A stretch of 64,000 nucleotides of DNA from Siphonodentalium dalli (taxonomy: Eukaryota > Mollusca > Scaphopoda > Gadilida > Siphonodentaliidae). Each line of letters begins with the position of its first letter. The first letter of the stretch is position 1. Positions 1 to 64,000 of the stretch are shown here, in pieces. The stretch covers positions 71,773,980 through 71,837,979 of the forward strand of contig CP136063.1 in the NCBI GenBank assembly GCA_032622095.1, given 5' to 3'. The notes under the pieces were generated by a model. It did not search any database. It had not been told where the DNA came from and worked only from the letters and a program-made list of their open reading frames with translations. Both the position numbers and the translations under genes were made by a program.

Positions 1-283
1 CATTTTATCGATTCAAAATGTGGCGATTCTAAGCAGATTAACTACCTAAAACGAGTTATACTATTAGCAGATAATGTGTTGATTTCGGAAGAATAGGCTG
101 GTATTCGATATTCAAAACGCATGACGCTCACCATGTCCGGACTTGTAGATTGGCGTGGGTAGTTCGCATAGGGCAGTGACTATAATTATCAAAATTTCAG
201 CTCAATCGGCCCTCAATACAGCCTGCGCCCCCTACAGCTATATGTCGTGTAAGTAAAAACATTCTAAGTCCAGCTATGGTCTG
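1..283. other. intergenic, nothing recognised
   Basis: Short AT-rich stretch at the window edge before the first repeat copy. No splice-bounded exon, repeat or RNA gene was recognised. Confidence 0.4.
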
Positions 284-812
284 GAAAACAGGAATATCTC
301 GGAATTTCGCATGAAGTTTCAGTGGGAGAGCACGAATTGAACCCATGCCGCAACCCTCATGCATAATACGAAAATTGATTTTTTTTAATAACGAATATCA
401 AATGTCGAACGTCGAACTAACTTCACGCGAATATCGAATGAATATCGAATGTCGAACGTACATTGTATAACTAACTTCACGCACCTGATTTATATAGTTT
501 TGATGATTTAGAAGTAATCGATAGCAATTATTATCGTATTAATTTTTCCGTTACAAAATAGTGATGTTTGGAATTTAAACCTTTTCTATACTAAATACTC
601 ATTGGCAAGTAGTTCCGTTTGGGAAATGTTTAGATAATAATTGAAAAACGAACTTATTATCTGAACATTTCTGGATCATTCTGCTCTTGTATTATTTATT
701 TCAATGTCTGTCGTTTGCCTTTATTGCGCGATAGACCCATCCAAATTAATAATATGTTTTTTTTATTATTTGTTCAATTTATTTGGGTCCACTGTCACTC
801 CAACTTTTTCTT
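284..812. repeat. dispersed repeat A, copy 1
   Basis: About 530 bp that recurs almost unchanged at about 1787-2317. Both copies share the path from the words ACAGGAATATC and AGTTTCAGTGGGAGAGC through repeated TCGAATGTCGAACG motifs to the CCATCCAAATTAATAATATG block. Differences are scattered substitutions and small indels, so the duplication is not brand new. The short open frames inside it (for example 704-925 on the plus strand) recur in the other copy and have no protein features, so I do not call them genes. Confidence 0.85.
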
Positions 813-929
813 TTATATTAATTTCTAAATCAATTAGTTTAATAGATTTAAAATTGAAGAGATTAAATATTCATAAGATATTAAAACTGTCGCAGGATAC
901 TCACCTCGTTTTAGTGGATAATTGATCTC

Positions 930-2700
930 GTTTTGATTGTATGAGTTTCTCTGTTCTTAGCAAGCAGTTATTAAAGGTTTAATGTGTTCCCATTCATTTT
1001 GGGATATTTGCATTTGATCGCGCTGAAGTGCAATATATATGCCTGTGTGGTTTCTTCTTTCGATATTCAGGGAAAGCGATTTAATGATTAATTTATCGGG
1101 GTTAAATTTGGTTTTGGTAGTACTTAATAATTGTAGGTAAAGGTATTCAGTTTTGTTATTTGTCTGTGTCTGCGAATGATGTTTTTCTTTGTCAGGTGGA
1201 GGTTTAAACTATGTTTAGACAGCCATCGTTGTGTCTACCAGCAAGGAGCTTACAGTGGGGCAATTGTAGAAAAATATGAGCTATCGTTTCTTCGTAACTA
1301 TGACATCTTTGACATAGTCCGTCAAATCTTAGTTTCATATTTTTAAAAGTTTGTTTGTTACTATTATTCTAGTCAAAATTATGTACTAAACCAACCATAT
1401 TTTGTATCCATTAAACGTAAGGGCGCAGAGAAGGTCTGTCTCCATGGAATATCTATATTTAATTCGTTTTCCCATTTATTCTTTACAAATGATGTTTGAG
1501 TTTTAACCGTTGATAATAAAGTGTCATACAAAAATTTACCCCCACTTTTATTCCGTAACAAGATTGACATATTCTCTTGGATTATTGGACGTTCTACTAT
1601 CTTGACTTCCTAGTCACTGTTATAGTCAAGTTTAATTATTTGTCTATGTAATCCATGCAATGTGAGAAAATTTGTGGCTATGCCTAATTTGTTTTCCAAA
1701 TATTCGACTGTCATCAATTTACCTCTCTCGTCATATAGCTCACTGATAAAAACAATTCCTTTCTTTCTCGACTCGTTGATGTTCATGAAAACAGGAATAT
1801 CGCGGAATTTCGCACAAAGTTTCAGTGGGAGAGCACGAATTGAACTCATGCCGCACCCCTCATGCATAATACGAATTTTTTTTTTTTTTAATAACGAATA
1901 TCAAATGTCGAACGTCGAACTAACTTCACGCGAATATCGAATGAATATCGAATGTCGAACGTACATTATATAACTAACTTCACGCACCTGATTTATATAG
2001 TTTTGATGATTTAGAAGTATTCGATAGCAATTATTATCGTATTAATTTTTCCGTTACAAAATAGTGATGTTTAGAATTTAAACCTTTTCTATACTAAATA
2101 CTCATTGGCAAGTAGTTCCGTTTGGGAAATGTTTAGATAATAAGTGAACAAACGAACTTATTATCTGAACATTTCTGGATCATTCTGCTCTTGTATTATT
2201 TATTTCAATGTCTGTCGTTTGCCTTTATTGCGCGATAGACCCATCCAAATTAATAATATGTTTTTTTTTTATTATTTGTTCAATTTATTTGGGTCCACTG
2301 TCACTCCAACTTTTTCTTTCAACATAGTCCGTCAAATCTTAGTTCCGTAACAAGATTGACATATTCTCTTGGATTATTGGACGTTCTACTATTTTGACTT
2401 CCTAGTCACTGTTATAGTCAAGTTTAATTATTTGTCTATGTAATCCATGCAATGTGAGAAAATTTGTGGCTATTGTTTTCCAAATATTCGACTGTCATCA
2501 ATTTACCTCTCTCGTCATATAGCTCACTGATAAAAACAATTCCTTTCTTTCTCCACTCGTTGATGTTCATGCCCCTCTCGTTGACTATGGTATTGTCATT
2601 GTTCCATAGTGTTTGTGTTTTTATATTTTGGTGCTGATATGCTTTAGCGGAAATAATGTATAAAATGAATGGTTCATTCAGCTTAGAGCGGACAGCCATA
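930..2700 (-). mobile_element. non-LTR retrotransposon (LINE) 3' ORF relic, partly duplicated
   Basis: Minus-strand reading gives the C-terminal part of a LINE polyprotein in broken pieces. The 2699-2436 and 1867-1610 segments share a block around WRKKGIVFISELYDERGK, the hydrophobic linker that follows reverse transcriptase in L2/CR1-like elements. The 1570-1379 segment (NKWENELNIDIPW) follows it. A downstream piece near 1350-1240 keeps a C-x2-C, then H, pattern (LCQRCHS, then EETIAHIFL) like the terminal zinc-knuckle of these proteins. Stops and frameshifts interrupt the frame, and the WRKKG block occurs twice because the 1554-1786 stretch is copied at 2344-2570 with a 10-bp deletion. This is a dead relic. 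The L2/CR1 assignment rests on motif order only and no RT core was seen here. Confidence 0.65.
1787..2317. repeat. dispersed repeat A, copy 2
   Basis: Second copy of the 284-812 sequence. It lies between two copies of the LINE linker block (1554-1786 and 2344-2570), so the whole makes an A, B, A', B' pattern. After A' the sequence jumps directly to a word that lies much further from A in copy 1 (CATAGTCCGTCAAATCTTAG, compare about 1313-1340), which indicates a deletion in the second unit. Confidence 0.85.
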
Positions 2701-2954
2701 ACTCATAAACGACTGAACCGAGTCTTAAAATTCCAAGCCCATCGACCAAGTAAAAGCTATATTTTTTAATAATAATCACAATTCTAGGATAAAGTGTTCC
2801 AAACTTCAAAAACAGACGATAAACACACACATCACCGGCTAATGGGTCCCGCAATAGCACACAGGAGAAAATATATAGTCCATTTCAAAGTCAATAATTA
2901 TCGATAAAAAACATATTGAACAAAATATGCTTCATGTATCGACATATCTAAGGT

Positions 2955-4256
2955 TAATCTCCCCAAATCAATCACATATTTGAATCCAAGTCGCCATAAT
3001 TTTCCCATATTTCAGCAATAATTTCAAATTAGTTTTGTCATTGAAAATGAACTCAATGAACTATTGGCGAGCACGTACTGGGTACAGGGATATGGCTAGA
3101 TGGTCTCCGCTGGGGGGGGGGGGTTGTCCACCTTGGGAAATTCCAACTGCACCCCCCCCCCTTGAGTCAGAATCACACCAACATAACGTTTTGCATAATT
3201 CCATTTGCACCCCCTTGTACCTCATCCTCAGGCCTAATTTCCTATATATTCATAAGCCATGCTTCTATGTGCCAGTACGAGAACATTAAGATATTTTAAC
3301 CTGAAAATTGCCCAAATAAAAACAACTAGTGGTCTAATTCCAGTCAAATGCACACAGCTACCGACAACAGACCAGGAAACACCCGGTTGTTCGGCCCGGT
3401 GTGAGAACATTTTGAAAACTATACAAGAAAATCGCAAATCCTAGCATCTAGACTGGCCTCAACTGAAGCTTTCCTAGTGTTGGAAATTTCAAACCTCATA
3501 CTCCCCCTCAGTTTGGAAAATTCTTCAACTGATGACCATTTATGTCTACAAGTTTGACCAAATGTAGTAAAATATTGTTTTGCTAAACTAATTAGCAGTT
3601 TCGTATTGGCCATGTGGATGGGGCAATGACACACCGGGCCGACCATGGTTCGGCCCGGTGTGCGAATTTTTTTTAATCTGAACAAGAAAATCGCAAAATC
3701 CTAACATCTAGACTAGCCTCAAGTCTTCTTAGAGTTGGAAATTTCAAACCTGACACCCCCCCCCACTTAGGTTGGAAAATTTTCAACTGATGACAATTCC
3801 AATGACAATGTTGACCAATTGTATGACAATATTGTTTTCTTAAATTAACTAGAATTTTTTGACTGGCCACGACACAAGCTTTCCAAGAGTTGGAAATTTC
3901 CAACCTGTCACCCCCCTAAGGTTGGAACATTTCCAACTGATGACCATTTCTGTCAAAATGTTTGACCAAAAATAGGAACATATGCAAATATTGGTCGAAA
4001 AACAATAAATTCCCCCCAATAAATTGTTTTTACCTGAAATTAGGAATTTCCAACTATTGAAAATATAGCTCTCTGCTGGGGGTGAGACACCCCACACCCC
4101 CCTCTAGCCACATCCCTGACTGAGTATACTGATCGCTGATTGGTCAAACCGACACCACGCGTAACTTGTGTGTACTTGAAATAGCTTCGTAATTATTGTT
4201 AAATATGAATATAGTGGCGACTTTGATTCAAATATGCGATTGATTTGGGGAGATTA
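2955..4256. mobile_element. terminal-inverted-repeat element split by a hAT-like insertion
   Basis: Inverted arms of about 72 bp lie at 2955-3026 and 4187-4256. Both begin TAATCTCCCCAAATCAATC in inward orientation, with scattered mismatches beyond. Removing the inserted element at 3085-4118 and one target copy leaves roughly a 260-bp miniature element. No transposase is encoded. The superfamily is unassigned. Confidence 0.75.
3085..4118. mobile_element. non-autonomous hAT-like element
   Basis: Ends are CAGGGATATGGCTAGA on the left and TCTAGCCACATCCCTG on the right, an inverted pair with one mismatch. The element is flanked by ACTGGGTA (3077-3084) and ACTGAGTA (4119-4126), an 8-bp target duplication with one substitution, which is the hAT signature. 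The interior has no transposase. It holds roughly three degenerate repeats (around 3380, 3650 and 3850) containing GTTCGGCCCGGTGTG or TTGGAAATTTC words, plus runs of C or G at about 3111-3123 and 3153-3162. The 3120-3480 portion is also present inside the element at 61122-62064. Confidence 0.8.
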
Positions 4257-4357
4257 GCATTAGATCTGTTAACTGGTATTCATAATTCATGGAGGCTAAG
4301 TGTGACACCTTCAATGTAGATTGTAGTGCACTGCACATTTGGTCGATATTGCTTCTT

Positions 4358-4544
4358 TTAACCCTTTCCTTATTTCCTTGATCATTTTTCAAATTTATTG
4401 ATTATAATAATGTGATACATTGATGGAAAGAGCTCTTAGAGCTCTTTCCATCAATGTATCACATTATTATAATCAATAAATTTGAAAAATGATCAAGGAA
4501 ATATGGGTTGATACAAAAATCGGACTTGGCACTGAAAGGGTTAA
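4358..4544. mobile_element. piggyBac-like miniature element, nearly all palindrome
   Basis: TTAA at 4358-4361 is followed by CCCTTTC, and GAAAGGG at 4534-4540 is followed by TTAA. TTAA plus CCCT termini are characteristic of piggyBac-type elements. The core is a perfect inverted repeat with 62-bp arms (4374-4435 and 4439-4500) around a 3-base spacer, TTA. The element is 179 bp between the TTAA sites and has no coding capacity. Confidence 0.8.
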
Positions 4545-4689
4545 TTGAACAAACTAGTGATCTGTGTAGGCATAATTGTAAAATATCAGTCATATTTTTT
4601 CAGCTGACGTCGTCAAGTAGATTATCAACGTAATCAGTTGGTATTTCACTCAGTTGTCAGCAGTTTTTGAAAATTATTCTTTAAATCCA

Positions 4690-5020
4690 CAAATAAATAC
4701 TCATTACTATTAAAGATGGGATATCTCTTTAAATAACAAATTTGAAATAGTTGCGTGGTATAAAATAATGATGATTTGACGACCCCTGGCCGGAAAGGTT
4801 TCTATCAATTAATATTGATTTTATTTCCAATATTTTATTATGCAATGAGATGATTTATTGGGACACTTTATTTGTTTATTTTTAGAACAGATCATTCTGG
4901 TGATACCATATATGGATATAGAGCATTGGGGTGTTCATATAGCTACGTACCGAACGTCAAGTGTCACAGGTTGATTGTATTATTTTATACCATAGTTATG
5001 AGCGAAAATGAGACTAAATA
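4690..5020. repeat. dispersed repeat related to 37784-38100
   Basis: The sequence from ATTAAAGATGGGATATCTC through TCAATTAATATTGATTTTAT to GAGACTAAATAACGTTTATT matches 37784-38100 with roughly 10-15% difference by eye. In the other copy part of this unit also forms an inverted repeat, so this is probably one end of a DNA transposon. Confidence 0.7.
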
Positions 5021-5091
5021 ACGTTTATTTCGCCCCCACCCTAACCAAAAAATGTAAGTCCGACCCTGTCCAACATATTTGTGTTTGTACA

Positions 5092-5195
5092 TAAAATGGT
5101 GTATCTATATCCAACCGTAAGCCATTGACTGGAGGTAGCTTATGTACCGTGGTGCCCAGTCAATGGCTTACGGTTGGATATACATACACCATTTT
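5092..5195. repeat. foldback element, 40-bp arms
   Basis: Left arm 5092-5132 and right arm 5156-5195 are complementary with one mismatch (key word CCAACCGTAAGCCATTGACT), separated by about 23 bases. No coding content. Probably a miniature transposon end pair. Confidence 0.8.
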
Positions 5196-5750
5196 ATATA
5201 TAAGCAAAATATTTGTGTGCAGTATATTGACAACGGTCAGACCTACCATAGAAACTAAATCCAGCTATCTTTCTTGGTATGTGAGAACAGGCGACCTGAA
5301 AGATTTCGAGGTTGACCTATATATGAGAGATAACTCTGGAGAGGAAAGACGAACAAAGTTTTTGATGTGCTTATGATTTAGTGGATATCAAGATGTATCT
5401 ATCGACCAAATTTCAGTGCTGTACTCCTTATATTTTCGGAGTTCTGAAAACATCAATTTTTCACATAAAGGGAAATAACTCTGCAAGTCAAGTGAGGACA
5501 TGATTCTCAATAGACCTAAGCACTATAGCTTGTATACATATATACAAAGTTTCAGCGTTCTAGCTCTTGTACTTACTGAGCTATGTTCATTATAAATTGC
5601 TAAGAAGAATAATAATAGAGAAAAAGAAAATCACAAAAACAATATACTTACATGTAAAACATGGAAGTATAATAAAGAATTGGGAATGCAAGGGCAGAGA
5701 TGTTTCCTTTTATGGCACTATTCAGTAGTAAACTGACAAAAAGTACTCAC
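5196..5750. other. intron 1 of the PAN-like gene, no exon seen
   Basis: This is intronic relative to the minus-strand exon ending at 5751. The plus-strand open frame at 5125-5376 starts inside the foldback element and carries no recognisable domain. The text around GGGAAATAACTCTGC looks like dispersed repeat. No further coding exon was recognised. Confidence 0.4.
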
Positions 5751-6050
5751 CTTTATTCTCATTAGAACGGCACTTGCATCTTCCTCGAGCTCACCCGCAG
5801 CCCCAGATGAAAGAAAACAGTTTTGGTCAGTGTCAAGTCCCGCAAAGAATGTCACTGTCGTGCACCAATCTTCTCGGCATATGGTCGCGCACGATGTCTC
5901 GGAAACCGCGCCCGCCACAACGGCCTGTGCGATATTGAAGCCTTTTTCTTTCCAACCAGGAATAATTTCAAAAGTTCTCTGTTTAGTCATGTTGGCAGCT
6001 GTTTCCACGACCAGAAGGGTACAGGTAACAAGAAAGTATAAGATATTCAT
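5751..6050 (-). CDS. first coding exon of a secreted PAN/apple-like protein
   Basis: One hundred codons run from ATG at 6050 to a strong splice donor (AAAG, then GTGAGTACTT, first intron base at 5750), ending in phase 0. An upstream in-frame ATG at 6101 exists, but the 6050 start places a hydrophobic signal peptide (MNILYFLVTCTLLVVETAA) at the very N-terminus, so I prefer it. After the signal the chain has a PAN/apple-like arrangement: Cys54, Cys58, Cys63 and Cys78, aromatic residues between the third and fourth (TTVTFF), and NCFLSS at the last Cys. PAN modules are small disulfide-bonded binding domains of extracellular proteins. The remaining exons should lie at lower coordinates on the minus strand but were not found between 5740 and 1, so the gene probably runs off the left edge. 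The ligand and role are unknown. Confidence 0.7.
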
Positions 6051-6512
6051 CTCCGATGTTCTTGCTGCTCCGAACAGAACGAGTTGCCGCTGATTCCACA
6101 ACGCAAGGGAAGTTTGCGATGTCTGTTGGCAGAGTTGGTCTGCTGATTATTGACCCACGACTCATTTGTGACGGGCCGCCCTCTCATTGGACCGCCTCGG
6201 CCATGTATACGCTGATTCGTTGGGAGTCTGTCATGACATTGAGATGAATACAATATCGTTATGAATATGAAATGTTAACACTCATACTCCAGCGAAATAT
6301 CTTATTATGTTTCACAGTTATAATTTGAAAGACAAAATATTTTCGTCCTGGAGACAGGCATCACGCGAAAAGCACATGAATCCCTACCACGTGTATCTAC
6401 ACATAATCAACCAGCCTAATACATGCTCTCAACATAGATTCTGGACTCATTAGTTGGAATGATATTGAAAAAAACATTTGGAATCACTGGTATGCACATT
6501 ATCGACAATAAT
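6051..6512. promoter_or_regulatory. upstream region of the PAN-like gene
   Basis: This 460-bp stretch lies just 5' of the chosen start codon on the minus strand and is locally GC-richer (about 6060-6230) than its surroundings, as expected for a 5' UTR and proximal promoter. No TATA box or initiator could be assigned with confidence. The open frames here are not supported by splice signals or domains. Confidence 0.35.
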
Positions 6513-6902
6513 AATCGATGCATTTATATAACGTATTTCACAGTAACTTAAATGCGATTTACATGAATATTACCCCAGTCAGTGCATTGGTGGGCATGCC
6601 AGCTTTAGGTAACCGTGGTGTACCGGGATGGCTACATATACATGCTGGTCTTATTTATTTATTATTTACATGAGTGTACCTGGGTTTCACCAAGGTATGT
6701 ACCAGCACGAAATGTGTCTTGTCTGTCCGCGGATGTCCTGTTAGATAGACATAACACTGGTCTCACTTTACTGCATATATGATACACAGGGTCTTATTTA
6801 TTAATAATCGATGCATTTATACAGCATATTTCACAGTAACTTAGTTCCAATGCGATTTACATGAGTATTACCCCGGTCAGTGCATTGCTGGACATGCCAG
6901 TG
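6513..6902. repeat. direct repeat pair, about 90 bp
   Basis: The stretch at 6513-6602 (CATTTATATAACGTATTTCAC to GGGCATGCCAG) recurs at 6810-6902 with small changes (CATTTATACAGCATATTTCAC to GGACATGCCAG). Both include ATTACCCC(A/G)GTCAGTGCATTG. About 200 bp of unrelated sequence separates the copies. Confidence 0.75.
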
Positions 6903-6937
6903 TGATCAGTGTAATCCACCACTAGTAATTTTAGAAA

Positions 6938-7291
6938 ATGTTCACTAAACGTATTGCCGGACCCGATTCTAGACAACAGCGCCCATTATTCCTCAAAACC
7001 CCGAGAACCACCTTTTCCGGACAGCTACCGTTTCATGCATTCCCAACCTCATGGAACAATTTAGATAACACCATGACTAAAAATCAAAGTAGGCACGTAT
7101 TCAAAAAACACATCACAGAAAAAATAATAAGCGCATATTCTAACAATATCAAATGCAAAAAATCGAGGATGCCCAGACTGCCCCCAGATCGTATCCCGAA
7201 GTGTCACATGACGGTTTCAACGTCAACACCAACCAAACGAATCAGTAGTCCCTGTATCCTCATCCGCCAAAAATACTACCCACTCATCTGA
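6938..7291 (+). mobile_element. C-terminal end of a LINE reverse transcriptase ORF (relic)
   Basis: A 117-codon open frame contains RTTFSGQLPFHAFPTSWNNL and then SRHVFKKHITEKI. This resembles the last domain of many LINE ORF2 proteins (a pattern like R-T...G..S....P..WN.LP......FK..L). The start codon is arbitrary because the frame is a fragment. No RT core is upstream, so it is a 5'-truncated copy. It might encode nothing functional. The assignment rests on this C-terminal pattern alone. Confidence 0.45.
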
Positions 7292-7706
7292 ATTTGAACC
7301 ATACACATGATATTGAACAGCCCTCGGGTAGTATCCAATTTCACACACTCTTTAACTAAGCCCTAAACTTATAAATTACATATACCCAATCTGTGCACGG
7401 CTCACCCGAAGCCATCTTACTATTGTTATTTATTTCTATATTCACCATACTGCGGATGTCAGGAAGACAGTCTTGCCAGACTATGCCATCCCCCACGATA
7501 TACCACATAATTTTCCATAATTTTCGCCACTATTATGTAATAGATATGTGTATTGAAAATAAAATATCATATCCTATCCTTAGACATCGCAAGAAACGTG
7601 GTAAAAATAGGGTATGCATTTTTGTTGCCAGCAACATGATATATATACAGTTTTCAGAAAAGACAAGACATGAACCAAAACATGTACATGTACAAATTCT
7701 GCATGA

Positions 7707-8090
7707 CAACAAAGGAGCGATTTGATGTGTTCAAAGGCATCTATTCAATTATACATGCTGCTAGGCTATATGCTTCTTAATTCTGATTACAGTGGAAACA
7801 AACGAGCGATTTGATTTTGTTAAGGGCATCTATTCAATAATACATGCAACATGGCTATATGAAATTCAGTTTTGAGAAAACATTGTTAAAATTTCTTCGT
7901 AGCCCTGAAACGTCGTTACAGTGGCAACAAACGAGCGACTTGAATTTTCTGAGGGCATGTATTCAATGATACATGCTACATGGCTATATGGAATTTAGTT
8001 CTGACAAATAATTGTTGAAAATTGCTCTGTAGCTCAGAAATGTGGTTACAGTGGTAAAACAAACGAGCGACTTCACAAAACGACATTCTT
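7707..8090. repeat. tandem repeat, three units plus a partial fourth
   Basis: Units begin with an ACAAA(C/G)GAGCGA word near 7707, 7798, 7928 and 8060, and contain GGCAT(C/G)TATTCAAT(A/G)ATACATGC, GGCTATATG and GTTACAGTGG. Unit length grows from about 91 to about 131 bp because the first lacks the middle portion. The fourth is truncated. Confidence 0.75.
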
Positions 8091-10257
8091 ATGCATGGAT
8101 TATTATTTACAACTACACGTAGTTCAGACATTAACTTTTTTAGATTGTACAATCGACTTGGCTGGAATTCTCGCAATTTCTCAGCTTAGTACACGTTTGT
8201 CACATTCTTCCAGATTTGACAGAGACTGAGTATACTTACTGATCAAGTTGTGCTAATTCGCTAAATCGATACACAGTTTGCTTTAAAATGTAACCAAACA
8301 TTCATGGTTAAATTTTCTACCGGCAATTTAGTTTTTATCAATTTTGGTGCCGCCACCCGTCCTAACTCAGAGGGTGTCACTTTCAAACCACACCAGTAGA
8401 TTTCTCGCGTCATTTAGATCCATAATATTTATTTAGAGGAAATGTCGTAACCACCCACGGTTTTATGAATTATGTTGTCACTACTCCCCATCTCCAAAGT
8501 TACTCAGGGCCGGAAACATAAATAATAAATTACTCGAAAACGACAACAAGAAACTGATGTATCACATAGAGGTGAGTACTAAGCTGTTCTCTTACTTTAT
8601 ATATAAATAACTCAACCAAAACGATAGCAAATGAGCTATGTATATGTTAGTTTTGCCATCTTACTCTGAATGTCGTGATTCCCGTCCCCATATAAATATG
8701 ACAGTCGACAAGATAAAAGTGTTTAAGTATGTAAGTCGGTCATACTTTGTTTCGAGCTTGTGAAATTTGGACGCCACAATCTCATTAAAAGGAATGTATT
8801 CGATATCTGGATTTTGACGTATTCACAATGAGATACTGGGAAAGCTCATTAGTCCAATATATTGATTTGCTGATATCTTTCGAAAATATAGAAAAAATCG
8901 AATGTTGAAATTAACATAAAATATGTTATCGCGGCATGCTCGTGTTCACTTGTCCCCAATATCGAATTTATTATTATTAACTCTCGGTTATATATAACTC
9001 TCCAATTAGTCCAGGCACATTAGGTCTCACTTGGGAAAAAATCGGGGAAAGTTGATTTTTTCAGGGATCAATAAGAACATGTTTATGAACAACGTGGCAA
9101 AAGTTCCCTAAAATCCGAGTTGACCTTTTTGAGACATCTTGATTTTTCGGAGTGGTTCAAATTCTGAAGCATTTCCATCAGGCCATATGCGAATGCAGTC
9201 ATGTGTAGATCAATTAGTGTTTTCTATATTTTCCACAGATATCAGCAAGCCTGACGTAAATACATGAAAATACGAAAATAATGTATGGGAGTTCCGTATA
9301 TACCCCATCAACAACTAAAATCGATATGAGTCGTGAGCTGTTTGCTGTGAATATGGTTTAGCACGAACGATATATATGGCGCCAACTTTAAGCCTTTAGT
9401 GCAAATCGGCGACTAAGATATTCTAACCAATGGTAGTACCCCCCCCCCCCCCCCCATTCCCATCACTTGTCCAAACGTCACCAATGTTGAGTGTTTAAAC
9501 CACACCATTAGATTCATCATAGCATGCGATGAAGATGATTATTTATACATTTTGTGGAAAGCTACGACAAAATAATGCGCCCTTTTCTATCCCTGATACC
9601 AACAGCGTGACAGTAGAAAATTTTAACCACTGTTAAACCCCCATTGGAACCGTCTAAATGGTCCCCCGTTAAGTTCTATAGAACACAGACAGACATATTC
9701 ACAAATACAAATATTTAAGAAACAACTCTTGTTTCGGTTAAGGTTATGCAGTTATAATTTAATCATAAGCTGTCAATCCACGAAATACTGTAATACAATT
9801 GGACTTTGCCATTTAGGTTATTTCTCAGTAACCTAAATTCCTTTATTACTTTCCCGCTACATAAATGACAGCAGCGCCGAGTGACCATATCTATACCGCG
9901 TGCCTAAAAATGTACATGGAATTTGATCGATACTTCCTACCATTTAACATGAAATTTCGGTGCTGCATCATAATTCGGGTATGACTGTATTGACAATAGC
10001 CGTACTAGATGCCAATATCAAGTGCACAAGTAACCTGACAAATCAACAAGACGGATCATTTGCATAGAAATGAAAAACGGAAATTAAAACAACAAGAGTT
10101 TGTGCCACTGCGGACGAATATACATTTCACGTGCAACTGCATCTGTCCGATGCCACGCGATGCGTGATCAGTTGCAACAAGCCATTAAAAACCGCTGAAA
10201 TGCCGAGGTGGCGTGATAAATCGATAAGCACAAGTTTTGATTGACACACTTCACGTG
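8091..10257. other. long gene-free stretch
   Basis: No exon with matching splice sites, RNA gene or intact transposon was recognised. It contains a run of about 16 C at 9439-9454. At 9718-9770 there is a copy of the AACAACTCTTGTTTCGGTTAAGGTTATGCAG sequence found inside the inverted repeat at 10258-10563. Both flanking segments include an AAACCACACCA(G/T)TAGATT word (about 8388 and 9498), suggesting old duplication. Confidence 0.4.
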
Positions 10258-10563
10258 TCTTTTTCGTCGGAAATAGTCTCAATGTTGTTCGCTCGTTATA
10301 CTTCCAACTGCTACTGTTGATGGTTCTCTTGTGACATGACGGATTAAATTATTGGAAATAACTCTTGTTGTGATTAAGGTTACGCATTATATAATTTATC
10401 TTCAAACTTTTCGGTTATAACTGCATAACCTTGAATTGAAACAAGAGTTATTTCTTAATAACCGATCAGCTTGATGACAAATTACATAATGCACGTAGTG
10501 CGTTACAGAAAATCTGAAGTATAACGAGCGTACACCATTGAGACTATTTCCGGCAAAAATGAC
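10258..10563. mobile_element. nested inverted-repeat element
   Basis: Outer arms at 10258-10306 and 10515-10563 pair around GAAATAGTCTCAATG and CGCTCGTTATACTTC. Inner arms pair around AATAACTCTTGTT and AACAAGAGTTATT (about 10358 and 10440). The inner sequence also occurs at 9718. No coding capacity. Confidence 0.65.
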
Positions 10564-10897
10564 ACCTGGACTTGACACTCAAACTTCTACGTATCGATTG
10601 ATCAAGTAGCGTCAGCCTTTCAGCGTTTTTTATTGGCTAGTCGCAACTTTTCACCAATTGTCAACTAACTCAGATAATGCCGTTGTTTGCCCTAAAGCGA
10701 CTAGTATATGCTAAAGCATTAAACATAGCCCGTCGATATTGAGGGAGGAACTATTTTGTCTCACGTCAGACCACATGGGCAATGACCGCATACGGCTTTT
10801 TCATGTAAAACTTCTGCCCGGATCGGCCGACAATTATTTTTGCGCACTTATAATAGTCGTATTATGGTACCTCGCAGACATTATTTGCCATCAATTC

Positions 10898-11550
10898 TTA
10901 ATGGCCTTTGCTGGTAGGGCATTCGTTGTCGTTTGTTCTTGTGCATATATTTACGGCATGCTCCGCGAGTGAATTTACTGCAGGATTTTTACCACGGATG
11001 AATTGCTCCATGTCAACTTTCTTCTGTTTACCTTTACTGATAAGGGTCCCCCGGTCTTCATGTTTCTTAAATTTCATATTTCGCTGTTTTAGCGCCCATA
11101 AATAATTTATCGAGCCTAGTTATTTTTACAACGAAGTTTCAGCCGATTGACATGTATTCCAGTCGGGTTTGCACCAAACCGGATAGATAATACTGTGGAC
11201 ACTTTCGGCATTTATGGGCGCCGCCACCTTGGTTCTCGCAATCTCTCGTTTCGCGTCATGTCATATTGCCTTTCATGGCTCATTAGTGACCTCAAAGGTG
11301 GAATTCTGGATAGATGCTTTGGTAATGTATTCTTGGGCTATTTATAACTCCCAATGTATGATGGAATTTCTGTTTATTAACCTACTCTGCGTTTGACTAA
11401 TGTAACCACAGGTCATACGAATTTGTTCTCGAGTATAGGTGCTTCTGCGTTCACTATGCCATACAATGTTTGTGAAAATGTGCATGTTATAGAGACTTAC
11501 AAGAACACAAATCTCATAATGTTTTCTGTATGCAGCTATAAGCCGCTATT
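10898..11550 (-). pseudogene. decayed protein-coding sequence, family not recognised
   Basis: One minus-strand frame reads as protein-like sequence for about 210 codons with only a few internal stops. Its last 73 codons (11119-10898) are fully open and end at TAA. Visible pieces include KREIARTKVAAPINAESVHS, ISKGKQKKVDMEQFIRGKN and NSLAEHAVNICTRTND. Two of the internal stops are TGA and could be decayed CGA (Arg) codons. The composition is hydrophilic and basic. I do not recognise the family. A transposon-derived ORF or a retired host gene are both possible. The plus-strand open frames in the same place are its complement and look hydrophobic, as complements of polar coding sequence do. Confidence 0.4.
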
Positions 11551-14129
11551 CCGCTCATTTTAGTAGTGATGGGATATTTCAGGAACATCCAGACATTATT
11601 TTCGTATTTTCATTTATTTACGCCAGGCTTGCGACGTTTCGTACACTTCCTGGGCTGTTTTGATTATATGGTTTCGTCAATTTTTCATTTTTTTTTACAT
11701 TTGACAATTTTTTATATTGACATGATGTTTGCTCTTTGCATTCAGAATATTTACTACTAACCTTTCCAAAGGTATAACAATTACTGTAGCCAATTGCTTT
11801 TTATTGTTGACCATAGGGTGGTTCATCAGAAAATTTGGCAATATTTTGGTACATAAAACCACATTTTCTGGTGAGGCGTTCAACATATCGAGATACATAT
11901 ATACTGTTCTATCTTCAGTGTAACATCACTGGGTGACAGCTAAAGATATTTCAAAAAATCTTCCGGTTTTGAATAGGACATCAGCTTCTCTTCATCGCGA
12001 ATATCTCATCTCGGCCATGTCTGCTCATCCCCTGGGGCACTTTGCCTCATCTCCAAGACGGTGTTTTATGTCGTTTTGCAGACAATTCCTGAAAATGGGG
12101 CAACTAAATGGACTGTATCCTTTTCTCTACACAATTAATCTGACTGGAGATTTCTGATTCCAGTACAGGGTTACATATCCTTCCATGACGGATTATGGAC
12201 CTGTTCGGTATGTGAAACTGATAAGTTATATAGTACTCCGTCGTTAGGCAAACCTGGGAAATATCGCATAATACTCACATCACTGCAGATTTCAATTATA
12301 TCGACCATACAACTCTATCGAAATCATCGTCTGCACTACGCTCCATTGACTTTGTTTATTCCCTGTAATAATATTTGACAAAATGTGACTGCAGAACCGA
12401 CGCCAGTCTTGCAGTGACTGTGAATCGTGGATATAGATGAGCGAAGGGTTTTATGGCCATTTGGCCAGGATAACTACTCACAGCCTATAATAGAGTATTA
12501 TGTGTGCACCAATAATGGTTCTTATAGGACTTAAATAGTGTATGGTCAGAAATGTATTACATATTCGTCCCATTTGAAGAAAATGGCTAAATCAACTTTA
12601 ATAATTAAATAGCACCGAGCAGTTGCATTGACCTTTATTGATGAATGAATATTTTTCCTCCAAATTTTAGTGCAATAGTTTTTGACAGGAAAGTAAGTGG
12701 GATATGTTCTAGACGACGTTCCTGACGTTGGTGTTTGCCACACCCTATGAGGATGTGGTCCAAGTTCTACTTTGTGTCAAAACTTCGGATTGCTTGGTAG
12801 TGATGGGTCAACTGGAATGATGCATGTTGATGCATGATCATGCCAGCTAGTTTTCCTCCACTTTGGACAGGTGACATTGTTTTATTTAACTGCACAAATG
12901 TCGTCAGCAATTGTCACTATTTACATCTGGATTCGGAATCAACATACATGATTTCGCCATCGTGAGTCATTGCATTTAATTCATATACCAGGTTGATGAT
13001 GTGTGCTGTTAATTTGGATTACGAATAACTACTTCGAGCAAGACTATTCTCCATTTCTATTTGACCACCCTACCTATCTAAACAAAATATACCTTTACCG
13101 TGTCGTTTAGGCCCACGCACAGCGCCATCCTCCTTTATCTTGGATTTATTATTTTCTTGGACAGTATCATGACACTGTCAGTCAGATGTTGCTGATGATC
13201 CACATGCTGGACCTTTATCGGTACCTAATTTCGGTTCGATTTGGATGACAGCTTGTTTTATATTATTCCCTTGCATACAGTCCCACAAAGCCACGCCACT
13301 TGTTTCCCGATTCTTAGAGCAAGTGAATTTTTTTTCTTTCGCTACCCAACTGTACTCCGAGCAAAAAAGTTATATTGCCTGGTTCCTACGCTTAGGCCAG
13401 TCACAATTCGTATTCATACAGCCAATAAAAGGCTTTCTGCCACCACAATAATGATTATTTCGCTGAATACTTGGTCCGATATACGTGTCTATATTATCTG
13501 GCTTGTTTCTTATGCTTAGGCCGAGCCTATATTGTTTTCATACGCTTAGGGCATTGGTTTTCCTACATTTAGGGCCAGTTTGTTGTCACCCAAATAATTT
13601 GTCTATGCCATCTACTTGGTCTGATAACTATATATGGCAAGTCTCTTTTCAAGAACAATTATATTATGTACACGTTTTCTTTCTGATGATTTCCCAATCA
13701 CGAAGTAACGTGGATTAGCTGGATTTTGAACTGACATCGGATCGAACGGGTAGATTATAATATACTTTGGTGTGCTTTGCATGTGATTATGGATCGCGTC
13801 AATAATTCTATCTTCTCCTTCCACAGCCCAATGGCACATTTTCATTGGATGATCCGATAGTTCCCAGTGTTCATGTTCTTCCATTTATATGGACTTGTCC
13901 GGGTTATTTCTTACCATTATGAAATACCTGATTTTGCCCCTCCTTCCCAGTGCAACCATCCAATAATATCTCGTCTGGTACACAGGGACCAATTTAAATA
14001 ATACTAAATTCATATACAATACAAAATATACATAATATTCTATCATAAAACTCGAGGGACTTATTATATTACTGTCGCCTGTGGTAGTAGTCATCCACTT
14101 TGGCGGGGTCCCTCCTGTCTCGCTGACTT
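11551..14129. other. gene-free or heavily decayed stretch
   Basis: No supported exon. Minus-strand frames at 12743-12546, 13884-13612 and 14133-13885 have protein-like segments without known motifs or splice borders, and may be further pieces of degraded ORFs. A loose repeat of TACGCTTAGG-like words occurs at about 13388, 13511, 13540 and 13565. Confidence 0.3.
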
Positions 14130-14400
14130 TCATTCCGTACTCGTAGGCTTCGTTAGGGATGGACTAGTCGCCACATGCACTTCGCTTGAGTGGGTGTGGT
14201 GGCACTTAGCCTCACAGCTTGAGCCGCCTGCTTCTGCTCTACCCTTCGCTTGATCGAGGGAAGACAACCCTTCCACAACCTTATGTTTCGCTGTCCCTCC
14301 TCGGGGTGGATGGGGCCACTCTTTAGTGCGTGTCAAGGACATATGGTCTGGGGACCTGGTGCAATCATTCGGCATGGAAACCCCCGGTCAATTTCTTACT
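14130..14400. repeat. GC-rich island, possibly the end of a mobile element
   Basis: This 270-bp block is markedly GC-richer than its surroundings and has sharp edges. Its minus-strand open frame has low complexity and no domain. Such islands in AT-rich invertebrate DNA are often 5' parts of SINEs or LINEs, but no tRNA-like A or B box was identified. Confidence 0.3.
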
Positions 14401-14659
14401 CTGTCTGCCCCTCTCGCATGTTTTGAGGTGGGATCGTCTTTGGCGCTTGGATTGTACCAAAAAAGGGGTTTCACCAATAACAAGAAAGCTGAAGGTCCAT
14501 AAACATGTTTTTGACTACCTGAAAATATTTTTAGCCAAAAATGATTATTGAATTTGGCATGCAGCGCAAATATTGATGTCACCACCCCCCCCCCCCCCCG
14601 CCACAAACAACATAAAAAGCGAAAATGCACTAGGAAGCTACATTTGATTGACACCTGGA

Positions 14660-14795
14660 ATATCGTTTGAACATTTACACCCACAGTAGAAATGTATACC
14701 CACAGTAGGAAGCTGTATGCCCACAGTAGGGTGTAAATATGAAATTTACAAAATAGGTGTTATACATACAATATCACAAGCAATTATGGTATAAT
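14660..14795. repeat. CCCACAGTAGGAAGCTG repeat, copy 1
   Basis: Three tandem CCCACAGTAG words (14682, 14701, 14720) lead into GGGTGTAAATATGAAATTTACAAAATAGGTGTTATACA. The same block occurs inverted at about 51235-51350, so this is a dispersed repeat. It may be the end of a DNA transposon. Confidence 0.75.
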
Positions 14796-15927
14796 ACATC
14801 TTTAAACGATTATCATCTGATATGTAGTACGAGTATGTGTGTGGTAATGGTAAGATATTTTCAAACAATAAGATACTGAAAACTAATATTGTGCATTGCG
14901 TGTTAGCATAATCCAGTTGTAGAGTGGCGACTGAAGTAATTTGAACAAAATTGTATACCAAGAAACCAGTTTTATTAATAAACTGTACGATATAACATCT
15001 CTTTGATCTGGTGAGATGCGGTGCTAATATATTGAAAATACGAGTGTTACTTTATAATAAGCATGGCGACATATGTGTAGTATTTATTATCACGGAGATC
15101 GTTGTACATTCCAGAAAAGTAACTGGTATTTATAATGCAAGGGTTCAGTTTCTGCGTTACATTCAATACTTCATCATCACGCCGAATGAAACTACCATGC
15201 TCTGTGTGGCAAAACATTACTCTGTGTGTCGAATTCCCGAAATTATAATTTTTAGTCCGACAGTTGGATGTTGGATAAGTAGAAAGCCCAAACATTAAAG
15301 ACGTAAATCATTCGGGATTTGACTTCGTTTCAGTGACCAAGAAATCCTTCAGAAGGATCTGTTTTAATGAACTGTGCACCCCTCAAGATATTGAACAACA
15401 CATCTATACATTACCAATACGTATTACCACTCCTATATTTGAAATGTATGTCCGTACTGGGATATGGAATATATATACAACATTTTTTACTTCATTCAAC
15501 TTTTCCGTTTCTGAAACAAGGACGGGTCAGTATGCGCGGGTATACACATTATGGTGAACAAAGAATTCCTAAGATACACAATTCGTACCAAGGACAATAT
15601 GGACACTACCAATTATTGTTATTGGCCACGTTTTGTGGTCACCAGCAAAAAGGTACACGCCGTTATCATAAATCATCGTTGATTGTTGTCAGTCAGACAT
15701 GACGGAGCACGAGCATGGCACATTTGCAGTTTGCAGTGCAATTTTACCAGCGTATGAACGTACCCTCATGTACCAAACGACCGGCTCAGTCGGTTATTCG
15801 TAGTAAATATCTGAAAGTAACTATTTGATCGACAGTTGTGAGAAGGTCGCATTCTACCGACAGAGAACAATTGATAATTGAGATATCACGCGATTATTCG
15901 ATTGTTGTTAGATCCTCTTGCCTATGA
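14796..15927. other. gene-free stretch
   Basis: Open frames at 15011-15298, 15333-15557 and 15367-15702 overlap one another, lack domains and lack flanking splice signals of coding quality. Nothing else recognised. Confidence 0.35.
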
Positions 15928-18141
15928 TATGCCTTATTTCTCTATATAGTCTGGTCGATAAAAGGTTTGACCTAGAATAAGTTTGGACTAAGTTGGTTTT
16001 TATTCCATTTTGAAGAGGAATTTATCACATAATTTGGCCATAAAAGCAGTTTCATAATTATCGGTAATAGACACGTTTAATATCAGCGCGTGCGATGACG
16101 TCACGGCGTTCTTCAAATAACTTGCGATCGCTGTAGTTTATGATTGTTGTTTTCGATGAATATTTCGCGTTGCTTCGGGTTTATTTGATCATGTGATAAA
16201 AGGTATCTCACACTCGTCCTATTTTATACGTAATTTATCAACCTCGTCCTCTAAATTCTATTTGAGCCTCGGTAAACCTCGGCTCAAATCGAATTTAGTG
16301 AATTCGGTTGATAAATTCCGTATAAAATAGTAACTCATGTGAGATCCTCTATATATCCTATAAAACATATCCAAAATACGCCTAAAACCCGTTTTGATCA
16401 AACTATTTAACAGAGATTGTTTTAAATGCACATTTTTCGACCTTGTGAATATCCCTCATCGGCGACACCAGAACGCATTAATCCTCCATCCGATATATAC
16501 CAGTTTGTGTAAAATTATAGTATAGGGGCGAATAGAGTGACAAGGACAGACAATAATGCAACCACGGCGATGAGATGGCTGTCAAAATGGCCGCAACTCC
16601 AATCCATGCTACGACGAAAGCAACATATTGGATAACCACCTATAAGCGAAAATACATATTGGTAATTTACAAGTATGTTGTTATATATCTTTAAAGGTAC
16701 ACATATAATTAAAACAGATATATCTGAAAGATTTATCGATCACTGCAACGCACGTTAACCCAATGATTTACGTTCGGGTTTTCTGCTTAGAATTATGCAT
16801 CCAAGAGTCGGGCCAAAAACAGTTATTTCGGCATGCAACATACGAAGCAATCGCCGCTTTACAACGGGAATATGTACCACTCAATGCACACTATTAGTTT
16901 TCATTATCTTGTTGTTTGAAATCATATTACCATTGCCACCCAGATACGTGCGCTAAATATCAGGTCATCAGCGTTTAAAGTTATTAGTTCTGCGTTTAAC
17001 ATTCACTCAATGTTGCTATTTATGGTTTTGTGTGCAGCAGATATATGTAACATTAGGGAGAATGGATAAACACGGTGATGCGGTTGCAGAAAAGGTAGTA
17101 CGTTTCACGTATATGTGGCCTTAGTGCATTTAAGAACATATAATTTCAAGGTATAAAGACAGTCTCTGCCACAGAGTATGTAGGCAAATTTTGTTATGTT
17201 GAACAATTATTGAAGATAGTCTATTGTACTTTGATAAATTGCGCTCATGGTATACCACCATGTATTTGTGTGATAAAAACGAAATATTCATGTTTAATAA
17301 CTTGACCGGAGGCAACTATGATTACTAGTTTGAGACACAGACAATATGATCTACACAATTTACCTAGTACCATATGAATACTCTCATACTGTTATATAAT
17401 AGTGAATTTTGATAGATTTGGTGTTGTAGATTTAAAATAAATTTATTATCGGTCAAATTCGTGAGACTGTTTTCATTACATACATTTCTGATTCTAGAAA
17501 AGGTCACATAATCAATACATCCCTATTAAATCACATTTAACTGTTTAATTACACATATATTACACGAGTCAAAATAAACAGTACAGATAAAACAGCATTA
17601 TTCTTCTGTTTCTTGGCGCTCAAAAAGTCCATATTTAATCGTTGTATGAGACCTGGCTTTCGTTTGCTCTCTCGCGATATACATTAGAGATAATTCTTAT
17701 ATCTATTATTAAAAACTCCCCTTATACTCTGATTTCATTCTTCCTCGTATAATTCGAGGGTCTGTTCCTTTTTGTATGACTAGCTATTCAATTGTCCACA
17801 AATTGTAAATTTCATTCGATTTTGTCCATTTTGGCGGCCATATTGGGACAGACATTCTACCGATATGGTTTACGACTAAGCATTGTTTGTGTGTATTTTA
17901 TTTTATTACTAATTTGGTATTAATTGGCGCACCTACCACCGAAATTCAGAATTTATCGATACCAATTGCCGCCATGGACGCCATCTTGGATTACAGAAAA
18001 TGCTCAAAGCGGAATTTAGCGGATTTTGGATATGTTATAGAGGATATATTCCTCTTCAAACTGGAATAGAAACCAACTTAGTCCAAATTTATTCTAGGTT
18101 AACCCTAAAATGTTAGTTTATCGACCAGACTAATATGGCAT
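15928..18141. mobile_element. 2.2-kb non-autonomous DNA transposon with long inverted ends
   Basis: Left end 15928-16022 and right end 18045-18141 are inverted copies. Key shared words are AGTCTGGTCGATAAA, CCTAGAATAA and TTTGGACTAAGTTGGTTT, then TTTGAAGAGGAAT. The left arm then resumes at about 16344 (TCTATATATCC ... ACATATCCAAAAT), matching the right arm at about 18015-18050, so roughly 320 bp (16023-16343) were inserted into the left arm. The interior (16440-17880) has no transposase. Target duplication was not resolved. Confidence 0.7.
16197..16348. repeat. foldback element inside the left arm of the 2.2-kb transposon
   Basis: Arms pair through TCACAC or ATGTGAGA at the ends, CTATTTTATACG..ATTTATCAACC and TTTGAGCC, with the centre near GCCTCGGTAAACCTCGGC. 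Mismatches are scattered. It belongs to the roughly 320-bp insertion that interrupts the transposon end. Confidence 0.7.
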
Positions 18142-18234
18142 GAATTCGTATGTTACGATGAGATGTGTGAGTGTATATATACCATGTGCATGGTAATTAA
18201 GTACAATATTATACAGTGGCGGCAGTAATGCGTT

Positions 18235-18300
18235 TAATCTTTCTCATCTGTCGTCGTCGTCGTCATCATCAAACCATCATTCTCATAATCATCATTATAT
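18235..18300. repeat. GTC/ATC trinucleotide microsatellite
   Basis: Imperfect run of (GTC)n followed by (ATC)n-like words. No coding significance is visible. Confidence 0.7.
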
Positions 18301-19137
18301 CTATATCATTATCACGTCGTCCGCGTTAATGTTTACATATATACGAGTTAGTCGTTCAAACAATATTTAGTCAATTATTCATCTTGTTCATGTGTGTCAT
18401 ATATAATACCAACAACAGCAGCAATAACAACATAGTAATCTTAGCTATATATCATAAAAACAACAACAGCACTAGCTTTTATAATACTTATTTCTGAGTT
18501 TGAATGCTAACTTTAAGTACAAGCAAACATTTCTCAGTTCCAATTGACAAGATTTCATTAGGAGTTCTTAGAACTTAATCTTAGAAGGTGTCTGACAATA
18601 GTGTTTCGGTATGTATTTGGTTCGCAAGTGATTCAGGTTAGAGCATATCATAGTGAAGTGGTATTCATCACACTTTTTATATTATCTATCCACAAATCAA
18701 GTCATTACATGTATATAAAATCGTTATATGTTGACTGAGGGTATTAGTAAATAGTGTTTAAACCAAGATATCGAGCATATTTTAATAAAAAAAAACTTCT
18801 ACAAGCGAGAAGCGCTGACACATGTAATTTGAATTGAAATCACTGGTTAGTTTGAGTACGTGATTCCATCTGTCCGAATAGACTCAATAGAGTTATCAAT
18901 CGACTGGTCATCGAATTACCACAAATGCTCACTAATTAGATTCAGGTTTAAATAGTCCTTCGAGGTAGGTTTAAACCCGGTGTAAATTCGGATGTTTAAA
19001 CTTTAGATGACGAATCGGCCGTATTTGTCGTTTCTGTATATAGTATAGTCCAGAATAATTTGCACTTAGCGCTTGCCATACACATTTGTTACTTGGATCA
19101 TCCTCAACGTTATTGGCCGAAAACGTCAGGATGCAAT
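18301..19137. other. probable 3' UTR and downstream of the iGluR gene
   Basis: This lies directly 3' of the receptor stop codon on the minus strand. No coding exon was recognised. Several TTTATT or TTTAAT words on the plus strand could be poly(A) signals for the minus-strand transcript, but the cleavage site cannot be chosen from sequence alone. Confidence 0.4.
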
Positions 19138-19474
19138 TCAGAGCCTTGTTGTTTTGTCAGAATCGACCAAGTGTAATTCCCTGTCTGTTATACTGGCTCT
19201 AATCTCAGTTTCGGTTTGTATATTATAATCCACATGTCTTCTTGTCAGATTAGAGCAAATGGTCCCGATGCGCCGCCTCAAAGCTATTTCAAGCATCAAG
19301 CACACGGCTGCGACAATGGCTGTTCCACCGAATATTATAAATGGTCCAGCCACGTTGTTCATCCCTAAGGTCGTAGCCCCACTGGTTGTTTCTCCTCTGA
19401 TACAAGTTTCTGTCGAAGGGATCCACTTTTTCACCCAATGCCGTATTAACCCAGCCTCTTGCATAGATAATATG
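19138..19474 (-). CDS. iGluR last exon: end of S2, M4 and cytoplasmic tail
   Basis: The acceptor TTTCAG (19480-19475) is followed by one base that completes a codon begun in the exon ending at 30878 (AA+C = Asn), then ILSMQEAGLIRHWVKKWIP, the conserved helix at the end of S2. A Cys in STETCIRG matches the second Cys of the S2 disulfide found across iGluRs. TTLGMNNVAGPFIIFGG and the following hydrophobic stretch to MLEIALRRR form membrane segment M4. The tail is about 43 residues (to SDKTTRL) and ends at the stop at 19138-19140. The tail shows no obvious PDZ ligand of the AMPA or kainate kind. The intron before it is 11.4 kb and holds the Helitron array and other elements. Confidence 0.93.
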
Positions 19475-19654
19475 CTGAAACATGTATTGGTACAATCAAC
19501 GGGATATACAGGTCTCGAATACTACATGTAGCTCATTTCAAGAACTATACATGCTATCATATATTTGCATGCATAAACAGATCGACATATATTATACAAG
19601 CCACACAGTAGACATATGGGCCGGAGTTTCATCTCTTTGTTTAAATCGGTATTC

Positions 19655-19722
19655 GGTAGCTAAACCTTAATTTAAACCAGAGGAAACAGGTAGCTAAACC
19701 TTAATTTAAACCAGAGGAAACG
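19655..19722. repeat. 34-bp tandem duplication
   Basis: Two adjacent, essentially identical copies of a 34-bp unit starting GGTAGCTAAACCTTAATT. It lies just upstream of the last iGluR exon, inside the preceding intron. Confidence 0.9.
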
Positions 19723-20899
19723 GGTCTAAACTGACGAACTCGTCATTTCTGGTTTAAACCAAGCCCAGTCGCAGCCAATTCCAGCAATATTGTTTCTATA
19801 TCGTCGAGCTAAATAATCGTACTGGACTAATGCATTTTATCGACAGCGAAAATAGCTAATTAAAGTGATGTGAAACACCCCGGTAGGGTGATCAAATAGA
19901 AATGGAGAATAGTTATCTTTACAGATATTATATCTAAATTGACAACACACACCGTCATTCGTATATATTAATTAAATACAGTGACTGCATATGGCGAAAT
20001 CGTTTTCATTAGTTTATCGCCGATAGAAGCGTCCCGATTCGAGTAGTAGATATTTACAATTTATCGTTGTTCAGACAATGTTTTCTATGGAGTGGTACGG
20101 TCGATTTTCTTGAGATGTTCGGTGATGTTAGTAGAATGCTACATTCCCTCAGTTGGCATAGCACATGAATATTAACTTATCAGTTTTACGCACCCGAACA
20201 AATACGTAATATGTCTTTAAGAAAACTGGCATATTTTGGTTGGAAATATATAAAGCGAGAAGCGCACATATATGTAAAGTGAATGGAGGTAAGTATTTTG
20301 TCTATTGCGATTATGATTTGTGACGAATCCGTCTTTTCTGAACTGCGATTGACAATGGAGCTTTCCACAGAGGCCACACCCACGGCGGTTGTACCGCCCA
20401 CTTGCAATAAGCCACGCTTACCCGTATGTTATAACAAGCTGAAAGAGTCTCGGTGCGCACTGCTTACATATTGATATTTTAAACATTTTGATTATAAAAA
20501 AAAAGAATTTAAATTTAATTTTTGAACTGCTGACTCAATTTAACATTTAAAAAACAAATGTGTAATTTAAAAAAAATGATAAATTAAATTCAAAAAACAA
20601 ACGCAGTTATGACGTCCGCCATAGTACCCCGAGTCGCCACACCATATTTGGTTGAAATCGGTCCAGGGGTCTGGGAGGAACATAGGGAAGACTCACCCTA
20701 CTATTTTACATATACATAGCTACGCAGTGGAACGAAAATTCTTTTCGACTTTAATTGTGAAAATTATGACAAGTGTCATGCAAAATGAAAATAGTTGTTA
20801 TAACCATGGATAAATTTCCAACATCATGACGCAAATAAAAAGAAATTTCAGTTCATTATGATTTGACAACAGAAAAGTAGTTTGAATATTAGCTAATTT
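19723..20899. other. iGluR intron, nothing coding recognised
   Basis: AT-rich intronic DNA. Open frames at 20186-20407 and 20283-20474 are overlapping shadows of each other and lack domains. Confidence 0.4.
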
Positions 20900-21140
20900 A
20901 ACATTGAATGTACACTGTTAAAACAGAACCGTGAATTTTCACGTGAATTTGCCGGCAATTTGGGGACCGGTTGGACGGTGAATTTTTCAAGTTCTTACCG
21001 TTAAACAATTTACAGTCAATCCGTGAATTTGTTCACGGTCTGTCCGTTCTTGACTTTACAATTGAACCGTAGAATTAAACGGTTATGCCGTTAAAAAATT
21101 TACAGCAAAACAGTGAATGTTCACGGTCTGCCTGTCTTAG
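20900..21140. repeat. degenerate repeat of CCGTGAATTT / TTCACGG words
   Basis: A 230-bp block with repeated direct and inverted variants of GTGAATT(T/G)TTCACGG and CCGTTAAA(C/A)AATTTACAG. The GTGAATTTTCAC and GTTCACGG words give local dyad symmetry. Probably a simple tandem or transposon remnant; no protein. Confidence 0.55.
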
Positions 21141-22448
21141 TCTGTTCATCAGTCTGTTCATGTATTGACTTATGACGTTATGTGGTCATTAATATAGGCG
21201 ATGATTGAAAATAGAAATCTATTCCTTATAATTTCAAATATATTTAGCAATATTGTAAATTCAACTCCGGACAGATACATGTATTATGTGAAATGCATAC
21301 ATGTATGCATCTGGGGGTGGTTTCATACAACCTTAGTAAAGCTGAAAGTGTCTTTGTATGTATTTCATGAGTTATCTAACCTGAAAACGGATTAACTTAC
21401 GAGATAACTTTCTGTGCACATTTAACTTAACTGCAACTATGCTTAATTCTGCAGTCCAATTTCACTGCTAATATACATGTATGTATAGTTTGAGTAAGTT
21501 TAGAGTGTCGATGGAATCCATTAAATAAAACGCTCAGACGGTTATCGAATATAGGATAGAAAACTCTTTGAAAAGAACATACGATGAAAACATCTTTCGC
21601 CATAATAGTAAAATCTAAAAATTATGTAGATAAATAACATTTATCCCACAGGGTTACAGTGAAAGACAACAACTGGAATGCGTTTATAGCTACCTGTTCA
21701 GAAAATCATAATTATTTACAGGAAGCCGATACAATAAATGTAGTAGTAACCAATACAAACAAGTGGGTGACAATTTTTTGAGGCACAATAACCGCCTACA
21801 CAGATGTAAGCCAAAATGGGGAGACGCCAATCGAACGCGTATGTCCCAAAACAAAACAGAAACAGGGAGGGAGGGAGGGTTGTCAACACAAGCGACTGTC
21901 CTCAGCAAATACATTATTGGGAATGTTTAACGCAGTATAACTGCGCGCATCCCCCGGCCAAAGATATAGTTCCCATTATTCTGCTCTTCAAATTATCCCC
22001 GTTCGCCAACTAAATAGCAATACTGCCAAAAATACTTGTACTTTATAATTATTTTTTATTTTCGTCTAAGTACTCCGCAATATCAGTGTATAGCTTACTT
22101 ATTACGCCACCTGTGGTGTATCTAGCTGCTGAGATTTTGATATTGCGTGGTGGACAGGGCGAATGCATTGTGGGGCTTTTATTTATTTATAGAGTTGGAA
22201 ATTCCGTTTATTTAAAAGTCGGAACTACGCGACCAGTAGGCCAAGTCCAGTAAAACGGTTCGTTATAGGTGCTGGTTGTTATTGTTATTTTAACGGAATT
22301 CTGAGTTGGTCATTCGCGAAACCAATATATTTTATATTCTATAATTAAAACCGTGGGTATATAATATATGATCCTCTTTATGGATATTGTAGGAAGGTAA
22401 ATTTAGCTAAAGCGGTGGGATATCTTGCAAGACAACACATTTCGGTTT
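21141..22448. other. iGluR intron, nothing coding recognised
   Basis: Contains a short (GGGA)n run at about 21868-21881 and otherwise AT-rich unique-looking sequence. Open frames here are short and featureless. Confidence 0.4.
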
Positions 22449-23153
22449 GCGCTATAACTGCTCAATGTTTTAAGGTGTTACACAACGTGTGATAAAAAGA
22501 GTTCTATCTGGAATATTCACACAATTTTTTCAGAGAACATGCATAGAGTAAACATAGTCCTATCGGACTATCGTAAAGTAGTTCCGTTTAATTCGGGATT
22601 AATTAACCCTCAGACTGCCGAAACTGCCGACAATAAATTCGCTTGTTTGTGTCCCCCGAAAATCAAACTTGCCTGTTTAGAGGTCCGATTTTCGTGGCTA
22701 ATGGTGATAGAATCACAATTTTTCAGTCAAGTTCATGGATAAATTACATTACACTTAATCGGCTTATGTCCGCGGCCATAAACCTGCGTTTTGATAACAA
22801 TTTATTTGAGACAAACTGTTGCGCGGGTATCAGTCGGCGCTTATCGGTTGAAGTTATTATGATCGTGCAGCCTGCACGTGCAACAAGTGTTCAAATACAA
22901 CAGAAAAAAAAATACTATGTCAAATAAATAACGTGATCAATGGACAGACACGTTTCATTTCCGTGGGACACGAAAAAGCGAATTTAATGTCGTCAGTTTC
23001 GGCAGTCTGAGGGTTTTAATTAATCTCCTTTACGATATCCCGATAGGACTATGTTTACTCTATGTTCTCTGAAAAAAAATGGTGTTAATATTCCCGATAG
23101 AACTATTTTTATCAGACGTTTTGTAACACATTAAAACATTGAGCAGTTAGCGC
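22449..23153. mobile_element. 0.7-kb element with ~200-bp inverted arms
   Basis: The left arm starts GCGCTATAACTGCTCAATG at 22449 and the right arm ends CATTGAGCAGTTAGCGC at 23153. Pairing continues for about 200 bp through AGTTCTATC, TTTTTTCAGAGAACATG, ATAGAGTAAACATAGTCC, CCTCAGACTGCCGAAACTG and AAATTCGCTT. The unpaired centre is about 270 bp and has no transposase. This is a non-autonomous DNA transposon or large foldback. Target duplication was not resolved. Confidence 0.8.
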
Positions 23154-25404
23154 AATTTTCTGAAATTTCGGACTATTTCGTCTATAAAAATACGATGAGC
23201 AACTGAAAATGTTTTTCAACATTCTGGAAGGGGTATATGTCCATGGTATATATGTTTAAAATTTCACGCATAAACTATGACAGATAACAAAGTTATAATT
23301 AGTTTAATAGGCCCACCATAAATCCCCTATAATAAACGCATGCCTCCGTAAGCACATGACTTTGCTGTGGATACTTTCGTTCCCAGCATGCATCATTCTC
23401 GCTATCTGTAAAATGTCTATGAACAATGGCTGCATGTGCCATGCACTCTTAGCTTTGATCCGCATTTAGAAGCATTCTGGTGTGGCGAATGAGAAACCTG
23501 CAGTAATTTATAAGCCGTAGTTCATTTTAATAATTTGAAGAATTACTTGTCTTAACGGAATTCTGAGGCGGTCCATTCATGTAACCAATATATTTTATAT
23601 TATGATTTATATTTATGACTAATAATACGATCTTGGTGGCGTTACCATTTCTGACTATGGTTTTCTTGTCTGAACTATCATGCGGTTTGGTGTAGTGATA
23701 GATACGAGTGAAAGATCTCGTGATCAAACATGATTATGTTTGTACCAAATTTTTGGTTTAAGGTTACGCATCTATAACCCGGTGCGATAAAATACTTCGT
23801 TTTGTACGACAATGTTTTAATGAAACTGAGAAACTGATGAATCAGTGACACAACAGTCAACATTTTCCTCGATCCATGTACTTGATTTTCCGGTACATAT
23901 CCAGAAATTTCCATGTCCGGTCAGCCAAAATATTGGCAACAGTATTTCTTCACGAAAAATCCAGTTCATTTGAAAGAACATCCGAAATATCATTGAACAA
24001 CTAAATTAAACACCACCGTCCTGCAACTGTCAACTTTATATATCAGCCAGTGCATCAGTTGCCATGCTTCTAGGAAAGCTAGTTGTCGTCGCTGAGTCTT
24101 ATATTCAAGTCTTTGAACTGTCTCATGTGTCAGAATATCTCAGTCACTTAAATTTCCACAAATCTTGTAACATTATATTCAGTGCATTTCTGGGCCAGTT
24201 CCTGTTGAACGTTCTCGATTTATTGGAACCAGCTGACACCAGCAAGATTGGAACAGTCCATAATTCACTAGAATATGTTTGAGATGGTGCTACATGCAAT
24301 AATTGTAGATACCAGATTTCATCGAACCAATGAAGGAATCTGTTCTTCAGTCACACTCGCGCACACATACCCTAGTACCGGTACTGGTACTTCGGTTATA
24401 ACACATCAACTTGAGAAGATTGTACCATCCGTATGTTGTGTCCAAAGTTTATTTTGCAGATACTCGGTCGAATCTAACCTGTGTAAGCTCAGTGTAGCTC
24501 CTGAAAGAAAGAATAATTTAATATATTAGTGACTCATTGCATCCTGATTATGATTGTTATTAGGGTTACATCTTACCTGCCTGCACTTTTTTCTAAGATT
24601 CTCGACTTTAATATCATATTATGGTATTGTACCAGAGTACATGTAACTTGGTTGTAAGAATAATACCCTACCAATTCAAAGACAACAGTCTTCCGAAATT
24701 ATACAACATTATTCTCACTGACCCAAACAATCATTACAATGCGAGGGATTTCAATGTCGCAGTTGGCCAGTTGGCTGGTTGTGTCAATCAGTGCACATGC
24801 ACGATGCGCTTCAAATGAGACATGATATTACGTAATTGAATTACCTGCTCATGGAAGATGGACTTATACACATTTGAGACCAATGTAGAATGGTTATTGG
24901 TTAATATTCAAGACGTTTGCATCTCAAAATTCAGGAAAATCTTTATTTCCGCGTTCCATTCGTGAATACTCAAGTACACGGCTTGATGGATGATATATTA
25001 AAAAATACGGATGTGGACGTGGATTAAATGTAGTTTAAAACGGATGTATTTAAATCGGATGTATTGTGATATAATAGACAGAAACTCACTTTTAGAACAA
25101 TTCCTATCCTTTTGATCAAATTATGTATACATTGGCATTTTTAACAATAATCACGCTAAGTATCTACTTATTATTTTGTTATTTCTTTCTTACTTAATGA
25201 TACTTGGCAACATATCGAGGTGCTCCCCACACACACGAGGGACTTCCTACTGGACATATCCACTGGAATAACTTTTTCATATCGTAATATTTATGTCCAA
25301 TCATTGTTGTTCAACGTCTAACATATATATGCATACATGTATCATCCCACCATCCGGAACGTGAATATATGGGTTCAGTCGCGGTGGTGAGTTAGACCTC
25401 GGAA
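23154..25404. other. iGluR intron, no supported exon
   Basis: The plus-strand frame 24064-24282 (72 codons, MLLGKLVVVAESYIQVFELS onward) is moderately protein-like but has no domain, no coding-quality splice borders and an opposite orientation to the host gene. I treat it as chance or repeat-derived. Confidence 0.35.
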
Positions 25405-25751
25405 CAGGGATGGCACCAGTATTCCACCGACGCAGGGGCTATACTATACGATCAACCTCGGTGGGGGGGGGGGGTGCTATTATACTGTAATGCTATATCT
25501 GGCTTACCATTGCACATTTCCCCGACGAGGAGAAGGTGACTAAGCTGTACACCACTTAGTGACACCCCTGTCATTGAACCAGACCGAACTCCTACGTATC
25601 TCGAACTGTCGAAGTGTTAGAAATATCTAACCTAATATTATGTCAATTTTTTTTTATCTTTTGTACTGTTTTCCAAATTTACAACTGTTGGAAACTTTTA
25701 CCAAATGTTGGGTAGGGTGAGACACCAACATCCCTTGTTGCCACGTCCCTG
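25405..25751. mobile_element. possible hAT-like relic related to 3085-4118
   Basis: Begins CAGGGATGGC and ends GCCACGTCCCTG, similar to the CAGGGAT(A/G)TGGC ends at 3085-4118. It contains the family words CTGTTGGAAAC and GGTGAGACACC and a G run near 25448-25460. No matching 8-bp target duplication was found, so it may be decayed or recombined. Confidence 0.5.
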
Positions 25752-25969
25752 GATATCATATGTGATGGTTGCTTTTGTAAGCTCAGGTGTCGCTAATAAG
25801 GTTTAAGCATTATAAACCAATAAACTAGGAGTGACTGTCAAATTTGAATATCGCATGTAATCATTGTGCCATACATCGGAACCAAAATGTACAGGGTAGG
25901 CGTATAGTCGAATGACTTAATACATGCATGGTATAAATAAGATGATAATGATGATGATAAATTGGATTA

Positions 25970-26978
25970 TCTATTATATATTTTTGAAAGATCTGTGTGT
26001 GTGTGTATCTGTATGTGTGTGTGTGTAATCGATGAACTCGAAAACGACCGACCCGATTTCGATGAAACTTGGTACGTGGGGATATTTTCGGCCGGGGGTT
26101 AACATAGGCCTATTGATTTACCCGTGCGACGTGACCTTGACCTTCAAAACTCATATCTCGGGATCCGCAGTGCTATCACGCCGGATTTAGCACAGCGATG
26201 CAGGGAGGATAACTCTATATTCATACGTCGACGAACGTAAGCGTTTTGCAGGCAATTGCGCATCGTGTATTTTTCCCAAAATTATAACATTTACAATATA
26301 TATTGTCAATTTGCAGGCTATTAAAAATCGTGCATCTATCCCAAAATATATCATTTATTACAATTTCTGATATATAAATTTGTTACAGCTAATATTCTTA
26401 GGTCTATTGTCGATAGATTTATTTTTTGTATATTCACACCTCGCATAGGCTCAGGCTGTTTACATTTACCCCGCGGGTCTGGAATCTCATCCAAGAATCC
26501 ATTTAGCTGAAATGATACTTCGTTGTTGCGAAATGGAATCTATCGGTGGCCCCAAACCGCCAATGCCAACAACATCGACATTGTTCAACTTTGACGGCGA
26601 GAAAATAATTAGTTAAAATTTACTACAAAATGCTAATTTATCTTTACGTTAACGAGCGTGTGTATATGAGGCGCGTTTATATACTTTAGTGGAAATCAAA
26701 TCGGGTAAAACTGGCGGATTTTTACGGACGAAATTTGATACATAGGGTATCTCGGTATCCACTGGGCCGATTTCCCGGTATCCGCTGGGCCAATTTCCAC
26801 CATTTTTGGGGTGTTGGTGTTGGTAAACTGCCAGACGGATTTTGACGAAATTTGATACTTAGTGGTAATTGTTTCCAGGGAGTGTTTTGGACGGGTCAAA
26901 TCGTGACCCCACCTGACCTTGACCTTCAAAATGGTCAATTCAATGTCAAAGCCCGGACGAAGTCGGGTCACCTTCTAG
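25970..26978 (+). mobile_element. Helitron-like element, tandem unit 1 (long)
   Basis: Starts TCTATTATATATTTTTGAAAG after an A at 25969 and ends at CTAG (26975-26978). The 3' end has a short bulged hairpin (CCCGGACGAAGTCGGG) 7 nt before CTAG. TC start, CTRR end, subterminal hairpin and A/T insertion site are the Helitron criteria. A GT microsatellite follows the 5' end. The interior carries GTGACCTTGACCTTCAA and a long segment shared with unit 4. No Rep/helicase ORF, so non-autonomous. Confidence 0.85.
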
Positions 26979-27601
26979 TCTATTATATATTTTGAAAGAT
27001 CTGTGTGTGTGTGTGTGTGTGTCTGTGTGTGTGTGTGTGTGTAATCGATGAACTCAAAACGACCGACCCGATTTCGATGAAACTTGGTACGTGGGGGTAT
27101 TTTCGGCCGGGGGTTAACATAGGCCTATTGATTTGCCCGTGCGACGTGACCTTGACCTTCAAATCGGGTCATTTCAAGGTCAAACTCCCGAATATCACGG
27201 GATTTCGATGAAACTTGGTATGTGGGGATACTTTCTTATGGCGAGTCTCATAATCATATTCATTTGCCCGTGCGACGTGACCTTGACCTTAACATCGGGT
27301 AACTTCAAGGTCAAATCGCCAATTTTGATGGGATTTCGACGAAATTTGATACGTGGGGTTAGTTTTGTCCACTGATTGTTTTGGACGGGTCCAATCGTGA
27401 CCCCGACCAGACATTGACCTTCAAAATGATCAATTCAAGGTCAAATCGGGTAAAACCGGATGGATTTCGACTGGCACGTTTGTCGGGTACTTTTGTCCGG
27501 GCAGTGTTTTTGGACTGGTCAAATCGTGACCCCACTTGACCTTGACCTTCAAAGTGGACAATTCAAGGTCAAAGCCCGGACGAAGTCGGGTCACCTTCTA
27601 G
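26979..27601 (+). mobile_element. Helitron-like element, tandem unit 2 (short)
   Basis: Starts TCTATTATATATTTTGAAAG directly after the CTAG of unit 1 and ends at CTAG (27598-27601). It has the same 5' module as unit 1 (GATGAACTC, CGACCGACCCGATTTCGATG) and then several degenerate ~130-bp modules, each with GATTTCGA(T/C)GAAA(C/T)TTG, followed by TGACCTTGACCTT and TTCAAGGTCAAA. It lacks the long interior of units 1 and 4. The Cys-Val repeat open frames here are translations of the GT run. Confidence 0.85.
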
Positions 27602-27625
27602 TCTATTATATATTTTGGAAGATCT

Positions 27626-27664
<39 letters not shown>

Positions 27665-28403
27665 CGCGATGGACTCGAACACGGCTGGACCGATTTCGAC
27701 CAAACTTGGTATGGACACGTAATTCGACCCGGGAACGAACATGGGCCTATTGATTTTCAGATCCGAGGTAAACTTTTCACGTGCCGAGGTCAAATCTGTT
27801 TTTACGCTGTGTTACGGGACTTTCATTTGAGTTCGGTGCTTACAAATCGATTCGAAAAAGCGCGAATAATAAAATGCCAGTCATAATAATGACACTGTGA
27901 GAATCTTTCGTGTTTGCTCTTTCCAACGATATATAATGCGTATGTATTCGTTTTAGTTGTCTGCCTCAATTATCAAGAAGAAGTGCTACTATCTTCCATC
28001 GGGATAAAAACAATGCATAACTTCTATGACGTCGTTAGAGGTCATAACGTTAGATAACGTTAACGCTTAACCGGCCGATGCATTTGACTGTTTTAGACAT
28101 CTTGGCGATATCTCGGACACCGATGGTAATTTATCTTTACGTTGAAACTTGATAATTAATGAGCGTGTGTATATGAGGCGCGTTTATATACTTGAGTGGA
28201 AATCAAATCGGGTTAAACTGGCGGATTTTTACGGACGAAATTTGATGCATAGGGTATCTCGGTATCCGCTGGGCCGATTTCCCGGTATCCGCTGGGCCGA
28301 TTTCCACCATTTTTGGGGTGTTGGTGTTTGACCCCACCTGACATTAACCTTCAAAATGGTAAATTCAAGGTCAAAGCCCGGACGAAGTCGGGTCACCTTC
28401 TAG
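27602..28403 (+). mobile_element. Helitron-like element, tandem unit 3 (intermediate)
   Basis: Starts TCTATTATATATTTTGGAAG and ends CTAG (28400-28403) after the same hairpin. The 5' module differs from units 1-2 (TTCGCGATGGACTCGAACACGGCTGGACCG) and matches unit 4. About 300 bp of its 3' part (from about 28116) match units 1 and 4. Confidence 0.85.
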
Positions 28404-29407
28404 TCTATTATATATTTTGGAAGATCTGTGTGTGTGTGTGTGTGTGTGTTCGCGATGGACTCGAACACGGCTGGACCGATTTCGACCAAACTTGGTACGG
28501 ACACGTAATTCGACCCGGGAACGAACATGGGCCCGTCCATTTGTCCGTGCGGCGTCACCTTCACCTTCAAAACTCATATCTCGGGATCCGCAGTGCTAAC
28601 ACGCAGGAATTTAGCACTGCGATGCAGGGAGGATAACTCTATATTCATACGTTGACGAACGTAAGCAATGTGCAGGCAATTACGCATCGTGTATTTTCCC
28701 CAAAATTATAACATTTACAATATATATTGTCAATTTGCAGGCTATTAAGAATCGTGTATCTGTCCCAAAATAAATCATTTACAATTTCTGATATATAAAT
28801 TTTGTTACAGCTGATATTCTTAGGTCTATTGTCGATAGATTTATTTTTCGTATATTTACACCACTCTAAGGCTCAAGTTGTTTACATTTACCCGGCGGGT
28901 CTGGAATCTCATCCAAGAATCCATTTAGCTGAAATGCTATTTCGCTGTTGGAATCTACCGGTGGCCCCAAACCATCAATGCCAACAACATCGACATTGTT
29001 CAACTTTGACGGCGAGAAAATAATTATTTAAAATTTACTACACAATGCTAATTTATCTTTACGTTGAAGCTTGATAATTAACGAGCGTGTGTATATGAGG
29101 CGCATTTATATACTTTAGTGGAAATCAAATCGGGTAAAACTGGCGGATTTTTACGGACGAAATTTGATACATAGGGTATCTCGGTATCCGCTGGGCCGAT
29201 TTCCCGGTATCCGCTGGGCCAATTTCCACCATTTTTGGGGTGTTGGTGTTGGTAAACTGCCAGACGGATTTTGACGAAATTTGATACTTAGTGGTAATTG
29301 TTTCCAAGGAGTGTTTTGGACGGGTCAAATCGTGACCCCACCTGACCTTGACCTTCAAAATGGTCAATTCAATGTCAAAGCCCGGACGAAGTCGGGTCAC
29401 CTTCTAG
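28404..29407 (+). mobile_element. Helitron-like element, tandem unit 4 (long)
   Basis: Starts TCTATTATATATTTTGGAAG and ends CTAG (29404-29407), followed by T at 29408. Its 5' module is like unit 3 and its interior (from AAAACTCATATCTCGGGATCCG) is nearly the same as unit 1. The mosaic of 5' and interior types points to recombination or rolling-circle template switching among units. Confidence 0.85.
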
Positions 29408-30877
29408 TATATATATAATACCGGTACTCACCACGCAAAGTTAGTGTTGTCTCATAGCTGCGTGCTGGAGTGATCCATTTTAGCTCGATCCGTCAGCATG
29501 TAGATACATTCAGAGCTATATAGAATTTCCCGCAGTGAAGATCATATGTGATGGAATTTCATTCTAACAGCGCGCCGGTATAATATTCTACCGGTATGTA
29601 ATTGATACCGTAAACAGGATATGTCAATCCAATTTAACTTCGGCATTCGTGTGCAGATATAGTCGCAATCCAGACCACATGTTGATTAGGAGTGACGGCT
29701 TTGTCCGTGAAATCACTGCTTGGAGCTGTAAACTGAAATCTTTGTGATACCATGTGATTTTCTACAGCTCGGAACTGTAAATTGGGGTTCAGTTTACAGC
29801 TCGCTGTATGAATATATGCAGGGATATCCAAATTAGGGTGAAGAAAGAGGGCAATGCAGCCAAAGACAGCTCAGTCGCTGATTGGTCGAACATATCTGCT
29901 GATAATTATTTGATTAACAGCTGTGGAGAGATAAATTGTTATGTAATCAGTTCAATGGGTGGAGGAAAGAGGAAATAACAACTTTATAAAAATTGATTAT
30001 TTCTTTTCTGTGTTTTTATTAATAAAAGCTAAAAATGAGGGGTTGAGGGGAGGACCAATCGGTTCTTTCGAGAATCCCGGGGTTTGTCCCCCAAAACTAC
30101 TACTTCGCGTGTTAACTGAGGGGCATATGATGTCTTGGCTTCAGGAGCGTTCCTGGACTTCGTCCGCTTGGCGATCGAATTACTGACTTCAGCGGAACAA
30201 TGGAATCGTCTGTAATCCAAGCTGACGTCAGACACATACTTCGCTCACTCAACGTGGATCCCTGCCTGGCCTGAAATTTACACGACCAGGCATCCACGAT
30301 GAACTGTTTCTTATATACCGGGATACAACAACACTGTCCTTACCAGGACCCTCTGTTGGCCTAAACCCGGTTGGTATATCCTACCATCGACCGGCCACCA
30401 TCTGGTATGGGGGCCTCGACGAGAAGAAGCGGAAGTGGAATAAAAAGACGCCACTTCGAAGGAAAAGGGACTCGCTTAACTAACTTCCCAACATTTATTT
30501 GAAAACACAGAACAATATTCAAATTCCCGTCCTCTTTACCCTGTAGCTGTCTGTATTGACACTCGGGGTAACATTTCTAGAGGAAAGGATTTTTTATATG
30601 GCTTGTTATCCAATCCTCATTTGAACTATTTGTTTTTCTATATGTTTAATTGTCAATGTGATGATCTGTTCTTTCGTTCAAATAAAATATTGTTTACACC
30701 AACATTATACAGAGGGTGAATAATAGGGATCGCACCAAACGTTGTTACAACTTACCGGACGCCAGTCTCCCAAAAATGGAATGTGTTTACGAAACGTAAT
30801 GGAATACCGGACTGTATGCAACGCGAACAAAGAAACGGTAATGCATACGTCGCACAATAACTAAACATTTAACATAC
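29408..30877. other. iGluR intron, no supported exon
   Basis: A GC-richer patch at about 30030-30480 has protein-like short frames on both strands (for example plus 30300-30480, GLDEKKRKWNKKTPLRRKRD) and an AATAAA at about 30681. This could be the 3' end of a mobile element, but no family motif was recognised. Confidence 0.35.
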
Positions 30878-31134
30878 TTTTTATTAAATAGTTCCTTGAA
30901 TGCCGCGTCTTTGGGTAAGACGAATCCAATCCCAGCCGTGTTAAAAGTTTCTTCTGCCACAGCGAAATGACCACAATGTTTAGGAGATGAGGCTGTCATT
31001 TCCATCCACGTTATCCAACGTAAAAGGGCGTAGTTTCCAGAATAGACATAGTCTATTGCATCCGCTGTATCAACCACGCGCGGCCCATCTCTCATCGCCT
31101 GCCAGATTTTACTATAATATGGATCCGTTGACTC
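30878..31134 (-). CDS. iGluR exon: ligand-binding lobe S2
   Basis: Acceptor TTTCAG (31140-31135), then GAG in phase 0, and donor GTATGTT (from 30877) after two bases of a split codon. The 257 bases encode ESTDPYYSKIWQAMRD, which aligns with the S2 segment after M3 (compare ..SK(I)..(Y/F).KMW..M.. of kainate receptors), then YSGNYALLRWITWMEM and NTAGIGFVLPKDAAF, the G-(I/V)-G-x-P-x-x-(S/A)-(P/A) turn of S2. The Cys in PKHC matches the first Cys of the S2 disulfide. At the position of the conserved acidic residue (YA-L-L/M-E-S in AMPA and kainate receptors, Asp in NMDA) this protein has Trp, preceded by Arg. That residue normally binds the agonist amino group, so ligand specificity is likely altered. 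Confidence 0.93.
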
Positions 31135-31762
31135 CTGAAAACATCATGTTAGAAGTTTACGATTCAGTCGACAAGTGTGTTATTTGATTGTCCATACAAT
31201 TCTCTGGTTCCCATAGCTTGGATTCTTTTGTACACATTGAACGTTAGTGACAAAAACAGATTTCATTCCACAGGACATGCCCTCATCGATAGATTAGATT
31301 TTTCGCATATTCAACAAACATCGACAACAAGTAATACTGTCAGAAAATTTACTAAGTCACATGTGTGACAAACAATGTGTTGGTTCTGAAAAGTATTGTA
31401 TCATGGAACGTAACACATATGAAGGCTTAAGCTATTAGTTATTTAACGAAATTGAGAAAGATGATTGTGAATTCAATAAGTTGCTTGACTCGGGTAAATT
31501 TGAACTGATTATGGGAACTGATAATATTAAGTTAATTAACATCTTGTGCAACATAGTCCGGCTGTTCTTCCTTCGATGGAAACATAACACTTTGATGTTG
31601 ATAAGAACTCGTTGTTTGCGCTAGCAAAATTATAGCCCATTGAGATGTTTTGCAATAACATTCTTGTATATTACATAATTTTCCTTAGTATAGTATACAC
31701 TCGTCCCAAAATAGTATCACAACCAATTACTGAACTTGCTACTATTCATTGTCCCCACACAG
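31135..31762. other. iGluR intron, nothing coding recognised
   Basis: AT-rich intronic DNA between the S2 exon and the inverted-repeat element starting at 31763. No features beyond short chance frames. Confidence 0.4.
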
Positions 31763-33474
31763 GGGCCTATACTATAGAATACAATTTTTGTAATATCAGC
31801 GTTAATTTGTGATTACTAATTTTGTAATACATATTGTGTGTTATATAGTATTCGACTGTATTTCTATCAGTGTATTTCTTTCATTGTAGATTGAAACTCA
31901 ACATATGCCCAAAACTCTTTATATGCAAAATACATTGACATGTATAATGACGTATATGATCTTTTTGACGAACCATATATATACCGGGATTCACTTGACC
32001 GGAAAATCTTTGAATTTGGTGGAGAAAAAGGGGCCCTGAAAGTTTCATCTGTTTATGTTTTCATAGTACTCGAACGCTACAGCTTTGTAATATGTAACAA
32101 GTCGCAATACGGAATGATAAAGTACTGGCTAAGCGGGTTCTATAGTACAGCTATAATACCATTTTTGTGAATATTCATTATTAGATTACAAATGCAAAGG
32201 CTACATTATTGATTTTTCACGACGATTATCCGCGCGGAAAATGGTGAGTGCGATTAGCTGGGTACATGTTCTTTGTAATGCGGTCACGGAATCTCAATTG
32301 TTAACCCATTGAGATGGTTTGCGCTCATTGGATTTGAAAGGAGATAGCCATGTCAGCGGCCTAGATTTTAATTATGAATTGAATTAAAGAGTTACAGTTG
32401 TCGGGCTTGGGCTCAAAACGTATATATATAAACGATCTTTGTGCGAAGGTACACGGATATGCGGTGAATCGGGGGTGGTGGCATTCGTGTTGAAACAGTT
32501 ACTGATAATTTCAGGCTAAGTTGCGTTAAGAATCAGTCGACCCCAAATATTTACCATGACATTATGTAACATATTTGAACCGTATGGCATTTGTGTGCTC
32601 AAGAAGTTTGCGTCCACATTGTGGTCTAAACAATTTAATTTGGCCAATAGTGCCGCACAGAATGTTCCATGAGTGAATTTTTTGAAAAAATCGGGGTTCC
32701 CCGATCCTTAACTTACCAATGTAGTAGTGTATGTTGGTTATAACCAAATGTCATATGTTTACCTAAATTCAGCCGCTTAGTTGGGTATACATGGAAGGTA
32801 CTGAGAATTAGATATAATTTAAGTAGATGGTGCTATATATATGTTTTAAAATCGAGGTTGGGTGTCCCCGGAGACCCTGGACGAGGGAGTGTTGGTCCAC
32901 ATTGGAATTTCCAAATGAACACCCATCCTTTACACAGGTCGAAAATACCAAGTCCGAGAACAGCCATCGCACCCCCATCATGGGTTGAATTTTTCCAGCT
33001 GCATGTTACCTCAAACTGTTCAACTATTAAGGTCTAGATGTTCCCACTAATATTTCAGCCAGACAAAGCTAGCTAGACAAATTAGGTTCCATCCTTGTTA
33101 ATATTGCTATATAAAGTTGATGTGGCCATTTGAACGGCAACCGATGTGTGTGTTTGCCGACCTTTTTCGACAAACCGTTAATAAACATATAACATAAAAC
33201 ATCTGAAAATGGTAAGTATTCCACACGATACTGATAAAAATACTTTTCATCGTACGCAATTGTGGTCAAAATAACCCATTTCCCTTGACAAAATCACAAA
33301 TGTTTAGATGTGCGTTCAACGAACGGTGGTCGATAGTACTCGATTTGCCGTCTTTTTGTGATTTACAAGAAATCGCGTTCGCTGTTAGATTACAGTGGTC
33401 CATAGTACTCGACACTTTATGTACGGCTCAAATAAGCCTGCTATTACACAAATTGTATTCTATAGTATAGGCCC
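31763..33474. mobile_element. 1.7-kb region bounded by ~40-bp inverted repeats
   Basis: GGGGCCTATACTATAGAATACAATTT begins at 31763 and its reverse complement ends at 33474. Pairing continues imperfectly through TGTAATA(T/G)CAG. The interior has no transposase. No clear target duplication was found, so the element status is plausible but not proven. Confidence 0.55.
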
Positions 33475-35432
33475 CAGGTTGTAACTAGCAATCTGAGCTT
33501 GACATTGGGTTTAATTTTGAACGTGCACGAAACATCGGGGGTATAAGCGCACGTGAAACATCGGGGTATATGAATGACACTTGTGCCGATTTTTCCCTCA
33601 CCTGACGCCGACTCCATAGATCGGCTGCTGAATTATTCTTATTGATGTGAATTAATGTGAGAACCTATGAAAACAACACTTAAATTGAGTCCGCATGGAT
33701 ATCGATCTGCATGGGGACATAATGGTTATGTCCGGCAACATGGAGATTTAATACATATGGGTTCAAAATCGATATCCAGGTATTAAATCGCCATGTACCC
33801 CCGACGTTGCCGAAGATAACTAATAACATCTCTGAATATGACCGACCATTCAATCTATGTTCTCCAAAATCATCCCATTACTTTTTGTAAACCAGCGATG
33901 TCGTAGTTGCCGAATCGTATAGATATCACTATATAGCTATCGTATAGCTAGCTGAGCAACACATTCGAACAATGTTCAGTTGTATATCCGCGACACTTTA
34001 AACCAGTTAGCCCTGTAATGAAGGGATCAAAATTGTGACATAGTTTATGGCCGTGTTGTAGATTTATTTACGTTGTTTCATTGGTTCGGCGACTGTCTCA
34101 GAGGACAGCGAATTGATTTGTCGGAAGAGATACATTATTTTTGAAGGCAGTAAAGATGCATAATGAAAGTCGCGGAGAAATGAATTGCTACGAAATCCAT
34201 ATTTGTGGAACAAGAAAGTATATATTTTCAGGGAGAGAAATAGTTGGAGTGGGTATTATTGGGGGATACGGCGCTGTGGTCGTTGGGGCATATCTATAGT
34301 ATACAATGTGCTCCAACGACAAGAGCGCCTTATCCCTAAATAACACACACCCACTACATTCACTTCTTATATCATTCGCCGATCTAGCCATTCTGCATCG
34401 CTTGCATGATCTGTTCCATCGAATGGTTGTTATGGTGTATTTTGTTGCCCATATATTTTGCTTTTCCTTTGTTGTCGTTCACTCGCTTTCGGGATATGTT
34501 TCTCTACTAATAATTAGTTGAGGTTTAACGAACGGCGAGTTTCTCTAGCAATAATTTGTTTAAGTTTAACAGTTGGTGAGTTTCCCAGCAAATAGACGTA
34601 TTAATCGGTAATATGCATACGGTCAATCGCGAGATTGAAAGAGACCGGCAGATGTGGTTGTAAACAAACGTCTAAATGTTCAAAAGCGATCGGTTCTGAT
34701 TCAGTAACCACACCCCTATAAACCAACTAAATCGGGACCAAATGTAAATATTGAATACTGGCGGTTAACAAACGAAAGTATGCCATATAAGTGACTGACT
34801 GATGTATATCCCAACAGAATACGCACGAAAACGGCATTCAAACGGGCTTTTCAAAATTTAAAAAACGCCAAGCTGGTCTTTTTAGTCGGCTCTGGTGTGT
34901 ACCAAGTGTGGTTTGATAGATGGAGTTATTTCCCCCGCTTGTTAAATGTTCGCCGCGTCAATTTGATCTCACACCAACGTTGTAAAACACGTTTAAATGG
35001 ATAGTCTGCTGATTTAACAAGGTAACGAGTGTTCCTATCACACTCGAAAGTCGAAATATACGCGATAATGCCGTTTACCCGACCAAAATCGGTGTAGTAA
35101 GTCAGAAATTCAGCACTACCACAGGTTGGGTGCCACCCATTGTCTCCCCTTTCTATCTTATATTTTTAAAATATTTGTTCTACATGTTCCCTGTGATTTC
35201 ACTGTGTGCTAGTTGCGTGTCCCATGATATATCTGGTAAATTAGAGTCACGCCAATAGAACAAATCAATCAGTTTATCGTTGTTTTCTTTACTTGATTAC
35301 ATGCGGGCCACGATAAATGGTGGCCGTTGACATCATAAACCGATTCAAACTCGATATAAAATGGTCTCGATATATTTTAGTTGAGTTTCAGTTATAAATA
35401 ATAGCTGACTCTTATTGTTCTATTGTATATAC
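33475..35432. other. iGluR intron, no exon; weak foldback near 34248-34355
   Basis: An imperfect inverted repeat pairs GTGGGT, GGGGGATA(C)GGCGCT and GTCGTTGG(G)GCA with their complements across about 34249-34355. A second weak one surrounds 33690-33830. No coding evidence. Confidence 0.4.
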
Positions 35433-36405
35433 GTACTAAATACGAACGTATAGCACACAGTGTGACATTTTACGTCCGTACTCAATACGGACGTATAGCA
35501 CACAGTGTGACATTTTACGTCCGTACTCAATACGGACGTATAGCACAGTGTGACATTTTACGTCCGTACTCAATACGAACGTATAACAGACAGTGTGACA
35601 TTTTACGTCCGTACCCAATACGAACGTATAGCACACAGTGTGACATTTTACGTCCGTACTCAATACGAACGTATAGCACACAATGTGACATTTTACGCCC
35701 GTACTCAATACGGACGTATAGCACACATTGTGACATTTTACGTCCGTACTCAATACGAACGTATAGCAGACAGTGTGACATTTTACGTCCGTACTCAATA
35801 CGAACGTATAGCACACAGTGTGACATTTTACGTCCGTACTCAATACGAACGTATAGCACACAATGTGACATTTTACGTCCGTACTCAATATGGACGTATA
35901 GCAGACAGTGTGACATTTTACGTCCGTAGTCAATACGAACGTATAGCACACAGTGTGACATTTTACGTCCGTACCCAATACGGACGTATAGCACACAGTG
36001 TGACATTTTACGTCCGTACTCAATACGAACGTATAGCAGACAGTGTGACATTTTACGTCCGTACTCAATATGGACGTATAGCAGACAGTGTGACATTTTA
36101 CGTCCGTACTCAATATGGACGTATAGCAGACAGTGTGACATTTTACGTCCGTACTCAATATGGACGTATAGCAGACAGTGTGACATTTTACGTCCGTACT
36201 CAATATGGACGTATAGCAGACAGTGTGACATTTTACGTCCGTAGTCAATACGAACGTATAGCACACAATGTGACATTTTACGTCCGTACTCAATACGAAC
36301 GTATAGCACACAGTGTGACATTTTACGTCCGTACTCAATACGAACGTATAGCACACAATGTGACATTTTACGTCCGTACTCAATACGGACGTCTAGCAGC
36401 CAAGA
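35433..36405. repeat. 45-bp minisatellite, about 22 units
   Basis: Unit starts lie at 35433, 35478, 35523, then every 45 bp from 35566 to 36376; the third unit is 43 bp because of a 2-bp deletion. The core is GTACTCAATACGAACGTATA followed by GCACACAGTGTGACATTTTACGTCC. Units differ at fixed positions (CGAAC, CGGAC or TGGAC; CACAG, GACAG or CACAATG; GTACT, GTACC or GTAGT). Units with CGGAC contain a perfect dyad (ACGTCCGTA, CTCAA, TACGGACGT). Because 45 is divisible by 3, long open frames exist on both strands (about 168-315 codons). They are repeat translations without domains, not genes. Confidence 0.97.
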
Positions 36406-37829
36406 TGTTAACAAAAGACTTCTGATAGAGAACAAATTCACTATTTACATTATTCCCTGACTACAAACAGTTTAATGCATGTGAATGATAAAGATGCCTT
36501 TTCCGATATCAAATAAACGCGATGCAGTGTTTACTTCCCTTGGTGACTCGGTAAGACCGCTGCTACCGGCGACATTTTACGCACATTCGGTGGACTTCCG
36601 CGATATTAAGATATATACTAAGCGAACAGAGCAGCATGCTGCCTTTGTTAAGCACACAAAATATTGAACACAATTTGTGTCAATTTTGAACCTTAAGTTT
36701 GAAAAGTCCCGAAGAACTATATTTCGAAACGGTGTGATTCGGTTCTCCGATTATTTTATCAACACAAAAGTCTAAACGCACGTGTACGACGTTATCACAA
36801 GTCGCACGCAAGTTTCAATTTTTTTCAATTCTTTATTCTCAATAAACCAATAAACATGGCATCTGAGATATACAAATTTATATACAAATATATGACAAAA
36901 GCACATTTAACAAGTACACAATTATATAATATTATATGTAATATTAATGTATTCATTGAAGCACAAAACGTATGTTATAAAACCTTTAAATGCGAATGAG
37001 ACTCTTCCCTATTCGGCAGTACTGTGAATATCGCAACGTTGTTGATATGGGATCATTGGACATAATAACAAAAATAGAAAAAAATAATTGAATAAAAAGA
37101 TAAAGACCAAGCCAGGGTGGATGTTCCCGTTACTATTTTCAGACTTTCTATTTATACATTTATTGATACACTCGCGTCATTCATACAGGAATACTGTCAT
37201 AGCGACATGCATATACTTAAATGTATAAATGTTGACTTGAGACGATGGGGCACATGAGCTACAGACATAAGTTTGAATTTGAAAAAAAATATATCGTATG
37301 GACAAAGTCTGGTATGTTTTAATCATCCTATAACTTGAAGTCGAAGTTGTGTGTGTATTCGAATAGTGATGTTTAGGATAATGCGTGGCTACAAATAAAC
37401 TGACAGAGACCTCGTTGCTAATAAGTCCAATCGCATCAAGTCAAACACAAGACTTCTAACTTGCTGCAATTTTGACTAGTAGAAAATCGTCAACAAAATT
37501 ACCGCTCTGATTTTTCCATTCTGTCATTATGTTTTAATGCGGGAATTGTTCTCAAACCACACAGAAAATTTTACTTTGGAGCGATCGGGTTTCGCCATTT
37601 TTGCTGGAAAACCCCATGCTAAATATAGACACATATACCAGTACCCAGCCGGTGACAGAGTCAGAAAGGAAGTATGACTGGTGCGCTCTGGTAGATATTG
37701 ATCCGATATGACACTATAACACTATATCATAATTTGTGCCTTTTCCATACCAGTAAATAATCTGATATATCGCACAACGAACTCATTAAAGATGGATTAT
37801 CTCTTTAAATAACAAATTGAAATAGTTGC
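36406..37829. other. iGluR intron, nothing coding recognised
   Basis: Contains an A/T-rich block near 36830-36960 (TTCTTTATTCTCAATAAACCAATAAAC) that resembles the 3' end of a minus-strand retroelement, but no ORF is attached. Otherwise featureless. Confidence 0.35.
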
Positions 37830-38277
37830 ATGGGTATAAATAATAAATATGAATTGAAGACCGCTGTCCGCAAAGGCTTCTATCAATTAATATTGATTTT
37901 ATTTCGAATATTTTATTATGATTAATTGGGACTCTTTATTTGTCTAGTTTAAGTACAGACCATTCGGGTGATACCATATAGCGATAGAGAGCATTAGGCT
38001 GTTTCTATAGCTACATACCGAACGTCAAATGTCCCAGATTGATTGGTTGTATTGTTTATTCCATAGTAATAAGCGACAATGAGTCTAATTAACGTTTATT
38101 TGTGACAAAATTACACAATAACATTTCTGGTCTCTGTTAACAGTAACCAATATTGTTCGTTAGCTGAACAACGACACCTTTTTAGACCAGAAAATATTCG
38201 AAATAAAATCAATATTAATCGATAGAAGCATTTCCGGACAGGAGTCTTCGATTCATACCTAATATGTTATACCCCGG
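37830..38277. mobile_element. inverted-repeat element, relative of 4690-5020
   Basis: Arms pair from GGGTATA(A) at about 37830 to TTATACCCC at about 38277, with the strongest block TTAATATTGATTTTATTTCGAATATTTT and its complement (37886-37917 and 38184-38216). The left arm plus centre are the same repeat family as 4690-5020. Confidence 0.65.
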
Positions 38278-38337
38278 TAACTATACAATACATGTTTACA
38301 AGAGATCGTCCACCTTTAACATGTTTGAGGGTCAGAC

Positions 38338-38465
38338 ATCGACTCTCTTAAAGTGGTACTGTACACTAAATCCGGCCATATATGGGACCGTCTCAGATAT
38401 CGAATCCCTTAAAGGGGTACTGTACACTAAATCCGGCCATTTATGAGACCGTCTCAGACATCGAC
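38338..38465. repeat. two tandem copies of a ~62-bp unit
   Basis: The words TACTGTACACTAAATCCGGCC and GACCGTCTCAGA(T/C)ATCGA(A/C)TC occur twice in tandem. A third, single copy lies near 57709-57740 (GGTACACTAAATCCGGCC). Confidence 0.85.
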
Positions 38466-38490
38466 TCTCTTCCCTTTACACAACAGAAGG

Positions 38491-38723
38491 GCCCTGTGCC
38501 AATGCATTCTCTTATATATGCGAGTCGACCATGGGTCGCCTCGCATATATAAGAGAATGCATTGGCTTAACATAATAAAAATTATAAAATTGTTAAAGAA
38601 TGTAAGAAAAAATGGTAAAAAGTGTTAAAAAAAGATTTTGTTTAGGCCAATGCATTCTCTTATATATGCGAGGCGACCTATGGTCGACTCGCATATATAA
38701 GAGAATGCATTGGCACAGGGCAT
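38491..38723. mobile_element. double-hairpin foldback element
   Basis: Two ~78-bp arms (38491-38568 and 38644-38723) are inverted copies of each other, ending GCCCTGTGCCAATGCATTC on the left and its complement on the right. Each arm is also a palindrome built from CCAATGCATTCTCTTATATA and its complement around a short GTCGACCATGGG-like centre. The motif therefore occurs four times. The centre (38569-38643) is A/T-rich. Degenerate relatives are at 58791-59044 and 54880-54945. Confidence 0.85.
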
Positions 38724-38996
38724 AACTGTCACTATCACAATGTGGTCAAGGAGCCGGTTCCAATGATATCCATATTTGTATGGTTTTATTGAGACAGACC
38801 GAAGATATTTTAGGCTGTTGAAGCTTTATTTGGCCGGTTTTGGCCGCTTTGTTGGGTAAAGGGTTAACATAAAGTTATACCACGATTTGAGTTATTATTA
38901 GCAAACGTACCATATATATCGTATATAATAAACGTAGCCTCCGTGCATACTTTCGTTGAACACTGGTTATAGCCAAACCGCAAGTCATAGTTCACT

Positions 38997-39576
38997 CAGG
39001 GTCCGCGCTGGACAAACATTTACTTTTGCCAAATAATTTGCCAAATGAAAATATTTTTTGCCAAATTATTTTAGCAATTGCCAAATGCTATCCCTGATAG
39101 TATCATTTTCTGCAACCTTAAGTCTTATGTTTCGACTCTCATGGTTTGAACGACTTTTGATATCGATAGAAACTCAGTTAGTTAATAATTAATTATACTC
39201 GCATCTCTATTGTGGTGTATCATATAACAATAAGCAAATCACCGAACAATACAATGGTAGAAGGGTTGCTTCATCAGAAGGGAACATCACATGAGGATTA
39301 GCTATAGTAATCCCTCCAACCATCGGTACTAATGCTATGAGATTAACTGTATCTTTATAGAGGTGTTAACTTTTTCTAAACCTTATAAAACACGACTAAT
39401 ATAATTATGTTGTAAGAGTTTCCTGAAATGAATGATATTGATTGACCAATATTTTTCAACTTTCTTGAGAAATTAAAAAGTGACTTGCCAAAACTTTTGC
39501 AAAATGAAAATAATTTTTGCCAAATGTGAATTATTTTTGCCATTGGCAGATTTGGCAAGTGGCAGCGCAAACCCTG
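38997..39576. mobile_element. 580-bp non-autonomous hAT-like element
   Basis: Begins CAGGGTCCGCGCTG and ends CAGCGCAAACCCTG. Flanks are AGTTCACT (38989-38996) and AGTTCAGT (39577-39584), an 8-bp target duplication with one change. Both ends are rich in TTTGCCAAAT-type words in inverted orientation. No transposase. It lies in the iGluR intron between the S2 and M3 exons. Confidence 0.8.
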
Positions 39577-39584
39577 AGTTCAGT

Positions 39585-40066
39585 CCCTTCGCTACGCTGG
39601 TCTGACCACTGTCATCACGTACACATACTGTGAGTAAATCTCGTTTCTTCGCTGGGTTGCAATTCATTCTGCATTATTCTGAGAAACTGAACTGTTCATA
39701 TGCATTTGGAAATTGGCTAGATCAAATCAGAATGAATTGTAACAGAAAACAATCTTAAATAATATAATTAATGGTAGTGGTCAGACGAGCGGGTCGAACT
39801 CTGCCTTGCAGTTTGTGTGGCTGCAGGTATTTTTTGTTTTTCCTGTTGGCTGATATATAAGCAGTAAATTGGCTAAGGAGATTTGAATAATTTTGGCGTC
39901 AGTCCGGACATTTTAAAATCACTCTTCACATAAACGTCACCATACGGGATACAACGTGGAGCTACACGTACCAAGATCTCATTGCTGAAGAATAGTGCAT
40001 ATGTTTATATAGGGTTCATATTTTCGCAAACCATATATTTCTGATACAAATACTAAATATGCACAC
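39585..40066. other. iGluR intron, nothing recognised
   Basis: Short intronic stretch between the hAT-like element and the donor of the M3 exon. No further structure recognised. Confidence 0.4.
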
Positions 40067-40284
40067 CTTGAAAAGTGTGTGAAGGTTTTCACCGTACACC
40101 ACCAGGGGTTTGATCTCGTCCTGAGCTGCCAATTCGCGGATGTTGTTAATGGTTTTGTGAGGAATATGTATCGCCAAGAACGCGGCCAGGTTTGCTGTGT
40201 AAGAAGATACCATTATGACAGTGAAAGCCCACCAGAAACCTAACAACAACCGACCAGATGCCGCTTTTGGGTTTGACTCACCAC
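40067..40284 (-). CDS. iGluR exon: pore exit, M3 gate and start of S2
   Basis: Acceptor TTTTCAG, then GT completing a Gly codon split after 41883, and donor GTGTGC (from 40066) in phase 0 after CTTTTCAAG. The 218 bases encode GESNPKAASGRLLLGFWWAF, the segment after the pore loop, then the M3 helix with an intact SYTANLAAFL, the gate motif conserved across iGluRs, and IHIPHKTINNIRELAAQDEI, the linker into S2. The first S2 strand follows (PLVVYGENLHTLFK). Relative to AMPA and kainate receptors the loop between YG and TLFK is about four residues shorter and lacks the Gly-Ser-Thr that contacts the agonist side-chain carboxylate. Alignment of this short loop is by eye. Confidence 0.95.
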
Positions 40285-41596
40285 CTGAAAATATCGAGAA
40301 AGTGTGTGAACATGATAACGTTTTTGCACGAGTTTGTGTGACGCGATGGTAAAACGAGAAACTGAGGTTCGAGTTTTACCTCTCGTCACGACAAACGCAT
40401 GCAATAACGTTAACATGGTCACATAACCGTGTTGTGTTATGTTTATTGAAGATTGTAGCGTGCAATATACTGAACATTATGTCGATACTGTTTTATTGAA
40501 TTGAACAAACTTGAGCCCTATGTAGGTTATACCTGATAATTTTGTGCAGAAATGTTCTATTAAAATTGACGTCACCAATGATGTTGTTGACGTAATCGGT
40601 TTTTATTTTTCGTGGGCAATACAAAACATTTTATTGATCGTTTTGAAATCTTCTGTATTTTTCTGTATTTCGCAAAAATAACGAATGGGTATGCAATAAA
40701 ACTACGCATGGAATCGTATTTTTATAATTAATATACTGTATGTAACATATATCGCTATTTCGTTCGAAGTAAAATCTGAATCATGCATCGGTAGCCACAG
40801 CAGGGTTGAAGTTAATGTCGAATGTAAGTTCTAAGAAATACATGCTGCTGAAAACAGATACAGTTGAATATGCATGAACTGCATAGAGAGTTAGTATATG
40901 TACATGTAGCTACACGGATATGAACGCATGCATGGTACCAGCAGCTAAAATGTTATGTTATATGTATTTGTAATACGACCTTGAACTTACACAAAAGGCT
41001 CGTCCTGATAGTTCAGTATCCTGTATTCCCATGGAGACACGACCGCCGATTTGAGGGACATTTCTAGATATTCGGAATTGTACCACAAAAAAATGTGGTA
41101 CAATCAGTGAAATGCTGCCAACGCCTCAAGCCACTCGGGCATTTGTTAATGTCATGCTATAGACTGAAGAAAGAGACATATAATGACTACCTACTCTACA
41201 ATACTGAATTTTATTTTAAGATAGAACAAAAATAAGTCTTAACTGAAATTTATTTGCCATAAGGGCAATGAAAAGGGGTCGCCGTTCAATAGTGACGTCG
41301 TGTTTGACGTTACAGTTCTAAGAGAAGAACTGTTTGGTGGAAAATCTTACCACGCATAGCTAGAAACTGGGCTATTATATAGCAGATTGAACGTATGTCA
41401 CTACAATTTCGACCAAAACATAACAGTCGAATTACAAAAGAAATAAATACACTGCGCCTCTATACTAGAATTTGACCACAGAAACTTCGCATCGTTTTAC
41501 AATCAATTTCTTTGTGGTCAAATTCTACTATAGGATCTAACAGTTTGGGAAGGAATGGACTTGATTTTGCTTGGCGTGTATGTGACTGCTGATGGT
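40285..41596. other. iGluR intron, nothing coding recognised
   Basis: Intron between the M1/M2 exon and the M3 exon. An inverted word pair surrounds 41040-41120 (GTACCACA / TGTGGTAC) and another lies around 41460-41530 (AGAATTTGACCACA / TGTGGTCAAATTCT). No exon. Confidence 0.45.
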
Positions 41597-41850
41597 CAAG
41601 CCTTGAAATAGCGTGTCTGTCATTTGCAGAATGAGGTCCCCATAGGGTGAGTTTAGTGATGCTACCCCGCATAGCGGGCTAGTATCACCAAATTCACCCT
41701 CTGTGGACCTCATTCTGCTTACACCTCAGCAGAATGAGGTTCCCAGAGGATGAATTTGGTGATGCTAGCCCGCTATGGGGGGCAGCATCACTAATTTCAC
41801 CCTCTGGGAACCTCATTCTGCAAATGACAGACACACTATTTCAAGGCTTG
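41597..41850. mobile_element. 254-bp double-hairpin hAT-like element next to a splice donor
   Basis: CAAGCCTTGAAATAGCGTG at the left and CACTATTTCAAGGCTTG at the right, flanked by identical 8-bp copies CTGATGGT (41589-41596 and 41851-41858), as for hAT insertions. Each half is itself an inverted repeat of GCAGAATGAGGT and TTCACCCTCTG blocks around a GCCCGC(T)ATGCGGG-like centre, so the element can fold into two hairpins or one long one. Its right target copy ends 24 bp from the donor of the iGluR M1/M2 exon. Confidence 0.9.
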
Positions 41851-41882
41851 CTGATGGTTGCGTTTTATATATGATAAATTAC

Positions 41883-42210
41883 CTTGCTCCATGTACACCA
41901 TGAACACAAGCCAAATATTTTCCACAAAACCCATTTCATCTGGACCTGAGCCGTCAGTGTTACTATGTGGAACCACACATGGACTGAGTCTGTTGCTGAT
42001 GAACAGAACACACCCAAACACAAGAATGGCAATCCCTATATATACCCAGACTGTCCAAACGAATGGCATGTACATCCTGAACATTCCCTGGTTTTCTTGT
42101 GGTCGCAGAGTGAGGATTCCTTCGCCGGCATCCATGAACGGCTTTGTGAAGTCTATAACTGTGTCTCTGGCCGCCGTTATTGTGAAAGGAGCCACACCAA
42201 ATTCTACTTC
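41883..42210 (-). CDS. iGluR exon: end of S1, M1 and pore loop M2
   Basis: Acceptor CTTTTTTCAG, then GAA in phase 0, and donor GTAATTT (from 41882) one base into a Gly codon. The 328 bases encode EVEFGVAPFTITAARDTVID, the S1 agonist-binding strand: P-x-T-x-T-x-x-R, where the Arg normally holds the agonist carboxylate, is intact. FTKPFM and a short linker lead to M1 (WTVWVYIGIAILVFGCVLFI). ENIWLVFMVYMEQG is the re-entrant pore loop. The Q/R/N-site residue, Gln or Arg in AMPA/kainate and Asn in NMDA receptors, aligns with Glu in YMEQG. An upstream ATG in the intron (42240) is not used: the splice acceptor and phase match the exon ending at 49585. Confidence 0.95.
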
Positions 42211-43946
42211 CTGAAAAAAGACCACGTGAGAGCACACCATATATAGTTCCTATATACACCGTAAACATATATAGTGTTGCACTATACAACGAAATGCGAG
42301 CGACAATCGAACAATATTAGCATGGAATGCAAAGGTATTTAGAATTGAAACATGAATTAAACACTAAATTGAAACACAGCAGCTCAATATATACTATTTC
42401 CCACTTGAATGTATGCGTCCAACAAAGGCCTGACAAATTTCCACGCATGATTCAACAGGTAAATAAAACATTCTGCGGCGAAAGAACGGCCTATAGATAT
42501 CGCATACTGACGCACATCAGAACCAAGAAAATCATAGTCATAAATGGTATTGCCCTCAAGATCAATATTATTAGGCATATATCAGATATATAATGTATAA
42601 ATTTTCATCAAAAATAAAACAAGTAACAAATATATAAACGGAAAACAGTTCATACAAGTGCAATGTCTGTCAACTGGATTTTAATTGCCGAAAATGAGTG
42701 GATAACATCAAAATGTATATTTTATAACATAAAATGAACTATAACAGATAACACACATGCACCAAATTTTACAATGATTGAACTTCCAACGTCACGATTT
42801 TTGGAACTATTTTGTTGTCTGAGTTATTTCTAAATATAAATTATAATTGTTCTGCGGTCAAGCCGCGAAAACACGAAAGTTGGATCCGATTGTTACTGAA
42901 CATACCAGCGAGAATTCTAGAAGGAGTAGCGTCATCATGATACATATTCAAGTCGGCCAAGTTCATGTTTTGAACATGTCTTGTATTGCTCGAGGACAAT
43001 TGATGTGTGTCAAATTTTGACCAAGATTCATATCATTATTAATATAAAATGTACTTCAGAATTTCAGTACCGTATAAGTTGTTCGTGCCATCCGTATGCT
43101 CCAAACTGTCGCTAATTCAAACTAACCCTTCGCTTATATCTTTATTTCTTTAATATTTATTTAAATTTCGTTGTTTTATTTCCTATTTTGATACTAGTTA
43201 TCGCGAATCGCTTAAAACATGCTGAACTCGCCATCGCCTAATACGGCTAGCGTGAACACTGTGGTAAGGTTGCGAGAGATGTAAAACTGTATCTAGTCCC
43301 TACAATGAAAAAGTAACGGCTATCTATATACTTGTAGTACTGCTATACACAGTTATAGTGCCAAATAGAGCAAATGTTTATCCTACCGATGTTCACATAT
43401 AGTAAAACGCCCGATCGTGGTATAATATACATTTACATGTATTATAATTGTTACTAATTGATTATTATTTATTATTATACGGTATATATCTTATATGCTG
43501 TATTTGGTGACTTCTTCGACAAGAAATATCGGGATTATCTTCAACAAGTTGGCTTGTATCCTCAATATTATTCACAGTTGTGTGAAACGTGTAGCATACT
43601 GTGATCATATTGTTATACAAATCAAGCATATATTCTGGTTATCACTTGAGCCCGAATATTGCGGCATCTGCACAACAATTGACACTAAAGAACGGATTAT
43701 AATTATCTTCATAACAATGTTGGATTCTCGCCATGTTTTGCTTTCTTAAATCTGTATTTCCCTTCATCTCCAATAAAAGACGACTATCGTCATTACGATA
43801 TCAAAGTGATGACCTGCGTTAACTGATGTGATGTTGGGTATTAATGTATACCAAAAACTACATACTCCTAAAGCGATAATCACCGCCAAATATGTTAGCA
43901 AACTGATCAAACTAAAGTACAAACAATTACATTCTCGTGCGAAGTA
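42211..43946. other. iGluR intron, nothing coding recognised
   Basis: About 1.7 kb of AT-rich intron before the LINE at 43947. Open frames at 42327-42593 and 43495-43749 have no domain and no splice borders. Confidence 0.4.
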
Positions 43947-44839
43947 TGAATGAATGAATGCTTTATTCTCAGCCATTTTTACATGGAACATGAGACAATT
44001 ATTTACACTATCTACACATAGAACAAACATTGGCGGTTCACAGAAACATTACAAAACAAATATTATATATTCAATATTCAACTGTAACATCGTACAGCTA
44101 ATTGTAATCCAGTGGACTAAACAAACGTGTAACATTAAATAACATAGACACCGCACATAATCAATATATGCAAACGAGTACATCTAAAAATACAATACAG
44201 CCTTTAAAAGTGTGCCCTGAATATAGGAAATGTTTCAAACCTAGTTTAATAAAAATTGCCAAATTGTTCAATATCTCAGGGCTGGTCGAGCTAAGAATTT
44301 CGAATAAAGTTCCTCGATGGTGCGTCATTACATGACTTCGGAATATATTTATCGCGCAAATCTTTGAGTTGCGGACACATAAATATAAAATGAAATTCAT
44401 CACATATCAGTGCGTTGCAAGGCGAGCAAGAACTGTCTTTGTTATTAGTTTTATGTTTGCTTTTCCGTTTTCTCCACCTACCGGTCTCAATACCCAATTT
44501 ATGATTGGATGTTCGTATTTTCTGAACGTGGATCATAATGTAAAATGGCGTGTTCGTATAGTGCCAACTCAATGAGGGTTGTGATTTCAGATGTTTATAA
44601 AACTCTCCTCTTTCCGAGGAACCAACATCGTTACGCCATTGGATTCTAAACTCTTCAATTAGTGTTGCATTAAAACTTCTAAAGGAGCTGCACGATAGAG
44701 GAGTTTGGTTATCCCAGTTATCATTAAGATTCGCAGATTGGATAACTCCTGAAATATAATCAGTATATCTTACGTGTTTATTTTTGTGCATTTCTAACAG
44801 TAAGTTATCGAGTACTGATGTGATACCATTTTCTCCCAC

Positions 44840-45900
44840 CCCCTACACACTTTAGCACAGGCAGCCAGTGTGAGATAGCTGGGTGAGATTTCCCTGTCTC
44901 ACATAACAAGTGACCATCTATCTCACACCACCCACGTGACTGCTTTACCTATTTAACTAAGATCCGGAACTAATTTAACAATCCGTCATCACGTTTTGTG
45001 TGAACTAAAACAGATCAAAACAATGGCGACCAACCAGTTACGCTTCACGTTTCAAGTAAATAAATACGGACGAATTCGTGGACGCTAATACAAATGGAGA
45101 TAAGCCTCAACTGTTAATCACGAAAAACCTTCAACATAACCTCACTTGCAGACACAGAGTTACATATATAACATGAAATATAAACGACTAATTTGTGAAC
45201 ATATTCCATAAAACGGAAGACCCCCAAGCGAAACTGGCACATTTCGTAACAGGTAAACAATAGCCGCTTCACAAATGACGAACGAAATAATTCCACATTC
45301 GAACAGTTGTCATCGTCGAACGCGTCTAACTAACATTTGTCTATCATATATTCACATGTTTCCTTTTCAAATGGTATCGATATGGTCATTTCCGATGACA
45401 AACACGGTTAGTCCAGTTGTATATACTTCATATCAATACGCGCGTTTCTCGGAATTTATGCAGGTGCAATAATGTGACGTGTCCGTGTCGTTTTCACAAT
45501 CTTTACCGTGTCGATTTCACTCTAACGTATTAACCCTGCGCGCACGGGTAACGCGCTTTGTTTTTATCGTATATACCTTTGGTATATACCGAAATCATCC
45601 CAGTTAATCACGAATATCGCATCAGATTTCTCCCCAGATATACCGTTACGAAGCTACTGGAATGTGCCAAAGATTGGTATAAAACAAAAAATCGGAATGA
45701 GGCTCTTGGGTTGGGAGAAAAATGATCCATCATGACCTGGGGTGTGGGATGGAAAAAATCTCACCCTCGGGGCCAGATATTTGGTCCGGACACTCGGCAA
45801 GCCTCGTGTCCGGCCCAAATATCTGGCCCCTCGGGTGAGATTTTTCCATCCCACACCCCAGGTCATGATGGATAATATTAATCTTTCTTGACAATTCGAC
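44840..45900. repeat. insertion splitting the LINE
   Basis: The LINE frame stops matching near 45900 and resumes near 44839. The intervening ~1 kb is unrelated and includes the foldback at 45726-45872. Exact borders and target duplication could not be resolved. Confidence 0.55.
45726..45872. repeat. foldback element, ~70-bp arms
   Basis: ATCCATCATGACCTGGGGTG at 45726 is matched by its complement ending at 45872. Pairing runs through GGGATGGAAAAA, TCTCACCC, CAGATATTTGG and CCGGACAC(T)CGG to a centre near CGGCAAGCC. The arms are nearly perfect, so it looks comparatively young. Confidence 0.9.
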
Positions 45901-48900
45901 ACCAGTATGAGATCATTCTCTTCTTGATCTCGATAGATAGTGGCCATCGGCATAATTCGCCATATACCATATAACTTGGGTGCTGCTTTTCATATTCGTC
46001 AATGATTTAAAAAATGCAAGGTGTACCGTCTCAATATGGCGAATATTTTCAAATCCCCAAATTTCACAAACGTACAATGGAATAGGTTGGACTAAGTAGT
46101 CAAACAGTTTAAAAGACAAATCGATTGATAAATGAAGCTTCCGTACTTTCGACAGTAGCGCATACATCGCCTTTGTAGCTTTTGTCCTAGTTTGTTTGAC
46201 TGCTCGACAAAATCTACCGTTAAAGAACAAATCAATACCGAGGTAGGTCAATTCGTCAACGATATCGAGTTCGTTGCCACACAACTTGAACCTTGGGAGT
46301 ATTTGGAGATGTTTATTGCCAAATACCACGACCTTTGTCTTTTGTGTGTTGATGGAAAGCTCCCACAATTCACAATAGTCTGTGAATGCGTCAAGCGATC
46401 TCTGCATATCTGTAGTATTATCCGCCAATAGAGCGGTGTCAGCAGCATGCAATACACACCAGAGTTTGAGATAGCAACCAATCTGTTTAGAGACTTGATC
46501 ATTCAAATATTTGTGTCCATCAATACCGCAACTTTCTAAAAACTCTTCAAGATCATTCAAATACATAGAAAAGAGTAAAGGTGATAAGTTAGCTCATTGT
46601 TTAACACCAGTATTAGAGGGGAAATACTCAGATCTTAAATCACCTTTCAATACGCAAGAGTTCGTTGATTGATACATATTACGAATAACATTGAAGATCC
46701 TACCGTTTATGCCATTTCTTAACAGCTTGACCCAGAGTATCAAATGCTTTTTTGAAATCTATGAAGGCACAATAGAGTTTTCGCCCGTTCCGTAAATAAC
46801 TTTCTGTCAGACTGTTCAAAATAAAGATATTGCCTATGGTGGATCTACCTTTTCTAAAACCGGATTGATTATCTTTCAATATGTTGTTAACTTCTACATA
46901 ACTACTATGTCTATTGTTGATGATACCGGTGAATAACTTACCGATACAGCTCAATAAGGTTATACCCGAACAGAGTCTGGACATAGTCTATCGCCCTTAT
47001 TTTTCCATAAGGGCTTAATCATACCGGTTGTCCAAATATCAGGGAAAAATCCGGTGTCAAGAACCAAATTGAACAGCTTATTATAAAATGGTAGCAGTAT
47101 ATCGAGTGTGGCTTTAATGTAACAGTTATTCACTTTATCTGGACCCGCAGCCTTGTTCGATTTCAGGCCCCTAACAATAGTGGAAAGTTCGTGTGAGCTG
47201 TACATCCCAGTTCTTCCATACTACCAATCAAACAACTAAAATCTGTTTCCGCATCTGAATCATTCAAGGATTTAAAGTGTTCAAATAGGGTATTTAAACT
47301 GATCGGGTCATCAGTTTGATTAACATTATTCTTTGTGAATCGTTTGAATGTATTCCAAAATGCAGTCGTCGACTGCTTTTGAAGTTCCCGCAATTCTTTA
47401 TTGCATCGTGAAAGCATTTCGGACCGTTTTGTGTCCATCGTTTTTTTATACAGTTTACTCACCCGTCTCAGGTCAATTCTGTTGGCTTGCGACTTACATT
47501 TTTTGTACCATTTTTGAGCAGAATTGAACTGTTTTCGGGACTTTCGACATTCATAATCGAACCACTTTTGGTCTGGTGTTCCTATTGGTTTGGATAGTTT
47601 GTCGCGTTGACGATAATTTCCAAATGTTTCAATCGCCGATTCGGATAAAATACGAGAAGTCAGTTGGGCCAAATTATTTATACCAAGTTTTGACGGGTTC
47701 AATTCGACACAGTGCATCATGTAAATCATCTGGACGTTCGCTGACGTGCTGCAAATACTCTTCTGACTTCCCACTATCCCACGGTTTTATCCTAGGCCCC
47801 AAACAAGAGCTCGTGTTATCATTCGCCACGTCAACATTGTGGATAATACTCAGCGGTCGCAATGCCAACTGTATACTAACACCACAGTGTACGTCAGAAA
47901 AGAGGGGACATAACTCTAATACTTCAAAATCTTTAACATAGTCAAAAACAGATTTTGACCCAATAGCGTAGTCGACCAAGCTTGCATCGCGGCCATTAAG
48001 TATTTACTTATTTTCAAAATGACAAGTGTGGATTAGTTTATAACCGAATGAGTTAGCTTTACCTGCGTCCTCGGTAGCTCTTTCGGGAATGTCAAATGTG
48101 GCATTTATATCAGAGTCGAACATATACTCGCACAAGAAGGGGTTGGTGATTTCAGGATGGGAATCGGCTATTAACTCAACGCGATCATCTAAACGCGATG
48201 TGCGGGCATTACAATCACCAACTAGGAGTATACATGTATCTACACCAGGTTCACGCTTATTTAAAAGCTCCCCCTCTAGTTCTTCATTCCAGTTAATATT
48301 CACTTATACCTTGTGTTCTCCGGAGGAATGTAAACGACACCAATAAGAAGACATCCGAGTTAATGATCCCAGGGGCTAAAATGTCAACCCAAAGCATATT
48401 CTCCATAGCACAATCGATGCTTTTTACTTTAATATCAGATAACTTGTTTGTCGCTACAAGTAATCCTCCTGCCCGACTCTTACCTGAATTTGGTCTTTCT
48501 CTCTGTGACACAACGTCAAAGTTTGGTATATCAATTACCTCCCCTGTGAATAGTTTCGTTTCCAAAAGGCAAATAATATCAAATTCGTTCAATAATAAAA
48601 TGAACTCTGGGTAATGCAAACGCTTACGTAAACTACCAACATTGAGGGCTAATACCTTTACCTTCTCCGCATCGTCGCGTTCATTATTAACATCGCATCC
48701 GTCCTCACCATCACCAGCATCATCATAATCATCCTTGTCGTCGTCGTTGTCGTCGTCATCATCATCATCAGCTTCTTCATCACCATCCACACAGCTTCCG
48801 ACCGATTCGCATATGCACACTTTGTTTTAAAATGACTAGAGCAATCGACGTTTTGTACATTTATGTGTGCGATTGCTTTATTTTTGCCATTCTGGCATAA

Positions 48901-49062
48901 TTATTTACAAAACATACCCATTTTTCACTCGAAGCGGAACAAAATACAGCGCCGTCTCAAGAGATGGCCGCTACTGATATACTATATATGGACATACTTC
49001 CGATTTAGTGATACGGAAAATATGGAATGGTCTCATGTCATGTTTGTAGTTTAGACTCTTAA

Positions 49063-49556
49063 AGGTACGGCTGGCCTTGGCGGTGGGTATCCTGCGAAAA
49101 TATTTCCACCCGTCAAAAACCGCCACAAACAGAAAGAACAACACAATGTAGACAGACTTTGTCCGTATACAAATAAGAAATATCGCATAAACAGTATGTT
49201 ATTGTCATATCTTTGACCATTGTTATGTAAACAACAGCATAAAAAGTTACTTTTCTGGTGTTTGTTTATATTATGATGGTAAACATAAAGAGCGTTCTTT
49301 GTTGGTGAATTCCTGATATGGAACGATTAGAGAGCGTTTATGCCATTTGTGTGTGATTAGCCAGCAGCATTGTGCTGTCTTCTGTAACACAATCAGGCTC
49401 TTGCTTAGGTAAAATATAGTAAATCTTTATGATAACATGCTGTTTACGCGATGGTCATGGTATATATGAACGAAACTGTATGCGTTTTAATGTTTTTCTG
49501 TTTACGGTGATTGGAACAAATATGAATATTTTCGACAACTAAGGCCTCGCGTGCCT
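49063..49556. mobile_element. TTAA-bordered ~500-bp miniature element, copy 1
   Basis: Bordered by TTAA at 49059-49062 and 49557-49560. Ends are AGGTACGGCTGGCCTT and AAGGCCTCGCGTGCCT, an imperfect inverted pair. The interior repeats words such as CATAAACAGTATG, ATGGTAAACATAAAGAGCG and TTTGTGTGTGATTAGCCAG that are also present, inverted, in 55579-56071. No coding capacity. Its right border is 25 bp from the end of the S1 exon of the iGluR, just inside the intron. Confidence 0.8.
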
Positions 49557-49584
49557 TTAAATGTTCGATTTAAATTACTCTTAC

Positions 49585-49675
49585 CCCTCTCAAGACCATT
49601 CCGACCATGCCACTCCAAGAACCATCTTCGTTTGGTGACCCATATAGCCTATCAGGCGGCTCAACAACTGTGTAA
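49585..49675 (-). CDS. iGluR exon: S1 segment before the agonist-binding strand
   Basis: Acceptor TATTTCAG, then one base completing a codon, then 30 codons and donor GTAAGAG (from 49584) in phase 0, matching the next exon at 42210. The peptide YTVVEPPDRLYGSPNEDGSW followed by SGMVGMVLRG fits the S1 pattern of iGluRs (Y.......KYG....DG.W.GMV..L..G) that directly precedes the binding strand. The preceding exon must end with two bases of a split codon and should encode the EG(Y/F)..DLL helix of S1. No such exon was found on the minus strand up to 64000. The amino-terminal domain and start codon are therefore missing from this annotation. Confidence 0.9.
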
Positions 49676-50144
49676 CTGAAATACACAATATTGGATGAAT
49701 TATAGTTCGTTTGTTCTAATCATCCACAGAAGTTGCTGACAAGACACTAGAACAAACTAGATACATGTAATTGCAGCAACCATACTGCACGAAGGGACCT
49801 CTTATTTAAAGGAGTACTGTACGCCATTTTCAATAAATTCCTGGTGATAACAACGATCTAATATCGATAATATGTAGAAAACTAAGTAATTTGAGTCGAA
49901 GATGTATTATGTAAACGTTCAGGTTAATATATTATCTTAAAATCAAAGTTAGTAATTTGATATTAATTTAATTTATGGCTGGAGTCATAAATTAAATTAC
50001 GAATTTCCGTGTAGAAGGCGTGGTCAAAATAATTCACGGATAGTGGATTGGGCAAAGCGTGGCACAAATGATCGTGTAAAAATTATGTTGACAAGGGGCG
50101 TAAACTCAAGCCACTCACTGACCAGTGACTATACAATGACTTAA

Positions 50145-50653
50145 AGGCACGGGCGGCGTTCTTTGCAGAAATATTCATATTTGTTTAAATCGTCATCAAC
50201 AGAAGGTATATAGTTTTGTTCATATGCCAAACATAATCAGCGCGCAAATAGTATATTGTTGTCAAGACGTACGGTGGTGTACGTAAACAAGAGCCTGCTC
50301 GTGTTACAGAAGTATTGCTTCTGTTTACGTAACACAGTGCAATTCTATTGGTTAATCACACACAAATGATATAAACGCTCTTTATTATTTCCATATCAGG
50401 AAAACAGTAACAAATAACGCCCTTTATGTTTACCATATCCGGATCTAAACAAAAGCCAGGAAACGTAACGTTTTTTTGCTTTTGTTTACATAACAAAGGG
50501 GGAAAATTGACAATAACATACTGTTTATGCCATATTATGATTGGTATAAGAACAAGGTATGTCTGTCTATATTTTACTATTCTTTCTGTTTATGGCGGTT
50601 TTTGACGGAGGTGCATATTTAACAGCATATCACCGCCAACGCCGCCCGCATCT
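50145..50653. mobile_element. TTAA-bordered ~500-bp miniature element, copy 2
   Basis: Bordered by TTAA at 50141-50144 and 50654-50657, ends AGGCACGGGCGGC and GCCGCCCGCATCT. It shares interior words with the copies at 49063 and 55579 (AATCACACACAAATGATATAAACGCTC; GACAATAACATACTGTTTATGC). Confidence 0.8.
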
Positions 50654-50657
50654 TTAA

Positions 50658-51234
50658 TGAGTATGCATATATATAATATAACATTTATTTGATACAATTC
50701 CTTGAAAACTGTCCAAAAATTACTCGAAAACGACAATTGGTATTTTCGCATTCCGGCTAATCTGCCATCCGTAACATAACTTTGTACTCAACATACTTTC
50801 AAATAATGGAAATCCGGTTACCGTATTCTACAACTCAGACTACTACAGAAACCATTAACAACATTTGGGTACAGTATCTTATTTAACAAAAAAGATAGCT
50901 ACAGTTAGATTGCTGTACGAAATGGAAATAGAAATGGGCCAAATTTGATTTTGAATTTACTTTCCAATGCCGCCTACGCACTGCATTGTCTAGCTTAGGA
51001 ATCCCGACTAGGGCTTATCTGCCAGATTATTGCAAAAGTGGTTGAATAATATTGATGTTGTATTATGATGTTTTGATCCCTCGCACGATAATAAATAGTC
51101 TGCAAATTTTTTTTAAATGATCAGAAAATTCCTTCAGCAATTCATGATCTACAGACGATCTACATACTTGCTATAACGGAGCCGTTGGACACGCATCACA
51201 GCATACAGCCTACCATACATATATATATATTTAT
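50658..51234. other. gene-free stretch
   Basis: AT-rich sequence with no exon of the upstream S1 helix and no recognised repeat. Confidence 0.35.
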
Positions 51235-51350
51235 ACCATAATTGCCTGTTCTATTGTGTGTATAACACCTATTTTGTAAATTTCATCGTTACACCCTACT
51301 GTGGGTATACAGCTTCCTACTGTGGGTATAAATTTCTACTATGGGTGTAA
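51235..51350. repeat. CCCACAGTAGGAAGCTG repeat, copy 2 (inverted)
   Basis: Inverted counterpart of 14660-14795, including GTGTATAACACCTATTTTGTAAATTTCAT and three CTACT(G/A)TGGGT words. Confidence 0.75.
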
Positions 51351-51756
51351 ATTTTCGAACGTAATTTCATGTGTTAAACGTGTATACCAATAGTAGAACT
51401 ACATCGTAGTTAGCAAAATAGTTCCTATATATGTGACATTCATTTTAAATTGGAAGTTGTCATGATATCAATTAGATATGAGGAAAATTGCATGAATTCC
51501 AATTAAATGTAGCTTGCTAGTGCTATATTAACTAGGAAACATATGAATGATAATTCCAAGTGACTGATCGCTCAGAAATAGGATGACGTCATGACGTTAA
51601 TGTAGGCATCACTACGCGTGACGCACATTCCTTATAGCGTCCTGTGTGTGTCTCTGTGTGAGGATACACATTCAAAGTAAACAGCGGGGTAGTTGAATTC
51701 GCGAAAAAATTACAAAAATAATAATTATGGCATAAATAAAATACACGCATAGTACC

Positions 51757-51863
51757 CGAGAGTACAAAATTGTCACCACTCGTGGTATTGTGGTTTTAAC
51801 CACTCGCCAAAAGGCTCGTGGTTAAAACCACAATTACACTCGTGGTGAAAATATGGTATTCTC
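51757..51863. repeat. foldback element
   Basis: CCGAGAGTACAAAATTGTCACCACTCGTGGTATTGTGGTTTTAACCAC-type arm (51757-51805) pairs with 51815-51863 around the centre CCAAAAGG. ACCACGAGTG words repeat inside each arm. Confidence 0.85.
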
Positions 51864-51930
51864 GGCTACTATAGGTGTATTCTATATATATATATATCGA
51901 CTATTTGTTGCGAAATAGGCACCATGTGTT

Positions 51931-52401
51931 TTAAAGGTACCACTCAATACATCTTGATTCGCATTTAGCCGGTGAGACACTGTCGCGAAAGAAGAACATG
52001 CCATCCGAAGTTACATCAATATGCAGAAGACAAATTTGCATCCAGATTGCAATAGCGAGGCATATAAACCTAACTTGAAATGGAATCCGATCAATTCCGG
52101 ATTGATATTTCCCTACGGTAGCAATACACGATGTATCAGCAATTTTGGCCAACCTGGGAGGGGTATTGTACTTCAAATCTATGCTGAGCCAATATCTTTG
52201 TATAAGTCCCATCAAACAGGTTTTAGTTTCTACAGAAATCGTAGATGTTATCACATGTCTGTACTTTAGCTTCTTTGTGAAACTTGTCATTGAGTTATGC
52301 CCCTTGGTTTGCACACACAAGACGCTCAATTTTACCCATGTTTTGACACAAATTGACCATTTCAACCCCAAAACAGACCAGTAAATAAGCTTCTTCCACA
52401 T
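51931..52401 (-). other. 156-codon open frame, unassigned
   Basis: The longest non-repetitive, non-LINE open frame in the right half. The product (MWKKLIYWSVLGLKWSICVK onward) contains no domain I recognise, does not match iGluR S1 and has an unusual hydrophobic/Cys pattern. Overlapping plus-strand frames of 82 and 79 codons are equally open. It could be a chance frame in a dispersed repeat; I do not call it a gene. Confidence 0.2.
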
Positions 52402-53319
52402 GATAGAGCTATGTTAGAGCTCAGAAATATTTAAAATAGAAAAAAGTTATCGTATCAATTTGAAAAAAAATGTCTTGCAAGCGCAGGTGACATAATTCAG
52501 GGGAGAGAAATCGGGCTATTTTCATGTAACCAAATAACACAGAGTTGGCCTTCACTGAATACGAAAATCCCGTTGCGTGTCCAAAGTTTTCACTTTTTTT
52601 TGTGAACTTTCCCAGATTTGTAAAACAATTAAACCTTTAAACCAGTAATGACACATTCAACACAGGCTACACTGATTGTTATGCCCCCATATACTTATAG
52701 TTATTTTTCAGAACCCTACAATCCGATAAATCGTGTACTGCTACCTGAAGCCGAACTATCTAATTGCCCAAGCCCCTGGTGGACTTTCGTGCTAATCACT
52801 ATTCTACATGCATATAATGAGAAAGGGACTCCAAACATCATATCAACAATAAGACTATCCTCGAAGAAAAAATAGTGCGAATTGGACTATATTAAATAAA
52901 TCTACTTTGTGGATCGATCTCACTTTCCAATTGTTCGCAGCTGTCCATAAATATATATTATAATCTCATTGCGATTTGGCGATTAACATATGCATTACAT
53001 TTAGTGAACATTACCAGTCGTGTGTTAACTTAAATCGAGAACAACGTGAACTAAACATAAACATATGATATAAAACTATTTTCCCTTACCCCATACCAAT
53101 CTTGAACATTCCATATTGTATTTGTGTGTATTGTCAGAATTTTTATTTTGTGTTCAAGATTTATGCATTTATATTTTTCTTCTATGCACCACCATCTTTT
53201 TCCTGGGGAGAGGAGCTCCACCTATGTTGCTATAACTTGTGCTATGCTATGCTATGCTTTAATTGTCAAAGCTGCAAATTAATGCAGAACATGGATATAT
53301 ACATATATACAATGGGGTC
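52402..53319. other. gene-free stretch
   Basis: The plus-strand frame 52648-52875 (75 codons, PYTYSYFSEPYNPINRVLLP inside) has no recognised domain or splice borders. Nothing else supported. Confidence 0.3.
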
Positions 53320-53460
53320 ACTGACATCATCGTCATCATCATCATCGATGTCACCATCGTCATCATCGTCCTCGACATTGTCATCATCATCAGTTTCATC
53401 ATCATCATCATCATCCTCATCATCCTCATCATCATTGTCCTTCATCATCACCATCGTCAT

Positions 53461-53491
<31 letters not shown>

Positions 53492-53610
53492 GTCATCACC
53501 GTCGTCATCATCATCGTCATCGTCATCATTATCATCGTCGCTGATCATCTTCATATTGGCATCTTAGTTATTGTCGTCCTGGCAACGTTTATAACGTCAT
53601 CATCAATATC
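53320..53610. repeat. TCA/TCG trinucleotide microsatellite
   Basis: About 290 bp of imperfect (TCATCATCG)n. It creates poly-Ser, poly-Ile/Val/His and poly-Asp/Met open frames on both strands, none of which is a gene. It lies just beyond the 3' end of the LINE fragment at 53699-54466 on the minus strand. Confidence 0.95.
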
Positions 53611-53698
53611 GTCGTGATTTGTTTTCTCATTTTGTAGATTAGGTACATAAGACACTACACATGCATAATGACAGCATATGTACATATGATTAATCGAA

Positions 53699-54466
53699 TC
53701 ATGTTTTGTCATCTCTTGTTTTTTCGTGAATCTTCATACACGCCTTGACAAATATCGCTAAACTTTTCTGAATTGCTGGGTTTTGGCTACCAAGTAGAAT
53801 ATAAAATCGTGCTCTAGATGGCTCTTGCCGAAAGGTAGCCGGAATATATTTTATTCTTAAATCCAGGTATTTTGGACAAATCATCACAACGTGGTACTCA
53901 TCTTCTATGTGGGTCATGCATTTTTGACAGGCTCGGGATTTTTCTTTATTTTTACACCACCTTCCAGACTCAGAACGCAGTTTGTGATTACATGTTCTTA
54001 GTCGTAATAGTTCTTGGGCTAAGTCACGCGGTAGGTTTTGCAAATATGATTCATATTTCATTGTCCGTTTAAAGTTCATGTATAATTTACCACGAGAGGA
54101 GTTGTACATGTCCCACCACCAGGTCTGAATAAAATGATCTTTGAGTGTGCTTTCGATGGCCATTATTTCTTCGGATGAAATTTTCTGACATGTCCATATG
54201 TAACTCATGCCGACGGAATCCAGTATGCCTTTAACTGATTGAATCCACGTTTTCACCTTGTTCGTCCTACCCAGCTCCCCCAAGTTGACGAAAAGTAAAT
54301 AAAGTTCCCGCGCTAGAGGAGAACACTTGCCATTTAATATGCGGTTCCAATATTGAATAATTCTCATCTTACATCTGATACTGATTGGATATCTGCCAAT
54401 TTCTCCATACACCATGAATGTGGGCGTGCTGATTTTCAGTTTAAGAATATGTTTATAAAATCTCAA
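53699..54466 (-). mobile_element. 5'-truncated LINE, C-terminal domain only
   Basis: A clean 255-codon frame homologous to the C-terminal part of the LINE at 43947-48823: RFYKHILKLKISTPTFMVYG matches its FFKSLTNMKSSTQ region, and RTCNHKLRSESGRWCKNKEK, CQKCMTHIEDEYHVVMICPK and LRIKYIP match RTSNHKLGIETGRWRKRKSK, CSPCNALICDEFHFIFMCPQ and LRDKYIP. The Cys-x2-Cys...His...Cys motif is complete. The frame is intact over its whole length but lacks EN and RT, so it cannot move alone. The start codon is arbitrary because the copy is truncated. Confidence 0.85.
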
Positions 54467-54854
54467 AATTACTTTGTCTATTTCTGATGTGTTTTCTCCA
54501 ATCCCATTCGTTCATCTTACAATATTCTGTTATACACAAATTTGTTTGAAATATATATATGGGTTACTCAATAAAATATTAAACACAATAAGACCATCAT
54601 GGCATCACGTTCAACAAGCTGGCCACTATAGTCTAACCGTGTATAAACAAAACCAAGGTTGTTTATCTGCATACCATAACATAATTTAAAATCCCGCCTC
54701 CAAAGATGTTACTGACTGACGCATGGACTCACAAACCATTTTCAGCACCCCACCAAACTTCGTGTCCGGGGGATAATAAGGTAACATTTACATTCAACGG
54801 AAACTAATTGTTAGTATATTTGTATCGATGTGACCAATGTATTAACCATTTGGT

Positions 54855-54945
54855 GAAGGGAGCTGCGCTGGTGCACCATTAAAGGTCCTGTGAAAGTGCA
54901 TTTTCTTATATAAGCGAGTCTCCCACAGGGAGTCTTGCACACACT
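54855..54945. repeat. truncated relative of the 58791-59044 element
   Basis: GAAGGGAGCTGCGCTGGTGCACCATTAAAGGTC, then GTGCATTTTCTTATATAAGCGAGTCTC, matches the left half of the element at 58791. The rest is missing. Confidence 0.75.
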
Positions 54946-55480
54946 GCCAAAAATATTTTCTCAATTCAGGAAAAAAAAATCTTGAAATGAGATATTATCT
55001 TGGGAGAATAGCTAGAAAAATAAGAAAAAACATATTTTCTAGGTCAAGAAATGAAAGGGTGGGAAAATTTCTTGTCTGAGAAAATTTCTTTAAGAAAACA
55101 CAGTAATCTTAGTAAGAAAATCCTAGTAAACAAATCTTAGTATAGATTTTTTTTCTTAATGTAGGAAAGATTGTTTTTCTCACATAAGTTTATTTTTCTT
55201 GAAATAAGATAAGTTTAAGATACTGCGATTATCTTGGGAGAATAGCTAGAAATTTAAGAAAGCTATACAATTAATCTAGAACAAGAAATTATATTTTCTA
55301 TAGTTAGAAATATCGTCAAGATATTTTTTCTTAAGTGAGCCAATTTTTTCTAGAATGAGATTTTCTCAAGCAGGAAAATAAATCTAAGTAAGGAAAACAA
55401 GTTTTCTTAACTAGGAATATTTTTCCCAATTAGGAAAGATATATTAGAAAACAATTCTTAATTAAGAAAAACATTTAATT
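54946..55480. repeat. strand-asymmetric AAGAAAAT/TTTTCTTA low-complexity block
   Basis: Over 500 bp dominated by AAGAAA, TTTTCTTA and CTAG(A/T)A words with very few other combinations. The word TTATCTTGGGAGAATAGCTAGAAA occurs twice (about 54997 and 55230), so it grew in part by tandem duplication. No ORF of note. Confidence 0.7.
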
Positions 55481-55578
55481 TTAAATTAATATATAATTTC
55501 AATTGTGTTTTAAAATATACAATTGACATTTATTCTGAATATAAAAACTTCTATAATAGAGACAATAAGGGGGCTTAA

Positions 55579-56071
55579 AGGCACGGGAGGCCTTAGTTGT
55601 CGAAAATATTCACATTTGTTTCAATCACCGTAAACAGAAAAACATTAAAACGCATACAGTTTTGTTCATATATACCATGACCATCGCGTAAACAGCATGC
55701 TATCATAAAGACCTACTATATTTTACCTAAGCAGGAGCCTGATTGTGTTACAGAAGGCAGCACAGTGTTACTGGCTAATCACACACAAATGATATAAATG
55801 CTCTTTATTCGTTCCATATCAAAATTCAGCAACAATGAACGCTCTTTATGTTTACCATCATAATATAAACAAACATCAGGAAAGTACCTTTTTATGCTTT
55901 TGTTTACATAAGAATGGTCAAACATATGACAATAACATACTGTTTATGCGATATTTCTTATTTGTATACGGACAAAGTCTGTCTGCATTTTAATATTCTT
56001 TCTGTTTGTGGCGGTTTTTGACCGGTGGAAATATTTTCACAGCATACCCACCGCCAAGGCCTCCCGTACCT
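55579..56071. mobile_element. TTAA-bordered ~500-bp miniature element, copy 3 (inverted)
   Basis: Bordered by TTAA at 55575-55578 and 56072-56075, ends AGGCACGGGAGGCCTT and AAGGCCTCCCGTACCT. It is the reverse orientation of the copy at 49063. Confidence 0.8.
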
Positions 56072-56075
56072 TTAA

Positions 56076-56746
56076 ACTTTAAATATACAATCAACAATTT
56101 CTCGTTACAGTTATGGGTTTCTAAAATTGCAAGTGGCCAAACAAGATACTGTGTACATTCGCGAAATGAAACTATACAAAGTACCTGTATCTTGTTCTGC
56201 CTCTTAAAATTGTATAAACCTATATACGCAACAAAAAATATATTGATTGCTAATAATTACATCCCGACACATGATTTTCAATATATTTATAGAAAGAGTT
56301 ACCTCAAATCTGTCGGTTGAAACAAAAATATATAACAATTTCTGTTATTTGAGTATCCAGTTCAAACGATAGGAAAAAAAATCATCACACATGACAAAAC
56401 AAGCACTGTATGTGCCTTAATAAACATCGTAACCCTGTATTTTTAAATGCACATATTCTAGGACGGGTGATGTGTAATAAACATAGAAAGACACTTGTAT
56501 TAATGGATTTGTTGATACGGCACTTGTGCCATTGAGGAAAGATAGAACTCTAGGGTGTGCTGTTCATTCCGTCATTGTGCGCTAGCACTCGTGTCATATC
56601 AACAAACCCATAAACAAAATTGTGTAATTCTGAGTATATACAGCATGGTTTCAATAGCTGTTTCATGAATCATGCAGATTGCAGGTTTACTGTTCAGGTA
56701 CTAGCCCAAGTCTTTTCGGTATGCAACAGCTTGAGATATCGAATAC
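56076..56746. other. gene-free stretch
   Basis: AT-rich; nothing recognised apart from an inverted word pair near 56510-56590 (GATACGGCACTTGTGCC / CACTCGTGTCATATC). Confidence 0.4.
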
Positions 56747-56958
56747 AGTAATGCCCCGAGTATAATCGACTCCTTAAACACAGTAGAATTATGGGTAACT
56801 TTTCAGGATTTAGTCGGATATATGGCTTGTTGCCATTCATCGGAAAGCTCTCTGAGAGCTTTCCGATGAATGGCAACAAGCCATATTTCCGACTAAATCC
56901 GGAAAAGTTACCCATAATTCTGCTGTGGTTAAGGAGTTGATTACTTAGAGCATTACTG
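56747..56958. repeat. long palindromic foldback element, copy 1
   Basis: Arms of about 100 bp run from CAGTAATGCCC to GAGCATTACTG, pairing through CGACTCCTTAA, ACCCATAATTCTG, GGATTTAGTCGG, ATGGCTTGTTGCCATTCATCG and GAAAGCTCTC at the centre (about 56851). The same family is at 63146-63319. Confidence 0.9.
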
Positions 56959-58786
56959 CAGTTGAAACTGTTTTGGATCGAGTCCTGTCCGGCTACTCTT
57001 CTATAACCTCTCAAGATTATGAAGTGTTGAATGGGTCACCATGAATCGCTCAATTAAACAATCGCAACGGTGTGGAGTGTTTTTGCTTATCGCTCACTAT
57101 TTACTGCTGTATATAAACAAACGATTGACTCACACAAAGTGTGTTTTGTGGATAATAACGCATTCATATGAACATTATCCTATACTATTAGTATATTCTT
57201 GGGGAAACTTTTTGTAAATGTTATTTATAAATTATAACCTATAACGAAGGCCATCCATTCCTTTAAGTTCCAAAGATATATGGAGAATCACTGCATTTTA
57301 ATTGCATACCGCATCCATCGTGGTGCTGTTTTGTGTTCAAGTGACAACCTTACCATGGTGTTGGAAATTACTGCAGTGTAATACCACAGCATTACCTGGG
57401 TAACACCACGTTAGAGATGGTCAATTACTTTAAGTATATGCAGGTTTGAAATCATCACGCTTGGGAAAGGCTGCCCTCTATGTTCTTATAAAAAAGCGTC
57501 ACTTTGACCTAATCTGACGAAATACTGGTAGTGCTACAATCAAGATAACTTCAACCCACAATTCTGGGCGTAAAGTCCATTATAGAAGAGTATCGGGATG
57601 GGACTCGGTCCAAAACAGCATCAACCCAACCGATACCACAAGTTGTGGACAGGGAAAACTTGGTCTAAACAGGTACTAGTACATGCATGTATTACAAGCA
57701 TTAAAGGGTACACTAAATCCGGCCATTTATGAGACCATCTCCTTGTATACTCAACAGAATATATGCAACAAATGAATGAATTTTGCCCATGGATAAGTGC
57801 AACACCTGTGTGCTCTATGAACAATGCAAACATGGTATTTATAATGATAATGAATTATTGGCTGGAATCATAAATTCATTTTCATTATAATTTATACCAT
57901 GTTGTTTGCATATATTCTGCTGAGAATAAAAGGAGATGCTCTTAATGCTCAGTGTAAAACACTGCAAATATGGAACTTAAAGAGCTTTTCTCTATCTTCT
58001 ACTGGAAACAACTGTTAAATTTATTAAGACTTTATCAAGTCTTTTCACAGTATATAGTCTACATGTTTAATAGTATAGCACTAGTACTCACTAGTATTTC
58101 CAGACTTTTTGTGATACAAATGCGGATAAAAGTGCAGAATTCTAAATTGATGCATTAAGTTGCAGAATTTTAAATTGATGCATTAAGTGCATGAGCGGCT
58201 TTAGAGTTCTTTGACGTGCGGTCATGCAAAATAACATAAAAGTTTGTAAAACAAGGTACATGTACATACTATGATTATAGCGGTATGAAGTGTCTGGAGC
58301 ACCTTTGATGGATAAAAGCGAATGTATACATGCCTTAAAATTTTGCAAGAATCAAACTATAGCATTTCTACATCAAATCAGCTGCTTTTTACCAGACTCA
58401 AACGAAGAATCATGATTCTGACTCTCATCACGCTAAAATCCCTACAAAATAATCTACTGGTGTGCAGATATTTCATTGAGTGTTTCAAATCATTTTAAAG
58501 GGACCCAAGGCACTCATAGTGAGTAAATATGCCAAACATATAACATACAACAGTTCGTAAAAACATCACCACTCAGAAAAACATGAATTCCTGATTCCTA
58601 TATTAATTATTGAAAGTTTTCCAATAACGAAATTTCTCCTGTTGGAACCATTGCTATGTAAACAAAACTGTTACAGTGATTTGTCAACAAACATTGCTAC
58701 TAGTAATCGCGTAGAAGGTTAAACATATTTTAGTCTATTAAAATATTATTTTCAGAATATTTTTCAATGCTTTGGCCATGCAATGT
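56959..58786. other. gene-free stretch with a small foldback at 57838-57902
   Basis: CATGGTATTTATAATGATAATGAATT at 57833 pairs with its complement ending at 57902 around GGCTGGAATC. A related half (AATTTATGGCTGGAGTCATAAATT) lies at about 49971-49996. No exon. Confidence 0.5.
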
Positions 58787-58790
58787 TTAA

Positions 58791-59044
58791 CCCTTTCATG
58801 ATGGGAGCTGCGCTGGTACAGCATTAAAGATCATGTACCAGTGAATTCTTGTATATATGCAAGTCTCACATAGGAAGCCTCATATGTATAAGAGAATGCA
58901 CTGGATTACAAGGTCAAGGTAAATATTGTTAGGCCATGTATTCTCTTATATATGTGAGGCTCCATTTTGGAGACTCGCAAATATAAGAGAATGCATTGGC
59001 GCAGGGTTTTAGCAACATTTCAAGAATCTCCAGTCATGGAAGGG
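58791..59044. mobile_element. piggyBac-like miniature element
   Basis: TTAA at 58787-58790 precedes CCCTTTCATGATGGGAG. CTCCAGTCATGGAAGGG precedes TTAA at 59045-59048. The interior contains two degenerate hairpins built from GAATGCA(C/T)TGG and CTCTTATATATG words, as in the foldback at 38491-38723, linking that foldback family to piggyBac-type termini. Confidence 0.8.
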
Positions 59045-59048
59045 TTAA

Positions 59049-60546
59049 GTTTTTATTAAACTTTGGCATCTTATTGGACTTATTCAACATTGGATGGTAA
59101 TGTCACTGTAACAGTGATGTTTATCAGAATTGCTAGCATGCAATGACATTCTTTCATATAAATTAATTAACTCACAGAATATCGAAAGACCAGATGCGAG
59201 TATAATATAAATTTATCACCCCATTTTATAAAGGGATACAAAAAATAAAGATAACGTATGTTATGCTTTAAAGTCAGCATGGACAATTAAAGGTAAACAA
59301 TCTAATTGATGGTCTCCATACCATCAGATTCCAAGAACAACATTTCTTAATCGATTAAATACCAAAACATAATGCTAACTAAGTACTGTCAACTCTAGTG
59401 TAACATTTTCCAAAACATGTTATATATCAACATTTTGTTCATCGCAACTTGGTATCAATATTAGGTCAGTCGACTCAGTCGGCTCGTTGAATATTTGCTA
59501 GGCCGGGAAATATTCAAGGCGGTGAAAAATAACAGATTTCAAAAATTTATATTTTGTAACTCAGAACTTTAAAGGGTGTGTTCCTCGTCTCGAATCAATT
59601 ATTTTTACCCCCGAAGCCAAAGAAATAGTAATTGAGGAGCGTGAACTCGGATTATCTATCTTTAAATGTGCATGTATGGTACATGTATAAGCCACTTTAA
59701 GCTCATTGTACAGATTACTTGGTGATACAGCAGGTTGACAAAGATAAAGGAACATTAGAATATTTTGATTCTGTTATGGATTTTAAGGCCTGTATGTGTA
59801 CATGAATCTGATTATATTGACATACTGCAATAATATGTCACTTAAAAGTTCATATCCTTTAGATAAGCTCAGAAACAAGGCTTGAGACTGTTCCATGGGT
59901 ACTGTTGTGCTTTGTGTGGATAATTGAAACTGGTACACCTCCAAATTCTGGTCAATGTAGTATGAAATATAAAACAAATTATGCATACGCTGGATGCCAT
60001 AGTGCACATTTTCTGAGACTCGATGAAGCATACAAGTACACGTCTGTTGTAGAATTGAATTCACTAACTTCACTTGCCAAGATTTTCACCACATAAGTCT
60101 GATAAAATGTAGAGGTCACTGATCGGTCTCCATCAAGGAAGGAATGCATACATATATGTGTCATTTTTGCCTTTGATGAACACATTGATCGTCATTTGGT
60201 TATAAATTAAAGCCTCCCCTTCGCTGCAGTGTGCACTAGTTACCAGGTAAGCATGGTACTGGATTCAGTGCATACCGACCGTAGGTATACATATGGTACA
60301 TGTGTATAGCCAGGAGACTCAGGACTCACTGTCACACAGCAACAACACACATGTCATCATCATTGTCATGCATGAACGAATACCGATAACATCTACAGTA
60401 CATGTATCCAGTACATGTACACCGAATAACATTTGAAATCCTTCCTCATCCAGTCTTGGACAGAATTAATAATATTGGTATTAAGGGTCACCATGCAGTG
60501 TCTGCAAGAAGCACTCTGACAGGAAACATGATTCTATGATTGGTTA
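59049..60546. other. gene-free stretch, possibly 3' UTR of the 60547 exon
   Basis: If the last exon at 60613-60547 is real, its 3' UTR extends down from 60546. Frames at 59783-60073 and 59905-60096 have no domains. Nothing else recognised. Confidence 0.3.
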
Positions 60547-60613
60547 TCAGATAATCATATCAGGCCTTGAATGAAATTTTGATGTCTCAATCCAGTCAAG
60601 CAGCTCCTCCTGT
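60547..60613 (-). CDS. probable last coding exon of an unidentified gene
   Basis: A strong acceptor (CTGTTTTTTTCAG, ending at 60614) is followed by one base completing a codon and then QEELLDWIETSKFHSRPDMI, with one further Ile before TGA at 60549-60547. The peptide is protein-like and amphipathic. Another frame is also open to a nearby stop, so the frame is not fully certain. The rest of the gene would lie at higher coordinates, largely beyond 64000. The family was not recognised. Confidence 0.4.
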
Positions 60614-61121
60614 CTGAAAAAAACAGATTTTAATGCTTGTAATGACATCAGAAAAGAGGAATGACTGATCATATACATATTATTAAGATACATCATCCAA
60701 ATTGATCACCTGGGGGCCGAGTTATAACAGTAAATGATATCCATTCAAATGCTGCATGATGGTCAGAAACAGCTACAAATACATGTACCGGTATCATATA
60801 CCGGTGTAACAGATATCTCCCCCTGGATATATCCCCCACTCTGGATACCACCCCCCATGAATGACTAAATTAAAATTTCACTCATTTGATATATGTTACT
60901 TGAACAAACAAAAATAAAAATAAAAAAACAAACTTAAATCTCATAAAACATTTCTTTCTGGCCATTTCAGGGTCAAACGATATTAAATGAGTGAATTTTC
61001 TTTTAGTCATACATGGGGGGAAATGCCCAGGGTGTGCGAGTGAGATATCTGAGGACATTCGCAAATACACTCCCCCATGGAGGAAGATATCCAGACAGGA
61101 GGGGATGACGTGTTACACCGG
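60614..61121. other. non-coding stretch
   Basis: Contains an imperfect inverted repeat between about 60815 and 61100 (ATCTCCCCCTGG/GGGGGAAAT-type words and AAATGAGTGAATTTTC / GAAAATT-type words). No exon. Confidence 0.35.
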
Positions 61122-62064
61122 CAGAGGCGGACTGGGCCAAGAAACCGGCCCGGGAAATTAATATAATAACGGCCCATCTGTTTGGTCCACCTTGGAAAAT
61201 TCCAACTGCACCCTCCCCCCTTGAATCAGAATCAGACCAAATACATATTTTTGCATAATTCCATTTGCACCACCCCCCCTTGAATCAGATGCAGACCAAA
61301 TACATGTTTTTGCATAATTAATTCCATTTGCACCTCTGGTCTAATATCATATATATTCATAAACCATGGTTCTATATATTCCCGGTATGAGACCATTCAG
61401 ATATTTTTACCTGAAAAATTGCATAAAATCTAACATCTAGCGGTCTAACTCCAGACAAATGCACACGGCTACGGACAAGAGACCAGGACACACCAGGCTG
61501 TTCATGGTTGTTCGGCCCGGGGTGAGAACATTTTGAAAACTATACAAGAAAATCTCGAATCCGATAAACTAGACTGGCATCAACTGAAGCGTTCCTATTT
61601 TCTTGTAAATTTCAATTGGGGGAGGGGTGCGTAAGAATTTTTTTGGATTTACAGCTGGGAGTTACCGTTAAAATCTCGAGATTAATGGGGTGTTTACGTG
61701 GTGTTATATGATGCCGACAAGTTCATTTAATGTCAAAATTACGATTAGCCAATTCGGCTGGTTAAACAACACATGTGGCGGCCCACGTCCGGAATTTTCC
61801 CGGTCTCCCGATCGGCCATGCAGTCCGCCTCTGCCCTCATGAATTTATGTGAGAAGAGTACCATCTTATTGGATACACGGCTGGTTAAACAACACATGTG
61901 GCGGCCCACGTCGGTTTCATTTGCGGCCCAAGTGGTGGTTGGGCGGCCCAACCACATATACCCCCCCCCCCCAAACCGTAAAAAAACCCCTCGGATTCTC
62001 GCTTGATAGAAAATCACGTGGAATCAGAATTTTCCCGGTCTCCTGATCGGCCAGTCCGCCTCTG
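61122..62064. mobile_element. 943-bp non-autonomous hAT-like element
   Basis: Begins CAGAGGCGGACTGGGCC and ends GGCCAGTCCGCCTCTG. Flanks TACACCGG (61114-61121) and CACACCGG (62065-62072) are an 8-bp target duplication with one change. Inside are a copy of the 3120-3480 repeat (61187-61600), two direct copies of CGGCTGGTTAAACAACACAT (61758 and 61879) and an internal duplicate of the right terminus near 61793-61836, so it has captured other repeats. No transposase. Confidence 0.85.
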
Positions 62065-62189
62065 CACACCGGTACCTGCACCAAATATTCCCAAAAACAT
62101 TCCAGATACATGTATATAGGTACCGGTATGATATCATATTGGTCTTGTAAATATAATATATTTGTAAATGTTTTAAGGCAAGTTAAACA

Positions 62190-62830
62190 GCTTGGGGGGG
62201 GTGAAAAAAAATTCCGGCACGTATGTCGGGGTGCGTGGGTGGTCAAAGCCACCAACAAGCAATTTTTTCCGCAACTAAAACAAAAATTTCCTGCTTGTTT
62301 TTTAGTGTTTTGGCAATGAGTTGGGCTTCAAAACCACTTTGAATGAGAGAAATAATGTAATTATAACTGGTAAACTGACTGCAGGCAGTTATCGTGTTGT
62401 ATTTTGTTGCAAATCTTGAAATCCAAGATGGCCACTGGCAGCCATGTTTTTTTGGCCGAATGACCTCAAAATGACTCATTCCTATTTACATGTCCATGTT
62501 AACATCCATGATAAATAGTATGCACAGAAATTCATATACAGCTGAATTTCCCCCCGCAAATCTTTGTTTTAGTGTTAAAAGGGGGGTGGGTGTAAACAAA
62601 ATGGTCGGAAAAAACTGCCGAAAACAGGGGGGGGGTCGGAAAAAATTTCCAGGCACGTATGATGATTTTTACTTTTTTCCGGCCTCGGGGGACCCACCCA
62701 CCCAATTTCTTCCGTTTCCGGCCTTTTTTTCCAGGCAATTTTGGACACCCACCCTTTTTTTTTCCGTTTCAGGATTTTTTTTCCGGTCAGTTTTGGACAC
62801 CCACCCCCCCTAAATTTGAGAAAATGATCA
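62190..62830. repeat. pyrimidine-rich repeat cluster
   Basis: Repeated blocks of GGACACCCACCC(C), TTTTTTTCCGG and TTCC(A/G)G(G/T)CA. The GTATG(T/A) and AAAAAATTCC words near 62212 and 62640 mark two older copies. Open frames on both strands are low-complexity translations. Confidence 0.65.
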
Positions 62831-63145
62831 ATTGAGCAACAAAATAGCTGATTATCCTGCATTATCATAATTTATTGCGCGATATTTGAATAGAACAGTG
62901 CATAATGAGATAACGATACTATTTGAATTTATCATATAAGTGTCATTAATCAAGAAATGTGTCAACATAATCACATTTCTAGGGATATATAGGCAGAGTG
63001 CCAAAGTTTTTATTAACATTCATTTTCATAATATATAGTCACATGATCTAGTCACATAATCACATTTGAGTATTCTACATAATACATGGTACCGGTACAA
63101 CAAATTTCAGATTATTTGATATTTTGATATTTGCTATGTGATATA

Positions 63146-63319
63146 CAGTAATGCCCTAATTAATCGACTCCATAACCACAGCAGAATAATGGGTAATTTT
63201 TCAGTTTTCTCCCTGAGAGCTTTCCGATGAATGACAACAAGCCATATTTCTGACTAAATCCTGAAAAATTACCCATTATTCTGCTGTGGTTATGGAGTCG
63301 TTTAATTAGGGCATTACTC
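63146..63319. repeat. palindromic foldback element, copy 2
   Basis: Same family as 56747-56958: starts CAGTAATGCCCTAATTAATCGACTCC, ends GGAGTCGTTTAATTAGGGCATTAC, with GAGAGCTTTCCGATGAATG inside. The left arm lacks the segment corresponding to GGCTTGTTGCCATTCATCG, so the copy is asymmetric. Confidence 0.9.
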
Positions 63320-63431
63320 ACTGTATTGCTGGAATCAAATTGTTTATCAAAACATGTGGAAATACAACTGTTCATCCCAGTTCATCCCAGTTTGAAGAAT
63401 AATGCTAATACCATACATAACCATGATATAC

Positions 63432-63515
63432 CCGCGCGACTCTTCTTGGGGCATCTCAGAAACCAGAACTGAGGAAACATGTTATAGGGTGTAATGGCAG
63501 GCTGGTAGCCACTGC
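63432..63515 (-). CDS. candidate internal exon of an unidentified gene
   Basis: Acceptor ATTACTTCAG (63521-63516) and donor GG/GTATATC (63432/63431) bound 84 bases reading SGYQPAITPYNMFPQFWFLR then CPKKSRA. It is protein-like, but the wider open frame (63588-63382) continues through both sites and the phase does not match the exon at 60613 without another exon between. Low confidence. Confidence 0.22.
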
Positions 63516-64000
63516 CTGAAGTAATAGGCTTCGTAATAATTGGGAATAATATGGATGGATAGCCCAATTTCACTTCTTTTTTGCTCACGATATCAGTGAC
63601 GATAAAATCTTCATTACTGTGATTAACATTACAAGCTGATCCACATTAACATGGAAAACAATGTGAAATTGTTCAAGCTGGCCCGGCTGGCCTTCAATTT
63701 ATTAGTTAAGATTTTATGTTTTACATGTACGTTGTCAAAAGTCTATTTTATTCCATTATTGATTATATCCATGTCACATATGGTCAAGTGTGCTTTCATT
63801 TTATCGCTTATTTTCAACTGAGTTCGGCATAGTTATTCTTATTTTGTTGTATCAGTAGATGGAATCCTGATTAAATTTTATTTTTCCAATAGCGCTGTTT
63901 CTAGTTCTATCAAGTTGAATTTGGGTTATTGTTGACCATTGTGCAACTGATCCAACTTTTGATAACCTCTATATGTAGTATAGCATTACTATTAACTATA

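Follow-up and report, generated by a model that had tools for sequence, protein, structure and literature searches.

The canonical bat Helitron, Helraiser/Helibat1, has TC and CTAG ends and a 3' hairpin, inserts between A and T and relies on a RepHel protein; the elements described here are alike in these respects. Helraiser forms circles in which the ends are exactly joined, according to the sections on circles in PMC5876387 and PMC4778049. As described in those sections, the circles self-join one element, whereas here thousands of joins lie in the genome, many of them between different elements and families. Parts of PMC5876387 and PMC5148889 cite tandem Helitrons of plants (centromere) and bats, which resemble the present ones in being arrayed in tandem with head-to-tail junctions. 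The plant centromere cases are cited in those parts as truncated Helitrons, whereas here both ends are present and the units are mixed and dispersed. Single cases of the Helitron2 type have been outlined in Metarhizium acridum, with three Helitrons in tandem, and in Fusarium, where FoHeli4 was inserted 2 bp upstream of the 5' end of another copy. The cases reported here are canonical Helitrons and number in the thousands, which, unlike the single Helitron2-type cases, allows competing readings to be weighed. DINE-1 and Helentron-type repeats of flies and oysters are similarly reported to be abundant, non-autonomous and associated with tandem repeats, but they represent the Helentron branch, whereas the elements here have TC and CTAG ends and an A/T target. 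Tandem Helitrons are thus already known; on the evidence of this assembly, their scale and their mixed partners look new.

The window is a stretch of 64,000 nucleotides from the scaphopod Siphonodentalium dalli (contig CP136063.1, positions 71,773,980 to 71,837,979). A sequence-only reading had described four Helitron-like elements in it, joined head to tail with exact CTAG/TC junctions. Direct reading confirmed that four non-autonomous Helitrons abut exactly tail-to-head at 25970-29407, between A and T. Each of the four units starts with TCTATTATATATT and ends with CCCGGACGAAGTCGGG-TCACCTT-CTAG, both read directly. The features are as follows.

25969, forward strand: host A, 5' border of the array and part of the A/T target (read directly)
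25970-26978, forward strand: unit 1, 1009-bp non-autonomous Helitron with a type X 5' end (GAAAG) and the interior of subfamily 1
26952-26978, forward strand: 3' end of unit 1 (hairpin and CTAG), exactly joined to the TC of unit 2
26979-27601, forward strand: unit 2, 623-bp non-autonomous Helitron of subfamily 12, with 131-bp internal repeats and a type X 5' end (GAAAG)
27575-27601, forward strand: 3' end of unit 2, exactly joined to the TC of unit 3
27602-28403, forward strand: unit 3, 802-bp non-autonomous Helitron of subfamily 8, with a type Y 5' end (GGAAG)
28377-28403, forward strand: 3' end of unit 3, exactly joined to the TC of unit 4
28404-29407, forward strand: unit 4, 1004-bp non-autonomous Helitron of subfamily 1, with a type Y 5' end (GGAAG)
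29381-29407, forward strand: 3' end of unit 4; the next base is host T
29408, forward strand: host T of the A/T target (read directly)

At up to 3 mismatches, the 27-base 3' end matched the window four times and 100 shuffles not once. Its hairpin is kept across copies, but DNA folding gives it little stability (-2.7 kcal/mol, z 0.26), and an Rfam scan of window positions 24000-31000 returned nothing at the gathering score. The whole block and its flanks recur, inverted, at C3:72.82 Mb as a segmental duplicate with 98.5% identity (4,312-column alignment, 28 mismatches, 10 gap openings). Because the block is present again together with its flanks, the window array is unlikely to be an assembly error.

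All four units carry the 5' TC of canonical Helitrons and the canonical 3' CTRR (here CTAG) behind a short hairpin. The identification as Helitrons was further borne out by 13,740 exact copies of the 3' end (hairpin, N7, CTAG) in the 2.23 Gb of genome searched, against 0 for the reversed control. The proposed insertion site between A (25969) and T (29408) also agrees with borders elsewhere: at the loci examined, A precedes 34 of 38 unjoined 5' borders and T follows all 55 outer 3' borders, and among the first 100 unjoined 5' ends of the genome listing, 94 follow an A. Regardless of how many units an array has, A and T stand at nearly all outer borders. Judged from these border bases, insertion appears to occur between A and T without target duplication, as in canonical Helitrons. 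Helentron and HINE elements have termini other than TC...CTAG and a target other than A/T; the ends and target found here do not fit that identity.

The genome search for an autonomous Rep/helicase partner with the same ends, proposed in the earlier reading, returned a RepHel element that has the family's ends and sits in arrays itself. Its domains are PIF1 and Helitron_like_N, and its protein matches Helraiser 7lcc with an E value of 1.4e-187. With Rep, a PIF1-type helicase and the same ends, it fits the autonomous partner expected of a canonical Helitron family. The 3' end is common to 5 of 20 Rep loci fetched (one with a hairpin substitution, one lacking the tip after TCACC), and the family 5' end was read at two of three Rep loci extended upstream. 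At four of five loci examined, the autonomous element is joined to non-autonomous units.

Exact CTAG/TC junctions of the family, as read in the window, were found 3,973 times genome-wide (control, 0), and exact junctions matching the full 30-base pattern (gap 0) numbered 3,497. At a further 2,947 junctions, a second family, Z, supplies the upstream 3' end, which is joined to an X/Y 5' end, compared with 273 in the reverse order, with an X/Y 3' end upstream of Z. Partners are mixed, in either order; among the loci examined, two of eight Z 5' ends sit behind a Z-type 3' end. Unjoined exact X/Y 5' ends numbered 5,907. Roughly one in two of the counted exact 5' ends has another Helitron joined to it, and the arrays include autonomous copies, which distinguishes these arrays from those of plants and bats as far as the latter are characterized in the cited parts. 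By a rough estimate, random A/T insertion would yield less than one exact junction (0.27-0.54).

Pairs 1-30 bases apart summed to 333 over all gaps, against the 3,497 at gap 0, which is more than 10 times the 30 other gaps combined. A further 58 joins fall within the 11 outermost bases of the 5' end, two of them at a true internal A/T site. When coordinates were compared by eye for the 100 unjoined 5' ends that head the listing (C1 up to 48.9 Mb), no exact head-to-head pair was observed, and 36 head-to-tail junctions are listed over the matching C1 stretch. Head-to-head joins were also absent from 327,874 bases examined, a set mostly chosen for head-to-tail joins. Joining looks one-way (head-to-tail), although AT is palindromic. 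An insertion hot spot alone, with AT-rich DNA drawing Helitrons and some landing by chance at a 5' end, would be in keeping with the (TA)n-rich flanks and the 333 spaced pairs. We consider it highly improbable in view of the excess at gap 0, the near absence of joins at internal 5'-end A/T sites and the absence of the reverse orientation in the part examined (those 100 ends and 327,874 bases).

The units had also been described as mosaics, which the comparison upheld: their 5' types are X, X, Y and Y, units 1 and 4 have a common interior (91.2% global identity), and units 2 and 3 represent two other subfamilies. Over their full length, units 2, 3 and 4 score just 0.135-0.403 against one another. 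Their closest relatives among the sampled units lie at other loci, namely L029.3 for unit 2 (94.6%), L059.1, which is joined to the 3' end of a Z element, for unit 3 (94.4%), and the solo element L060.1 for unit 4 (93.6%). Since units 2-4 are nearest to sampled units elsewhere, the window array is not a concatemer of one template, and the earlier expectation of rolling-circle read-through past the 3' end does not fit it; adjacent units that are near-identical and mutually closest, the mark of a one-element concatemer, were not seen in units 2-4. Satellite DNA, a long array of homogeneous monomers, was likewise rejected, since the four units are heterogeneous and lie between host flanks of A and T.

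Elsewhere, single-element rolling-circle replication past the 3' end, or repeated rounds of a circle, might have inserted concatemers of identical units. Near-uniform arrays exist, such as L037, where three 876-bp units share 97.8-99.1% identity; neighbours of the same subfamily outnumber the random expectation (14 vs 8.8, p 0.02); and plant and bat tandem Helitrons are cited for rolling-circle transposition in a part of PMC5876387. Among the 43 adjacent pairs from 20 position-chosen array loci and the window, however, just 6 were >95% identical, and 16 were <50% identical. Unequal recombination can also make uniform runs, as at L025, where positions 1-821 of a 1029-bp unit match one neighbour and positions 820-1029 another, each at 100% identity; from these identities, the unit is a hybrid produced by unequal recombination. 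With three subfamilies in the window, the concatemer is refuted as the sole source of the window array and seems improbable as an explanation overall. The mosaic array had been attributed to repeated end-to-end insertion or template switching. Repeated insertion fits better, and template switching, though conceivable, is unneeded because unequal recombination can make mosaic units, as the L025 hybrid indicates.

The unit 2-unit 3 stretch is co-linear (at least 680 of 701 bases) at no fewer than 18 places besides itself, 40 of 2,805 candidates having been scored. Unit tables hold no complete unit from L048, L053, L056, L061 and L063, and the segmental duplicate, L070, was omitted from the subfamily, adjacent-pair and dimer-descent analyses. 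Such recurrence would be expected of composite transposons, in which the upstream terminator is skipped, several units move jointly and most junctions stem from a few founder joins. End bypass is described for Helraiser in a section of PMC4778049, and the L071-L074 dimers, like those of L079/L081/L082, are close in both halves. The best co-linear match, however, is the segmental duplicate with the same flanks, and among the others the halves have no clear link: 15 dimers, with three divergent rows of 18 dropped, gave no joint descent (within 0.0309, between 0.0312, p 0.45), a Mantel test gave r 0.19 (p 0.12), and all 18 rows gave a weak link (p 0.044). In a sample of 119 units that was enriched for this dimer, 41 belong to subfamily 8 and 23 to subfamily 12, and both subfamilies are also frequent at position-chosen loci; being abundant, they should form pairs of this type repeatedly through independent joining. 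Composite transposition of the dimer was accordingly demoted to a rival, on the segmental duplicate and the p value of 0.45 without the three divergent rows, and we regard it as quite improbable. Copying of whole dimers is possible in part, as the two close clusters may indicate.

Elements might instead be joined before insertion, the 3' end of one attacking the Rep-bound 5' end of a second, and the mixed multimer, linear or circular, being inserted once between A and T. This would yield identical exact, one-way, mixed junctions and is consistent with the Helitron circles with joined ends noted in passages of PMC5876387 and PMC4778049, with outer borders nearly constant at any unit number, and with the two tight dimer clusters and the link across all 18 rows. 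Multimers that were copied on should nevertheless have halves sharing a history, contrary to the result without the three divergent rows, and two elements per complex would be required thousands of times. We view joining before insertion as unlikely, although deserving serious consideration.

We lean towards the view that, in the window array, four non-autonomous Helitrons from three subfamilies, which a same-ended autonomous RepHel serves, were stacked by repeated insertion at Rep-cut A^TC, with unequal recombination following. Rep would nick a resident copy at the A^TC of its 5' end, by the same chemistry as the A^T target cut. The incoming copy would take this nick as its target, linking its CTAG end to the TC of the resident while its own TC is attached to the host A. 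With every insertion A/TC would be remade at the outer 5' end, so that the stack could lengthen again in the 5' direction. Later unequal homologous recombination between units may alter unit number, yield hybrids and homogenise some arrays; whole arrays are also copied by segmental duplication, as seen for the window array. That resident 5' ends are in general the preferred target, with the Rep cut at A^TC doubling as target cut and one-way stacking within and between families accounting for the joined half of exact 5' ends, appears to us an even proposition.

Several observations count against stacking. The predicted age order, with the upstream unit younger, is not established by dated pairs: the upstream unit was younger in 8 of the 14 mixed pairs chosen by position (p 0.15), in 15 of 25 pairs when loci selected for the unit 2-unit 3 dimer were included (p 0.045), and in 20 of 39 dated adjacent pairs (p 0.20). 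The asymmetry of Z-to-X/Y joins would make Z the later arrival, yet Z copies do not look younger (best identity 94.8% over 12 segments, vs 96.3% for X/Y, with a 5-95% range of 93.8-98.3 from subsampling to 11 loci). The excess of same-subfamily neighbours and the weakly linked halves of the 18 dimer rows also count against it, and 45 joins without TC are left unaccounted for.

The joins bear on Helitron target choice and on the coupling of excision to insertion. The exact joins, which number in the thousands in a single genome and in many cases link different elements, represent natural strand-transfer products. Their occurrence suggests that a donor nick can stand in for a target nick and vice versa, which the Helraiser and wheat assays already available could test. 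In addition, the arrays show that dispersed transposons are able to seed satellite-like repeats via unequal recombination.

Reading of the sequence revealed that 25970-29407 is a head-to-tail array of four complete non-autonomous Helitrons, units 1-4 (25970-26978, 26979-27601, 27602-28403 and 28404-29407), with a host A upstream and a host T downstream. At up to three mismatches, the 3' end pattern matched only the 3' ends of the four units within the window, and the 5' end pattern only three of the four 5' ends, since unit 1 carries one extra T. In the 2.23-Gb genome (nine contigs, C1 onwards; the window begins at C3:71773980), the exact 3' end with N7 of this X/Y family, named by its 5' types GAAAG (X) and GGAAG (Y), was present in 13,740 copies, and its reversed control in none. 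Exact X/Y junctions, in which CTAG is followed directly by the TC of the next unit, numbered 3,973. In fetched sequence, excluding a segmental duplicate, unjoined X/Y 5' ends were preceded by A in 34 of 38 cases (G in 3, T in 1), and 3' ends without an X/Y 5' end downstream were followed by T in all 55. Genome-wide, with a pattern that excludes G, the 100 unjoined 5' ends at the head of the list were preceded by A in 94 cases, by T in 5 and by C in 1. These counts agree with the ends named by the sequence-only reading, which therefore coincide with the true family ends. The duplicate, at C3:72822150-72826450, is an inverted copy of array and flanks (98.5%) about 1 Mb away. A satellite-like array lies at window 35432-36398 (45 bp period, 21.5 copies, 94% matches). 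At three of the unit 3' ends, GGGTCAC, adjoining the terminal hairpin, can pair in an alternative fold that is larger than this short hairpin and competes with it (-10.6 to -13.3 kcal/mol):

26899-26978, alternative 3' fold, GGGTCAC paired with upstream GTGACCC
27522-27601, alternative 3' fold, same pairing
29328-29407, alternative 3' fold, same pairing

Genome-wide, 3,497 exact joins were counted vs 333 at all gaps of 1-30 bases combined; random A/T insertion would give fewer than one exact join (AT frequency 0.105, from the window). Inside resident 5' ends, 58 landings fell in the opening 11 bases, 2 of them at a true internal A/T. In 45 of the 58, CTAG was followed by TATTATATATTTTG, the downstream unit lacking just TC, as also at locus L081; such joins may stem from a single event that was then copied, or from imprecise joining that recurs. 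They were spread over all nine contigs or nearly so. Among 100 listed spaced pairs, a hand tally gave about 25 with a 12-base spacer, mostly (TA)6, and no more than about 10 at each of the other lengths. If AT were simply a hot spot, head-to-head joins would be as frequent as head-to-tail ones, the dinucleotide being palindromic. Inspection by eye of the 100 unjoined ends at the head of the list (C1, up to 48.9 Mb) found no overlapping head-to-head pair and a single divergent pair separated by a few bases; 36 head-to-tail joins were listed across the same stretch. Head-to-head joins were likewise absent from 327,874 bases of fetched loci, most of them picked for head-to-tail joins.

Joining was not confined to one family. 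A second family, Z, has the 5' end TCTCATATATATTTTGAAGACC and 3' ends ...CGGCTAG or ...CTGCTAG. Three of 20 places picked as isolated (L046, L055, L059) were joined upstream to a Z 3' end, as were units at array loci L025, L029, L032 and L041. Joins from a Z-type 3' end to an X/Y 5' end numbered 2,947, by a pattern slightly shorter than the X/Y-joined and unjoined patterns and thus overcounting slightly by comparison; joins from X/Y to Z numbered 273. With 5,907 unjoined ends and the 3,497 joined to X/Y, 6,444 of 12,351 exact X/Y 5' ends (52%) were joined to another Helitron, a count that leaves out ends preceded by G or by other 3' ends. Z also stands alone; unjoined Z 5' ends numbered 7,806 (3 of those listed lacked a preceding A), and 3,886 copies of its ...CGGCTAG 3' end had T as the next base and a base other than C after that. 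At L016, an element that carries Rep and has a Z-like 3' end was joined to an X/Y unit. A third family in L005 (around 1249 and 2979), with hairpin CCCGTCA..TGACGGG ahead of CTAG, had CTAG/TC joins of its own, being twice joined exactly to TCTATATATA. X/Y-to-Z junctions cluster densely on a single strand at C2:103.714-103.804 Mb, likely a macro-array.

All-against-all unit comparison took in 20 array loci picked from listed junctions, 20 places picked as isolated 3' ends, the window, L007, L010 and L016. Median global identity was 0.75 within a locus (101 pairs) vs 0.38 between loci (3,727 pairs). Among the sampled units, window units 2, 3 and 4 had best matches at other loci of 0.946, 0.944 and 0.936, and 0.135-0.403 among themselves; unit 1 matched unit 4 at 0.912 and a solo at 0.913. 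Of 43 adjacent pairs (20 array loci and the window, spacer-separated pairs excluded), 14 were same-subfamily neighbours (expected 8.8; p 0.02), 6 exceeded 95% identity and 16 fell below 50%. Subfamily orders occurred both ways, e.g. 12-8 and 8-12.

Matches co-linear with 680 or more bases of the 701-bp unit 2-unit 3 stretch lay at no fewer than 18 other places (40 of 2,805 candidates scored). All 18 were fetched, the best being the segmental duplicate of the entire array plus flanks. In a Mantel test on the remaining 17 places plus the window, the two halves showed no significant correlation in divergence (r 0.19, p 0.12). Grouping by unit 3 gave p 0.044 for the full set of 18 rows, and p 0.45 once L077, L083 and L086, the rows with the most divergent unit 2, were taken out; two clusters were still close in both halves. 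These comparisons suggest that the dimer joins were mostly independent and that some dimers were possibly copied.

Later change was also visible. A 1029-bp unit in L025 was 100% identical to a neighbour over 1-821 and, over 820-1029, 100% identical to the first unit; host DNA and a Z element form part of the repeated block. This is the pattern expected from unequal recombination between non-identical units. L026 and L027, 10 kb apart, shared 543 bp at 99.3%, mostly 5' flank, and the units read differ. Long X/Y arrays at C1:93420120-93426087 and C1:63517958-63534492 had steps of about 740/746 bp and 3.1 kb, with one of 4.2 kb, a satellite-like expansion.

The genome held at least 151 PF14214 matches (150 of 457 candidates scored). 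Downstream DNA was taken for 20 Rep loci, and the X/Y 3' end was present in five (L006-L010), about 410-430 bp beyond the reading frame, with a single hairpin substitution in L008 and the tip beyond TCACC lost in L009. The autonomous 5' end, TCTATTATATATTTTGAAAGATCTGTG, was reached in two of the three loci extended upstream. The C1:243.09 Mb copy has a central frame open across 916 codons with Helitron_like_N and PIF1 domains, matching Helraiser (PDB 7lcc) across residues 4-912 (E 1.4e-187). The autonomous element was joined exactly to non-autonomous units at four of the five loci, and the 3' side of the fifth, C1:114.64 Mb, had no X/Y join:

C2:35.76 Mb, non-autonomous units upstream
C4:39.63 Mb, non-autonomous units upstream
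C6:36.91 Mb, non-autonomous units downstream
C1:243.09 Mb, non-autonomous units downstream

Work on Helraiser has shown insertion at A/T, circles with joined ends and a hairpin terminator open to bypass (PMC4778049, PMC5876387). Where the 5' end of a resident copy is cut at A^TC, it is in chemical terms a cut A^T target, and Rep-bound resident ends may be used as targets by incoming elements. Joins would then be exact, in one direction, tolerant of the incoming element and, presumably, renewable at the outer 5' end. The age order predicted by this targeting is not significantly borne out (8 of 14 pairs, p 0.15), and for this reason the alternative in which two elements join first and are then inserted must be taken seriously. 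The same two explanations appear for a Metarhizium Helitron triplet in PMC5148889. Tandem arrays in plants and bats are cited in PMC5876387, and exact circle junctions in wheat are reported in PMC13286980; the sections consulted of PMC4683698 and PMC8268682 held nothing further on tandem Helitrons. In searches of open-licence papers for tandem Helitrons we found no report of mixed-family, exact, one-way joining at such scale. As for targeting of Rep-bound resident ends, the counts match its exactness, its single direction and its tolerance of the incoming element.
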